A program made the translations under genes and the position numbers. The notes below the pieces were generated by a model, which was not told the DNA's origin, ran no database searches, and saw nothing but the letters and a program-made list of their open reading frames with translations. From NCBI GenBank assembly GCA_029941885.1, contig JAPYTP010000025.1, positions 1 through 44,855 on the forward strand: a stretch of DNA of 44,855 nt, written 5' to 3'. The DNA comes from Myxococcota bacterium (lineage in GTDB: Bacteria; Myxococcota_A; UBA9160; UBA4427). Shown one piece after another: positions 1 to 44,855 of this stretch (positions within the stretch are counted from its first letter, which is position 1; each line of letters starts with the position of its first letter).

Positions 1-850
1 GAAGAAGGTCGATTCGCCAATGCCGGTCCCACTCGAGTAGCCCGTCCCGTCCTGCGCGATATTCGAAGCATATCCTCCGATCGCGTAGAGCCCCGGAATC
101 GCGCTCCCGTGCGCTGCGACGACCTCGCCGTCGACCGACACGTCCAGACCACCGAGTGTGAAGGCCCTATACGTGGCCTGCCCAACCGACGCATCGAGCG
201 CGGCAAAAGGCGCCTGGCCGAGCAGGTACTCGTTCTCGGTGAACTGGCCCGCTGCAAGAATCACCGCGCGGCGCGCGCGGACGCTGCCTTTTTCCTCTCC
301 GAATACGCGGTCGCTCACACCCACGATCTTGCCGTCTTGACGGACGAGGTTGTGAACGTGAGCGTCGTAGACAAAACGAACGCCGAGCGCCTCCGCCGTC
401 AGGCACTCCATCATCTTGGCTCCACCCAGCTCGCCCACCTGCGCGACCTTGTGACCCCGTGGCGCCGGCTTCGCCTTCTCACGGAAGGGATAGACCTCTT
501 CATTGCCCGACCAGATCAGGCACTCATCCGTCATCCGCAGGACGTGCTTGCCCTTGTACATCGTGTCGTTGAAGGGGACGCCCATCTCGACCAGCCAATC
601 GAAGTGGCGGACGCTCTCGTTGCAGTAGAGTCGAATCTTCTCTTCATCCGGCTCCGGCGTATTCATCATCAGGTAGGTGAACATGTCCTCGACCGTGTCC
701 TCGCCGCCCACCGCCTTCTAGACCCGGGTGCCGCCTCCCAGGTAGAGATGACCGGCCGCCATTCCCGTCACGCCCCACCACCGCTCGCACGCTCGAAGAC
801 GAGGACATCGGTCCCGGCCTCGCGGGCTTCGATCGCCGCACTCCGGAAGA
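1..850 (-). pseudogene. Decayed FAD-binding dehydrogenase (ketosteroid dehydrogenase / fumarate reductase flavoprotein type), runs off left edge
   Basis: The minus strand encodes recognisable pieces of a FAD-binding_2 flavoprotein: AAIEAREAGTDVLVFERASG near the start, then GVTGMAAGHLYLGGGT, and near the window edge the C-terminal FAD segment PGLYAIGGYASNIAQDGTGY followed by SSGTGIGESTFF. Four lesions are visible. The N-terminal GxGxxG dinucleotide motif is missing; only the following helix (SAAIEAREAG) remains. One G appears lost from the G4 run at 773-776; restoring it joins the frames as SGGGGVTGM. An in-frame TAG at 718-720 stands where relatives usually have CAG (Gln) after GGGT. The text jumps from RAVILAAGQFTENEYLL (about 250-220) to APFAALDASVG, skipping the large middle segment of these roughly 500-570 residue proteins. 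Together these make a functional product unlikely. Relatives oxidise or reduce steroid or enoate substrates. The C-terminus lies outside the window. Confidence 0.85.
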
Positions 851-995
851 CTCTCGGCGGAGGCTGCCCCGCGGGCTCCAGCCGCGTCACGGGTCGGGCG
901 ACGAATCCGAGACTCGGATGCCCTGCGCGATTCTCCGCGAATCCGAGCCAACCGTCGCCAAGTGGATTCCCGGGATCGAAAACCGGCCGCGAAGG

Positions 996-1274
996 TCAGC
1001 TACCCAGCGAACGTGCGACCTGGGCTCGAATCGCAGAGACACTCGAAAGGGTCGACACGACATAGGGCACGAAGGGAGTCAGAATGATCTTCAGCAGTCG
1101 TGTTCCGTCGACGTCCCCCCGCATGAGGGCGTCGCCGTGGTTGATCGCGACCAGAATGCTTCCCACTACGAGCAGATAGCCGAATGCGCGGCGCACGACC
1201 GGCCGGGAGGTGGCGACCTCGAGCCAGGACGGAGCGCCCACTTCGGCTGCCCTCGGGTCTTCGGTCGATTCCAT
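996..1274 (-). CDS. nrtS: NrtS-like nitrate/nitrite transporter, small two-helix membrane protein
   Basis: A 92-residue protein with two hydrophobic segments. Its signature is RRAFGYLLVVGSILVAINHG, then GDALMRGD, then ILTPFVPYVVSTLS, which matches the small NrtS family as I recall it (INHGDALL and LTPFVPYCVST motifs). NrtS proteins are thought to move nitrate or nitrite across the inner membrane, probably as oligomers. The ATG at 1274 is chosen because GGAG lies 8 nt upstream; a GTG directly before it is possible. It stands alone, pointing into the flavoprotein remnant, and its stop at 996-998 lies about 150 nt before the first recognisable flavoprotein residues. Substrate is inferred from family only. 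Confidence 0.75.
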   Translation of the reverse strand: MESTEDPRAAEVGAPSWLEVATSRPVVRRAFGYLLVVGSILVAINHGDALMRGDVDGTRLLKIILTPFVPYVVSTLSSVSAIRAQVARSLGS

Positions 1275-1277
1275 CAC

Positions 1278-1431
1278 GCGGTCTCCACTGCAGTACGCTC
1301 GATCAAGGACTGGATACGCCGCAACCTTGGCCTAATTTCTGACGACGTCAACAACGAGACGCAATGCTCGGATCCCGGACCGGCTCGCTCGAATTCCCCG
1401 CTAGACTCGCTTCTTGGACAAGGGTCGGCCG
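1278..1431. promoter_or_regulatory. Divergent intergenic region between nrtS and nitroreductase, with a CGCTAGACT -10-like element
   Basis: About 150 nt separate the two divergent starts. A -10-like element CGCTAGACT lies at 1399-1407 on the plus strand, 24 nt before the nitroreductase ATG at 1432. A small odd-centred dyad, TGACGACGTCA, lies at 1340-1350. It overlaps a TTGACG that could act as a -35 for the minus-strand gene. No clear -35 pairs with the plus-strand element, so promoter assignment rests on the -10 shape and its recurrence elsewhere in the window. Confidence 0.4.
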
Positions 1432-2076
1432 ATGGGTCATGTCGGCTCCCCCACCGCCCCCGCACGCAGGCCACGAGGAACCAACCCCTTGGATCACGCA
1501 GCACTCGATGAGATCATTCGAAACCGTCGGACGATCAAGCCGCCGATGATGAGTGATCGACCGGTCGCAGAGGAGGACCTGCGCGCCCTTCTCGAGAATG
1601 CGAACTGGGCCCCGACCCACGGACTCACGGAACCGTGGCGATTCAAGATCTATCGCGGCGAGGCGCGCGCCAAACTCGCGGATGCTCTGGCGAACCTCTA
1701 TGAAACCGCGATTCCCGCGGAAGACCAGAAGGAGGGCAAGGCGGAGAAATTGCGGCAGATGGCGCGACTGGCGCCGGTCGTGATCCTCGTCTGTATGGAA
1801 CGACAGAAGATCGAAAAGATTCGTGAGCTCGAAGAGATCGAGGCCGTCGCCTGCGCCGTCCAGAACATGCACCTGACGGCGGCCTCTCGCGGACTCGGCG
1901 CATTCTGGTCGACACCGCCCTTTCTCTACAAGCCCGCGATGAACGAGTGGCTTGGACTGGGCGAAAAGGACCGGTGTCTCGGAATCTTCTATCTCGGATA
2001 TCCCGAAGCGGATCAGAAATGGCCAAAGGGTCGGCGACGTTCCGTCGACGACAAGATCGAGTTCATAGACGCCTAG
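1432..2076 (+). CDS. Nitroreductase family protein (YdjA-like, FMN-dependent)
   Basis: The protein shows the nitroreductase fold pattern: DEIIRNRRTIKP near the start (phosphate-binding Arg pair), NANWAPTHGLTEPWRF, a central VVILVCMERQ strand, and AVQNMHLTAASRGLGAFWST followed by CLGIFYLGYP. These enzymes bind FMN as homodimers and reduce nitro groups, quinones or flavins with NAD(P)H. The usual length is about 190 residues. The ATG at 1432 gives 214 residues with a low-complexity Pro/Arg leader. A TTG at 1489 with GAGGAA 8 nt upstream would give a 195-residue protein that starts right before the conserved region, and may be the true start. The gene is followed by gntR on the same strand after 84 nt. 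Confidence 0.85.
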   Translation: MGHVGSPTAPARRPRGTNPLDHAALDEIIRNRRTIKPPMMSDRPVAEEDLRALLENANWAPTHGLTEPWRFKIYRGEARAKLADALANLYETAIPAEDQKEGKAEKLRQMARLAPVVILVCMERQKIEKIRELEEIEAVACAVQNMHLTAASRGLGAFWSTPPFLYKPAMNEWLGLGEKDRCLGIFYLGYPEADQKWPKGRRRSVDDKIEFIDA

Positions 2077-2120
2077 CCCGAAATTTTGGCTGCCAACCGT
2101 GGCAAGCCCGCCCACAGGCG

Positions 2121-2132
2121 ATCGTATACAAT
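2121..2132 (+). promoter_or_regulatory. Probable GntR-family operator overlapping a -10 element ahead of gntR
   Basis: ATCGTATACAAT is a 12-bp dyad with one mismatched pair around GTATAC. It closely resembles sites of FCD-type GntR regulators such as MatR (TTGTATACAA). TACAAT at 2127-2132 is also a good -10 box, 28 nt before the gntR ATG at 2161. A regulator bound here would block this promoter, so autoregulation is the simple reading. No convincing -35 is visible. The assignment is inference from sequence resemblance. Confidence 0.5.
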
Positions 2133-2160
2133 TCCTGGTGCCACCCTGACGAGCCACCCA

Positions 2161-2793
2161 ATGCCGCGTTCTGCAAAGAGCCCGAATGTCACCGATCGCC
2201 TCCGAAGGGATGTCCTGTCCGGCGAGTTCGCGCCGGGCATGCGCCTGATCGAACTCCAACTGACGGAGCGATACAACGTCGGCCGCGCCTCCATCCGCTC
2301 GGCGATCGTCGAACTCGACAAGGAAGGCCTCGTCATCCGCGAGGCGAATCGCGGCGCATCGGTGCGTTCGCTGAGCCTCGATGAGGCCATCGAAGTCTAC
2401 GAGGTGCGCGCACCACTCGAGGGTTTGATGGCTCGATGTGCCGCACAGAACGCGTCCGCGGAAGAGCGACGGGAGTTGCGGTCGCTGGTCCCCGGGATGC
2501 GTGTTGCCGTCGAACAGGCGGGAGCCAACGCGTATTCGGAGCTGGGTCGGGCCCTCCATGAAGAGATCAGTCGAATCGGGAGCCACCGAACTGCCCGGGA
2601 CCTGGTCGACACGCTCCGGAACCAATTGCGGCATCATCCCGATCGGCTCACGTCCGTCCCCGGCCGTGCGCAGCAATCCCTCGATGAACACATCGCGATC
2701 GTCGAGGCCGTCGCGGCGGGCCAGCCCGAGCGAGCCGAACGCGCCGCTCGACAACACATCGAGTCGATCATCGGCACGCTGCAGAAAACATGA
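2161..2793 (+). CDS. GntR family transcriptional regulator, FadR/FCD subfamily
   Basis: A 210-residue regulator. Residues 1-70 form a winged helix-turn-helix with the GntR pattern VTDRLRRDVLSGEFAPGMRL, then LTERYNVGRASIRSAIVEL and GLVIREANRGASVRSL. Residues 80-205 form an all-helical FCD ligand domain with the metal-site pattern RALHEEISRIG and later SLDEHIAIVEAVAAG and AARQHIESI. Family members sense carboxylates or acyl-CoA-like metabolites and usually repress nearby catabolic genes. The ATG at 2161 is used; a TTG at 2086 would add 25 uncharacteristic residues and would run across the predicted operator at 2121-2132. Its ligand cannot be told from sequence. Confidence 0.9.
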   Translation: MPRSAKSPNVTDRLRRDVLSGEFAPGMRLIELQLTERYNVGRASIRSAIVELDKEGLVIREANRGASVRSLSLDEAIEVYEVRAPLEGLMARCAAQNASAEERRELRSLVPGMRVAVEQAGANAYSELGRALHEEISRIGSHRTARDLVDTLRNQLRHHPDRLTSVPGRAQQSLDEHIAIVEAVAAGQPERAERAARQHIESIIGTLQKT

Positions 2794-2836
2794 CACGCCC
2801 TGCACGCTCTATGAGGAACGTGATCGACCGGTCGCA

Positions 2837-3450
2837 CTAGCGGTGTGTCCGAGATCTCCACCCCATGAAGAACCAGGCGAGAGATCCACCGACGGCGGCA
2901 CCCGATATCATCCAGACGGGATCCTCGAGTAACGCGAGGGGTGCGGCCACGGCGGTCGCCCGAGCGCCGCCGCCAACCCGACCGGCAGTACGCAACACAC
3001 CAGGTAGCTGACGCCGACTCCGAATCCCCCCGCCTTGAGCAGGCGTCCGAATCGAAGCGGCTGTCCCGGTGATGTCGCCTTCGTGGTCGACCCGCCGGCC
3101 AGAAGAGGAAGGCCCTCGAAGAGCACTCCATCCGGATCCACACGGCGAATCTCAACGCGAATCTGGCCGTCGATCTCACTCGGCCGGCGGTCCCACCTGA
3201 TCTCGCCGCAACACTCGCGCTCGAGCTCGATCCATCGATCGACCGTCTCACCCGTTCCGGGGGCCTCGACGATTTCGATCGCGACACTGTCCTCAAGTCG
3301 CTCGCGACCAACGGAGTGGGGCACGATCTCTGCTCGAATCCATCGGATGCGCTGCGCCAGTTCCTCGGCGGACAATGTGCAGGCTTCGATCGGATCGACC
3401 ACTTTCCGCCCACCGCAACAACCGTTCTCACCACTCGTCTCACCATCCAT
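2837..3450 (-). pseudogene. Cys-pair metal-related protein with C-terminal membrane hairpin, frameshifted near its end
   Basis: The second gene of a minus-strand pair. After an ATG at 3450 (GAGGAG 6 nt upstream) it reads NGCCGGRK, a soluble domain with LSAEELAQRIRWIRAEIVPH and RWIELERECCGEIRWD, then a membrane part YLVCCVLPVGLAAALG. Three adjacent Cys pairs suggest thiol-metal chemistry. The soluble part resembles an ECC-motif family that I associate with mercury and arsenic loci, and the VCC helix recalls MerT/MerC. At GGG (complement of 2959-2961) the frame breaks. Adding one G continues as ATAVAAPLALLEDPVWM, then ISGAAVGGSLAWFFMGW and a stop at 2837-2839, a sensible second helix, giving about 204 residues. 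Without the extra G the product ends at 2908 with an unlike tail. It may be intact in reality if the G was lost in assembly. Confidence 0.6.
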
Positions 3451-3470
3451 GTCCATCTCCTCGGGGGTGT

Positions 3471-3728
3471 TCAAAGGGGGTCGGTCTCGAACGGAACCGC
3501 TCGCGTCATCTGTCGAGTCGAGCACTCGCGCGCGAATCCGCGTCTCAGGGCGAGCCCCGACCAGACTCCCTCGACGGCAAAGAAGGGCCAGGACTCGATC
3601 CAAAACGCATAGACGGACGACAGGGCACAGAACCCTGCGAGCCCGAAGACCCATGCCCTTCCGCGTGTTTCGAGCGCGTAGCAGAGCACCATCCCCCCCG
3701 CCGCGAATGTCCCGAAGGCTTCGATCAT
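3471..3728 (-). CDS. Small two-helix membrane protein under MerR-type promoter
   Basis: An 85-residue protein that starts MIEAFGTFAAGGMVLCYALE. A first hydrophobic segment covers about residues 5-20 and a second spans about residues 25-52 (VFGLAGFCALSSVYAFWI), then EGVWSGLALRRG. I do not recognise a named family. The ATG at 3728 is chosen because the predicted MerR-type -10 ends 7 nt before it. No ribosome site is present, so the message would be leaderless. A TTG at 3761 would start inside the promoter. The next gene follows after 20 nt, so the two probably form one operon for metal handling or detoxification (inference from promoter type and partner). Confidence 0.6.
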   Translation of the reverse strand: MIEAFGTFAAGGMVLCYALETRGRAWVFGLAGFCALSSVYAFWIESWPFFAVEGVWSGLALRRGFARECSTRQMTRAVPFETDPL

Positions 3729-3735
3729 GCCGCAG

Positions 3736-3766
3736 AGCGTACCGGTTGAAGTGCACTTCAAGTCAA
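3736..3766 (-). promoter_or_regulatory. MerR-type promoter with perfect 16-bp operator dyad
   Basis: On the minus strand TTGACT (3766-3761) is followed by a 19-bp spacer and TACGCT (3741-3736). The perfect palindrome TTGAAGTGCACTTCAA occupies 3746-3761, inside the spacer. A 19-bp rather than 17-bp spacer with a dyad between the boxes is the hallmark of promoters switched by MerR-family regulators (MerR, SoxR, CueR, ZntR), which untwist the DNA on activation. The predicted transcription start coincides with the ATG at 3728. No merR-like gene lies in the window, so the regulator must act from elsewhere. Confidence 0.7.
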
Positions 3767-3813
3767 GCCCTCATTCCCATTCGCCGCAGCGGGATCCGAC
3801 CGGGGATGGAAGG

Positions 3814-3822
3814 CGCTAGGAT
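3814..3822 (+). promoter_or_regulatory. -10-like element ahead of the MBL-fold lipoprotein gene
   Basis: CGCTAGGAT (box TAGGAT at 3817-3822) lies 38 nt upstream of the ATG at 3861. It shares the CGYTAGNNT shape seen ahead of several other genes here. A poor TCCGAC-like -35 is possible at 3795-3800. Confidence 0.35.
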
Positions 3823-3860
3823 CCCCTCCCAACGGCCCCGCTCCGGCCCGAGAGGAATCA

Positions 3861-4937
3861 ATGCTCGACCTTCGACGTCACATAACGCCAATCTGGATCG
3901 CCCTGCTCTCGATCGCCACTCTGACCACCGGCTGCACCGACACGATCCTTGGCGTCATGGGCAGGCAGGTCGAGCAGGCGATGTCGTCCGACCTGCCCTC
4001 TTCGCTCCCCGACGGACTGCACGTCCTCGTGTGCGGCGCGGGCGGCCCGCTTCCCGACGCGAAACGCTCGAGTGCGTGTCTGCTCGTGATCGCGGGCGAC
4101 ACCGTCCTGCTCGTCGATGTTGGCTCTGGATCGGCCCGCAACATGGCCTTCGCCGGGATCCAGCCGGGCCTCATCGAACGTGTACTGCTCACTCATTTCC
4201 ACTCGGATCACATCGACGGCCTGGGAGAAGTCGCGACCCTGCGCTGGGCCGGTGGGGATTGGGAGCAGCCCCTCGCCGTCCATGGCCCAGAGGGTGTGGC
4301 CGAGATCGTGAGCGGGTTCAATCTCGCCTATCGCAGAGATCAGATCTATCGAACCGCTCATCACGGCCTGGAGGTCACGCCGCCTTCCTCGGCGGGTCTC
4401 TCCGCCACGGCCTTCGCACTCCCGGGCGAGGGAAAGACCTCGATCGTCTTCGAGCGGGGTGATCTCCGTATCACTGCCTTCGCCGTCGACCACGAGCCCG
4501 TATCCCCCGCGGTCGGCTATCGCATCGAGTACAAGGACCGCTCGATCGCGATCAGCGGCGACACGGCCAAGTCGAGCAATCTCATCCGGAGTGCCCACGG
4601 CGTGGACGTCCTGTTCCACGAAGCGTTGTCGAGAACGCTCGTCGGAGTCATGAACCAGGCGGCGGTGAACGTCGGGAATGCGGGCATGGCGAAGATCACC
4701 GCCGATATCGTCGACTACCACGCATCGCCGGTAGAGGCGGCGGAGTCCGCGCAGGAAGCGGAGGTCGGCGCGCTCGTCATCTATCACGTCGTTCCACCGC
4801 TCCCGATCGCGCCACTCGAGCGAATCTTCGAGAAGGGCGTGAGAGACGCCTTCGATGGGAAGGTCGAAATCGCAGTCGATGGGACATTCGTCTCCCTCCC
4901 CGCCGGTTCCGATGAAATCGAAATCGATGAGCTCTAG
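3861..4937 (+). CDS. MBL-fold metallo-hydrolase lipoprotein, RNase Z/arylsulfatase-like
   Basis: 358 residues. The N-terminus is a lipoprotein signal: LLSIATLTTGC, with the lipobox Cys at about residue 25, so the mature enzyme is probably anchored in the envelope. The metallo-beta-lactamase core follows: VLVCGAGGPLPDAKRSSACL, LLVDVGSGSAR, the zinc motif LLTHFHSDHIDGLGE (HxHxDH), then FAVDHEPVSPAVGYRIEYKD, ISGDTAKS and FHEALS. The arrangement fits the RNase Z-like branch of exported MBL hydrolases whose substrates are mostly unknown (esters or phosphodiesters are typical). The start is supported by AGAGGAA just upstream. Being exported, it is unlikely to process tRNA. It is transcribed away from the MerR-type promoter. 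Confidence 0.85.
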   Translation: MLDLRRHITPIWIALLSIATLTTGCTDTILGVMGRQVEQAMSSDLPSSLPDGLHVLVCGAGGPLPDAKRSSACLLVIAGDTVLLVDVGSGSARNMAFAGIQPGLIERVLLTHFHSDHIDGLGEVATLRWAGGDWEQPLAVHGPEGVAEIVSGFNLAYRRDQIYRTAHHGLEVTPPSSAGLSATAFALPGEGKTSIVFERGDLRITAFAVDHEPVSPAVGYRIEYKDRSIAISGDTAKSSNLIRSAHGVDVLFHEALSRTLVGVMNQAAVNVGNAGMAKITADIVDYHASPVEAAESAQEAEVGALVIYHVVPPLPIAPLERIFEKGVRDAFDGKVEIAVDGTFVSLPAGSDEIEIDEL

Positions 4938-4948
4938 CGCGTTCGGCA

Positions 4949-4970
4949 CCCGAGTCGAACTCGACTCGGG
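4949..4970 (+). terminator. Perfect 10-bp hairpin after the MBL gene
   Basis: CCCGAGTCGA, a 2-nt AC gap, then TCGACTCGGG forms a perfect inverted repeat 12 nt after the MBL stop codon. There is no T run, so it is either a weak or factor-assisted terminator or a transcript-stabilising hairpin. It also sits just upstream of the predicted promoter of the next gene. Confidence 0.45.
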
Positions 4971-4983
4971 GTCACGATCGCCG

Positions 4984-4992
4984 CGCTAGCCT
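4984..4992 (+). promoter_or_regulatory. -10-like element 6 nt before the amidohydrolase start (leaderless)
   Basis: CGCTAGCCT (box TAGCCT at 4987-4992) ends 6 nt before the ATG at 4999. With normal geometry transcription would begin at or next to the A of the start codon. No Shine-Dalgarno sequence is present, which agrees with a leaderless message. Confidence 0.4.
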
Positions 4993-4998
4993 TCCGGA

Positions 4999-6204
4999 AT
5001 GCCGTACATCGAGAATCGAATTGTCCACGACGCGGACGCCCATGTCATGGAAACGCCCAATTGGCTGCGCGAACATGCCGACCCGGCGATTCGGAGTCGA
5101 ATCGATCAGCCGAGCTATGTGAATGAACTGCGTCAGACGGGAGACAGCGAGCGCCAGTTGGCAGACATCGACGCCGCCTTCGACCGGATCGTCGCTCGCC
5201 ACGGCAGCGAGGCCTACCGGGCCGAGGAATCGGCCGAGATCATGAACCGCAAGAATTTCGCCGCCACGGGTGGCTTCATTGCGGAGGATCGCCCGCGCGC
5301 CCTCGACCTGATGGGCGTCGCGAGCCAGCTCGTGTTCAACACCTTCCACAACAGCCGGCTCCACGATTGGGAACATTCCGAGGATCTGGATTTCGCGTAC
5401 GGCGTCGCGCGAGCGCATAATCGCGCCATGATTGCCTTCTGTTCGACCGACCGGCGTCTGTTACCGACCTGCTACGTGCCGCTCGCGAATTTCGAACGCA
5501 CTCGGGCGATGGCCGAGGAAGCCCTCTCGATGGGAGCGGCAGCCCTGCTCGTCCCGAGCGGCTGCCCTCGTGACCATTCGCCTAGCCATGTCGATCTGGA
5601 TCCTCTCTGGGCCCAGGCGGAGGAAGCGGGCATCCCGATCGTCTTCCACGTCGGTGGAACCGGAGCACTGATCGACCCCGGCTATTTTCAGAATGGACTA
5701 CCCATCCCGCCGGACTTCCACGGGGGCGAGGAGAATTTCCGATCCGTGGACTACATGGGCATTCCCGGTCCTCCGATGCAGACCCTGGCCACCCTGATCT
5801 TCGATGGTGTGCTCGAGCGGTTCCCGAATCTCCGTTTCGGCGTGATCGAGCAAGGGGCAATCTGGCTACCGAGCTGGATCAAGCAGATGGAGTCGGCACT
5901 CGAAGCATTCGGACGTCACGAGGAACGTTTGCAGCGTCTCTCCCTTCGTCCCACGGACTATGTCAAGCGACAGATCCGCGCGACGCCCTACCCGACCGAA
6001 GACGTGGGCTGGATCACGCAACAAATCGGTTCGGAGATCTGTCTGTTCTCGACGGACTACCCACACGTCGAGGGGGGCCGACGACCCTTCGAGCGCTTCG
6101 AAAGAAGCCTGGGAGATGCGAGCGAGTCCGTCCGGACCAGATTCTACTCGCAGAACTTCATCGACATGATGGGACGTGGGCTGCCCGCCGATCTGGCGGG
6201 CTAG
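4999..6204 (+). CDS. Amidohydrolase family metal-dependent hydrolase/decarboxylase (Amidohydro_2)
   Basis: 401 residues of the TIM-barrel amidohydrolase_2 family, which includes aminocarboxymuconate-semialdehyde and orsellinate-type decarboxylases. Metal-site motifs in order: VHDADAHVMETPNWL at the N-terminus (DxDxH), IPIVFHVGGTGALID in the middle (metal His), FPNLRFGVIEQGAIWLP, and the final acid in LFSTDYPHVEGGRRP. An insertion around residues 30-90 is typical of this environmental subgroup. Such enzymes cleave or decarboxylate aromatic or alicyclic acids, and the substrate here is unknown. It is the first of three members in the window and is convergent with the zinc dehydrogenase gene. 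The start lacks a ribosome site, see the -10 element at 4984. Confidence 0.85.
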   Translation: MPYIENRIVHDADAHVMETPNWLREHADPAIRSRIDQPSYVNELRQTGDSERQLADIDAAFDRIVARHGSEAYRAEESAEIMNRKNFAATGGFIAEDRPRALDLMGVASQLVFNTFHNSRLHDWEHSEDLDFAYGVARAHNRAMIAFCSTDRRLLPTCYVPLANFERTRAMAEEALSMGAAALLVPSGCPRDHSPSHVDLDPLWAQAEEAGIPIVFHVGGTGALIDPGYFQNGLPIPPDFHGGEENFRSVDYMGIPGPPMQTLATLIFDGVLERFPNLRFGVIEQGAIWLPSWIKQMESALEAFGRHEERLQRLSLRPTDYVKRQIRATPYPTEDVGWITQQIGSEICLFSTDYPHVEGGRRPFERFERSLGDASESVRTRFYSQNFIDMMGRGLPADLAG

Positions 6205-6233
6205 CACTCACTTCACGCCGGCCGAGTGGACGC

Positions 6234-7262
6234 TCAGGGTTGAACGATCACCTTGCACTCGGTCGATGGGGTCCGCAGGGCTTCGAACGCGGCCGGGAGT
6301 GCGTCGAGGGTGATCCGGTCCGTGATCATCGGCAGCGGATCGACCCGCTCGGCGGCGAGCATATCGACGGTCAGCTGGTAGTTCTGGTGCGTGTAGTACG
6401 ACACGAACTGGATGGTCAATTCCTTCGCCCCGAAAATGACCGGCCTAAAATTATCCGTCGTCATGCACATTCCCGCCGACAGGATCTTCGCTCCCCGATC
6501 GACGATCAGGGCGAGTTCCTGAACGATATCGGGACGCCCGACGCATTCGAAAGCGAGCATCGGCGCGTGGCCAGTGATCTTCTCGAAGGTCGGCCCGAGT
6601 TCCTCCTTCGCCGGATCGATCGCCGCTGTCGCACCGTAGGCGAGCGCCATGTCGCGCCGATGTGCGGCGTAGTCGCTGACGACGACTTCTCGCGCGCCGA
6701 GGATCTTTGCCCAGATTGCGCAGGCAAGACCGACGGGCCCGGCCCCGACGATCAGCACGTCCTCCCCGCTTCGCACACCGGCCACGTCGACCGCGTGCAA
6801 GCCGACGGCGAGGGGCTCCACGGTCGCGCCGTCGGAACTCGAAAGGTTCTCGGGCAACCGAAACGTCATGCGGTCGATCCCGAGCGCGTATTCCGCGTAG
6901 CCCCCGCCGATATCGCCAAAGCCCGTCATCCGGAGATTCGCGCAACCCATCACGTCCCCATTCACACATCGACGGCAGGTCCCGCAGCTGATCCCGGGCA
7001 TCGTGCACACCCGATCACCCTCTCGCCAGGGACCGCCCTGACCCTTCGCGCCCTTTCCCACCGCCACGATCTCGCCGGCGAATTCGTGTCCCATCACCGC
7101 GCCGTGCGGAACCGCCCCTTTGAGCTCGGTGACGTGCAGATCGGAGCCACAGATCCCGCAGCCCTTGACCGCGAGGACGACTTCGCCGGGGCCGGGTTCC
7201 GGGTCGGCGATCTCCCGAATTTCGAAGGGCTTCCCGGATTCGGTGAAACAGGCGGCGCGCAT
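6234..7262 (-). CDS. Zinc-binding alcohol dehydrogenase, MDR superfamily
   Basis: 342 residues. The catalytic zinc site is GCGICGSDLH with the partner MGHEFAGEIV. A structural zinc loop has four Cys in SCGTCRRCVNGDVMGC. The Rossmann segment is VLIVGAGPVGLACAIWAKIL, preceded by EPLAVGLHAV. This matches threonine/sorbitol/benzyl-alcohol-type NAD(P)-dependent dehydrogenases that oxidise secondary or aromatic alcohols. GAGGAG 6 nt before the ATG supports the start. The gene is divergent from the LLM gene at 7405 across a 142-nt region with two perfect dyads, which suggests shared control. Confidence 0.88.
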   Translation of the reverse strand: MRAACFTESGKPFEIREIADPEPGPGEVVLAVKGCGICGSDLHVTELKGAVPHGAVMGHEFAGEIVAVGKGAKGQGGPWREGDRVCTMPGISCGTCRRCVNGDVMGCANLRMTGFGDIGGGYAEYALGIDRMTFRLPENLSSSDGATVEPLAVGLHAVDVAGVRSGEDVLIVGAGPVGLACAIWAKILGAREVVVSDYAAHRRDMALAYGATAAIDPAKEELGPTFEKITGHAPMLAFECVGRPDIVQELALIVDRGAKILSAGMCMTTDNFRPVIFGAKELTIQFVSYYTHQNYQLTVDMLAAERVDPLPMITDRITLDALPAAFEALRTPSTECKVIVQP

Positions 7263-7329
7263 GACGATCTCCTCGAGGCACCCGCGAGACGGCGAAAGAG
7301 GCGGTTCGGGGTGAGATGAAACGACGCCC

Positions 7330-7346
7330 CGAGCGTATCACGCTCG
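7330..7346. promoter_or_regulatory. Perfect 7-3-7 dyad in the divergent ADH/LLM control region
   Basis: CGAGCGT, ATC, ACGCTCG is a perfect 17-nt inverted repeat. On the minus strand it contains TACGCT (7337-7332), a possible -10 box 69 nt upstream of the zinc dehydrogenase ATG, so a bound regulator would cover that promoter. The size fits a TetR- or similar dimer site. Confidence 0.45.
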
Positions 7347-7350
7347 AGAC

Positions 7351-7367
7351 CGGCCGCAGCGCGGCCG
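7351..7367. promoter_or_regulatory. Second perfect 7-3-7 dyad, 4 nt from the first
   Basis: CGGCCGC, AGC, GCGGCCG is another perfect 17-nt inverted repeat. Its centre (7359) is 21 bp from that of the first dyad (7338), two helical turns, so two dimers could sit on the same face of the DNA. Its GC-only arms make chance more likely than for the first dyad. Confidence 0.35.
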
Positions 7368-7404
7368 CCCTGTCCCGCAACTGCCGATCGCGTATCGTCC
7401 GCGC

Positions 7405-8421
7405 GTGCCCAAAGACCTCACTCTCACCGTCGTCGAGCAGTCCCCCGTCCGGAAGGGCGGGTCAGGAGCCGATGCGCTCCGTGAAACAATCGAACTCGCG
7501 GTTGCCTGCGAAGCCATGGGGTTCGAACGCTTCTGGGTCGCCGAGCACCACAATATTGCGGGCATTGCGAGCACGAGCCCCGAGATCCTGATCGGCCAGA
7601 TCGGTGCGGCGACCTCGACGATCCGGATCGGAAGTGGAGGCGTCATGCTGCCCCACTACAGCGCCTTCAAGGTCGCCGAGAATTTTCGCATGCTCGAAAC
7701 GCTCTTCCCCGGGCGGATCGACCTCGGGCTCGGACGCGCGCCGGGCGGCGATCAGCGGACGATGCTCGCCATGTCCTATCCCTCGAACCCGATTGATGTG
7801 CGGGCCTATCCGGAACAGGTCGAAGATCTGATCGGCTATCTCGGCGACAGCCTCGCTCCCGATCACCCCTTCGCCACGCTTCGTGCGGGACCCCCGACCG
7901 ACAACGCTCCGGAGGTCTGGCTACTCGGTTCCGGGATCGATTCGGCGCAGCTCGCGGCGAGCCGCGGTCTGCCCTTCAGCTTCGCCCATTTTTTCGGGAG
8001 TTCGGCGCAGGGACCTTCGATCGTCGAACACTACCGAAGCCACTTCAAAGCCTCCGCGGAACTCGCGGAGCCCCTCGCCCATGTGGCGGTCCAGGTGTTA
8101 TGTTCGGACACGAGGGAAGAAGCCGAGTGGCATGCCTCCAGCATGAAGCTCGGCCGGATCCAGATGGCGCGGAATCAGGGCGGGACGGGCATCGTTTCCC
8201 CCGAAGAAGCCGCGCAGCACGTCTTCACGGCGGAGGAAGAGCGATTCCTGCAGCACTCGGGCATGCGCGCGACCGTCGGTTGCCCGGATGAGGTCGCAGC
8301 CGAACTCGATGAGATTGCGGAGGTCTATGGCACCGACCTGCTGGGGATCGTCTCGATCTGTTACGACTTCAAGGCCCGCCTGCACTCCTACGAGCTGCTG
8401 GCCGAGCGCTACCTGAAATAG
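7405..8421 (+). CDS. LLM class flavin-dependent oxidoreductase (luciferase-like monooxygenase)
   Basis: 338 residues with the bacterial luciferase-like TIM-barrel pattern: VACEAMGFERFWVAEHHNIA, STIRIGSGGVMLPHYSAFKV, FPGRIDLGLGRAPGGDQRTM, and PEVWLLGSGIDSAQLAASRG. The GRAPG motif and MLPHYS are typical of the MsnO8-like branch. These enzymes use reduced FMN and oxygen, supplied by a partner reductase, to oxidise aldehydes, sulfonates or cyclic ketones. GTG is the start; there is no ribosome site, and TATCGT at 7393-7398 ends 6 nt before it, so a leaderless transcript is likely. It is the divergent partner of the zinc alcohol dehydrogenase, which may make or use its substrate. Confidence 0.88.
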   Translation: MPKDLTLTVVEQSPVRKGGSGADALRETIELAVACEAMGFERFWVAEHHNIAGIASTSPEILIGQIGAATSTIRIGSGGVMLPHYSAFKVAENFRMLETLFPGRIDLGLGRAPGGDQRTMLAMSYPSNPIDVRAYPEQVEDLIGYLGDSLAPDHPFATLRAGPPTDNAPEVWLLGSGIDSAQLAASRGLPFSFAHFFGSSAQGPSIVEHYRSHFKASAELAEPLAHVAVQVLCSDTREEAEWHASSMKLGRIQMARNQGGTGIVSPEEAAQHVFTAEEERFLQHSGMRATVGCPDEVAAELDEIAEVYGTDLLGIVSICYDFKARLHSYELLAERYLK

Positions 8422-8426
8422 ACCGC

Positions 8427-8489
8427 GGCTCTCTTCGATTCACGCCGAGTCAGCGTCCCCAGACAGAAAGGGACCGACTCGGGAGAGCC
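8427..8489. repeat. Long stepped hairpin between convergent genes (terminator or REP-like element)
   Basis: Three nested stems share one axis. GTCCC (8455-8459) pairs with GGGAC (8470-8474), CGAGTC (8446-8451) with GACTCG (8476-8481), and GGCTCTC (8427-8433) with GAGAGCC (8483-8489). The only large asymmetry is 12 nt at 8434-8445. It fills the 100-nt gap between convergent genes ending at 8421 and 8522, and could terminate both. Its shape recalls repetitive extragenic palindromes. I found no second copy in this window. Confidence 0.5.
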
Positions 8490-8521
8490 GGCCCCTGACA
8501 GTCAATCGCGTACGAGGTCAT

Positions 8522-8836
8522 TTAGGTCCGAGGCGGCATCCCGTGCACCAGCTGCAGGAATTTCATCTCGGTCCCCGCGCGCCGGTGTTCGCAGAGCGCC
8601 TGATAGTCCGGATCGGCCCACCATGCGCGCGCCGCTTCTTCGGACGGGAACTGGAAGATCACGAATCGCCCCTCTCGCTTGTCTTCCCCCTCGAGGGTCT
8701 CGGAGGCGTCGTCGACGGTGTGGAAGCTGCCGCCGTGCTTCTTCAGGATCGGGAAGAAGCCCTTTTCGTAGACGCGATACTTCTCGGCGTCGTGAATGTG
8801 AAAATTGGCGATCAAATAGACGGGAACATCAGCCAT
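8522..8836 (-). CDS. DUF1330 domain protein
   Basis: 104 residues. DUF1330 features are VYLIANFHIHDAEKYRVYEK near the start, PILKKHGGSFHTVDD, then GRFVIFQFPSEEAARAWWAD and YQALCEHRRAGTEMKFL. The fold is a ferredoxin-like dimeric alpha/beta barrel related to ABM/DABB proteins, often found near catabolic monooxygenases, with no settled activity. Start ATG at 8836 follows GAGGAAGGGCGCGAGA. It lies 14 nt behind the ABM gene, so the two barrel proteins are probably co-transcribed. Confidence 0.85.
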   Translation of the reverse strand: MADVPVYLIANFHIHDAEKYRVYEKGFFPILKKHGGSFHTVDDASETLEGEDKREGRFVIFQFPSEEAARAWWADPDYQALCEHRRAGTEMKFLQLVHGMPPRT

Positions 8837-8850
8837 TCTCGCGCCCTTCC

Positions 8851-9138
8851 TCAGTCTTCGTACTTGTTCATGACGGGAGCACCGTCCATGTAGCCACCGA
8901 GCGCCTTGCCGACATCGCCCATCGCGGCGGAGGTCATGTGCGCCTCGAGGTCGGCCTCGCTCGCCCAACTCTCGACCAGAACGAAGCGGGTATCATCGTC
9001 GCAGCTCTTGAAGAGGTCGTACATTTCACAGCCCGCATCCTCGGCCCGAACCCGCGCGAGAGCAGGGCCCGCGGCGGCCTCGAATGCATCGGCCTCGCCT
9101 TCCTTGATGGGGAGTTGAACGGTCAATCGAATCGACAT
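8851..9138 (-). CDS. Antibiotic biosynthesis monooxygenase (ABM) domain protein, putative quinol monooxygenase
   Basis: 95 residues forming a single dimeric alpha/beta barrel: MSIRLTVQLPIKEG, ADAFEAAAGPALARVRAEDA, CEMYDLFKS, RFVLVESWASEADLEAHMTS and MGDVGKALGGYMDGAP. This matches YgiN-like ABM proteins, which oxygenate quinols or act on small aromatic substrates without cofactor. A good ribosome site (GAGAGGAAACAAACCG) precedes the ATG at 9138. It is the first gene of a pair with DUF1330 and divergent from the SDR gene. Confidence 0.88.
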   Translation of the reverse strand: MSIRLTVQLPIKEGEADAFEAAAGPALARVRAEDAGCEMYDLFKSCDDDTRFVLVESWASEADLEAHMTSAAMGDVGKALGGYMDGAPVMNKYED

Positions 9139-9314
9139 CGGTTTGTTTCCTCTCTTTCCAGGGTGCTTCGGCTGGGATCGCCGCGTGGCGAGCGAAAGGG
9201 CACGCGAATTCGGCGGTCGGGAACTTTCGACGGTAACAAAATGAGCCCGGCAAGCGCCCCCTTCTGGGGGGTGCGGGGTCTCGAATATGGCCTGATCAGG
9301 GGCGCCGAGCGGGT

Positions 9315-9320
9315 TATGAT
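9315..9320 (+). promoter_or_regulatory. TATGAT -10 box ahead of the SDR gene
   Basis: TATGAT is one of the closest matches to a sigma-70 -10 box in the window and would give a leader of about 70 nt to the SDR ATG at 9397. No good -35 is visible at 16-18 nt. The rest of the 258-nt divergent gap shows no further structure that I can support. Confidence 0.35.
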
Positions 9321-9396
9321 CGGCGCCTCGATTCGGCCGCGCACCCGGACTCCGAGATCGGTGGGACTTCCGGCTTCGGGAGAGAAGGAGACGAAG

Positions 9397-10269
9397 ATGA
9401 CGGAGCAGAAGAGGAAGGGATCGATTCCGACCGGCGGACTCGACGGGATGGCAGTTCTCGTGACCGGGGGCGGAACAGGAATTGGCGCCGCCTGCGCCGC
9501 TCGGCTTGCCGCGGACGGTGCCGCCGTCACGATCTGTGGCCGCACGGAGTCCAAGCTCGAGGACGCAGCCAAGAAAATCGAGGCCGGCGCCGGACACGGC
9601 GGAAGCGTCCAGATCATCGCCGGCGACGTCACGAGTGAAGACGATGTCCGACGAATCATGGCGAAATCAGCGGAACCCACTGGCGGCCTCGACGGCGTCG
9701 TCGCCAACGCGGGCGGAGGGGGCGGCATGGGCCCCTACCACCTCCAGGACACCGACGAGTTCGTCCGTGTGCTCCATCTGAACGTGCTCGGCACGATGCT
9801 CTGCGTGAAGCACTCGGTCCCGCTCATGGTCGAGGCCGGGGGCGGTTCTTTCGTCGGCATGTCCTCGATCGCAGGCCATGTGACCCACCCCTACTTCGGC
9901 GCCTATACCGTCGGCAAGGCGGGCATCGAGGAAATGATGAAGAACGCAGCCGACGAATTCGGACCGCGCCAGGTTCGCTTCAATTCCATCCGGCCGGGCT
10001 TCATCGCCACCGAGATCATGGAAGGTGTGCCCCGCGACAGTGAGGTCTACGACTCCTATATCCAGAACACCCCGATGGACGGCGTCGGCGAGTCGGAGGA
10101 TGTCGCGAACCTCGCGCGTTTCTTGATCGGCCAGGAGTCGCGTTGGGTCACGGGATGCGCGATCAACGTCGATGGCGGCCACGCCCTTCGCCGCGGTCCG
10201 AACTTCAGCCAATTCGTCGAACCGGCGATCGGCAAGGCGGCGCTCAGTGGCGGCCCCGTAGAAAGCTGA
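9397..10269 (+). CDS. Short-chain dehydrogenase/reductase (SDR)
   Basis: 290 residues, classical SDR. The cofactor motif is AVLVTGGGTGIGAACAARLA, the adenine-site segment is GDVTSEDD, and the NAG motif is VVANAGGGGG. The catalytic residues fit Ser in GMSSIAGHVTHPY and the YxxxK motif in YTVGKAGIEE. RPGFIATEI and CAINVDGGHALRRGP complete the fold. SDRs interconvert alcohols and ketones with NAD(P)H. An Arg (ICGRTESK) at the end of the second strand suggests NADP(H). AAGGAG 7 nt before the ATG fixes the start. The MaoC gene follows after 91 nt. Confidence 0.9.
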   Translation: MTEQKRKGSIPTGGLDGMAVLVTGGGTGIGAACAARLAADGAAVTICGRTESKLEDAAKKIEAGAGHGGSVQIIAGDVTSEDDVRRIMAKSAEPTGGLDGVVANAGGGGGMGPYHLQDTDEFVRVLHLNVLGTMLCVKHSVPLMVEAGGGSFVGMSSIAGHVTHPYFGAYTVGKAGIEEMMKNAADEFGPRQVRFNSIRPGFIATEIMEGVPRDSEVYDSYIQNTPMDGVGESEDVANLARFLIGQESRWVTGCAINVDGGHALRRGPNFSQFVEPAIGKAALSGGPVES

Positions 10270-10360
10270 TTTGACCCGCGTCGATCTCGAACCCGGCGGC
10301 CCAGCAATCGCGGTCCCCTGCCCGGGCCTCGCCCGCGAACCCTCACGCGAGTTCTGACCG

Positions 10361-10837
10361 ATGTCCCAACCGATCTCCCAGCCGCACACCGAAGCGACGA
10401 TCTTCTTCGAAGACATCGAAGTCGGAAGCGTCCAGACGAGCCCCTGGTACGAGGTCTCTCGCGAGGAGATCATCGAGATGGCGAGGCGCTGGGATCCCTA
10501 CCCCTTCCACCTCGACGAAGAGGTTGCCAAAAACTCCATTTTCGCCGGTCTGGTCGCTTCCACACCCCACATCTTCGCAATCTCGGCGCGGCTCTCCCAC
10601 GAACTCCCGGGCCCGCTCGCGCTCGTCTCGGGGCTGGGCGGAGACGGGCTCCAACTCCTGGCGCCCGTGCGAGCGAATAGCCGCGTCCGACTCGTCCGCC
10701 GGTTCACCGCGGCGCGCGCATCGAAGTCGAGACCGACCACCGGCGTCGTCTCCTTCGAAGACACCCTCGTAACACCTGCGGGCGAAGCCGTGTTTCGGAC
10801 TTCCGGATCGGTCCTGCTCGCGAGGCGCGAGGGCTAG
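10361..10837 (+). CDS. MaoC-like hot-dog fold dehydratase
   Basis: 158 residues. The early strand FFEDIEVGSVQTSPWYEVSR and the hydratase-type segment RWDPYPFHLDEEVAKNSIFAG (Asp and His of the hydratase-2 motif, cf. DxNPxH) are followed by GLVASTPHIFAI and a C-terminal VVSFEDTLVTPAGEAVF. MaoC proteins hydrate trans-enoyl-CoA or related thioesters in beta-oxidation-like pathways and act as dimers of single hot-dog folds. It follows the SDR in the same direction and is convergent with the LLM gene, 15 nt away. The start lacks a strong ribosome site. Confidence 0.85.
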   Translation: MSQPISQPHTEATIFFEDIEVGSVQTSPWYEVSREEIIEMARRWDPYPFHLDEEVAKNSIFAGLVASTPHIFAISARLSHELPGPLALVSGLGGDGLQLLAPVRANSRVRLVRRFTAARASKSRPTTGVVSFEDTLVTPAGEAVFRTSGSVLLARREG

Positions 10838-10852
10838 GGTTCCGCGCCGAAG

Positions 10853-11917
10853 CTAGGCCTGGAATTGCGGAATCACCTGCTCCGCGAAGAGGGTGGCCGA
10901 TTTCTCGGCCTGCTCCTGCGTCAGGCTTCCGTATTTCGCCATGATGAGCACGTCGTGATCGACGCCGAGGATCTCCTTCTGGATTCGGAGCTGCCCCGCG
11001 ATCTCGTCGGGCGTCCCGTAGAGGTTCACGCTGGCGTACATCTCGGCCATCTTGTCGAGGCCCATGAAACTAATCGCATCCGCCGCGTTCCCGTAGTGCT
11101 CGTAGCCCTTCGTGTTCTTGAAATGTTCACCGGCGATCTCATAGTGCTCGACGACGGTGAAGAAGTACTCCTTGACGAATTTCGTTCCGAGTTCCCGAGC
11201 GCGATCCCCGTCTTCGTCGCAGTACACGAGCTGCCCGCAGAGAGGCACGGGCGGCGGCGTGTCCCGAAGCGAGGACCAAGTCTCCTGGTAGGGCTTGAGA
11301 GCGGACTCGCGGAAAACTTCCCAGGGCTGCTGGGCGAGGACCATCAATTGCGCGCCGAGAACCCCGGCCTGGATCGCCGAGTCCGGGGAGACGCCGATCG
11401 CGTAGACGCGATCCTCGAAGCCCCGGGTCGGTCGCGGACGGAGTTCGATCTTGTCTCGTCTGAAGAACTCGGTGTCCGCTTCAAAGAAACCCTTGTTGAG
11501 CGCTTCGAGGACGAGCGCCGTTCCCTGGTCGAAGCGGCCGCGCGCTTCCTCCATCGGCAGATCGAAGCCCGCGTATTCACGCTTCGAGAGTCCCCGTCCA
11601 AAGCCGAGCAGGGCGCGCCCGCCACTCTGCTGGTCGAGAAGGGCCATCTTCGCGGCGACGCGATAGGGATCGTTCCAGGGCATGATGACGGCGCCCGTGC
11701 CGAGTTTTATCCGTTCGGTCAGAGCGGCGACCTGGGCGAGCCACTGAAGATTGTCGGGACACATCGAATAATCGAAGAAGTGGTGCTCGACCGCCCAATA
11801 GCTGTCAAAACCCAGCCGGTCGGCGAGCTTCGCCAGGGCCATCTCGCCGCGGACGATATCGCCATCGTTCGATTCGCCGCGGTAGTTCTGGAAGATGCCG
11901 AGTAGACCGAAATGCAT
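10853..11917 (-). CDS. LLM class flavin-dependent oxidoreductase (second luciferase-like monooxygenase)
   Basis: 354 residues. Family signatures are MHFGLLGIFQNYRGE, LGFDSYWAVEHHFFDYSMCP, IKLGTGAVIMPWNDPYRVA, RALLGFGRGLSKREYAGF and ELRPRP followed by YAIGVSPDSA. It belongs to a different branch from the LLM at 7405: it has WAVEHH and FGRGLSKREY in place of the GRAPGG motif, like long-chain alkane or acid-specific F420/FMN LLM enzymes in environmental bacteria. It probably needs reduced flavin. AGGAG 9 nt before the ATG supports the start, and a TAGACT box lies 30 nt upstream. Confidence 0.88.
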   Translation of the reverse strand: MHFGLLGIFQNYRGESNDGDIVRGEMALAKLADRLGFDSYWAVEHHFFDYSMCPDNLQWLAQVAALTERIKLGTGAVIMPWNDPYRVAAKMALLDQQSGGRALLGFGRGLSKREYAGFDLPMEEARGRFDQGTALVLEALNKGFFEADTEFFRRDKIELRPRPTRGFEDRVYAIGVSPDSAIQAGVLGAQLMVLAQQPWEVFRESALKPYQETWSSLRDTPPPVPLCGQLVYCDEDGDRARELGTKFVKEYFFTVVEHYEIAGEHFKNTKGYEHYGNAADAISFMGLDKMAEMYASVNLYGTPDEIAGQLRIQKEILGVDHDVLIMAKYGSLTQEQAEKSATLFAEQVIPQFQA

Positions 11918-11947
11918 CGCGCGCGCGCTCCTGTCAGTGGGGAGTCC

Positions 11948-11953
11948 AGTCTA
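11948..11953 (-). promoter_or_regulatory. TAGACT -10-like box ahead of the second LLM gene
   Basis: On the minus strand TAGACT lies 30 nt upstream of the ATG at 11917. The same hexamer occurs before the VOC gene at 14324 and the nitroreductase gene. Confidence 0.35.
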
Positions 11954-12045
11954 CCCCCAGACCTCTCCCGGCGGCAGCCCCTCCAGCCGACCGCATCCGG
12001 ATCCCCCGTGCGGCCGTTTTCGTGCCTGCACCCCTCTGTTGCGAC

Positions 12046-12068
12046 GGAGAGAAGGCCCTATTCTCTCC
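12046..12068 (+). promoter_or_regulatory. Perfect 8-bp hairpin overlapping a TATTCT -10-like box
   Basis: GGAGAGAA, a 7-nt loop, then TTCTCTCC. TATTCT at 12059-12064 lies across the loop and right arm, 88 nt upstream of the amidohydrolase ATG at 12153. It could be an operator over the promoter or a hairpin in the leader. The remaining 235-nt divergent gap shows nothing else I can support. Confidence 0.4.
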
Positions 12069-12152
12069 CCTCGCCCATCGATCCACGCGCCGCGCCCGGA
12101 CACCCAACGGTCGAGCCGGATGCGACATCCCCACGAGCCCCGAGGTATCCCC

Positions 12153-13334
12153 ATGGCCGCAAGCGCCCCCGCCACCGATCTCTTCATCATCGATGTCGAT
12201 GCCCATATCACTGAGCCCCACGACCTCTGGACGTCTCGTGCGCCGGCCTCACTCAAGGATCGCGTCCCGCGCGTGGTCGGCACGGGAAGCGAAAGGGCCT
12301 GGATCGTCGACAAGGACATCCAGATCTCGACGACGAACGCGTCGAGCGTGATCGCGAAAGACGGTCAGAAGTCCCGCGGCACCGAGTTCTTCGGCTGGAC
12401 GATCGAAGATGTCCACGAGGCCTCCTACGACATGAAGGCCCGCGTCAAGATCCTCGATCGTTTCGGTCTCTACGCACAGATCCTCTACCCCAACGTCGCC
12501 GGCTTCGGCAGCCAGAATTTCATGAAGGTCGAGGACGCCGACCTTCGACTCGCCTGCGCGCAGATCTACAACGATGCGATGGCCGAGATCCAGGCCGACT
12601 CGAACGATCGATTGCTGCCGATGGCGTTGATGCCCTGGTGGAATATCGAACAGAGCGTCGAAGAGGTTCAGCGAGCCAAGAAGATGGGCCTGAAGGGCAT
12701 CGTCATGTGCAGCGACCCCGACAGCATCGGCCTCCCCGATCTCGGCGAAGACGCCTGGAAACCCTTCTGGGACGCCTGCGACGACACGGGCCTCCCCGTG
12801 AACTTCCACATCGGGGCGAGTGAGACGTCCTTCAACATGTTCGGCCGGGCCGCCTGGCCCTCGAACGGCATGCGCCGACGCCTGGCCCTCGGCTCCGCCG
12901 CCCTTTTCGTGGAGAACTCACGAGTCTGCTCGAACATGATCTACAGCGGCATTTTCGACCGCTGCCCGAACTTGAAGGTCGTGTCCGTCGAGAGCGGGAT
13001 CGGCTGGATCCCCTTCGTCCTCGAATCGATCGATTACGAATGGATCGAGACCGGCGCCCAGAAGGAGATGCCGCTCCAGAAGAAGCCCTCGGAGTATTTC
13101 AGCGATCACTTCTGGGGCTGTTTCTGGTTCGAGAAGATCGCGCCGACCAAGTTGATCGATGTCGTCGGCGAGGACAACGTGCTCTTCGAGACCGACTTCC
13201 CCCACCCGACCTGCCTCTACCCACACGTCCAGGAGTTCATCGCCGAGGTGAGCGCCGACTGGAGCGAGACCCGCAAGCGAAAGATCCTCCAGGACAACGC
13301 CAAGAATCTCTACGGAATCGATCTGCCGAGCTGA
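12153..13334 (+). CDS. Amidohydrolase family metal-dependent hydrolase/decarboxylase (second)
   Basis: 393 residues of the amidohydrolase_2 family. Motifs in order: FIIDVDAHITEPHDLWTSRA (DxDxH), YAQILYPNVAGFGSQNF, LPMALMPWWNIEQSV, GLPVNFHIGASETSFNM (metal His), CPNLKVVSVESGIGWIPFVL, and LFETDFPHPTCLYP with the catalytic Asp. The W-rich middle (FWGCFWFEKIAP) is usual in this subgroup. It is likely a decarboxylase or C-C hydrolase for an aromatic or cyclic acid. The ATG at 12153 follows CCGAGGTATCCCC. Upstream in-frame sequence looks non-coding. The partner gene across the gap is the second LLM enzyme. Confidence 0.88.
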   Translation: MAASAPATDLFIIDVDAHITEPHDLWTSRAPASLKDRVPRVVGTGSERAWIVDKDIQISTTNASSVIAKDGQKSRGTEFFGWTIEDVHEASYDMKARVKILDRFGLYAQILYPNVAGFGSQNFMKVEDADLRLACAQIYNDAMAEIQADSNDRLLPMALMPWWNIEQSVEEVQRAKKMGLKGIVMCSDPDSIGLPDLGEDAWKPFWDACDDTGLPVNFHIGASETSFNMFGRAAWPSNGMRRRLALGSAALFVENSRVCSNMIYSGIFDRCPNLKVVSVESGIGWIPFVLESIDYEWIETGAQKEMPLQKKPSEYFSDHFWGCFWFEKIAPTKLIDVVGEDNVLFETDFPHPTCLYPHVQEFIAEVSADWSETRKRKILQDNAKNLYGIDLPS

Positions 13335-13377
13335 ACCCGACAGGGCACCGGCACCGGATCGATCGGACGAAGCCGCT

Positions 13378-13857
13378 CTAGACGAGCACTCCGTTCGGCC
13401 GCGCAACGCCCGACCGTTCGCAGGATTCGTAGTAGTTCGCGAGGTTCGATGCGGCGTTGCTGACGTTCACGATATTTCCGTCGGCGTCGAGATATTCCGT
13501 CTCGCCGTAAACGATGGACAAGGTCTCGGTCGTCTCGTCACCCGGCAACACGTAGAAAGTATGAATCGAGCCCGGCGGCTCGTAGAGATACGAACCGGCT
13601 CGGTTCACGTACTCGTGCTCGTGATACTTCCAGGCGCCCGCGAGGGTGAACATATGAACGGCGCCGGTATGGCGATGGGTCCCGATTTCGAGATCTCCGG
13701 GTAGGCGCCCAGCCATCACATAGACCCCCCGTGCCACGTCGGCCTGAAGAAGTCGGAGTTCCGCTCCCGGGAAGAGATGGTTCGGAACCCACGGGACGTC
13801 CTCGACGCCCACGTGGACCGCGATTGCTTCGAAGGGATTCACGGCGGTCGTGCTCAT
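13378..13857 (-). CDS. Cupin, 2,4'-dihydroxyacetophenone dioxygenase family
   Basis: 159 residues. The conserved run is WVPNHLFPGAELRLLQADV, then VMAGRLPGDLEIGTHRHTGA with the metal-binding His pair, AVHMFTLAGAWKYHEHEYV, and PPGSIHTFYVLPGDE with the second-motif His. It matches the 2,4'-dihydroxyacetophenone dioxygenase-like cupin family, of which the founding enzyme cleaves an aromatic ketone side chain with Fe(II) and O2; most relatives are uncharacterised. AGGGGGG precedes the ATG. It lies 11 nt behind the VOC gene and is probably co-transcribed with it. Confidence 0.82.
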   Translation of the reverse strand: MSTTAVNPFEAIAVHVGVEDVPWVPNHLFPGAELRLLQADVARGVYVMAGRLPGDLEIGTHRHTGAVHMFTLAGAWKYHEHEYVNRAGSYLYEPPGSIHTFYVLPGDETTETLSIVYGETEYLDADGNIVNVSNAASNLANYYESCERSGVARPNGVLV

Positions 13858-13868
13858 CTGGGTCCCCC

Positions 13869-14324
13869 CTAGGACTTCTCCGTCCAGCCGCCTACGCTGG
13901 CACATGGATAGGTCATGAACTCGAGCAGGTTGCCGTCGGGGTCGCGCGTGTAGATGCTGGTCCCCATACACTGGCCCTTCTCGGCGCCCCCCGGCTGGTC
14001 CATCGGTCCGTAGGCGACCTCACCCCCGGCGTCCTTGATGAGCTGCTCCGCGTCACCGATCGAGCCATCGAAGACGAAGCAGAAATCACCGCAACCCGGC
14101 TTGGCGGTCGGCCCCTTGGCGTCGAATTCGGGATCCTGCCACAGGGCGGGACCATGAAAATTCAGCTTGGCGTTCTCGCCGACCGCGATCGCGAAGAGCG
14201 GATAGTCGCCGCTGCGCCATTCCTCCTCGTGGATCGTCGAGAATCCAAGTCGCTTGTAGAAGGCCAGGATCGCTTCGGGATCGCCGGCGGGGAACGAGAC
14301 GTGATCGAAACCGGTTACGGGCAT
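13869..14324 (-). CDS. VOC family protein (glyoxalase/extradiol dioxygenase fold)
   Basis: 151 residues with two beta-alpha-beta-beta-beta units: FDHVSFPAGDPEAILAFYKR (first metal His) through KLNFHGPALW, then DFCFVFDGSIGDAEQLIKDA and YTRDPDGNLLEFMTYP (final metal Glu). This is a VOC superfamily metalloenzyme or binding protein, perhaps an aromatic ring or methylmalonyl-type epimerase relative. Function is not clear from sequence. GGAGAGG precedes the ATG. It heads a two-gene unit with the cupin dioxygenase, under a dyad-flanked TAGACT box. Confidence 0.85.
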   Translation of the reverse strand: MPVTGFDHVSFPAGDPEAILAFYKRLGFSTIHEEEWRSGDYPLFAIAVGENAKLNFHGPALWQDPEFDAKGPTAKPGCGDFCFVFDGSIGDAEQLIKDAGGEVAYGPMDQPGGAEKGQCMGTSIYTRDPDGNLLEFMTYPCASVGGWTEKS

Positions 14325-14352
14325 TGGGGGACCTCTCCGTGTCGTGCGGGGC

Positions 14353-14375
14353 TCACTCCCAGTCTATTGGAGTGA
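14353..14375 (-). promoter_or_regulatory. Dyad enclosing a TAGACT -10 box ahead of the VOC-cupin pair
   Basis: TCACTCC, 9 nt, then GGAGTGA form a perfect 7-bp inverted repeat. The central 9 nt hold, on the minus strand, TAGACT (14366-14361), 36 nt before the ATG at 14324. A regulator bound to the arms would straddle the promoter. Confidence 0.5.
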
Positions 14376-14475
14376 TTCCTCGGGGCAAGCGCTCGTCCGA
14401 TCGAGTGCTGGCCGCACGCATCGACGCATCTCGTCTTCGGGAAGTCCGACTCGCAGCTGACACCGGGGGGAAGAA

Positions 14476-15516
14476 TCAGGAGGCGGCCCGATTCCAATTG
14501 AGAATCGTCCGCCCCATCGTCTCCCGGCGCTCCATCCGCTCGAGTTCCTGCGGAAGATCGGCGAAGGAGGCGCGGCGGCCGACGATGGGTCGGATCTGTC
14601 GTCGCGCGTGTAGATCGAGCAGCGCGGCGTGGATCGACTCTCCACGCTCACGCGGCACAACATGAATCCCGATCAGGCCGTATCGATCCGGGTCGCCATA
14701 GGTCATCAGGACGCCCGCGAGAGAGAAATTCCCGAAGATGATCGGCCGCGGCAGGAGTCCGGCCACGTCCTCCGCCTCGATGCCTCCGGAGAAGCCCGTC
14801 ATCATCAGCCGCCCGTTGTAGGCCATGCAGCGCATCGTCTGCTGGGTGATCTCGCCGCCTACGAGATCACACGCCACATCGACGCCGCGACCCTCGGTCG
14901 CCTCGGAGACCGCCTCGGTGAAGTCGTCTTCCCGGTAGTTGATCGCCAGGTCTGCACCGAGCTTGCGACAGAAGTCGAGCTTCTCCGCGCTGCCCGCCGT
15001 GGCGATCACCCGAGCCCCCTGCGCTTTCGCGAGCTGAATCGCTGCCGACCCGACACCCCCCGCGCCCGCATGAATCAGTGCGGTCTCTCCCGACCGCAAG
15101 CGGCCTCGTTCGATCAACGAGACGTAGGCGACGTGAAAGGGGAAATAGAAGGCGGCTCCCTCGAACTCGTCGAGAGAGTCAGGACAGTCGAAGACCATCT
15201 CCTGACCGCCAATCACGTATTCGGCGTGGGCGCCGGTCGCGCCGACACCGGTCAACATCACGCGTCGACCGAGCCAGGCCTCGGCGTCCTGCCCGACCGC
15301 GTCGACGACCCCGACGGCCTCCATCCCGAGCGTGTAGGGCAGCGGCGGATCCACCGTCTTGTAGCGGCCATAACATCCATCGACTTCGTTGAAATTGCAC
15401 GCGGTCGCGGCCACGTGTGCGCGGACTTCTCCCGGGCCGGGCGTCGGCCGCTCGACTTCGAGGAGCTCCAGCGCCTCGCTGGGACGTGCATTTCGAACGA
15501 CCCTCCAGGCCTTCAT
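14476..15516 (-). CDS. NADPH:quinone reductase-like zinc-independent MDR dehydrogenase
   Basis: 346 residues, medium-chain dehydrogenase without zinc-site cysteines. Key parts: RPTPGPGEVRAHVAATACNF, YTLGMEAVGVVDAVGQDAEA, the Rossmann run ALIHAGAGGVGSAAIQLAKA, VIATAGSAEKLDFCRKLGAD, LAINYREDDFTEAVSEATEG and VDVACDLVGG. This is the quinone oxidoreductase/crotonyl-CoA reductase-like group that reduces enones or quinones with NADPH. AGGAGGCGGA directly before the ATG at 15516 fixes the start. It is the last gene of a minus-strand operon, 24 nt behind a zinc dehydrogenase. Confidence 0.88.
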   Translation of the reverse strand: MKAWRVVRNARPSEALELLEVERPTPGPGEVRAHVAATACNFNEVDGCYGRYKTVDPPLPYTLGMEAVGVVDAVGQDAEAWLGRRVMLTGVGATGAHAEYVIGGQEMVFDCPDSLDEFEGAAFYFPFHVAYVSLIERGRLRSGETALIHAGAGGVGSAAIQLAKAQGARVIATAGSAEKLDFCRKLGADLAINYREDDFTEAVSEATEGRGVDVACDLVGGEITQQTMRCMAYNGRLMMTGFSGGIEAEDVAGLLPRPIIFGNFSLAGVLMTYGDPDRYGLIGIHVVPRERGESIHAALLDLHARRQIRPIVGRRASFADLPQELERMERRETMGRTILNWNRAAS

Positions 15517-15540
15517 TCCGCCTCCTGCCAACGGTCGATT

Positions 15541-16635
15541 CTAGAACTCGAGGACGTGCCGGAGCCCGCGGCTGACGCGCATGTCGTCGAGACCGACATT
15601 GATATCCGCGATCGGATGCCGGTGTGTGATCATGCTCTCGAGATCGAGGGCTCCCTTCCGCCATAGTGCGAGAAAGCGGGGAATGTCCCGATGCCCATTG
15701 CAGGATCCGAGCAGGCAACCCTGCAGTTTCTTCTCCTGGGTCAGGAACATCGCGGGGACAGGCATCTCGAGGGTGCCCAGCGCCGCACCGACCATCGTCG
15801 TGGTCCCCCCGCTTCGGGTCGCGGCGATACAGTCCGCGATCAACTTCTCGTGGCCGGCGCCGTCGAAGGCGTAGTCGACGCCGATCCCTCCGGTCAACTC
15901 GATCGCCTTGGCCACGATATCGTGCTCGTTCGGGTCGAGCACGTCCGTGGCACCGAAGTTGGCAGCGTAGTCCCGCCGTTCAGCAACCGGATCCGAGACG
16001 ATGATGCGCGACGCATTGGCGAGACGCGCCCCCTGCACGATGGAAACGCCGATCCCACCGAGTCCCGTCACGAGGACCGTCGCGCCCTCCTCGACCTTCG
16101 CCGTGTTGAGGACCGCGCCGACTCCCGTCTGGATCGCACAACCCACCACACACGCTATTTCGAGGGGCGTATCATCGTCGATCTTCACCGCACGACCTTC
16201 GTCGACGACGCTGTATTCGCCCCAACCACCGAGTCCGAATCCCTGGTAGACCCGTTCTCCTTTTCGCGAGAAGGGGGAGGTGCCGTCGGCTCGCAGGCCG
16301 GTCATGAAATTCTGACCGTCGACACAGAGCGATGGCTGATTCCGGCTGCAGTAGTAACAGGCACCGCAAGTCGGAAGGGGCGTCAACATGACGCGATCTC
16401 CCTTGACGAGTCGCGTCACGCCGATCCCGACTTCCTCGACGGTTCCGGCGGCCTCGTGACCGAGTACACAGGGAAGCTGCGTGCCCCCCGGCATGTCCAC
16501 GACGGTCAGATCGGAGTGGCAGATCCCGCAATGGGAGACCCGGACGAGGACTTCGCCCGTCCCGGGATCATCGACTTCGATGTCCTCGACAAAGCTGAGG
16601 GGTTGCTGATTCTTCTCGAGCAGTGCGGCGCGCAT
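15541..16635 (-). CDS. Zinc-dependent alcohol dehydrogenase, class III-like MDR
   Basis: 364 residues. Catalytic zinc motif VSHCGICHSDLTVVD with LGHEAAGTVEEVG; structural zinc loop TCGACYYCSRNQPSLC; class III-like segment VVGCAIQTGVGAVLNTAKVE and Rossmann motif GLGGIGVSIVQGARLA; CLLGSCNGHRDIPRFLALW near the end. This is close to aryl-alcohol or S-hydroxymethyl-glutathione-type dehydrogenases (Zn, NAD). A GAAGGGAAGA site precedes the ATG at 16635. It lies between an amidohydrolase 37 nt upstream and the quinone-reductase-like gene 24 nt downstream, so the three form an operon. Confidence 0.88.
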   Translation of the reverse strand: MRAALLEKNQQPLSFVEDIEVDDPGTGEVLVRVSHCGICHSDLTVVDMPGGTQLPCVLGHEAAGTVEEVGIGVTRLVKGDRVMLTPLPTCGACYYCSRNQPSLCVDGQNFMTGLRADGTSPFSRKGERVYQGFGLGGWGEYSVVDEGRAVKIDDDTPLEIACVVGCAIQTGVGAVLNTAKVEEGATVLVTGLGGIGVSIVQGARLANASRIIVSDPVAERRDYAANFGATDVLDPNEHDIVAKAIELTGGIGVDYAFDGAGHEKLIADCIAATRSGGTTTMVGAALGTLEMPVPAMFLTQEKKLQGCLLGSCNGHRDIPRFLALWRKGALDLESMITHRHPIADINVGLDDMRVSRGLRHVLEF

Positions 16636-16672
16636 TTCGTCTTCCCTTCGATTCGTCGATTCGTCGACTCGA

Positions 16673-17857
16673 TCAAACCGGTCGTCGCTGCGACAGGCCG
16701 AGACAATTGTCGCGCATGACCAACTTGATCTCTTCCGGAGTGAATCCTTCGAGCTCGGTCGCGAACTCGGTCGGGTCGGCGAGTCCTTCGGCATGGGGCC
16801 AATCGGAACCGAGCAACATGTTCTCGGCACCGAGCATGTTCTTGAGGCGGAGCACGCTGTCCTCGTGGAAAGGGGCGATCCAGATATGGCGGCGGAATGT
16901 CTCGAGGGGGTCCTCGAAGAAATAGTTCGGATCCTGCCCGTAGGTCCGCCGCAGCGACTGGAAGAGCCACTCGACCCAGAACGCGCCCATCTCGATACTC
17001 GCCATCCGGAGATTCGGAAAGCGCTCGAAGAGCCGATGGGCGATCAACGCGGCCATCAGATCGAAGGGAGCCTTGTGAGACATCGCGATGCTGCGCAGTG
17101 GCGAAGAACCGAAGCTCTCGATCGTGCCACCCTCGCCCCAATCCTCCATATAACCGCCGTAACCTGAATCGCCGCCGTGGTAGACGATCGTTACCCCTTC
17201 GTCATTCGCGAGCTTCCAGAAGGGATCGTAATAGGGATCCGCCGGCGAGCGGCTGCCGCCCTTGCTGTAGATGTAGGAGGGACGCATCACGACGAATCGA
17301 GCGTCGTTCTCGAGGGCCCACTCGAGCTCCTTGATGCCGCGATCGCGATCCATGAGCGAGATGTAGGGCGCCGCGTAGATGCGCTCCTGATAAGCGAATC
17401 CCCAGTCATCGAGTAACCATCGATTGAATGCCTCGAAGGCGGTGTGCACGGCTTCCACGTCGTGTTTCAGCGCCTCTTCCATCCCGACACCCAGCGTCGG
17501 AAAGTAGATGGCCTTTTCGACCTTCTGCTCTGACATCTTCGCGAGACGCGCGTCGCGATCGCGGTAGCACGGGTTGATCGGTTCGAGCGCACCGAACGCA
17601 TCACGAATGCTCTTGCCTTCCGGGTTGATGCCGCGGTAGTAGTCGTCCAGACAGCCTGGGCGAGCCACGGGGTCGAAAGTCGGGTTCGGGATGAAGCGAT
17701 TCACCTTGCCGGCAACGAGCAATTCCTTGCGGCCGTTCAGCGTCGCCCAGTTCATGCAGCGCTTTTTCATGCGCGGGTCGATGTGGCGCGTGAAGGCATC
17801 TTCGGCCTCGTAATAATGGTTGTCGGCGTCGAAGAGAAGAAAGGGAAGCTCGGCCAT
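16673..17857 (-). CDS. Amidohydrolase family metal-dependent hydrolase (third)
   Basis: 394 residues. Motifs: LLFDADNHYYEAEDAFTRHI (DxDNHY variant of the metal site), AIYFPTLGVGMEEALK, FNRWLLDDWGFAYQERIYAA, VTIVYHGGDSGYGGYMEDWG (metal His), FPNLRMASIEMGAFWVEWLF and LLGSDWPHAEGLADPTEF (catalytic Asp). It resembles the mycobacterial and environmental DADNHYYE amidohydrolases, of unknown substrate, likely a decarboxylase or hydrolase in aromatic or steroid side-chain breakdown. It heads an operon with two MDR dehydrogenases. On the minus strand the region before the ATG contains ATAGAGAT, a possible -10. Confidence 0.88.
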   Translation of the reverse strand: MAELPFLLFDADNHYYEAEDAFTRHIDPRMKKRCMNWATLNGRKELLVAGKVNRFIPNPTFDPVARPGCLDDYYRGINPEGKSIRDAFGALEPINPCYRDRDARLAKMSEQKVEKAIYFPTLGVGMEEALKHDVEAVHTAFEAFNRWLLDDWGFAYQERIYAAPYISLMDRDRGIKELEWALENDARFVVMRPSYIYSKGGSRSPADPYYDPFWKLANDEGVTIVYHGGDSGYGGYMEDWGEGGTIESFGSSPLRSIAMSHKAPFDLMAALIAHRLFERFPNLRMASIEMGAFWVEWLFQSLRRTYGQDPNYFFEDPLETFRRHIWIAPFHEDSVLRLKNMLGAENMLLGSDWPHAEGLADPTEFATELEGFTPEEIKLVMRDNCLGLSQRRPV

Positions 17858-17987
17858 TGGGGGGGGTCCTCGTGGTAGAATCAGATCTCTATGGTACGGG
17901 CGGCAGTGCCGCGCAAAGTAGACCACATCTCGGATGCGGTGCGAAAGAATAGACGGTTCTGGGCGGGCTCGGAATCCCCCAATTCGC

Positions 17988-17993
17988 TACTCC
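17988..17993 (+). promoter_or_regulatory. TACTCC -10-like box 9 nt before the thioesterase start
   Basis: CGCTACTCC (17985-17993) matches the CGCTANNNT type loosely and ends 9 nt before the ATG at 18003, with no ribosome site between. It is a weak candidate for a near-leaderless promoter. Confidence 0.25.
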
Positions 17994-18002
17994 TTGGCCG
18001 CC

Positions 18003-18884
18003 ATGATGTTCACCCCCGAAGATCCCCTATCCGACCTACTGGCCCACCTCGTCCTCGAAAGCAGGGGGTCGAGCGCCGACGGCTCCGACGTTTTCCGAGG
18101 CCACAGCCAGCGTGCCGGAAACGGCCGAATCTTCGGCGGGCTCGTTTTCGCGCAAGCCATGCGCGCGGGACAGGCAACCGTCGAGGGACGCGCCGTCCAT
18201 TCCGCCCATTCCTATTTCCTGCGTCCAGGAGACCCCGACACGCCGATCGACTACATCGTCGAGCGAATTAGAGACGGCCGAAGCTTCACTACTCGACGCA
18301 TCATCGCGCTGCAGGACGGGACCCCCATCTTCAATCTGTCGATGTCCTTCCAGATTCACGAAGAGGGTCCCGCTCGACAGATCGATGCCGAGATCCCTCC
18401 GGAACCGAAAGGCGAGGAATACGAAGACGGGCTCATTCGCGCGATGGCCAAGAAGGGTTTCGCGCTTCGCAAGGACAAGCTCGGCATGGGGCCGGTTCAG
18501 ATCCTCGTCGAGGATGGACTCGACATGATCGGCGAGACGGATCGCGAACCCGAACTGCGAGCCTGGTTTCGCACGCGGGGGGAACTGCCCGACGACCCCG
18601 CGCTGCATGCGGCCATTCTCGCCTACACCTCCGACCAGACGATCGTCGTCGCCTCACAGCACCCCATGGAGTGGGGGATCATGGACGACGACACCCAATC
18701 CGCGAGCCTGGATCACGCGATCTGGTTCCACGACGACTTCCGGATCGACGACTGGATCTACGCCATCCACGACGGCCCCGTCTTGAAGCGCTCCCGCGCC
18801 CTGGGACGAGCCCTCTTCTACACCCGTGACGGCCGGCTCGTCGCCTCGGCCGTCCAGGAGGGCTTGATGCGACGGCGCAAGTAG
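18003..18884 (+). CDS. tesB: Acyl-CoA thioesterase II (TesB)
   Basis: 293 residues, the usual length for thioesterase II (about 290). It has two hot-dog domains: the first with HSQRAGNGRIFGGLVFAQAM and VHSAHSYFLRPGDPDTPIDY, then RSFTTRRIIALQDGTPIFNL; the second with AAILAYTSDQTIV, SLDHAIWFHDDFRIDDWIYA, and the catalytic-region GRALFYTRDGRLVASAVQEG. TesB hydrolyses acyl-CoAs to free acids and CoA, here possibly ending CoA-linked degradation steps. Transcribed alone. The two-Met start is chosen at 18003; upstream in-frame sequence is not conserved-looking. Confidence 0.92.
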   Translation: MMFTPEDPLSDLLAHLVLESRGSSADGSDVFRGHSQRAGNGRIFGGLVFAQAMRAGQATVEGRAVHSAHSYFLRPGDPDTPIDYIVERIRDGRSFTTRRIIALQDGTPIFNLSMSFQIHEEGPARQIDAEIPPEPKGEEYEDGLIRAMAKKGFALRKDKLGMGPVQILVEDGLDMIGETDREPELRAWFRTRGELPDDPALHAAILAYTSDQTIVVASQHPMEWGIMDDDTQSASLDHAIWFHDDFRIDDWIYAIHDGPVLKRSRALGRALFYTRDGRLVASAVQEGLMRRRK

Positions 18885-18914
18885 CCGTCCCGCAAACGGC
18901 CCCGCCGAATTCGT

Positions 18915-18920
18915 TAGAGT
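18915..18920 (+). promoter_or_regulatory. TAGAGT -10-like box ahead of the molybdopterin oxidoreductase gene
   Basis: CGTTAGAGT (18912-18920) precedes the ATG at 18968 by 47 nt. The same TAGAGT occurs before the DUF3604 gene. Confidence 0.35.
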
Positions 18921-18967
18921 GTGCCCGTCCCAGTCGGACCTCGTTCACCGCCCAGGAGACTTCGTCC

Positions 18968-21220
18968 ATGGCCACAAGCACTCCCTCCTCCGCTATAGAG
19001 ACCGTCTTTCGATCCTGTCCAACTTGTGAGGCCAGCTGTGGTCTGCGAGTCGACATCGATAGAGTTACTCGCAGCGTCATTCGCATCGAAGGCGATGCCA
19101 GGGATCCGCGTAGCCAGGGTTATCTCTGTCCGAAGGCCTACGCGATGAAGGAGATCTACGAGGATCCCGAGCGACTGAAAACCCCCCTCCGAAAGAACGC
19201 CGACGGCAGCTGGACGGAAATCGAATGGGACGAGGCGATGGAGCTGGCGACGTCCCGGCTGCTCGAGATCAAGGAAAAACATGGGGCGAACGCGAACGGC
19301 TACTACATCGGCAATCCAACGGGACATAACGTCGGTGCCCAACTCTACCTGCTGCCGCTCATGAACGGCCTCGGCACGGAACGCTCGTTTTCGGCCGCCA
19401 CGATGGACCAGTTTCCCCAGAACGTCGCCCTGCACACGATGATCGGCGATCCTTGGATGTTCCCGATCCCCGACATCCAGAGGACCGAGTTCTTCGTCTG
19501 CATGGGTGGCAACCCGCTGGTCTCCCAGGGCAGCTTGATGTCGGCGCCGAACGCCAAGAAGCGTCTCACGGCGATCCTCGACAGGGGCGGCCGCGTCGTG
19601 ACGATCGATCCCCGCCGAACCGAGACCGCGGAGATCGCGAGCGAACACCTCTTCATCAAGCCGGGGTCGGACGCCTATTTCCTGCTCTCGGTGTGTCACG
19701 TGCTCTTCGACGAGGGCCTCGTCGCCCCGGGCCGACTCGCAGACGTAACCGACGGTCTGGACCGGATCGAAGAGATCGCTACGACCTACACACCCGAGAG
19801 CGTCGAGGCCGCCACCGGAATCGCCCCCGAAACGACCCGCCAACTCGTACGCGACTTCTGTGCCGTCCGAGGCGCGTGGTACGGCCGGATCGGCCTCTGC
19901 ACCCAGGAATTCGGCACCCTCGCCAGTTGGCTGGTCTACGTCGTCAATATCCTCACCGGACGCCTGGACGCCGAGGGCGGGATGATGTTCCCCCGATCGG
20001 CGACGGGTCGCAGCGAGGCCGGACGACCGGCGGAAGCATTCCAGTTCGGCCGCTACCGGACCGCCCTCACGGGCATCCCCGAGATTGCTGGCCAGCTTCC
20101 CTGCGGCCTCCTGGCCGAAGAGATGGAAGAGTCCAGCGCCGGCGACAAGCGCATGCGCGGATTCATCTCGACCATGGGCAATCCGGTCCTCTCGGCGCCC
20201 AACGGCGAACGACTCGCCGCCGCGCTCGATGAACTCGACTTCATGTTGTCCCTCGACATCTATCTGAACGAAACGTCGCGACACGCAGACCTCATCATGC
20301 CGAGCACCGTGCAACTCGAGCACGAGAACTACGACTTCCTCTTCGAAACAACGAGTGTCCAGAATTTCTCGCGCTGGTCCCCCCGACTCTTCGAGCCGGA
20401 CGACGACCAACGCGACCAATGGCGGATCTACTGTGAAATAGGCGCACGACTCGCCGGGGCCCCGTCCTGGGAAATCGTCGACGACCTGATGGTCAAGGGC
20501 ATGCTCGGCATGATGGTCGGACCGGACACCCCATGTCCCGACGTGACCGCCGAAGAGGCGTTCGAGCAGCTACAGGACGATCACGGACCCATGCGCATGA
20601 TCGAATGCATGATTCGCGTCGGACCCTACGGTGACAAATTCGATGACCGGGCCGAAGGACTGAATCTCCGCAAGCTTCGGGCTGCGGATCAGGGAATCGA
20701 CCTTGGCGAGCTTTCGGCGGGACGGCTGCCCGACGCGATGCCGCTCGATCGGATCGAGCTCTGCCCGGACTACCTCATAGCCGACCTGTCTCGACTCGAG
20801 GCCGCACTCGAGGAACGCAGCCGTGCCGATCGACTCGTGCTGGTGGGTCGACGCCAGATGCGCAACATGAACTCCTGGCTCCACAACCTGCCGGCCCTCG
20901 CCAAGGGACCGAACCGCTGCACTCTTCTCCTTCACCCCGTGGACGCAGAGCGGCTCGGGATCGAAAGCGGGAAATTCGTGCGGGTGAGATCGCGAGTCGG
21001 TGAGATCGAGGTCGAGTGTTCGGTCACGGACGAAATGATGCCGGGTGTCGTCAGTCTGCCCCACGGCTATGGCCATCGACTCTCGGGTGTCCGGCTCTCG
21101 GTCGCGGAGTCCAAACAGCCGGGCGCCTGCTCGAACTACCTGACCGATGAAACGGTCCTCGATGTGCCGTCGGGGACCCATGTCGCCAATGGCATTCCGG
21201 TCGAGCTGACAGCGGCCTAG
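18968..21220 (+). CDS. Molybdopterin-dependent oxidoreductase, DMSO reductase/formate dehydrogenase family
   Basis: 750 residues. An N-terminal [4Fe-4S] site is seen as SCPTCEASCG and GYLCPKAY (Cys 17, 20, 24, 54), with Lys after the fourth Cys as in catalytic members. MGGNPLVSQGS, TIDPRRTETAE, HLFIKPGSDAYFLLSV, and C-terminal HPVDAERLGIESGKFVRVRS and SLPHGYGH are molybdopterin-binding regions. At the place where Cys, Ser or SeCys usually ligates the metal, the sequence is FSAATMDQFPQN (about 141-152), with no Cys and an Ala where relatives often have Ser. No signal peptide or partner Fe-S or membrane subunit is next to it, so it is probably cytoplasmic. Substrate unknown. Confidence 0.88.
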   Translation: MATSTPSSAIETVFRSCPTCEASCGLRVDIDRVTRSVIRIEGDARDPRSQGYLCPKAYAMKEIYEDPERLKTPLRKNADGSWTEIEWDEAMELATSRLLEIKEKHGANANGYYIGNPTGHNVGAQLYLLPLMNGLGTERSFSAATMDQFPQNVALHTMIGDPWMFPIPDIQRTEFFVCMGGNPLVSQGSLMSAPNAKKRLTAILDRGGRVVTIDPRRTETAEIASEHLFIKPGSDAYFLLSVCHVLFDEGLVAPGRLADVTDGLDRIEEIATTYTPESVEAATGIAPETTRQLVRDFCAVRGAWYGRIGLCTQEFGTLASWLVYVVNILTGRLDAEGGMMFPRSATGRSEAGRPAEAFQFGRYRTALTGIPEIAGQLPCGLLAEEMEESSAGDKRMRGFISTMGNPVLSAPNGERLAAALDELDFMLSLDIYLNETSRHADLIMPSTVQLEHENYDFLFETTSVQNFSRWSPRLFEPDDDQRDQWRIYCEIGARLAGAPSWEIVDDLMVKGMLGMMVGPDTPCPDVTAEEAFEQLQDDHGPMRMIECMIRVGPYGDKFDDRAEGLNLRKLRAADQGIDLGELSAGRLPDAMPLDRIELCPDYLIADLSRLEAALEERSRADRLVLVGRRQMRNMNSWLHNLPALAKGPNRCTLLLHPVDAERLGIESGKFVRVRSRVGEIEVECSVTDEMMPGVVSLPHGYGHRLSGVRLSVAESKQPGACSNYLTDETVLDVPSGTHVANGIPVELTAA

Positions 21221-21252
21221 GTCCCCTCGCCTTATGGGTGTGTGCGGCGAAT

Positions 21253-21669
21253 TCAGCTCTTCAGATGGCCCCGACCCGGGACGTGATTCACCTCGATCCG
21301 AATCCCATCGGGGTCCTCGAACAGGACCGAATAGTATCCGGGGGCAAAGCCGTCCTCTCGCGGTGGATGGACGATCGTCGCGTCGAGCGACTTTGCAAAT
21401 ACGTGAATCTCGTCGACATCCCTGCGTTCACGGGCTCGCAGACACAGATGATGGAGACCGACCCGGCGTTGATCGAAGGGGCTGTCCGCCTGCTCGGGAT
21501 CGGCTGGCGCGATCGCGATCCCCGTCCGACTCCCGATGCAATAGAAGTACGTCTCCGAATCGAGCAGGATCTGCATCTCGAAGAGTTCGAGGAGCGGCGC
21601 CCAGAAGGCGCGCGACCGCACCATATCGGAAACCGTCAGCTGGATATGGGCGATTCCGTTCAGTTTCAT
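21253..21669 (-). CDS. VOC family protein (glyoxalase/dioxygenase fold)
   Basis: 138 residues with paired VOC motifs: GIAHIQLTVSDMVRSRAFWA, YFYCIGSRTGIAIAPADP, VGLHHLCLRARERRDVDEIH, and YYSVLFEDPDGIRIEVNHVP. The metal-site His (IAHI, LHHL) and Glu (IRIEV) are present. It is a VOC metalloprotein of unknown substrate, similar to extradiol dioxygenase-like small proteins. It is 46 nt behind the crotonase gene in the same direction, in the tail of the ileS unit, and convergent with the molybdopterin gene. Confidence 0.85.
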   Translation of the reverse strand: MKLNGIAHIQLTVSDMVRSRAFWAPLLELFEMQILLDSETYFYCIGSRTGIAIAPADPEQADSPFDQRRVGLHHLCLRARERRDVDEIHVFAKSLDATIVHPPREDGFAPGYYSVLFEDPDGIRIEVNHVPGRGHLKS

Positions 21670-21715
21670 GTCGAGATTCTCCGCGGGCGGGAAGGGGCGT
21701 CGGCCAGAACGAGAC

Positions 21716-22408
21716 TCAGCTCGGCATCAGTCCATCGACATTCTCTTCGAGGGTGGAGAGAATCAGGTTGATGGTTTCGCCGTGGGCGAGTCGCTTGTTG
21801 TTTCGAAACGCCGGCTGCTTGAGTTGCGCGAGTCGTGCGGCCACTTCCCTCGCCTCGGCTTCGACGCGATCGGGCTCGACCAGACAATCGAAGAAGCCCG
21901 CATCGAGGGCCCCTTCCGGATCGTAGATCGTAGACTGGACGAGGGCGCGATCGAAGTGGCGTTTCGACAGGCAGGCTCGCGAGAGTTCGATCGCAAACGC
22001 GGGCAGCGTCATCCCGATCGCGGTTTCATTCGCACCGATCTTGAACGCGCCTCGAGCCCCGATTCGATAGTCACCGGCCATCACGGTGAAAGCGCCCATC
22101 GCGATCGCGTGCCCGGTACAGCCAACGACGACGGGTTTCGGGTGTCCGTAGATCGACATCAGAAGCCGACCTCCCGCCTTCACCATCGCGGCGGCCGCCG
22201 CGGGTCCCTCCGCCATCGTCGGGAGATCGAAGCCGCCACTGAACATGCCGGGCTTGCCGAGGAGGACCACGGCCTCCGCCGTCTTCTCGGCCTCATCGAG
22301 GGCGGTGATCAACTCGTTGGCCACGGCGGACGAGATCGAGTTGGGCTTGCCGTGGTCGAGACGCAGGACACACACGCCATCCTCGATTTCACTCGTCACA
22401 AAAGACAT
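21716..22408 (-). CDS. Enoyl-CoA hydratase/isomerase family protein (crotonase)
   Basis: 230 residues, short for crotonases (about 260). MSFVTSEIEDGVCVLRLDHG, the oxyanion loop GMFSGGFDLPTM, GCTGHAIAMGAFTVMAGDYR, and IGANETAIGMTLPAFAIELS with a Glu in the catalytic region are clear. Such proteins hydrate or isomerise enoyl-CoAs. The C-terminus ends at NVDGLMPS. The start ATG at 22408 is supported by GAGGGAGAG upstream; a TTG at 22429 would overlap the ileS stop. It begins 17 nt after the end of ileS, an unusual neighbour. Confidence 0.9.
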   Translation of the reverse strand: MSFVTSEIEDGVCVLRLDHGKPNSISSAVANELITALDEAEKTAEAVVLLGKPGMFSGGFDLPTMAEGPAAAAAMVKAGGRLLMSIYGHPKPVVVGCTGHAIAMGAFTVMAGDYRIGARGAFKIGANETAIGMTLPAFAIELSRACLSKRHFDRALVQSTIYDPEGALDAGFFDCLVEPDRVEAEAREVAARLAQLKQPAFRNNKRLAHGETINLILSTLEENVDGLMPS

Positions 22409-22425
22409 CGCACTCTCCCTCTCGC

Positions 22426-25400
22426 TCAATCGTGTCTCTTGATCGTATAGCGGAGGATCGCCCCTGCGAGTTCCAGCTCGTCGTGACCGTCGTCCAGCCC
22501 GGATTCACCAAAATCCTCCGCCAGAACTTCTCGCGAGATCAGCCCGGCGTATTCCTGCAGGGCTGCCTTCACGCCGCCCTCGTCGCACGCCCACGCGATG
22601 GAGACACGATCGGAGACCTCGAAGCCCTTGTCCTTCCGGACGTTGTTGAAGAGGTTGATCGCATCGCGAGCGACCCCTTCGCGGCGAAGCGGGGGATCGA
22701 GCTCCGTATCCAATACGACGGTGTATTCCCCGTCCGTCGCGGTCGCCGCACCTTCCGTTGCGGCACGCTGGAGCAGCACGTCCTCGAGCCCGATCGCTTC
22801 GCCCTCGACCTCGATCGACTCGCCGGCCTCGAGTCGGGCAACCTCTTCGAATCCCCACTCCCGAAGCGCGGGCCCGATCTGACCCAACTTTCTGCCGCAG
22901 CGCTTGCCCAGGGTCTTGAAATTCGGCTTGACGGTGACACTCGCGAATGCGCTCTCGTCCGCTTCGACGGTGACCCGCTTGACGTTCAGCTCTTCTGCGA
23001 TCAGATCCGCTCCCGCCTCGACGTCGTTGCGCACTCCCAAATCGCGATGAACGACGGTCAATTCACGTAGAGGCTGACGCACCTTGATCCTGTGATCTTC
23101 ACGCACGCGGCGCCCAATCGCCGAAACGGCACGCACCGTTGCCATTCGCCGTTCCAGCGAGGCATCGATCCTCGAAGTGTCCGCCTGTGGATAGTCGCAC
23201 CAATGGATGCTCGCGGGCGACGCATCGTCGACCCGGCGGACGAGCCTCTGGTAGACCTGCTCTGTCAGGAAGGGCATGAAGGGCGCGAGGATCTTCGAAA
23301 ACGTCGATAGGACTTCGTACAGCGTCGCGAAGGCGTTGGTCTTGTCGCGATCGTCCTCACTCTTCCAGAACCGGGCGCGCGAGCGTCGGACATACCAATT
23401 CGTGAGATCGTCAATGAAGCTCACGAGTCGTGGAACCACGGTATAGAGGCGGTAGCTCTCCATCTCGGTGTTCACGTCTCTGGCGAGGCTCTGGAGAACG
23501 GAGAGGATCCAGCGATCGATATCCGGCCGTTCTTCGACGGGCGACGCCTTCCAGGAGCGCGGATCATACCCGTCGATCGCGGCGTAGGTCGTGAAGAAGG
23601 AGAGTACGTTCCAATAGGGCAGGACGACCGTCCGAACGATCTCCTTGAGGCCGCTCTCATCGAAGCGCAGCTCCTCGGCCCGCACGACCGGCGAGTTGAT
23701 CATGTAGGCACGAAGCGCGTCCGCCCCGAAGGACTCGAGGATCTCGTTCGGATCGGGATAGTTCTTGAGGCGCTTCGACATCTTCTTGCCGTCGCTCGCC
23801 AAGATCAATCCGTTCACGATCACATTCTTGAAGGGACTCTTCCCGAACAGACTCGTCCCCAGCACGAGCAGCGTGTAGAACCAGCCGCGAGTCTGGTCGA
23901 GGCCCTCGGCGATGAAGTCAGCCGGGAAAAACGAGTCGAGAGCATCTCCCTGCTTCAAAGCCTTCGAGGAGTGTTTCCGGAAGGGATAGTGTTGTTGCGC
24001 GAAGGGCATCGATCCCGACTCGAACCAGCAATCCAACACTTCGGGCGTGCGGCGATAGGTCTTCCCGTCTCGCTCGATCACCACGTCATCGACGATGTGT
24101 TTATGAAGATCGTCGACCGCGACCCCGGACAGCTCTTCGAGTTCGGCGCGCGAACCGACGCAGATCGTGTCCAGGGGATCGTCGACATTCACCCAGACCG
24201 GAATGCAGGATCCCCAGAATCGATTGCGGCTGATATTCCAATCGTTGGCGTCCTTCAGCCAATTGCCGAAACGGTTTGCGCCGACGTTCTGAGGGACCCA
24301 GCCGATCTGTTCATTGTTCGCGACAAGATCGTCGCGCAGGTCCTCGACCTTGACGTACCAGGCTTCGATGGCTCGGTAGATCAGAGGAGTGTCCGTGCGC
24401 TCGCAAAAGGGGTAGCTGTGTTCGACCGTACTCTGGGCGACGAGCTTCCCCTCATCCTTCAGTCTCTTGATGATCTGCTTGTCAGCATCCTTGCAGACGA
24501 GTCCCAGATATTCCGAGATCGGCTCCAGAAATCGCGCCTCGCTGTCGAGGGGATCCACGAGATCGATCCCAGCCATGCGGCAGACTCGAAAATCGTCCTC
24601 CCCGTAGGCCGGGGCCATATGAACGATGCCCGTACCGTCTGCGGTCGTCACAAAGCCGTCTTCGAGCACGACGAAGCTGTTCGGCTGGTCAGCGAAATAT
24701 GGGAAGAGCGGTTCGTAGCGCGCGCCTACGAGATCCGACGAGGAGAGTCGGGACACGAACCTGAACTTCGACCCCTCCGCGCCCTCGCCGGCGGCGTCCT
24801 TGGCCAGGAGTTCGCCCAGCTTCTTGTCGTAGGCCGCCAGTCGACCTTCCGCAAACACGAGACAGTCACCACTCTCGAGGTCCTCGACGAGCGCATAGCC
24901 AACATCGGGTCCGACACAGAGGGCGAGATTCTCGGGCAGGGTCCAGGGCGTGGTCGTCCAGGCGGTCATGAAGAGGGACGATCCTGGGGAAAGATCGGGG
25001 GCAATCCGCTCGACGCCGTCCGTCATTCGGAATCGAATCGTCACCGCGGGATCCTGGATGTCCTTGTAGTTCTGGTTCGCCTCGAAGTTCGAGAGCGGCG
25101 TCGCCAGTTTGCAGCTGTAGGGCATGATCCGATAGCTCTTGTAGACCCGGTCCTTGTCCCAGAGCTGCTTGAAGACCCACCAGACCGACTCCATGTAGTC
25201 GACGTCCATCGTCTTGTAGTCGTCATCGAAGTCGACCCAGCGTCCCATCCGCGCCACGGTCTTTCGCCATTCCGCCACGTAGGTCAGAACCATCTCGCGA
25301 CACTGCTCGTTGAACACGTCGACGCCGCGTTCCAGGATCTCCCCAGTGCCCGCGAGCCCGAGTGCCTCCTGGGCGAGGGCTTCGATCGGCAATCCGTGAC

Positions 25401-25692
25401 AATCCCAGCCGAAGCGACGCTCGACGTGATGCCCCCGCATGCTCCAGAAGCGCGGGACGATGTCCTTGATCGTGCCGGCCAGCAGGTGCCCATAGTGGGG
25501 CGTTCCCGTCGCGAAGGGCGGGCCATCATAAAAGATGAATTCCGGGGTCCCTTCGCGGCGCCGGTTGCTTTCCTGGAACGCGTCCGCCTCCTCCCAGAAG
25601 GCGAGGATCTCGCGTTCCATCGCCGGAAAATCGGCGCTGGCTTCCACACGTTCGAAGACGGGTTCGCCCTCCTGTTTGCTCGGCGCGCTCAT
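22426..25692 (-). CDS. ileS: Isoleucyl-tRNA synthetase, IleS2 (eukaryotic-like) type
   Basis: 1088 residues. The ATP signature HYGHLLAGTIKD (HIGH variant) sits near residue 65 and KMSKRLKNYPDP (KMSKS motif) in the C-terminal half. GWDCHGLPIE, the editing-domain runs PFFATGTPHY-like GPPFATGTPHYG and TADGTGIVHMAPAYGEDDF, and DWNISRNRFWGSCIPVWV are all present. The tRNA-binding part RWILSVLQSL, NWYVRRSRARFWKS and the long C-terminal tail without the zinc-finger Cys set fit IleS2, the type that is naturally mupirocin-insensitive in characterised bacteria. It charges tRNA-Ile and edits Val. The ATG at 25692 follows AGAGGACCCGAG. It leads a unit with a crotonase and VOC protein. Confidence 0.95.
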   Translation of the reverse strand: MSAPSKQEGEPVFERVEASADFPAMEREILAFWEEADAFQESNRRREGTPEFIFYDGPPFATGTPHYGHLLAGTIKDIVPRFWSMRGHHVERRFGWDCHGLPIEALAQEALGLAGTGEILERGVDVFNEQCREMVLTYVAEWRKTVARMGRWVDFDDDYKTMDVDYMESVWWVFKQLWDKDRVYKSYRIMPYSCKLATPLSNFEANQNYKDIQDPAVTIRFRMTDGVERIAPDLSPGSSLFMTAWTTTPWTLPENLALCVGPDVGYALVEDLESGDCLVFAEGRLAAYDKKLGELLAKDAAGEGAEGSKFRFVSRLSSSDLVGARYEPLFPYFADQPNSFVVLEDGFVTTADGTGIVHMAPAYGEDDFRVCRMAGIDLVDPLDSEARFLEPISEYLGLVCKDADKQIIKRLKDEGKLVAQSTVEHSYPFCERTDTPLIYRAIEAWYVKVEDLRDDLVANNEQIGWVPQNVGANRFGNWLKDANDWNISRNRFWGSCIPVWVNVDDPLDTICVGSRAELEELSGVAVDDLHKHIVDDVVIERDGKTYRRTPEVLDCWFESGSMPFAQQHYPFRKHSSKALKQGDALDSFFPADFIAEGLDQTRGWFYTLLVLGTSLFGKSPFKNVIVNGLILASDGKKMSKRLKNYPDPNEILESFGADALRAYMINSPVVRAEELRFDESGLKEIVRTVVLPYWNVLSFFTTYAAIDGYDPRSWKASPVEERPDIDRWILSVLQSLARDVNTEMESYRLYTVVPRLVSFIDDLTNWYVRRSRARFWKSEDDRDKTNAFATLYEVLSTFSKILAPFMPFLTEQVYQRLVRRVDDASPASIHWCDYPQADTSRIDASLERRMATVRAVSAIGRRVREDHRIKVRQPLRELTVVHRDLGVRNDVEAGADLIAEELNVKRVTVEADESAFASVTVKPNFKTLGKRCGRKLGQIGPALREWGFEEVARLEAGESIEVEGEAIGLEDVLLQRAATEGAATATDGEYTVVLDTELDPPLRREGVARDAINLFNNVRKDKGFEVSDRVSIAWACDEGGVKAALQEYAGLISREVLAEDFGESGLDDGHDELELAGAILRYTIKRHD

Positions 25693-25887
25693 CTCGGGTC
25701 CTCTTTCACGATCCGGGGGATCTGCGCCGGGAGTATGGAGGCAATCGCTCGGGGTCTCAATCACCCAGGTCCCTTTCGGCGACATTCGAGGATGACGATG
25801 GGGCCGACCTGTGGGTTTCCCGCCTTTTCGCTGTGCTAAAACCGCAGAACTCCACCCTATCCATCTCATTGAATGGGAGATCTCGCA

Positions 25888-26328
25888 ATGGACCTCGGCG
25901 CCCTTCTCACCGGAACCAACCCGCTCTTCACTGATATCGCGCTCCTCGTCGGCCGCGTCGCGATCGGCGTCTGCTTCATGATCCACGCGTTCGGGAAGCT
26001 CGGCGTGATCGGCGATGGCAACCTGGACGGCTTCGCGAGCTGGCTCGAGGACCTTGGCGTCCCGATGCCCGGTGTCCAGGCGCGTATGGCGATGCTCTCG
26101 GAACTTCTGGGAGGCGCGGCACTCGCGATCGGATTCGCCACGCGGCCCGCCGCGCTCGTCTTGATCTTCACGATGGTCGTCGCGGGCCTGGTGGGTCACC
26201 GCGGCGCTGGCTATCTGATCCTCAATGATCCGCCGGGCGCCGAGTACACGATCAATCTCGCCGTTGTCGCGTTCATGTTTCTCCTGTTAGGACCCGGGCA
26301 GATTTCACTGGACGCCCTGCTGTTTTGA
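25888..26328 (+). CDS. DoxX family membrane protein
   Basis: 146 residues with four predicted transmembrane helices: DIALLVGRVAIGVCFMIHAF, ARMAMLSELLGGAALAIGFA, AALVLIFTMVVAGLVGH and NLAVVAFMFLLLGP. The DoxX pattern (HAFGKL, ELLGGAALAIG, PAALVL) is clear. DoxX proteins are membrane subunits of quinol oxidases or redox stress complexes, usually with unclear role. GGGAG 8 nt upstream supports ATG 25888. TAAAAC at 25837 is a weak -10. Divergent from ileS across 195 nt that otherwise show nothing I can support. Confidence 0.85.
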   Translation: MDLGALLTGTNPLFTDIALLVGRVAIGVCFMIHAFGKLGVIGDGNLDGFASWLEDLGVPMPGVQARMAMLSELLGGAALAIGFATRPAALVLIFTMVVAGLVGHRGAGYLILNDPPGAEYTINLAVVAFMFLLLGPGQISLDALLF

Positions 26329-26479
26329 GAGAGCGGTTCGATTTCGCCGATTGGCGGATGAAATCGGCCCGTTGGCGACGCCGACTGATCCGGAACTTCG
26401 AGGCCTCCCGGCCGCCCTCTCGGACGACTGCCGAAAATCCGAGACCATCGGAGCGAGAGTAAGGAATGCGCTGAGCTCC

Positions 26480-26495
26480 TGAGGTGCCCACCTCA
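26480..26495 (+). promoter_or_regulatory. Perfect 16-bp palindrome 26 nt upstream of the second crotonase
   Basis: TGAGGTGCCCACCTCA is a perfect inverted repeat, 7-bp arms around CC. It lies in the 193-nt gap between doxX and the crotonase gene and would block a transcript or promoter just ahead of it. The same gap also holds CGATTT...AAATCG with inner CGCC/GGCG at about 26339-26366, possibly the doxX terminator. Confidence 0.45.
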
Positions 26496-26521
26496 TGACA
26501 ATCCAAAAGGACTAGCAAAAG

Positions 26522-27322
26522 ATGCCGGATGCAATAGTCGAGCGATATGGGCACGTCATGACGATCACCATGAATCGACCGAAGCGCTTCAACGCACTTT
26601 CGGGCGAGATGCTGATTCGCATGTACGACGCCTATCGCGAGGCCTCTGCGGACGACGATGTCCGATGTATCATCGTCACGGGAGCCGAGGGCAATTTCTG
26701 CTCGGGAGCGGACCTGAAGGGCATGGCGGGGGACTCCGGTGACGCCGATACCGAGATCGACGTCCAGGCGCGCATGGCCGAGGACCCTGACATCCACTGG
26801 AAGGCGCTCTTTCGCGGCTATCGGCCGACCAAACCGATCATTGCCGCGGTCGAAGGTGTCGCCATCGCGGGAGGAACCGAGCTTCTCCAGGCCATGGAAA
26901 TCCGGGTCGCCGGCGAGAGCGCGCGATTCGGCGTTTCCGAAGCCCGATGGTCGCTCTACCCCATGGCGGGCTCAGCGGTGCGCCTCCCCCGCCAGATCCC
27001 CTACACACATGCCGCCGAGATCCTGCTCACGGGCAAGCACATCACGGCACAGGAAGCCCTCGACATCGGCCTGATCGGGCACGTCGTCCCGGATGGTCAG
27101 GCCCTCACCAAGGCGCGTGAGATCGCCGAGGTGATCGCGGGCAACGGTCCCCTCTCCATCGAGGCGATCACTCGAACGCTTCACGAGACCGACGGCATGG
27201 GGCTCGATGAGGCCCTCGCCTACGAGTTCGAATACGGGCAGGCGGTCTTCCTGAGCGAAGACTCCAAGGAGGGCCCCAAGGCCTTTGCCGAGAAGCGAAA
27301 GCCCAACTTTCAACGGAAATAG
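26522..27322 (+). CDS. Enoyl-CoA hydratase family protein (crotonase, second)
   Basis: 266 residues, normal length. [20 protein letters not shown], the first oxyanion loop [11 protein letters not shown], the second [40 protein letters not shown] carrying the catalytic-region Glu, and [20 protein letters not shown] are all present. This is the long-chain or aromatic CoA type that hydrates enoyl-CoA intermediates. AAAAGGA lies upstream of the ATG. It is convergent with the sulfotransferase, 29 nt away. Confidence 0.9.
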
Positions 27323-27351
27323 CCGGTCGCAAATCCGGCAGCGGGCGAAAG

Positions 27352-28602
27352 CTACTTCTCGCGAGCGATGTCGAAGCGCTCGACGTAGTCCTTCCAGTCG
27401 TCGGCGAGACTGTCATACGTCCAGCCGAAATCCATCGGGTCGTAGGCGTGGCGACCAAATTCCGTCTGGGGCTTCTCACGAAGCCAGGCTTCGATCCGGC
27501 GCTCGTGCAGACCGCTCGGTTCCTCGCCGAAATGAGCGTAGATCTTCCGCATCGTGGCGAGCGGATCCCGCATCATCTCGCTGTAGTGGACGTGGACGCA
27601 CCAGCCCTCTTCCGCACGCGCGTCGTATTCCATCCCGCATCGAACGGCATGCCGGAGTTTTCCGATCCAATCGGCCCCTATGGCAACGGGATCGACCTGC
27701 TTTGCGAACATCGCCTGCATCGTCGAGTTCAGACTCGAAACCGAGGTCGTGACCGGCCCCGGATCGCGATGGGTCCAGATGAGCCGCGCATCGGGATAGA
27801 ACTCGATCAGCGTCTCGAGGCACCAGAGGTGGTTCGGCGTCTTGAGGCTCCACGATTCCGTCGGCTGCCCGACCTGCAGAGCCTGGAGCGCCTTCTTGTG
27901 CTGAACGTAGGCCGGTGTCATGTCGCAGCTCTCTAGCCATTTCCCATAGGCGGGCACATGGGCCTGCGTCTCGATTCCGAGACAGCGCAAGTCGAGCATC
28001 ATGAAGGGAATGCATTCCTCGGCGAGCATCGCCCCCATCGGATGCATCGCCTGAATCGCCGGATTCAACCTGTGAAGTCCGTCCATCTGGGCATTCGACT
28101 CCGCTATTCGCGGATCATCGATCTCCGTCGCCAGTGTCGAAGGAGGCACGATCGAGCGTCCCTCCCATTGACGCAGCGGTCGCACCATCGGGTCGAGCCC
28201 GAGCAGGTTGGAGAGGATGCTCGTCCCGGTTCTCGGCAGCCCAAGGATGATCCAGGGCCGACGAATCACTTCGTCGGTCGCGTGCGGGTTCGCCTTCGTC
28301 CACTCCTGGAGGCGAATCCGGGTCGAGAGTTGGGAAGTCATCATCTTGCGGACGGCGATCCGCCCGAAGGTCGACAGGTTCGCCTCGGATTCCAGCGACT
28401 CGACGAACCGTTCGAGGGGCTCGCGGAAACTTTTCCCACCCAGGTCAGCCGAACCCGCCAGCTTGATCGCGTCGGATACGATCGCATCGGGGTCGAGCCC
28501 AGGCTTCCACCCCACTCGTTCGAGGGCACCCCCGGCGATGTTGAGCGTTCGCAGTACACGGGAATCCAGCTTGCCGTCTCGATAGGTAACCGCCCGGGTC
28601 AT
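27352..28602 (-). CDS. Sulfotransferase family protein
   Basis: 416 residues. The 5'-phosphosulfate loop is WIILGLPRTGTSILSNLLGL and the 3'-phosphate motif is IWTHRDPGPVTTSVSSLNST. YPDARL and HVHYSEMMRDPLATMRKIYA are also typical of bacterial sulfotransferases that use PAPS to sulfate small hydroxylated metabolites. Start ATG at 28602 overlaps the MFS stop (ATGA, 28599-28602), so the pair is translationally coupled and the product is likely to be made together with its transporter. The substrate is unknown; steroid or aromatic alcohols would fit the neighbourhood (inference). Confidence 0.9.
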   Translation of the reverse strand: MTRAVTYRDGKLDSRVLRTLNIAGGALERVGWKPGLDPDAIVSDAIKLAGSADLGGKSFREPLERFVESLESEANLSTFGRIAVRKMMTSQLSTRIRLQEWTKANPHATDEVIRRPWIILGLPRTGTSILSNLLGLDPMVRPLRQWEGRSIVPPSTLATEIDDPRIAESNAQMDGLHRLNPAIQAMHPMGAMLAEECIPFMMLDLRCLGIETQAHVPAYGKWLESCDMTPAYVQHKKALQALQVGQPTESWSLKTPNHLWCLETLIEFYPDARLIWTHRDPGPVTTSVSSLNSTMQAMFAKQVDPVAIGADWIGKLRHAVRCGMEYDARAEEGWCVHVHYSEMMRDPLATMRKIYAHFGEEPSGLHERRIEAWLREKPQTEFGRHAYDPMDFGWTYDSLADDWKDYVERFDIAREK

Positions 28603-29804
28603 CGTGTGCGTACACTCCAATTCGATACGAATAGACATCCGATCGCCGCCAACAGCCCGACCGAAAAAACGCTGAGCGCCAGCCCGTAGCCTCCCTCGGA
28701 CTCATAATTCGATGCCGCGAGCAGAACCGCGCCCGCCATGACCGGAAGCATCACGACGTTGGAGAGTCCCATTGCACGCCCGAGTGCATCCGGACCCATC
28801 CTTCGACCCAGAAGCAGCATATAGAGCGGGATCACACCGCCGAGCACGAAGCCGGACACGATGCAGAGACCCGAGACCACCAGGGGCGACGGTCCCGTCG
28901 CAAATCCTGCGAAGACCGCCGAGGCGGTACCGAGCATGGCGACGAAGAGCGTCGTCAGTGAAACCCGATCCGCCAACATTCCGAAGACGAGCGCCCCGGG
29001 GACCCCCATCCAGTACTGCAGCGCGAGTAGCGTCGAGCCCTCGGCTTCGGCGAGTCCGAGCCCTCCGAGATAGGCCGCCACGTGGACCGTCCAGCCGGTC
29101 GCAATCCCGGTCGCGAGCGCAAAGATCCCCGCCGTCCACCAGAAGGTCGGTCGGCGCAGAAGCGCGCCGACGCCACCGGCTTCCCCGGTCTGCAGGTCGG
29201 CCGATTCCGATCCCTCTCCCGACGGCGCCGATGCACTCTCGAAGCGTGCGGGCACGATCAACGCGATGACCGGAACGAGGACGACCAGCGCTACGCCGGA
29301 GAAGAGGAGATAGACCTCACGCCAGTCGAAGGAAAGTAGGAGCCAGCCCGCCAGTGCCGCGAAGAGCCCGGCTCCGAGCGGGGGACCCATCGACATGACT
29401 CCAAGCGCGCGTCCCCGGTCCTCATGGAAAGCGCGCGTGATCAGGCTCGCCGCGGCCAGCGGGCCAATCGAGGGAACGGCGAACCCAGCCATTGCAGCGG
29501 CCGATCCGAGCATCCAGAGATTCGTTGCCCGCGATGCCACGAAGAGCGCGGTGGAGAGCATGAGCGCGCCGGTCAGCATCACGCGGCGCGCATGACCACG
29601 ATCGAGTAGAACCCCGGTCGTGATGCTCCCCACGGTCAGCGCGAGCATCATCAGGATCTGGCCGATGCTGATCTCGGTTCGGGGCGCCTCGAAGGCCGCC
29701 TCGAGAGGCTCGAGAAAGACCGGCAGGATGCCGTAGGTCATACCGACCGCGACGCCCTGCGTCAGCAACGCGACGGCAATAACCGAACTCTGGGAGGGTT
29801 TCAT
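28599..29804 (-). CDS. MFS transporter coupled to sulfotransferase
   Basis: 401 residues with about 12 transmembrane helices in two halves. The first half includes VIAVALLTQGVAVGMTYGIL, LTVGSITTGVLLDRGHARRV (MFS loop 2-3 motif as GVLLDRGHARR) and AGFAVPSIGPLAAASLITRA. A charged loop at about 200-225 links to TFWWTAGIFALATGIA. It may export the sulfated product or import the substrate of the sulfotransferase that overlaps its 3' end (ATGA). The ATG at 29804 follows a TACAAT box by 10 nt and has no ribosome site. A GTG at 29813 is possible but nearly on the box. Confidence 0.88.
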   Translation of the reverse strand: MKPSQSSVIAVALLTQGVAVGMTYGILPVFLEPLEAAFEAPRTEISIGQILMMLALTVGSITTGVLLDRGHARRVMLTGALMLSTALFVASRATNLWMLGSAAAMAGFAVPSIGPLAAASLITRAFHEDRGRALGVMSMGPPLGAGLFAALAGWLLLSFDWREVYLLFSGVALVVLVPVIALIVPARFESASAPSGEGSESADLQTGEAGGVGALLRRPTFWWTAGIFALATGIATGWTVHVAAYLGGLGLAEAEGSTLLALQYWMGVPGALVFGMLADRVSLTTLFVAMLGTASAVFAGFATGPSPLVVSGLCIVSGFVLGGVIPLYMLLLGRRMGPDALGRAMGLSNVVMLPVMAGAVLLAASNYESEGGYGLALSVFSVGLLAAIGCLFVSNWSVRTR

Positions 29805-29814
29805 GGGTGGCACG

Positions 29815-29820
29815 ATTGTA
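29815..29820 (-). promoter_or_regulatory. TACAAT -10 box for the MFS-sulfotransferase pair
   Basis: On the minus strand TACAAT ends 10 nt before the ATG at 29804, which would give a leader of only a few bases. It is one of the closest sigma-70 -10 matches in the window. Confidence 0.45.
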
Positions 29821-29888
29821 GGCTTCCGGTCGCTCCCTCGCCGGATGCTTCCGCGAGCAGGTGAAGGCCTGGAGGCTAAGCTTCACAG

Positions 29889-30533
29889 ATGTCCAGGCGA
29901 CCCTTTCGAAGACTGCTCGCACGCGTCTTCCTGGCCGCGACGGGATGGAGACCGGATGGCGCTCGACCCCAGCCTCGCCAGTACATTCTGATCGCGGCTC
30001 CCCACACAACGAACTGGGATTTTGCCTACCTGCTCGCCTTCGCGGAGTATTTCGAACTCGAGATCAATTGGATGGGCAAGCACACGCTCTTCAAGCCGCC
30101 CTTTGGCGCCATCATGCGAGCGCTGGGCGGAATTCCGGTCCGACGTCACAAGCGTGAGAACCTCGTCGAAACCCTCGCCGCACTCTTCGACGAGTACGAG
30201 GATCTCGGACTCGTCGTGCCCGCGGAGGGAACCCGCGACCACGTCGACCACTGGAAATCCGGCTTCTATCACATCGCTCGTGCCGCGAACGTGCCGATCG
30301 TGATGAGCTACCTCGACTATTCGGAGAAGCGCGGCGGCTTCGGTCCCGGCTTTCTTCCCTCGAGCGACCTGCGCAAGGACATGGATACGGTGCGCGCCTT
30401 CTACGAGGGCAAACAGGGCAAATACCCTGAACTCTTCGGCCGGATCCGGCTTCGCGAAGAGGACGACGGCGAATTGGAAGCGAAGCGGTCTCCGACAGAA
30501 ACCGCGACGGAAACCTCGAACTCGTCAGCGTAG
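29889..30533 (+). CDS. Lysophospholipid acyltransferase (PlsC-like)
   Basis: 214 residues. The acyltransferase HX4D motif appears as APHTTNWDF, followed by WMGKHTLFKPPFGAIMRALG, GIPVRRHKRENLV, and the PlsC EGTR motif as VVPAEGTRDHVDHWKSGFYH. VPIVMSYLDYSEKRGG follows. A short hydrophobic N-terminus and basic surface suit a membrane-surface enzyme that acylates lysophosphatidic or another lysolipid. GGAGG lies upstream, in the loop of a GTGAAG...CTTCAC repeat at 29861-29886. The last 9 nt overlap the converging DUF3604 gene. Confidence 0.88.
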   Translation: MSRRPFRRLLARVFLAATGWRPDGARPQPRQYILIAAPHTTNWDFAYLLAFAEYFELEINWMGKHTLFKPPFGAIMRALGGIPVRRHKRENLVETLAALFDEYEDLGLVVPAEGTRDHVDHWKSGFYHIARAANVPIVMSYLDYSEKRGGFGPGFLPSSDLRKDMDTVRAFYEGKQGKYPELFGRIRLREEDDGELEAKRSPTETATETSNSSA

Positions 30534-32798
30534 CTCGACCAGCGCCGTGACGGTCCCGCTTCTGGATCGCGCGGGATGGTCCACGAAGATCGGTGACGAC
30601 CAGGCGCGCTCGCGAACGTCGTCCAGACAATCGTCGCCGGTTTCGCACAATTCGATCGACTCGACCTCGCCCTCGGCGTTTCGTTTCGGTCGAAGCGGAT
30701 CCCCGAGAATCGCCGGACGGGCCTCTTCGAGGGCGCGCACGTAGTAGAGCGTGTCGCGACCCCGATCGACGAAATCCTCGTCGCTGAACCGAATCGTGCA
30801 TCCCTCGGGCGTCGCGTCGCAGTCGTAGCGCCGCCACGGATCCTCGATCAGAGGATCGACGTTCTCGCCGATCTCGATCCGGGTCGTGATCCGAACGACC
30901 TCGATCGCGACGATCGGCCGGCGCAAATCGCTCGGGAAATAACATTCGTTGTGGCAGAGGTCCGCGATCCGGTCGCCGCCGAGTCCCTCGCGACTCCAAT
31001 CGGGACAACCCGGCTTCGGTTCGAAGGAACCCAGGGCCCGCACTTCGAATTCCGGAGCACCCGATAATTCGACTTCGCTCCCCATCGGCGCGGCAGAGCC
31101 GTCGGGGGAATTCAGCAGGTCGAACCAGAGCAGGATGCGCGGGCCACTGGTCGCATAGACCTCTCGACGATTCATCGCGTCCCAGAGATCCCCCCGTGCC
31201 CGACTCGCGGAGTGGACCGCCGCCAGGCCGCCGGGGTACAGGAAGGCCTGGGTGCGGCCATCGTTGCCACGCACCCCGATCGCCCCCTGGTCCGGCCGCA
31301 TCGGCATCTGGGGATCCTCCATTGCCACGCCACCGATGATTCCGGCGGCACCTCCACCGGGGACGTCGTTCACATCGGTCATCAACCCACGATCGACGGC
31401 CTTGTAGCCGACACCGGGCCGGGCCGAATGCTCATCGCTCGAAGCCACGAAGCCGTAGCGAAAACGCAGGGGGTCCTCGTTCTCGTCGAGGATGTCGGGA
31501 TGCGCCAGGGACATCCCGTACTGAACCGACTCCCGCGGCCTGTACGAGAAACTCGGCTTGAAACAGTCGCGACATTGGCCGCAATCGAGCCACTCTTCGG
31601 GCTCTGCATCGGGAAAGACACGGCCCGGCCTCGTGTAGGCCTCCGTCGCGTAGGACCTGGCGAGATCGACACGCCGATCGCACTCCGCCTTGTCGAGGCC
31701 GCCACAGCGACCTCGCATGATCTCGCCCGCCTGCCAACAGCAGGGCAGGTAGTCCTCGGTCGGTGCCGGACAGATCCGATTCCCCGAATCATCGACCTCC
31801 CATTCACGCCAGCGGCGATACTGCTCGGAATTGCCGTGGCCAGACATGATCTCGACGAGCCGCATCTTGTCTGCGTCGTAGTTCTCTGGCGCGAGATGTT
31901 TGTCCATGGTCGTCGTCGCTGGCGTGTATACGCCCCAGGCGGTCCCGTGTGGAATCTCGAGAACCTCGCCTCCCCATTCGTCGAGCTTGCGATGGAGGAT
32001 TTCCGGCGTCGGCGCCACCTCGAGGCAGCCCGCCGGAAGATCGGCGCTCGAAATCCCATCCGGGCAGACAGGGCTCTCGAGCAGCCTGTCCGCGTACGTG
32101 ACATAGTCGGAATAGCGCGACCAATGCGTGGGATCGATCCACTTGAGCTGGGAAATCGCCTTCGCCGTCTGCAACATCGCTGTGCGCTTGTCCTCCGCGG
32201 CGATCGGTCGCAGGGGAAGGAGATCGTCCGCGGTTTCCGGGAACACCAGACAGCGATGACCGTAGTGCGCCTCGGGTGTCAGGCCGGCCTGGCTCCACTC
32301 GAATCCCATGAAAGCAACGAGATCCGGGTTCGCCGGATCCCCCGCGCGGGCGTTGCAGTCACGGACGCTCTCTTTGGAGAGTCGGTAGTGGAGCGGCCGC
32401 AGCGATTCCGCGTGATCGGTCAGCGCGAAGAAATCGAGGTTCGCGCAGTAACGGGCGAAATCGCACGCATCCGCCGGCGGGTGGGCCCCCTCGCCGCCCA
32501 CCGCGGGGAGCGAAAAGAGATAGGCATCCTGGGAGAAAGTCGTGTGGACATGGAGATCTCCGAAGAGGATCTGCTTGTCGGGCAATCCACGTGTCGATCC
32601 GCTTCGCTCGGCGAGGGCGAGCACGCCGGCCTTCTGACGCGCACCGCTCTCCAAGATGACCTCCGCCGGCTTGGCGTCCCCCTGGATCTCGTAGGTTTCC
32701 TGGGGCGGTTGCTGGCCACACGCCGCGAACAAGACCATCAGAACGAGCAACGGCGCCCTTCCGGTAAGCCACTCAAACCTCGATTCACGCGCTGACAT
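30525..32798 (-). CDS. DUF3604 domain lipoprotein, PHP-like metal hydrolase fold
   Basis: 757 residues. The N-terminus is a lipoprotein signal, APLLVLMVLFAACGQQPP, with Cys at about residue 26. The DUF3604 domain fills the rest: QILFGDLHVHTTFSQDAYLF (DxHxH metal motif), LDFFALTDHAESLRP, ILHRKLDEWGGEVLEIPHGT, FVASSDEHSARPGVGYKAVD, and MNRREVYATSGPRILLWFDL. Several CxxC-like pairs (PCCWQ, CGQCRDC) are present. The family is common in marine and soil bacteria, has a PHP-like amidohydrolase look, and no established substrate. Probably faces the periplasm or outer membrane. ATG at 32798 follows a GGAG. Confidence 0.88.
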   Translation of the reverse strand: MSARESRFEWLTGRAPLLVLMVLFAACGQQPPQETYEIQGDAKPAEVILESGARQKAGVLALAERSGSTRGLPDKQILFGDLHVHTTFSQDAYLFSLPAVGGEGAHPPADACDFARYCANLDFFALTDHAESLRPLHYRLSKESVRDCNARAGDPANPDLVAFMGFEWSQAGLTPEAHYGHRCLVFPETADDLLPLRPIAAEDKRTAMLQTAKAISQLKWIDPTHWSRYSDYVTYADRLLESPVCPDGISSADLPAGCLEVAPTPEILHRKLDEWGGEVLEIPHGTAWGVYTPATTTMDKHLAPENYDADKMRLVEIMSGHGNSEQYRRWREWEVDDSGNRICPAPTEDYLPCCWQAGEIMRGRCGGLDKAECDRRVDLARSYATEAYTRPGRVFPDAEPEEWLDCGQCRDCFKPSFSYRPRESVQYGMSLAHPDILDENEDPLRFRYGFVASSDEHSARPGVGYKAVDRGLMTDVNDVPGGGAAGIIGGVAMEDPQMPMRPDQGAIGVRGNDGRTQAFLYPGGLAAVHSASRARGDLWDAMNRREVYATSGPRILLWFDLLNSPDGSAAPMGSEVELSGAPEFEVRALGSFEPKPGCPDWSREGLGGDRIADLCHNECYFPSDLRRPIVAIEVVRITTRIEIGENVDPLIEDPWRRYDCDATPEGCTIRFSDEDFVDRGRDTLYYVRALEEARPAILGDPLRPKRNAEGEVESIELCETGDDCLDDVRERAWSSPIFVDHPARSRSGTVTALVELR

Positions 32799-32836
32799 CA
32801 CTCCGCCCCCTCGCCTTACACCGCCCCGGCGGGGTC

Positions 32837-32845
32837 ACTCTAGCG
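32837..32845 (-). promoter_or_regulatory. CGCTAGAGT -10-like box ahead of the DUF3604 gene
   Basis: On the minus strand CGCTAGAGT lies 38 nt upstream of the ATG at 32798. It matches the recurrent motif in both core and flanks. Confidence 0.4.
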
Positions 32846-32975
32846 CGAAGAGGTGTCCGATCAGGTCGAGGCCCACACGTCGCCCACCGCCCCTGCCAGC
32901 CAGCCAGCGAGTCGTTTCCTTTGGGATGCGCCACACTCTGTTGCGAGCCCGAGCACCCACCCCGGACGCCTGCGC

Positions 32976-33548
32976 GTGAACGATTCCGAACAAATCGCCG
33001 ATTCGGCCGACTCGAGGGAACCTTCCGGCGAATCACCCCCCCTCGCGTGTGTGCCGAGTCTCGATCAGATCCAGGCCGCCCAGCGCGGTGACCTCATCGC
33101 CATGGGCGACGTGCTCGACGGACTGATGCCCTGGGTCGGACGACTCTGCGGATCGATCGCGCTGGACGCCGGTCCCGATGCCGCCCAGGACACCTTGATC
33201 CAGGTGATGCGCGATCTGAAGGGCCTGCGCGATCCCAGCGCGCTTCGTTCCTGGGTCCGACGGATCGCGACCCGCGAAGCCATCCGTCACGCCGAGCGCC
33301 GGCGTCGCGAGCCCCTGGTCGATCATTTCGAAAACAGCGAGGGACGGCTGCTCGATCCGGGCCTGCAGGCCGACGTGAAGAGTGTGCTCGCCGAACTCCC
33401 GCCCGACCAGCGCGCCGTTCTCGTCCTGCGAGATCTCGAAGGACTCTCCGAATCCGAGGCCGCGACCGAAATGAACGTCGCTCGCGGAACGATCAAATCC
33501 AGACTCCATCGCGCCCGCGATGCGTTCCGAAAGAGGTGGCCGACATGA
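32976..33548 (+). CDS. ECF-type RNA polymerase sigma factor
   Basis: 190 residues with this start. Region 2 is seen as VLDGLMPWVGRLCGSIALDA, DAAQDTLIQVMRDLKGLRDP and SALRSWVRRIATREAIRHAE. Region 4 is VLAELPPDQRAVLVLRDLEG, LSESEAATEMNVARGTIKSR and LHRARDAFRKRW, with the helix-turn-helix. There is no N-terminal region 1, so this is the ECF group, which usually controls envelope or stress genes. GTG at 32976 is the likely start because everything before residue 42 of the longest frame (GTG at 32853) looks unlike protein. Its stop overlaps the start of an SRPBCC gene (ATGA). No typical anti-sigma gene is adjacent. Confidence 0.85.
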   Translation: MNDSEQIADSADSREPSGESPPLACVPSLDQIQAAQRGDLIAMGDVLDGLMPWVGRLCGSIALDAGPDAAQDTLIQVMRDLKGLRDPSALRSWVRRIATREAIRHAERRRREPLVDHFENSEGRLLDPGLQADVKSVLAELPPDQRAVLVLRDLEGLSESEAATEMNVARGTIKSRLHRARDAFRKRWPT

Positions 33549-34063
33549 GCCCCGACGATCCAACGCTCGATCCCGACCCGAACGGAACGCTCGATCGACC
33601 GATCGACGCCCACCGTTATGCGTGGCCCCTGGCCGAACTCGACCCGGTTTCGCGAATGCGCGCCCTGGCAGGCGGACTCCCCTACGCGGCGACCGACGAG
33701 ACCGTCTTCGAGGTCCCCTTCGATCGCTTCTGGTCGTATGTCACGGACTTCGAAAACAACACCGCGAAATTCGAGGGAACCGTCGGAAGAGCTCGAATTC
33801 TCGAGCGCAGGGGCGATCGGCTCACGCTCGAAGCTCGCGGGCCCGTAATTGGCCCTTGGATGCGATTCGACGTCGTGGTGCGGCCCGGATGGTGTCTGAT
33901 GCGAACGCGAATCGGAGAGATCGGGATGGCCGCAAGACCGGAGGGTGAGGGATCGACTCGATTCTTCCATTTCGAGGGATCCTCGATGTTGGGTCGGGTC
34001 CTGCGCCCCTTCTTTGCCTGGAATATCCGACGGGATTTCCGAAGGTTGCGAGCGCTGCTCTAG
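33545..34063 (+). CDS. SRPBCC (START/polyketide-cyclase-like) protein coupled to the sigma factor
   Basis: 172 residues. A lipid-binding SRPBCC pattern begins about residue 50: TDETVFEVPFDRFWSYVTDF, AKFEGTVGRARILERRGDRL, then beta-rich GPVIGPWMRFDVVVRPGWCL and a C-terminal helix-like LRPFFAWNIRRDFRRLRALL. The fold makes a hydrophobic pocket for a small ligand. The ATG at 33545 overlaps the sigma-factor stop (ATGA), so translation is coupled; a GTG at 33536 is also possible. A ligand-binding partner in the position where anti-sigma factors usually sit is notable. Function as ligand sensor for the sigma factor is inference. Confidence 0.7.
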   Translation: MSPDDPTLDPDPNGTLDRPIDAHRYAWPLAELDPVSRMRALAGGLPYAATDETVFEVPFDRFWSYVTDFENNTAKFEGTVGRARILERRGDRLTLEARGPVIGPWMRFDVVVRPGWCLMRTRIGEIGMAARPEGEGSTRFFHFEGSSMLGRVLRPFFAWNIRRDFRRLRALL

Positions 34064-34209
34064 CGGACTGCGGGATTCGGTCTCGAAAATCGTGAGCGAT
34101 GGGCTCGTCTGTCCGGCTGACCTCTCGACTACGATCGCCTGGGCCGATCCGGGAGAGCACCCGATGCGCGGGGCTGGCCACCTCGAAGCTGCGCAAATGA
34201 GGATGAGCC

Positions 34210-35007
34210 TTGAAACGTCTACTGAACTTCACGAGGTCGCTAGTCGCGCTGCTGGCGATCCCGACGGCGCTCGTCTTCTTCTATCAACACCGTCTGCTCT
34301 ACCCAGCCCCACCGATTGCGCTTCCCATAAACCTTCCACCCCACGTCGAGCGGATCGATCTCGGAGAGAGCTATGCGCTGCTCCTGGAATCCCACGCCGG
34401 CGAGGCCCACCGAAAACCGCTGATCATCTACGCCCACGGCAATGGCGAAGCCGCCGTCCAATGGGTCGACGAGTTCGACGGAGTCCTTTCTCGAGGCATC
34501 TCCGTGCTGCTGGTCGAATACCCGGGATATGCCGGCGCGAGTGGGAGCCCAACGCTCGGATCGATTCGAGAGACGTGGCTGGCGGCCTATGACGCGCTGA
34601 CCAAACGGCCGGGAATCGACGTGAAGGCCATCATCGTCTACGGCCGCTCGATGGGTGGGGGAGCGGCTGCGCTGCTCGCGGCGGAGCGGCCGGTCGCCGC
34701 CCTGGTCCTCGAATCGACTTTCACGACCCTGGCCCGGCTCGTCTCCGAGAAGGGCATCCCCAGCTTCTTGCTGCGCGATCGCTACGACATCGAAGCCACG
34801 GTTCGAAGTCTCGACGTTCCCGTCTTCGTGTATCACGGCACCCAGGACAGATTGATTCCCTCGAGCCATGGTCGGGCCCTCGCGACGGCGGCGAAGGATT
34901 CCACCTTCGTCACGGCAACGTGTGGCCACAACAGCTGCCCGAGGCCGTGGGACGACCTCTTTGTCTTCCTCGCCGAGAAGGCTGGAATCGCGACCGGCTT
35001 ACCCTAG
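34210..35007 (+). CDS. Alpha/beta hydrolase with N-terminal membrane anchor
   Basis: 265 residues. An N-terminal hydrophobic stretch SLVALLAIPTALVFFYQHRL is an uncleaved-looking anchor. The alpha/beta hydrolase core has IIYAHGNGEAAVQWV (oxyanion), nucleophile elbow VYGRSMGGGAAALLAAERPV (Gly-Arg-Ser-Met-Gly), catalytic Asp in VYHGTQDRLIPSS and His in CGHNSCP. This fits membrane-anchored BEM46-like serine hydrolases. TTG at 34210 follows GGATGAG. Upstream ATGs at 34197 and 34203 are out of frame. TACGAT at 34130 may be its -10. Its end overlaps ilvA by 9 nt. Confidence 0.85.
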   Translation: MKRLLNFTRSLVALLAIPTALVFFYQHRLLYPAPPIALPINLPPHVERIDLGESYALLLESHAGEAHRKPLIIYAHGNGEAAVQWVDEFDGVLSRGISVLLVEYPGYAGASGSPTLGSIRETWLAAYDALTKRPGIDVKAIIVYGRSMGGGAAALLAAERPVAALVLESTFTTLARLVSEKGIPSFLLRDRYDIEATVRSLDVPVFVYHGTQDRLIPSSHGRALATAAKDSTFVTATCGHNSCPRPWDDLFVFLAEKAGIATGLP

Positions 35008-36513
35008 AAACAAGCCTGTCGCCGGGTTCCCGGTTTCCTCGACCCACGGATAGCCAAGATCTTCGAGGAGTCGGTCGAGCTCTTCTGACTCTGCTTCGGG
35101 CACCTCGAGCCCGGCCAGAACGCGGCCGAAGGCCGCGCCGTGGTTGCGGTAGTGGAAGAGACTGATATTCCAGCGCCCGCCCACGCTCTCGAGGAATCTC
35201 ACGAGCGCCCCGGGCCGTTCGGGAAACTCGAAACGGAAAAGACGCTCGTTCGGTCTCGTTGCACGTCCGCCGACCATGAAACGAACATGAAGCTTCGCCA
35301 TCTCGTTCCCGGTCATGTCCACGACTTCGAAGTCGGCACGTCGCAGCCCCTCCATCACTCGCTCGCGCTCGCTCTCCGCTCCCGACAATTCGACCCCGAT
35401 GAAGACGTGTGCTGCATCCGACCCGCCGTAGCGGTAGTTGAACTCGGTGAGTTCGTGCCCCCCGAGCGCGGGACAGAGTGCCTGGAACGCACCGGGTCGC
35501 TCCGGAATCGTGACGGCGAGCAAGGCCTCTCGGTTCTCACCGATCTGTGCCCGCTCGGCCACGTGGCGCAAACGATCGAAGTTCATGTTCGCGCCACTGT
35601 CGATCGCCACCAGCGCGGCGCCGCGAACGCCTTCGCGCGCCACCCAGCGTTTCAGCCCTGCGATCGCGAGCGCGCCCGCGGGCTCCGCGATCGAGCGGGT
35701 GTCATCGAAGATGTCACGAATCCCTGCACAGATTTCGTCGATCCCGACGGTCAGGACCTCGTCGATCTGATCGCGCAGGATCTCGAAGGGAAGCTCGCCG
35801 ACCTTTCGAACCGCCACACCGTCCGCGAAGAGGCCGACCGGCCCGATATCGACCCGCTCTCCCGCGGCCAACGCCGCCGACAGACACGCGGCGTCTTCCG
35901 GCTCGACCCCGATCACCCGGGTCGTCGGGGAGATGCGCTTCACATAGGCCACCGTCCCCGCCGCAAGTCCGCCACCGCCGACAGGAACGAAGATCGCATC
36001 GAGGGCCCCACGGTGTTGGCGCAGGATCTCCATCGCGACCGTGCCCTGCCCCGCGATCACATCGGGATCGTCATACGCGTGTACGAAGACGCGCCCATCT
36101 TGCTCACGGATCCGACGTGCAAGCGCCAATGCCTCATCGTAGCTGTCGCCTTCCAGAATAGATTCCGCGCCCAGCCGCTCGACCGCGTCTACCTTGATCC
36201 GAGGCGTCGTCCGGGGCATCACGATGCGCGCATCGACCCCCAGCTTCGCGGCGGAGAGCGCCACGCCCTGGGCGTGATTGCCGGCGGAGGCCGCCACGAC
36301 ACCCGCCTTTCGCTCGGAATCGCTCAGCTGGCGGATCTTGTTGTAGGCCCCGCGCAGCTTGAACGAGAAGACCGGCTGCAGGTCCTCGCGTTTGACCCAC
36401 ACTCGATTGCCCAGCCGCTCCGAAAGCAACGGAACCGCATCGAGCGGTGTCTCGTCCGCCACATCGTAGACCGGTGCGCGCAAGATACGTTCGAGCAGGT
36501 CGTCACGGTCCAT
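34999..36513 (-). CDS. ilvA: Threonine ammonia-lyase, biosynthetic, with two ACT-like domains
   Basis: 504 residues, near E. coli IlvA (514). PLP-dependent core: LQPVFSFKLRGAYNKIRQLS (PLP Lys in FKLRGA), VVAASAGNHAQGVALSAAKL, GTVAMEILRQHRGALDAIFV, GGGGLAAGTVAYVKRISP and SGANMNFDRLRHVAERAQIG. The C-terminal 180 residues carry two ACT-like repeats (LLAVTIPERPGAFQALCPAL, LFRFEFPERPGALVRFLESV) for feedback by isoleucine. It deaminates Thr to 2-oxobutanoate, first step of Ile synthesis. Its ATG overlaps the rsmE stop (TGATG). Its 3' end overlaps the hydrolase. Confidence 0.95.
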   Translation of the reverse strand: MDRDDLLERILRAPVYDVADETPLDAVPLLSERLGNRVWVKREDLQPVFSFKLRGAYNKIRQLSDSERKAGVVAASAGNHAQGVALSAAKLGVDARIVMPRTTPRIKVDAVERLGAESILEGDSYDEALALARRIREQDGRVFVHAYDDPDVIAGQGTVAMEILRQHRGALDAIFVPVGGGGLAAGTVAYVKRISPTTRVIGVEPEDAACLSAALAAGERVDIGPVGLFADGVAVRKVGELPFEILRDQIDEVLTVGIDEICAGIRDIFDDTRSIAEPAGALAIAGLKRWVAREGVRGAALVAIDSGANMNFDRLRHVAERAQIGENREALLAVTIPERPGAFQALCPALGGHELTEFNYRYGGSDAAHVFIGVELSGAESERERVMEGLRRADFEVVDMTGNEMAKLHVRFMVGGRATRPNERLFRFEFPERPGALVRFLESVGGRWNISLFHYRNHGAAFGRVLAGLEVPEAESEELDRLLEDLGYPWVEETGNPATGLFLG

Positions 36514-37202
36514 CAGTTCTTCCTCACGAGGTGGTGAGCGACGACGCCAGCGACCGCCGCCGTTTCGATTCGAAGGTTATGTGGAGCCAATGACTGCGGA
36601 ATGGCCGACGCCTCGAGCAACCGACGGCGTTCCGTTTCGCTGAAGCCCGCCTCGGGACCGATCAAGAGCAGCGAAGCGCTGGAATCGATTCGCCCCCCCC
36701 TACCCTCCCGATCGCCAAAATAGATCGGGCCCGTAGCGGAGCCGAGGGCCAACGCCAGATGGACCGGGGCTCTCACGTCCAAGGTCCAGGCCCGGCGGGC
36801 GACCTTGCAACTCTCGACCAAAATGCGTTGCAATCGCTTTTCCGTCGGGTCCAGATGGCGGACCGTGGATTCCTCCAGAATGAGCGGTTGCCAGGTTTCC
36901 AGCCCGAGCTGAGACAACATCTGAAGCATCGTGGAGAGCCGATCCCCCTTCGGGATCGCACTCGCCAACACGAAGCCCGAGTCCGCTCTCGGCACCTCGC
37001 GAATTTTCTCGATCTCGACGACCGTCTCGCGCTTCGTGATCGACACGAGTCTCGCGCTCGCGACTCTCCCACGACCATCGAAGACGACGAGATCGCTTCC
37101 CACTCGAAGCCGCCGCGTCGTGATGTGACGTATTTCCGCCGCCGGCAACGTGATCGGTCCCGTCGCGCCGATCTCCTCCGCGTAGGCCCAGAGATCACTC
37201 AC
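36513..37202 (-). CDS. rsmE: 16S rRNA m3U1498 methyltransferase RsmE
   Basis: 229 residues. The N-terminal PUA-like part HITTRRLRVGSDLVVFDGRG is followed by the SPOUT trefoil knot: LASAIPKGDRLSTMLQMLSQ, VRHLDPTEKRLQRILVESCK, the SAM-site LLLIGPEAGFSETERRRLLE and LAPHNLRIETAAVAGVVAHH (usual LRxETA motif). It methylates U1498 in the decoding region of 16S rRNA. A GTG starts it at 37202, 8 nt inside the rsmJ end, and its stop overlaps ilvA, so the three genes form a tight operon. Confidence 0.93.
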   Translation of the reverse strand: MSDLWAYAEEIGATGPITLPAAEIRHITTRRLRVGSDLVVFDGRGRVASARLVSITKRETVVEIEKIREVPRADSGFVLASAIPKGDRLSTMLQMLSQLGLETWQPLILEESTVRHLDPTEKRLQRILVESCKVARRAWTLDVRAPVHLALALGSATGPIYFGDREGRGGRIDSSASLLLIGPEAGFSETERRRLLEASAIPQSLAPHNLRIETAAVAGVVAHHLVRKN

Positions 37203-38028
37203 CGGGGCTGGCCTTCATTCGCATCGGATTCACGTAGACATCGAATCGAAGGAGCTTGGTCTCGATCTCGAAGCTCGCCCCGGACACGATCGGATCGGCA
37301 TGATGCGGGCGCTTCACGACGACGCGTGCCGCCTTTTCACACGCCCGTTCGACGAGGTTCGCCGCGTCTCCTTGCCCCCCTAGCAAGGCCCGCAAGACCT
37401 GGAGTTCGCGCCGGGGCTTTGCGCTTCTGTGTCTCGGCGAGGGGTACATCGGATCGAGATAGATCCCGATATTCATTCCGTCGAGAGACGCGATCTGGTC
37501 TGCTCCATCCCCGTGCGAGAAGGACAATCGCAAGGCGACGGCGGGCGGAATCGACCCCCGGTTCCGGGCACGTTCCCAGCCACTGATCAACACCGCATAG
37601 ACGGCGGCATCCCTCTCGAAGGCTCGCACCCGATGACCCGCATGAGCGAGGCGATAGGCGTCGCCGCCTAGACCGGCGGTCAGATCGAGGATCTCTTCGA
37701 TGGGTTTTTTTCCGAAGGCTCGGACGAGCGGATTTCGACCCGCTCCGGACGACCGGTTTTCCGGCGGATTGGCGTCCGGGGGAAATCGGGCCTGAATGCC
37801 CCGGCGATCGTGTTCTCCCGGTGGGCGAAGGTCCAACGCCTGCTCGTGTTCACCGAGCAGGAAGGCGCCATCCGCGCCCTGCTCGGCGGTCGGAATACCG
37901 AGTTCACGCACGAGGGGGTGCTCGCGAAGTGCCGAGTCGGCCACCACGCATGCGGCCCCACGAAGACCCATCGAGCGAGCGCCACATGTCGCCCCGGACC
38001 CTCCCCTCTGCTCGGATCGGGAACTCAC
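37195..38028 (-). CDS. rsmJ: 16S rRNA m2G1516 methyltransferase RsmJ
   Basis: 277 residues. The class I SAM-methyltransferase core resembles RsmJ: NPLVRAFGKKPIEEILDLTA, AGLGGDAYRLAHAGHRVRAF with acidic ERDAAV, DGMNIGIYLDPMYPSPRHRS (DPMYP active motif) and KPRRELQVLRALLG, then EKAARVVVKRPHHA. RsmJ is best known from Gammaproteobacteria and methylates G1516 near the decoding centre. GTG at 38028, with AGGGG 7 nt upstream, is chosen over the ATG at 37971. A CGCTACCCT box lies 48 nt upstream. Confidence 0.85.
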   Translation of the reverse strand: MSSRSEQRGGSGATCGARSMGLRGAACVVADSALREHPLVRELGIPTAEQGADGAFLLGEHEQALDLRPPGEHDRRGIQARFPPDANPPENRSSGAGRNPLVRAFGKKPIEEILDLTAGLGGDAYRLAHAGHRVRAFERDAAVYAVLISGWERARNRGSIPPAVALRLSFSHGDGADQIASLDGMNIGIYLDPMYPSPRHRSAKPRRELQVLRALLGGQGDAANLVERACEKAARVVVKRPHHADPIVSGASFEIETKLLRFDVYVNPMRMKASPGE

Positions 38029-38076
38029 CCGCCAACCCCTCTCCCTCGATCGGCGATCTCCCCGACCGCGGAATCC

Positions 38077-38085
38077 AGGGTAGCG
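38077..38085 (-). promoter_or_regulatory. CGCTACCCT -10-like box for the rsmJ-rsmE-ilvA operon
   Basis: On the minus strand CGCTACCCT (TACCCT box at 38082-38077) lies 48 nt before the GTG at 38028. It fits the CGYTANNNT pattern. The rest of the 129-nt gap to the RND gene contains nothing else I can support. Confidence 0.3.
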
Positions 38086-38157
38086 GCGATCCAGTCGACG
38101 CGGCGAGTGCAGGCCGAATCTCCGATGCGCCCCTCGGATCCGCGCGGATCACGATCG

Positions 38158-41100
38158 TTAGGAGGGATCCAGAACTCCGAATGCCGAGGACACGTGACTG
38201 ACGCCCCGTGAGAAGGCCAGCTTGCCATCTTCCACGATGACCATCGCGGCGGGAATCATCAGCAGGGTGAAGAAAGTCGCGACGAGCACCCCAAATCCGA
38301 GAGAAATCGCCATCGGGATCACGAACTGCGCCTGGGCCGACTGTTCCAGCATGACCGGAAGCAGACCGGCGAAGGTCGTCGCCGAGGTCAGCATGATCGG
38401 TCGGAATCGGCGGCCGCCCGCCAGAACCGCCGACTCACGCACACTATTCCCCTCGTCGCGCATCCGATTCATGAAGGACACGAGCACGAGGCTGTCATTC
38501 ACCACGACCCCGGCACACGCCATGATCCCGATCATCGACAGGAAGCTCATGTGATAGTTCATGACCCAGTGGCCCAAGACAGCTCCGACATAGCCAAAGG
38601 GAACCGTCAGCATGATGACGATTGCCTGGCTGTAGGAGCGAAGCGGAACGGCGATGAGAATGAAGATCGAAAGGACGGCGACGAACGCGGCGATCCGCAG
38701 GCTACCCATCGCCTCGATCCTCTCCTTTTGCTCCCCCTCGAACCCCCAGCTCACGGAGGGATGGAGAGCGATGATTCCCGGCATGACATCGGTTTCGATC
38801 GCTTCAGCGATCTCGACCGCGTTGGCCTGGTGCTCGTCGAGGTCCGCCGTCACTTCGACACGACGCTCACCATTGATCCGACGGAGCGAAGCCGCTCCTC
38901 GACCCAATTCGGCACTCGCGACCGAAGGAAACGGGACCGCCCGCCCGTCCGGCAGCCGGATTCGAAGCGTCTCGACATCGCGGAGCGAACGACGTTCGTC
39001 GGCGGGATATCGAACCATCACCTTGACCTCGTCCGGACCACGCTGGATTCGCTGTACCTCCGCACCGTAGAAGGCCTGGCGAACCTGTCTGCCGACATCC
39101 TGCACCGACAGGCCCAGGCTCTCCGCCTCGGGGCGGATCGAGATCTGGAGTTCTTGCTTGCCGTCGCGATGGGAATCGCGGATATCGCTCACACCGGGAT
39201 AGCGCGCGAGGGCAATCGTGAGATCATCCGCTGCTGATTTCAATTGCTCGATATCGTCGCCACGCAGTTCGATCGCGATCGGATCGCCGAAGCTCCGTCT
39301 CTCTCCGCTATAGGTGAGTTCCTCTGCTCCCGGAATCGCCCCGGTCAGCTCGCGCCAACGATTCGCGATCTCCTTGGCACCGATCTCGCGCTCCTCCGAG
39401 GGGCTGAGTTCGATCGTCACCTGCCCCAGATGGGGTTGGCCAAGACTCCCCGGACGGTCGATTGGACTCGTCCCGCGGTGCGCCCCGACCATCGAGAGCA
39501 CGTGCTGAATGATCGGTGGATCGCCAGGCCGCGCGCGTGCCACGAGTTCGTCGCGCAACTCGTCGAGCGCCGCGTTCAACCGGGCGACCGCATCCTCGGT
39601 TTCGTGTGCGGGCGTCCCGAGCGGCATCGTGATCCGCGCGTAGGCGTTGTCCGCTTCGGTCGAGGGCATCATCACCGATTTCACTCGGCCGCCCGCGACC
39701 AGCCCGAGAGCGACCATGAAGACCGCGGCGGCAACCGCGATCGTCAAGTACCGCCATTCGACCGCACTCTCGACCGCAGGCCGGTAGGCATTCGCGAGGA
39801 ACCACTCGAGCCCTCGGTTGATCCGCGCCTGAACCCGCGCCCATGCCTTCGAGATCGGGAATCGCGGTTCCTGACCGACGCCCGACCCGTGGCCCAGGTG
39901 GGAGGGCAGGACGAGCTTCGATTCGATCAACGAAAACAAGAGGGCAACGCACATCACGCCCCCCATCGACTTCGCCATGAATTGTGCATCGCCCTCGATC
40001 AGCGCGAAGGGAGCAAAGGCGGCGATCGTCGTCAGCACCCCGAAGACGACGGGGGTCGCGACTTCCTGGGTCCCGCGAATCGCAGCGCCCATCGGATCGT
40101 CCGGAGTCTGCTCCTGATGTGTGAAAATGTTTTCGCCCGTCACGATGGCGTCATCGACGAGGATGCCGAGTGCCATGATGAAGGCGAAGACCGTCAGGAT
40201 ATTGATGTCGATGTCGACGATCGGCATCAGCAAAAGGGCGCCCGCGACGGAGACGGGCAACCCCATCGCGACCCAGAAGGCGACACGGAATTTCAAGAAG
40301 AGCGCGAGCAGCGCGATCACTAGAAAGAAGCCCATGAGAGCATTGCCGAGCATCATGTCGATTCGTTGGCCGAGATATTTTGAGTCGTCGTCCCAGACCG
40401 TCAATTTCGCACCGACGGGCAATTCGAGCCGAGCCTCCTCTAGATAGGCGTGGACCTTGTCCGCGACGGCCAGTGCCTGCTGCTCGCCGACGCGGTAGAC
40501 CTGCACAAAGACCGCCCGTTCGCCGTCGAAGTTCGTTGTCTTGATATTCTCCTCGAAGCCGTCCACGACACGCGCGATCTGTCCGACCGTGATCCGCGTT
40601 CCGTCGGCCCGGGTGAGCAGCGGAATCGATTCGAACTCAGTCCCCCAATAGGCCTGATTGTCGGTGCGCAACAGGATTTCGCCTGCATCGGTCCGAACGG
40701 TGCCGCCGGGAATGTCGATCGAGGTCCGCCGAATCGCATCGACGACGTCGTCGAAGCGCAGGTCGTAGCTCTGCAGCGCACCCTCGGAGATCTCGATCGA
40801 GATCTCATAGGGACGCGTCGCGGCGAGATCGACCTGGGACACGCCGGGCAGCCGTGCGATCTCGTCCCGGATATGCTGGCCGAGTGAGGTCAGACTCTTC
40901 TCGTCGAGCGGACCATGGATCGCGATGTCCATCACGCCCATCCGCAACTGGAGTTCCGAAACGATCGGCTCCTCGATCTCCTCGGGAAAGGTCGTAATGC
41001 CGTCGACTCGACTCTCGATCTCATCGAGGGCCTTCGAGAGTTCCGCGCCCGGAGCCAATTCGATCATCAGGTTCGTCGCGCCTTCATTGGCTGAGGACGT

Positions 41101-41343
41101 CAGTTCCTCGATTCCCTCGACGTCCTCGATCTCCTCTTCGATCCGTATGGTGACCGACTTCTCGATCTCTTCAGGCGACGACCCGGGATACACGACGGTG
41201 ACCGACACGTAGTTGAAATCGAAATCGGGCATGATCGTCTGCTTGATGCGCGGCGCGGTCATCAGGCCACCGATCAAGATCGTGGCCATCAGGAGATTCG
41301 CGGCTACATGATTCTCGGCGAACCATGAAATCGCGCGATTCAT
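38158..41343 (-). CDS. Efflux RND transporter permease (AcrB/MexB-like)
   Basis: 1061 residues, the usual size. MNRAISWFAENHVAANLLMA starts TM1; a periplasmic head follows (DFNYVSVTVVYPGSSPEEIE, EIEDVEGIEELTSSANEGAT). TM4 has the proton-relay acids in LGILVDDAIVTGENIFTHQE. AFVAVLSIFILIAVPLRSYS and GVVVNDSLVLVSFMNRMRDE mark the second half; the Lys of AcrB TM10 is Asn here, as in many non-AcrB RND pumps. RND permeases expel lipophilic compounds from the inner membrane or periplasm with a periplasmic adaptor. It overlaps the adaptor by ATGA (41340-41343). No outer-membrane TolC gene is adjacent. Confidence 0.93.
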   Translation of the reverse strand: MNRAISWFAENHVAANLLMATILIGGLMTAPRIKQTIMPDFDFNYVSVTVVYPGSSPEEIEKSVTIRIEEEIEDVEGIEELTSSANEGATNLMIELAPGAELSKALDEIESRVDGITTFPEEIEEPIVSELQLRMGVMDIAIHGPLDEKSLTSLGQHIRDEIARLPGVSQVDLAATRPYEISIEISEGALQSYDLRFDDVVDAIRRTSIDIPGGTVRTDAGEILLRTDNQAYWGTEFESIPLLTRADGTRITVGQIARVVDGFEENIKTTNFDGERAVFVQVYRVGEQQALAVADKVHAYLEEARLELPVGAKLTVWDDDSKYLGQRIDMMLGNALMGFFLVIALLALFLKFRVAFWVAMGLPVSVAGALLLMPIVDIDINILTVFAFIMALGILVDDAIVTGENIFTHQEQTPDDPMGAAIRGTQEVATPVVFGVLTTIAAFAPFALIEGDAQFMAKSMGGVMCVALLFSLIESKLVLPSHLGHGSGVGQEPRFPISKAWARVQARINRGLEWFLANAYRPAVESAVEWRYLTIAVAAAVFMVALGLVAGGRVKSVMMPSTEADNAYARITMPLGTPAHETEDAVARLNAALDELRDELVARARPGDPPIIQHVLSMVGAHRGTSPIDRPGSLGQPHLGQVTIELSPSEEREIGAKEIANRWRELTGAIPGAEELTYSGERRSFGDPIAIELRGDDIEQLKSAADDLTIALARYPGVSDIRDSHRDGKQELQISIRPEAESLGLSVQDVGRQVRQAFYGAEVQRIQRGPDEVKVMVRYPADERRSLRDVETLRIRLPDGRAVPFPSVASAELGRGAASLRRINGERRVEVTADLDEHQANAVEIAEAIETDVMPGIIALHPSVSWGFEGEQKERIEAMGSLRIAAFVAVLSIFILIAVPLRSYSQAIVIMLTVPFGYVGAVLGHWVMNYHMSFLSMIGIMACAGVVVNDSLVLVSFMNRMRDEGNSVRESAVLAGGRRFRPIMLTSATTFAGLLPVMLEQSAQAQFVIPMAISLGFGVLVATFFTLLMIPAAMVIVEDGKLAFSRGVSHVSSAFGVLDPS

Positions 41344-42746
41344 GAATCGTCGGCCTCGATGAGGCGCAACGACATCCCGTCCGAATAGATGCGCAGGGGC
41401 GAAATCAAGACCCAATCTCCCGTTTCGAGTCCACCATCGATCACCACCCGATTCCGGTCGCGACGAAGGATCGACACGTCACGCACGCGAAGGCGACCCG
41501 CCTTCCCGCGAAGTGCCTCGGAGCCCTCGGTCGGTTGCAGGTCTTCGCTCGCGTCCCGCTCTTCGAAGGGTTCTGCGACGGGTTCCGCGATGAAGACTCG
41601 ATTCCCGTCGCGAAGGGCCATCAGCGGCAACACGAACACGTCGTTGACCGCCCGCCCTTCGATTTCAGCGGTTACGAACAGCCCGGAGGGAAGCGGCACC
41701 CTCGATCCGGCGGCCGCCACGAGGGAGCCCCGATCGTTCGGTGCCCCATCCAGATTGGCAATCCCGCCGAGCGCATAGGGATCGTCGACGCGCGCGACCA
41801 CGTGGAGCATGCGGGTCCGCTCGTCGATCGCGGCCTCCGCGCGAACCAATCGCGCCGGCCAGACGAACTCCCGTCCACCGAGTCGGCCCGATAGGGCGAC
41901 CCGCGCTCCTTCGACTGTTCCCAGCCTGGCCCCCTCGAGTTCGACGTCGAGATAGGCGAGATCGTCGGTTTGGATCGGCAACCGCACCTCGGCGTAGTCG
42001 ACGGCAAAGATCCGCCCGAGCTTCGTCCCCGGAGACACGAAGCGACCGACATCGACACTGCGCTCGCGAACATGACCCGTGAACGGCGCGCGAACGACGG
42101 TTCTTTCGAAATCGAGTTCTGCCTGCTCGAAGGAAGCGCGGGCTTCGGCGAGGAATGCCGAGGCCACGAGTTCTCGATTCTCGAACTGCTCGAGGTCGGA
42201 CGCGCTGGCCGCACCACGCTGTTCGAGCAGACGTCGGCGGTCCGCTTCCGAAGAGGCGAGTCGTGCCTCGCTCTCTCGCAGCGTCACGTTGGCGCGAGCC
42301 CGATCTCGTGCGATCCGATATTCCCGTTGGTCGAGACGCAAGAGATCGTCGCCCGCCTCGAAGAGTCCGCCCACGACGAGATCGTCTGAGACCCAGACGA
42401 CGCGTCCGCGGACCTCCGCCACGAGGTCACTCTCGGTTCGAGGCGCGACCGTCCCACGTGCTTGGACGCTGAGACGCAGATTCTCCGAGCTTACGGTCAG
42501 TACGCGGACGAGCGGGGACGGGGGCGCTAGATCGCGGGTCTGCGGCTTTTCTCGCGTGGCGACGAGCACCGCGTAGATGGCAAAGCCGATCGAGACGGCC
42601 ACCAGGGGCAGCACCCAGCGAAGCCGCGATCGGCGAGCGGCCTCGTCTCCGCGCAGGGCCGCCAGCTGCTGGCTCACCTCTTTCTCGGCCTTGGCGCGCT
42701 TCCCATCGGGATCGCGGGGCTCGAGTGAGACCGGTTCGATGGTCAT
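41340..42746 (-). CDS. RND efflux periplasmic adaptor (HlyD/MexH-like membrane fusion protein)
   Basis: 468 residues. One N-terminal anchor (VLPLVAVSIGFAIYAVLVAT) is followed by the lipoyl-like entry RLSVQARGTVAPRTESDLVA, EVRGRVVWVSDDLVVGGLFE, and a coiled-coil hairpin (ARANVTLRESEARLASSEAD, RRRLLEQRGAASASDLEQFE). Beyond it are FERTVVRAPFTGHVRERSVD, DVGRFVSPGTKLGRIFAVDY and the beta-barrel and proximal domains. It joins the permease to an outer channel. The ATG at 42746 forms ATGA with a possible upstream ORF. The permease start overlaps its stop (ATGA), indicating coupled synthesis. Confidence 0.92.
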   Translation of the reverse strand: MTIEPVSLEPRDPDGKRAKAEKEVSQQLAALRGDEAARRSRLRWVLPLVAVSIGFAIYAVLVATREKPQTRDLAPPSPLVRVLTVSSENLRLSVQARGTVAPRTESDLVAEVRGRVVWVSDDLVVGGLFEAGDDLLRLDQREYRIARDRARANVTLRESEARLASSEADRRRLLEQRGAASASDLEQFENRELVASAFLAEARASFEQAELDFERTVVRAPFTGHVRERSVDVGRFVSPGTKLGRIFAVDYAEVRLPIQTDDLAYLDVELEGARLGTVEGARVALSGRLGGREFVWPARLVRAEAAIDERTRMLHVVARVDDPYALGGIANLDGAPNDRGSLVAAAGSRVPLPSGLFVTAEIEGRAVNDVFVLPLMALRDGNRVFIAEPVAEPFEERDASEDLQPTEGSEALRGKAGRLRVRDVSILRRDRNRVVIDGGLETGDWVLISPLRIYSDGMSLRLIEADDS

Positions 42747-43496
42747 CGCCGACCCGCCGACCCACCCGCGTCGAGGCCGGGAAAACCGTCTGACGCGGCA
42801 GCGGCCGTCTCGGCACGAAGTGCAGTCGGAGTGCCCGGAAGATTTTCGGTAGCAGCGTCGGATTGGAGATGAGGCACGGCTTCGGCGATCCCGCCACGTA
42901 GGGGCACGGCAGTCGTGCGCTCCCGGAAAATCCCGATCACGATCGATCCACCGAACGGGCGATCGAACCAGTGTGCGGGAAGCCCGCGCGGAGGGCAACT
43001 CGGACTAACCCGATCCGGGATCCGCAGTTTCTCCGGAGGGCTCGGAGTCGGACGGAGAAGGCCGACGAGGAGAGCGAGACGTCGCCTACTCGCGACCACG
43101 ACCGCCGCCAGACCCGCCCGCGGCCCCCCCCTGCGACGAAGAGTCCGACCGCTCCGAGTGCAGGAGCCCCGTCCGGGGGATGACCGCCATGTGGACAAGA
43201 CTGCTCGGCGCCGCCGCCGATCGAGGGCGCTCCCTCAGCGATCGTTGCGGACTCCGGTGCGATCGTCGGCGCATTCTGAGCCACCGCAGAGGTCGAGGGA
43301 CAGACGAGGGCATGTGGGAACCCGGCGCATCCGGACGCTCGGCAAGGGTCATGGCGCGGGTCACACCGGAAAAACGCGGGGCGATCGGCCACTTTCCAGT
43401 AGGGCTTATGCCCCAGTCGTGGGTGCCCCGGAACTGCGCATGAATCCCGCGCGACCCGCCCGCGGCGTCGATGAGTCGGATCGAAGGAGCGTCCCG
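42747..43496. other. 750-nt stretch without a convincing gene; weak minus-strand frame coupled to the adaptor
   Basis: No ORF here has recognisable domains. The best minus-strand frame ends in a TGA at 42743-42745 that overlaps the adaptor ATG as ATGA. It can be read upward as FGGSIVIGIFRERTTAVPLR and LAAVVVASRRRLALLVGLLR, a possibly hydrophobic protein, up to a start near 43198. A C8 run at 43124-43131 would permit a frame change: in the other minus frame the adjacent sequence reads DGAPALGAVGLFVAGGG, hydrophobic and adjacent. This could be a damaged or mis-assembled membrane gene heading the RND operon, or non-coding sequence. Codon bias is not decisive by eye. Confidence 0.25.
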
Positions 43497-43862
43497 ATGC
43501 CCACCGCTCAGCCGCAACTCGAACGCGTCCAACAGCATCTGCTGGAGCGATTCACAGGCATGACGCTGGACCTGGTCCTGTCGGAATTCGCCCCGGACCG
43601 CAGCGACGGTGCCACGTTGGTCCAGTCGACGCGCGCGCTTGCGGGAATCGAGGGCATCCCGGTTGTGTTGCTGGACGAGTCCGCCCATGAGAGTCGACGC
43701 GCTGTCGCCCGAGCCGCGGGCGCGGCGGGCTATGTGATCCTCCCTCCCGATATGAACCGCTTCGTGACTCGAGAACCAGCGCCGACCCAGGACCCACAAC
43801 GGATAGTTCGGCACGGAATGCGGACGACCCCGGTGACTCACGCGTTCAACGACGGCCGATAA
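43497..43862 (+). CDS. Degenerate response-regulator receiver-like protein
   Basis: 121 residues. AAGGAG 7 nt before the ATG makes the start convincing. GMTLDLVLSEFAPDRSDGAT matches the phosphorylation-site strand of a CheY-like receiver, but the acceptor Asp position reads Glu (DLVLSE for DLVLLD). GIPVVLLDESAHESRRAVAR and AGAAGYVILPPD follow as the later strands, with Leu where the conserved Lys should be. The first strand with the acidic pair is missing, unless the in-frame VDESDRRS before the ATG belongs to it. A pseudo-receiver or partial domain that cannot be phosphorylated normally is the simplest reading. Its end overlaps the converging hydrolase gene by 17 nt. Confidence 0.55.
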   Translation: MPTAQPQLERVQQHLLERFTGMTLDLVLSEFAPDRSDGATLVQSTRALAGIEGIPVVLLDESAHESRRAVARAAGAAGYVILPPDMNRFVTREPAPTQDPQRIVRHGMRTTPVTHAFNDGR

Positions 43863-44613
43863 AATCCGCAGCCGCGGTCGCCAGCGCCGACCCGTCGTAG
43901 TCGACCGTTGCCACATGTCCGGACCGCGCGAGCATGAAGAGTTCTTTTTCCTTCGAGCCGATTTCCTCGTAGAGGCGGCGCGCGTCCCGCGGCCGCGCCG
44001 TCCTGTCGAGTTCACCGTGGGCCACGAGGATGGGCGCTTCGACCCGGCCGAGGTCCGGGATCACTTCCTCCTGAAGTCGGATCAGCTCCTGGACGGAATC
44101 GAAGGGCATGGCGGGTATCCCGGGATGTCGAGCGCGCGCTTGGGGGTCCTGGATATCTGAGTCACGCTTCTTGCGCGACGTGATCAATAATCGCAAGAGG
44201 GGCAGGATCTGCGGAATCGGTGGTGCGAGGACGAGCGGAACACCGATGACGACGAGTCCGTCGACCGGCTCCGATTGTGCGATCCGAAGGCTGACGAGCC
44301 CACCCATCGACACACCGACCAGAAAGACGCGTTCGTATTCGGCGCGAAGCGTCAGGACTTCGGCCAGAGCGCGCTCGACCCAATCGAAGCGAGTGGTCGC
44401 CGCCAGGGCTTCGACGCTCCCCCCGTGCCCCGCCATGCAGATTCCCCGTGCGCGAATGCCGCGTGCGACGAGCGCGTGAGCGACCGGGCGAACCTCGTAG
44501 GGCGTGCCTGTGAGACCATGTAGACAGAGCGCTGCCGCGCCGTTCGCGGTGCCGGGCTCGGGCACCAGATCGAAGGGCGAGTCGTCGACCCGTACGTCGG
44601 GAGAATCGCTCAC
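43846..44613 (-). CDS. Alpha/beta hydrolase (carboxylesterase/monoacylglycerol lipase type)
   Basis: 255 residues. AALCLHGLTGTPYEVRPVAH holds the oxyanion His-Gly, FLVGVSMGGLVSLRIAQSEP the nucleophile (GVSMGG), AHGELDRTARPRDARRLYEE the Asp, and LARSGHVATVDYDGSALATA the His. MPFDSVQELIRLQEEVIPDL lies in the cap. This is close to Est30-like carboxylesterases and monoacylglycerol lipases, which cleave short esters or monoglycerides in the cytosol. GTG at 44613 overlaps the larC stop by the GTGA sequence, so it is coupled to larC; the link is not explained by known larC neighbours. Confidence 0.88.
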   Translation of the reverse strand: MSDSPDVRVDDSPFDLVPEPGTANGAAALCLHGLTGTPYEVRPVAHALVARGIRARGICMAGHGGSVEALAATTRFDWVERALAEVLTLRAEYERVFLVGVSMGGLVSLRIAQSEPVDGLVVIGVPLVLAPPIPQILPLLRLLITSRKKRDSDIQDPQARARHPGIPAMPFDSVQELIRLQEEVIPDLGRVEAPILVAHGELDRTARPRDARRLYEEIGSKEKELFMLARSGHVATVDYDGSALATAAADFIGRR

Positions 44614-44855
44614 GCCTCGAACTCTCGGCGTGCCTGCTCGCGCACTCTCTCCACGATTTCTCGCAACGGCAGCCCGCTCTTCCTCGCGAGGCGCTTGCAG
44701 TCGTCGTACTCAGGGGAACATTCGAGTCCTCCCTCCGGACTTCGAATCAGCTTGACTGAAACCATCCCCAGCGGCGTCTTCAGCCGTCGGCTCGAGCGCT
44801 CGAGCAAGAGCCTATCCCACTCGGACACACGCACACCGATCGCCGGCGACTCCGC
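44610..44855 (-). CDS. larC: LarC, nickel-pincer cofactor synthesis protein, C-terminal part only
   Basis: The last 81 codons of a gene that runs off the right edge. ESPAIGVRVSEWDRLLLERS and LKTPLGMVSVKLIRSPEGGL match the end of LarC (metal-binding ETxTLGVR and TPxGPVRVK regions as I recall them), and ECSPEYDDCKRLARKSGLPL with REIVERVREQA fits the LarC PEYEDC tail. LarC inserts nickel by CTP-dependent cyclometallation into the pyridinium cofactor of lactate racemase-type enzymes. Only the 3' end is in view, so completeness or a LarC1/LarC2 split cannot be judged. Confidence 0.75.
   Translation of the reverse strand, partial: AESPAIGVRVSEWDRLLLERSSRRLKTPLGMVSVKLIRSPEGGLECSPEYDDCKRLARKSGLPLREIVERVREQARREFEA

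Follow-up and report, generated by a model that had tools for sequence, protein, structure and literature searches.

Conserved pairing of an ECF sigma factor gene with an SRPBCC protein gene suggests direct control of the sigma factor

INTRODUCTION

Genes that lie directly downstream of an ECF sigma factor gene and are coupled to it by an ATGA overlap mostly encode anti-sigma factors. We analyzed a stretch of 44,855 nucleotides of myxococcotal DNA (contig JAPYTP010000025.1), referred to here as the window, in which the gene at this position encodes a protein with a START/cyclase-like fold. A previous reading of the window, made from sequence only, proposed that this protein holds the place of the usual anti-sigma factor and that an intracellular lipid or small hydrophobic molecule could act on the sigma factor through it. 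Are the two genes a cognate pair, and does the second protein control the first? The comparative evidence described below suggests that the SRPBCC protein directly controls the ECF sigma factor.

RESULTS

An ECF sigma factor gene overlaps the gene of an SRPBCC-fold protein

The identity of the first protein as an ECF sigma factor is secure. It has Pfam matches to Sigma70_r4_2 (E 1.2e-17) and Sigma70_r2 (E 3.4e-7), scores above the cut-offs for PF04542, PF08281, and PF04545, and reaches 64.0 bits against TIGR02937 (cut-off 42.9). With 165 aa and sigma-70 regions 2 and 4 only, it has the makeup of the ECF group (group 4). Its stop codon (TGA, 33546-33548) overlaps the ATG of the partner gene at 33545 on the forward strand, forming ATGA, and in other myxococcotal pairs that overlap, GGTGG is kept ahead of the SRPBCC start. 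The positions of these and other features are given in Table 1.

The sequence-only reading began the sigma gene at GTG 32976, which is unlikely: the conserved promoter at 33017-33043 falls inside that stretch, and all eight myxococcotal loci have a GTG in frame 24 nt 5' of the codon that begins a conserved AAQxGD motif (the AAQxGD codon). The true start is probably this GTG, at 33051 in the window; because a GGAACC element and the conserved GTG occur at matching places in the eight loci, 32976-33050 is more likely promoter than protein. With the promoter almost abutting the GTG, the sigma mRNA would be nearly leaderless.

Table 1. Features of the sigma-SRPBCC locus in the window
Feature	Position	Strand	Basis
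Predicted autoregulatory ECF promoter: -35 GGAACC 33017-33022, N17, -10-like CCCT 33040-33043	33017..33043	+	8-locus conservation
ECF sigma factor, 165 aa, revised (probable) start GTG	33051..33548	+	region 2/region 4 matches; GTG conserved in 8 loci
Codon of near-invariant sigma Cys33 (region 2)	33147..33149	+	alignment
Shine-Dalgarno-like AGAGGTGG for the SRPBCC gene, within the end of the sigma gene	33532..33539	+	sequence
SRPBCC/START-fold partner (predicted), 172 aa, ATG to TAG, ATGA overlap with the sigma gene	33545..34063	+	ORF, family profile, predicted fold
Conserved N-terminal extension of the SRPBCC protein, W27-G43, candidate sigma-contact element	33623..33673	+	column conservation; model helix 34-43
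Codon of invariant SRPBCC Cys117	33893..33895	+	alignment

In the database records that we encountered, the partner is annotated as "hypothetical protein" or "SRPBCC family protein." The Pfam match of the window copy is weak and below threshold (Polyketide_cyc2, E 1.4e-3), and its score for PF10604 is 19.4 bits (cut-off 27.4). Within its family, 18 of 40 members have a Pfam match at E ≤ 0.01 (best 5.6e-9), and a search with the family profile finds SRPBCC structures (2d4r, E 1.6e-5). The AlphaFold model (pLDDT 91.7) shows the SRPBCC helix-grip fold with seven strands and a C-terminal helix (residues 150-171), and an extra helix (residues 34-43) precedes the core. The best Foldseek match of this model in the PDB is the TcmN aromatase/cyclase (E 3e-7); further best matches are TTHA0849, MSMEG_0129, and the abscisic acid receptors PYL2, PYL3, and PYL9, and the aromatase-cyclases ZhuI and WhiE-ORFVI are also among the nearest solved folds. 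As judged by predicted fold, the partner belongs to the SRPBCC/START superfamily. Reading frames, domain matches, and modeled fold thus bear out the earlier description of an ECF sigma gene coupled by ATGA to an SRPBCC gene. Neither the window partner nor 39 aligned relatives had a Pfam or NCBIfam match to an anti-sigma domain (ZAS, RskA/RseA type, or NepR). Likewise, the window pair had no SnoaL match, and sigma factor and partner are separate ORFs at the pair loci.

Among the neighboring genes, we considered the alpha/beta hydrolase downstream (34210-35007) as a third member and rejected it: its type differs from that of the actinobacterial hydrolases, and no equivalent was seen directly after the pair in myxococcotal relatives. 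Divergent from the sigma gene is a gene for a DUF3604-family protein (30525-32801, reverse strand), before which no GGAACC promoter was seen; DUF3604-like proteins ("FFGDTHVHTTFSFDAWGQG") also lie 2 to 3 kb from the sigma gene in genomes G025 and G027 (locus L013, 12340-14787; locus L015, 11364-13271). The window further holds what is by sequence an ordinary gene for a large RND-type efflux transporter (1,085 aa; 38158-41415, reverse strand).

The two genes occur together in two phyla and on plasmids

In a set of 98 related genomes, eight encode the SRPBCC protein next to a sigma gene, the window's own genome being one of them; one additional SRPBCC match (G096/L009, E 8e-4) had no sigma neighbor and was dropped as chance. 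Close orthologs of the sigma factor were confined to genomes having the SRPBCC protein (41 relatives). Surveying more widely, we found the pair in 8 of 379 Myxococcota genomes, all from one order, and in at least 5 of 396 sampled Actinomycetota genomes, a lower bound obtained with nine candidates scored per genome.

A scan of species-representative genome contigs returned nothing with the single window protein as query and 38 SRPBCC loci with the alignment as query, 33 of them in Actinomycetota. A sigma gene is adjacent at 36 of these 38 loci, mostly in tandem, often convergent, and once with the SRPBCC gene first (L122). The exact 4-nt overlap (ATGA or GTGA) is kept in 26 of 30 tandem pairs from the two phyla, which argues that the pairing is not chance. 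A profile search that did not use the scan pattern recovered four further actinobacterial pairs, all adjacent and all in tandem. On plasmids, the sigma factor and the SRPBCC protein as queries led to one shared set of 13 close records, every one paired, and beyond these records sigma similarity falls from about 60% to 36%. Exceptions to strict adjacency are L100 and L123, where the SRPBCC gene has no adjacent sigma gene, and the convergent-type sigma genes L128 and L129, which have no directly adjacent SRPBCC gene and another SRPBCC gene about 1 kb away.

This is the genome-neighborhood survey that the sequence-only reading had proposed. Far from being found once or standing apart in relatives, the two genes are together in almost every relative, whether myxococcotal (eight genomes), actinobacterial (many genomes), or plasmid-borne, and this adjacency supports the view that the SRPBCC protein occupies the usual anti-sigma position. 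On comparative evidence, then, the sigma factor and the SRPBCC protein are a real, widespread, cognate pair.

The pair diverges and decays together

Pairwise distances among sigma factors and among SRPBCC proteins are strongly correlated (r = 0.86; permutation maximum, 0.18), a value to which shared ancestry contributes. Eight Streptomyces loci hold two paralogous pairs, in which sigma type and SRPBCC type co-segregate, their distances not overlapping. The convergent type is a single clade in the sigma tree and in the SRPBCC tree, apart from one orphan SRPBCC protein. Because three gene arrangements keep the pair, the pairing is more than co-transcription. In G006 (Myxococcales UWMA-0330; L014, about 9090-9250), the sigma gene carries a large internal deletion and the start of the SRPBCC gene is frameshifted; by its sequence, this pair is decaying together. 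No other gene was constant at the pair loci as a candidate anti-sigma factor.

The Streptomyces double loci L105, L113, and L152 are flanked by genes for an alpha/beta hydrolase, a class II DAHP synthase, and a 4'-phosphopantetheinyl transferase; L152 has a carboxylesterase gene too, with an NRPS gene further out. A link of these loci to secondary metabolism is possible.

Each protein carries a conserved cysteine, and the SRPBCC protein a conserved N-terminal segment

Cys33 of the sigma factor is present in 48 of 49 aligned pair sigma factors, compared to none of 24 scored control ECFs, and Cys117 of the SRPBCC protein is present in all 51 aligned copies. Both occur in the four independently found actinobacterial pairs. 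We considered whether the invariance of Cys117 is an artifact of a scan pattern that contains a cysteine and rejected this, since copies found without the pattern carry the cysteine too.

The N-terminal extension of the SRPBCC protein has the family consensus WPxAELDPVRRLRVxAA and is its best conserved segment, with a mean column conservation of 0.76 compared to 0.61 for the core. We read this segment as a candidate sigma-contact helix. The signal may be a ligand bound in the pocket; because of the paired invariant cysteines, a thiol or metal signal is also possible.

A predicted promoter is shared by the sigma gene and a few other genes

At all eight myxococcotal pair loci, GGAACC lies 58 to 62 nt 5' of the AAQxGD codon, and CCC(T) follows 17 to 18 nt further on. 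As a positional control, GGAACC reached at most one of eight loci in 2,000 shuffles, and it was found upstream of none of 33 control ECF domain hits. The sigma gene thus has the predicted GGAAC-type -35 element of an autoregulated ECF gene.

For genome scans, we used the strict motif GGAACCTT-N15/16-CCCT, which recovered the sigma promoter in every intact pair genome tested, plus a few other genes over a chance background. A gene for a small membrane protein (four segments predicted by eye) is preceded by the motif in trans in G002 and in the window's own genome (contig C7, GGAACC-N17-CCCT, GGAACCTCTTTCCATATCGGCTCCCCT); in G046, it has the motif and is divergent from the sigma gene. The motif or a close form also stands before FAD oxidoreductase genes in G025 and G027 and at two places in G007. 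Several actinobacterial loci show a related element 5' of alpha/beta hydrolase genes, sigma genes, and genes for DUF3995 membrane proteins, as well as 5' of the SRPBCC gene where that gene comes first. As read from this shared promoter, the membrane proteins, alpha/beta hydrolases, and FAD oxidoreductases form a small putative regulon. The motif is absent before the membrane-protein homologs of the pair-less genomes G013 and G022. Matches inside genes were rejected as background, and genome-wide the motif exceeds its reversed pattern by about 1.4- to 2.4-fold (20 versus 14 and 24 versus 13 matches), a modest excess because of which it is not a clean genome-wide predictor. This small excess weakens the regulon part of our interpretation, as does the absence of the motif before the membrane-protein homologs in G025 and G007.

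In G006, the membrane-protein target has a degraded motif. Sigma-type promoters stand back to back at L016 (1183-1238) and L122 (4957-4960), one for the sigma/SRPBCC genes and one for a small membrane protein; the two divergent elements adjoin and make up a near-perfect palindrome (AAAGGTTCCGCGGAACCTTT in L016).

DISCUSSION

We consider it fairly likely that the pair is a two-protein switch in which the sigma factor has the SRPBCC protein as its cognate regulator in the cytosol, most probably an anti-sigma factor gated by a ligand or a thiol. The sigma factor would direct transcription of its own operon and a few targets from GGAACC-N16/18-C(C/T)C(T/C) promoters. We infer that the co-translated SRPBCC protein physically binds the sigma factor with inhibitory sign, keeping it inactive by means of the conserved N-terminal helix and possibly of the cysteine pair. 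A small hydrophobic molecule that enters or leaves the pocket, or a modification of the cysteine of the SRPBCC protein, would then set the sigma factor free. Release would lead to positive feedback and to expression of the membrane protein, the alpha/beta hydrolase, and the FAD oxidoreductase. An autoregulatory promoter implies positive feedback, hence the need for a brake.

The anti-sigma reading is favored by the fold of the partner, which it shares with receptors such as PYL that bind a protein under the control of a ligand. In plant PYR/PYL abscisic acid receptors, a START-type pocket controls binding to a protein partner. The predicted fold is similar (TM-score near 0.5, about 10 to 14% identity), but the target of PYR/PYL is a phosphatase, whereas that of the SRPBCC protein would be a sigma factor; the likeness is thus an analogy of action rather than family membership. 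A more specific version, in which a START-fold anti-sigma factor acts like a bacterial PYL receptor in two phyla and senses via the one invariant cysteine of each protein (a disulfide, metal, or adduct at the sigma-SRPBCC interface), is speculative and in our view doubtful. The anti-sigma reading is weakened by the four loci that break strict adjacency (L100, L123, L128, and L129) and by the fact that SRPBCC proteins are often enzymes or carriers.

The latter raises an alternative that we regard as rather unlikely: the SRPBCC protein may be an enzyme or a lipid or polyketide carrier within the sigma regulon, working on the molecule that the hydrolase or oxidoreductase also acts on and making no contact with the sigma factor, which would be controlled otherwise, for example by transcription alone. 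TcmN, ZhuI, and WhiE-ORFVI lie close in fold, and alpha/beta hydrolases and FAD oxidoreductases appear to be co-regulated with the pair. However, these enzymes and the membrane proteins vary by lineage while the sigma factor and the SRPBCC protein stay together, and convergent pairs, which are not in one operon, still co-segregate as cognate pairs. The best conserved part of the protein is a family-specific N-terminal segment, and no other candidate regulator is constant. TcmN, ZhuI, WhiE-ORFVI, and TTHA0849 have the SRPBCC fold in common with the partner and are its best sequence and fold matches, but the partner's gene is linked to a sigma gene, not to polyketide synthase genes, and the protein carries the family-specific extension and the invariant Cys117.

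It is improbable, but consistent with coupled synthesis and paired conservation, which fit activation equally well, that the SRPBCC protein is instead a positive partner, a ligand-bound co-activator or a chaperone needed by the sigma factor, since the sign of the effect cannot be read from sequence. Activating C-terminal extensions are known in other noncanonical ECFs, and that of ECF42 is essential (PMC8999054). Against a positive partner, autoregulated sigma genes usually need a brake. The general prevalence of anti-sigma factors among downstream ATGA-coupled partners likewise favors inhibition. Finally, despite its patchy distribution (one myxococcotal order and a small part of the sampled Actinomycetota), chance or passive co-inheritance of two unrelated neighbors is contradicted by the survey and most implausible for a pair kept through three gene orders, two phyla, and plasmids.

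Compared to known systems, the anti-sigma arrangement proposed here combines familiar and unfamiliar parts. A review of noncanonical ECFs lists ZAS, NepR, CfrX, and Asp23-type proteins as soluble partners, along with SnoaL fusions, and an SRPBCC partner is absent from it (PMC8999054). Like these systems, the pair has a cytosolic partner expected to hold the sigma factor, an ECF-type -35 element, and predicted autoregulation; unlike them, its partner consists of one SRPBCC/START domain plus a short helix at the N terminus, with no matched anti-sigma domain. ECF41, ECF56, ECF205, ECF294, and ECF295 also associate a small-molecule-pocket domain with an ECF sigma factor, but there the domain is SnoaL-like (NTF2 fold) and fused C-terminally, whereas the window sigma factor has no C-terminal extension and its START/SRPBCC partner is a separate protein. 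The distinction that the sequence-only reading drew from ECF41-type factors therefore holds. We found no description of an ECF sigma factor with an SRPBCC, START, or polyketide cyclase partner in the literature searched, to which the 2021 ECF classification did not belong; the group may already be numbered there.

Many ECF sigma factors have no recognizable anti-sigma factor, and their signals are unknown. If our interpretation is correct, conserved soluble partners with the SRPBCC fold would form a further class of sigma regulators, one with a ligand pocket. ECF signaling would then be linked to small molecules of intracellular origin, hydrophobic or reactive, and a ready-made small-molecule switch would be at hand. 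The presence of the pair in culturable Streptomyces and Actinopolymorpha makes these proposals directly testable.
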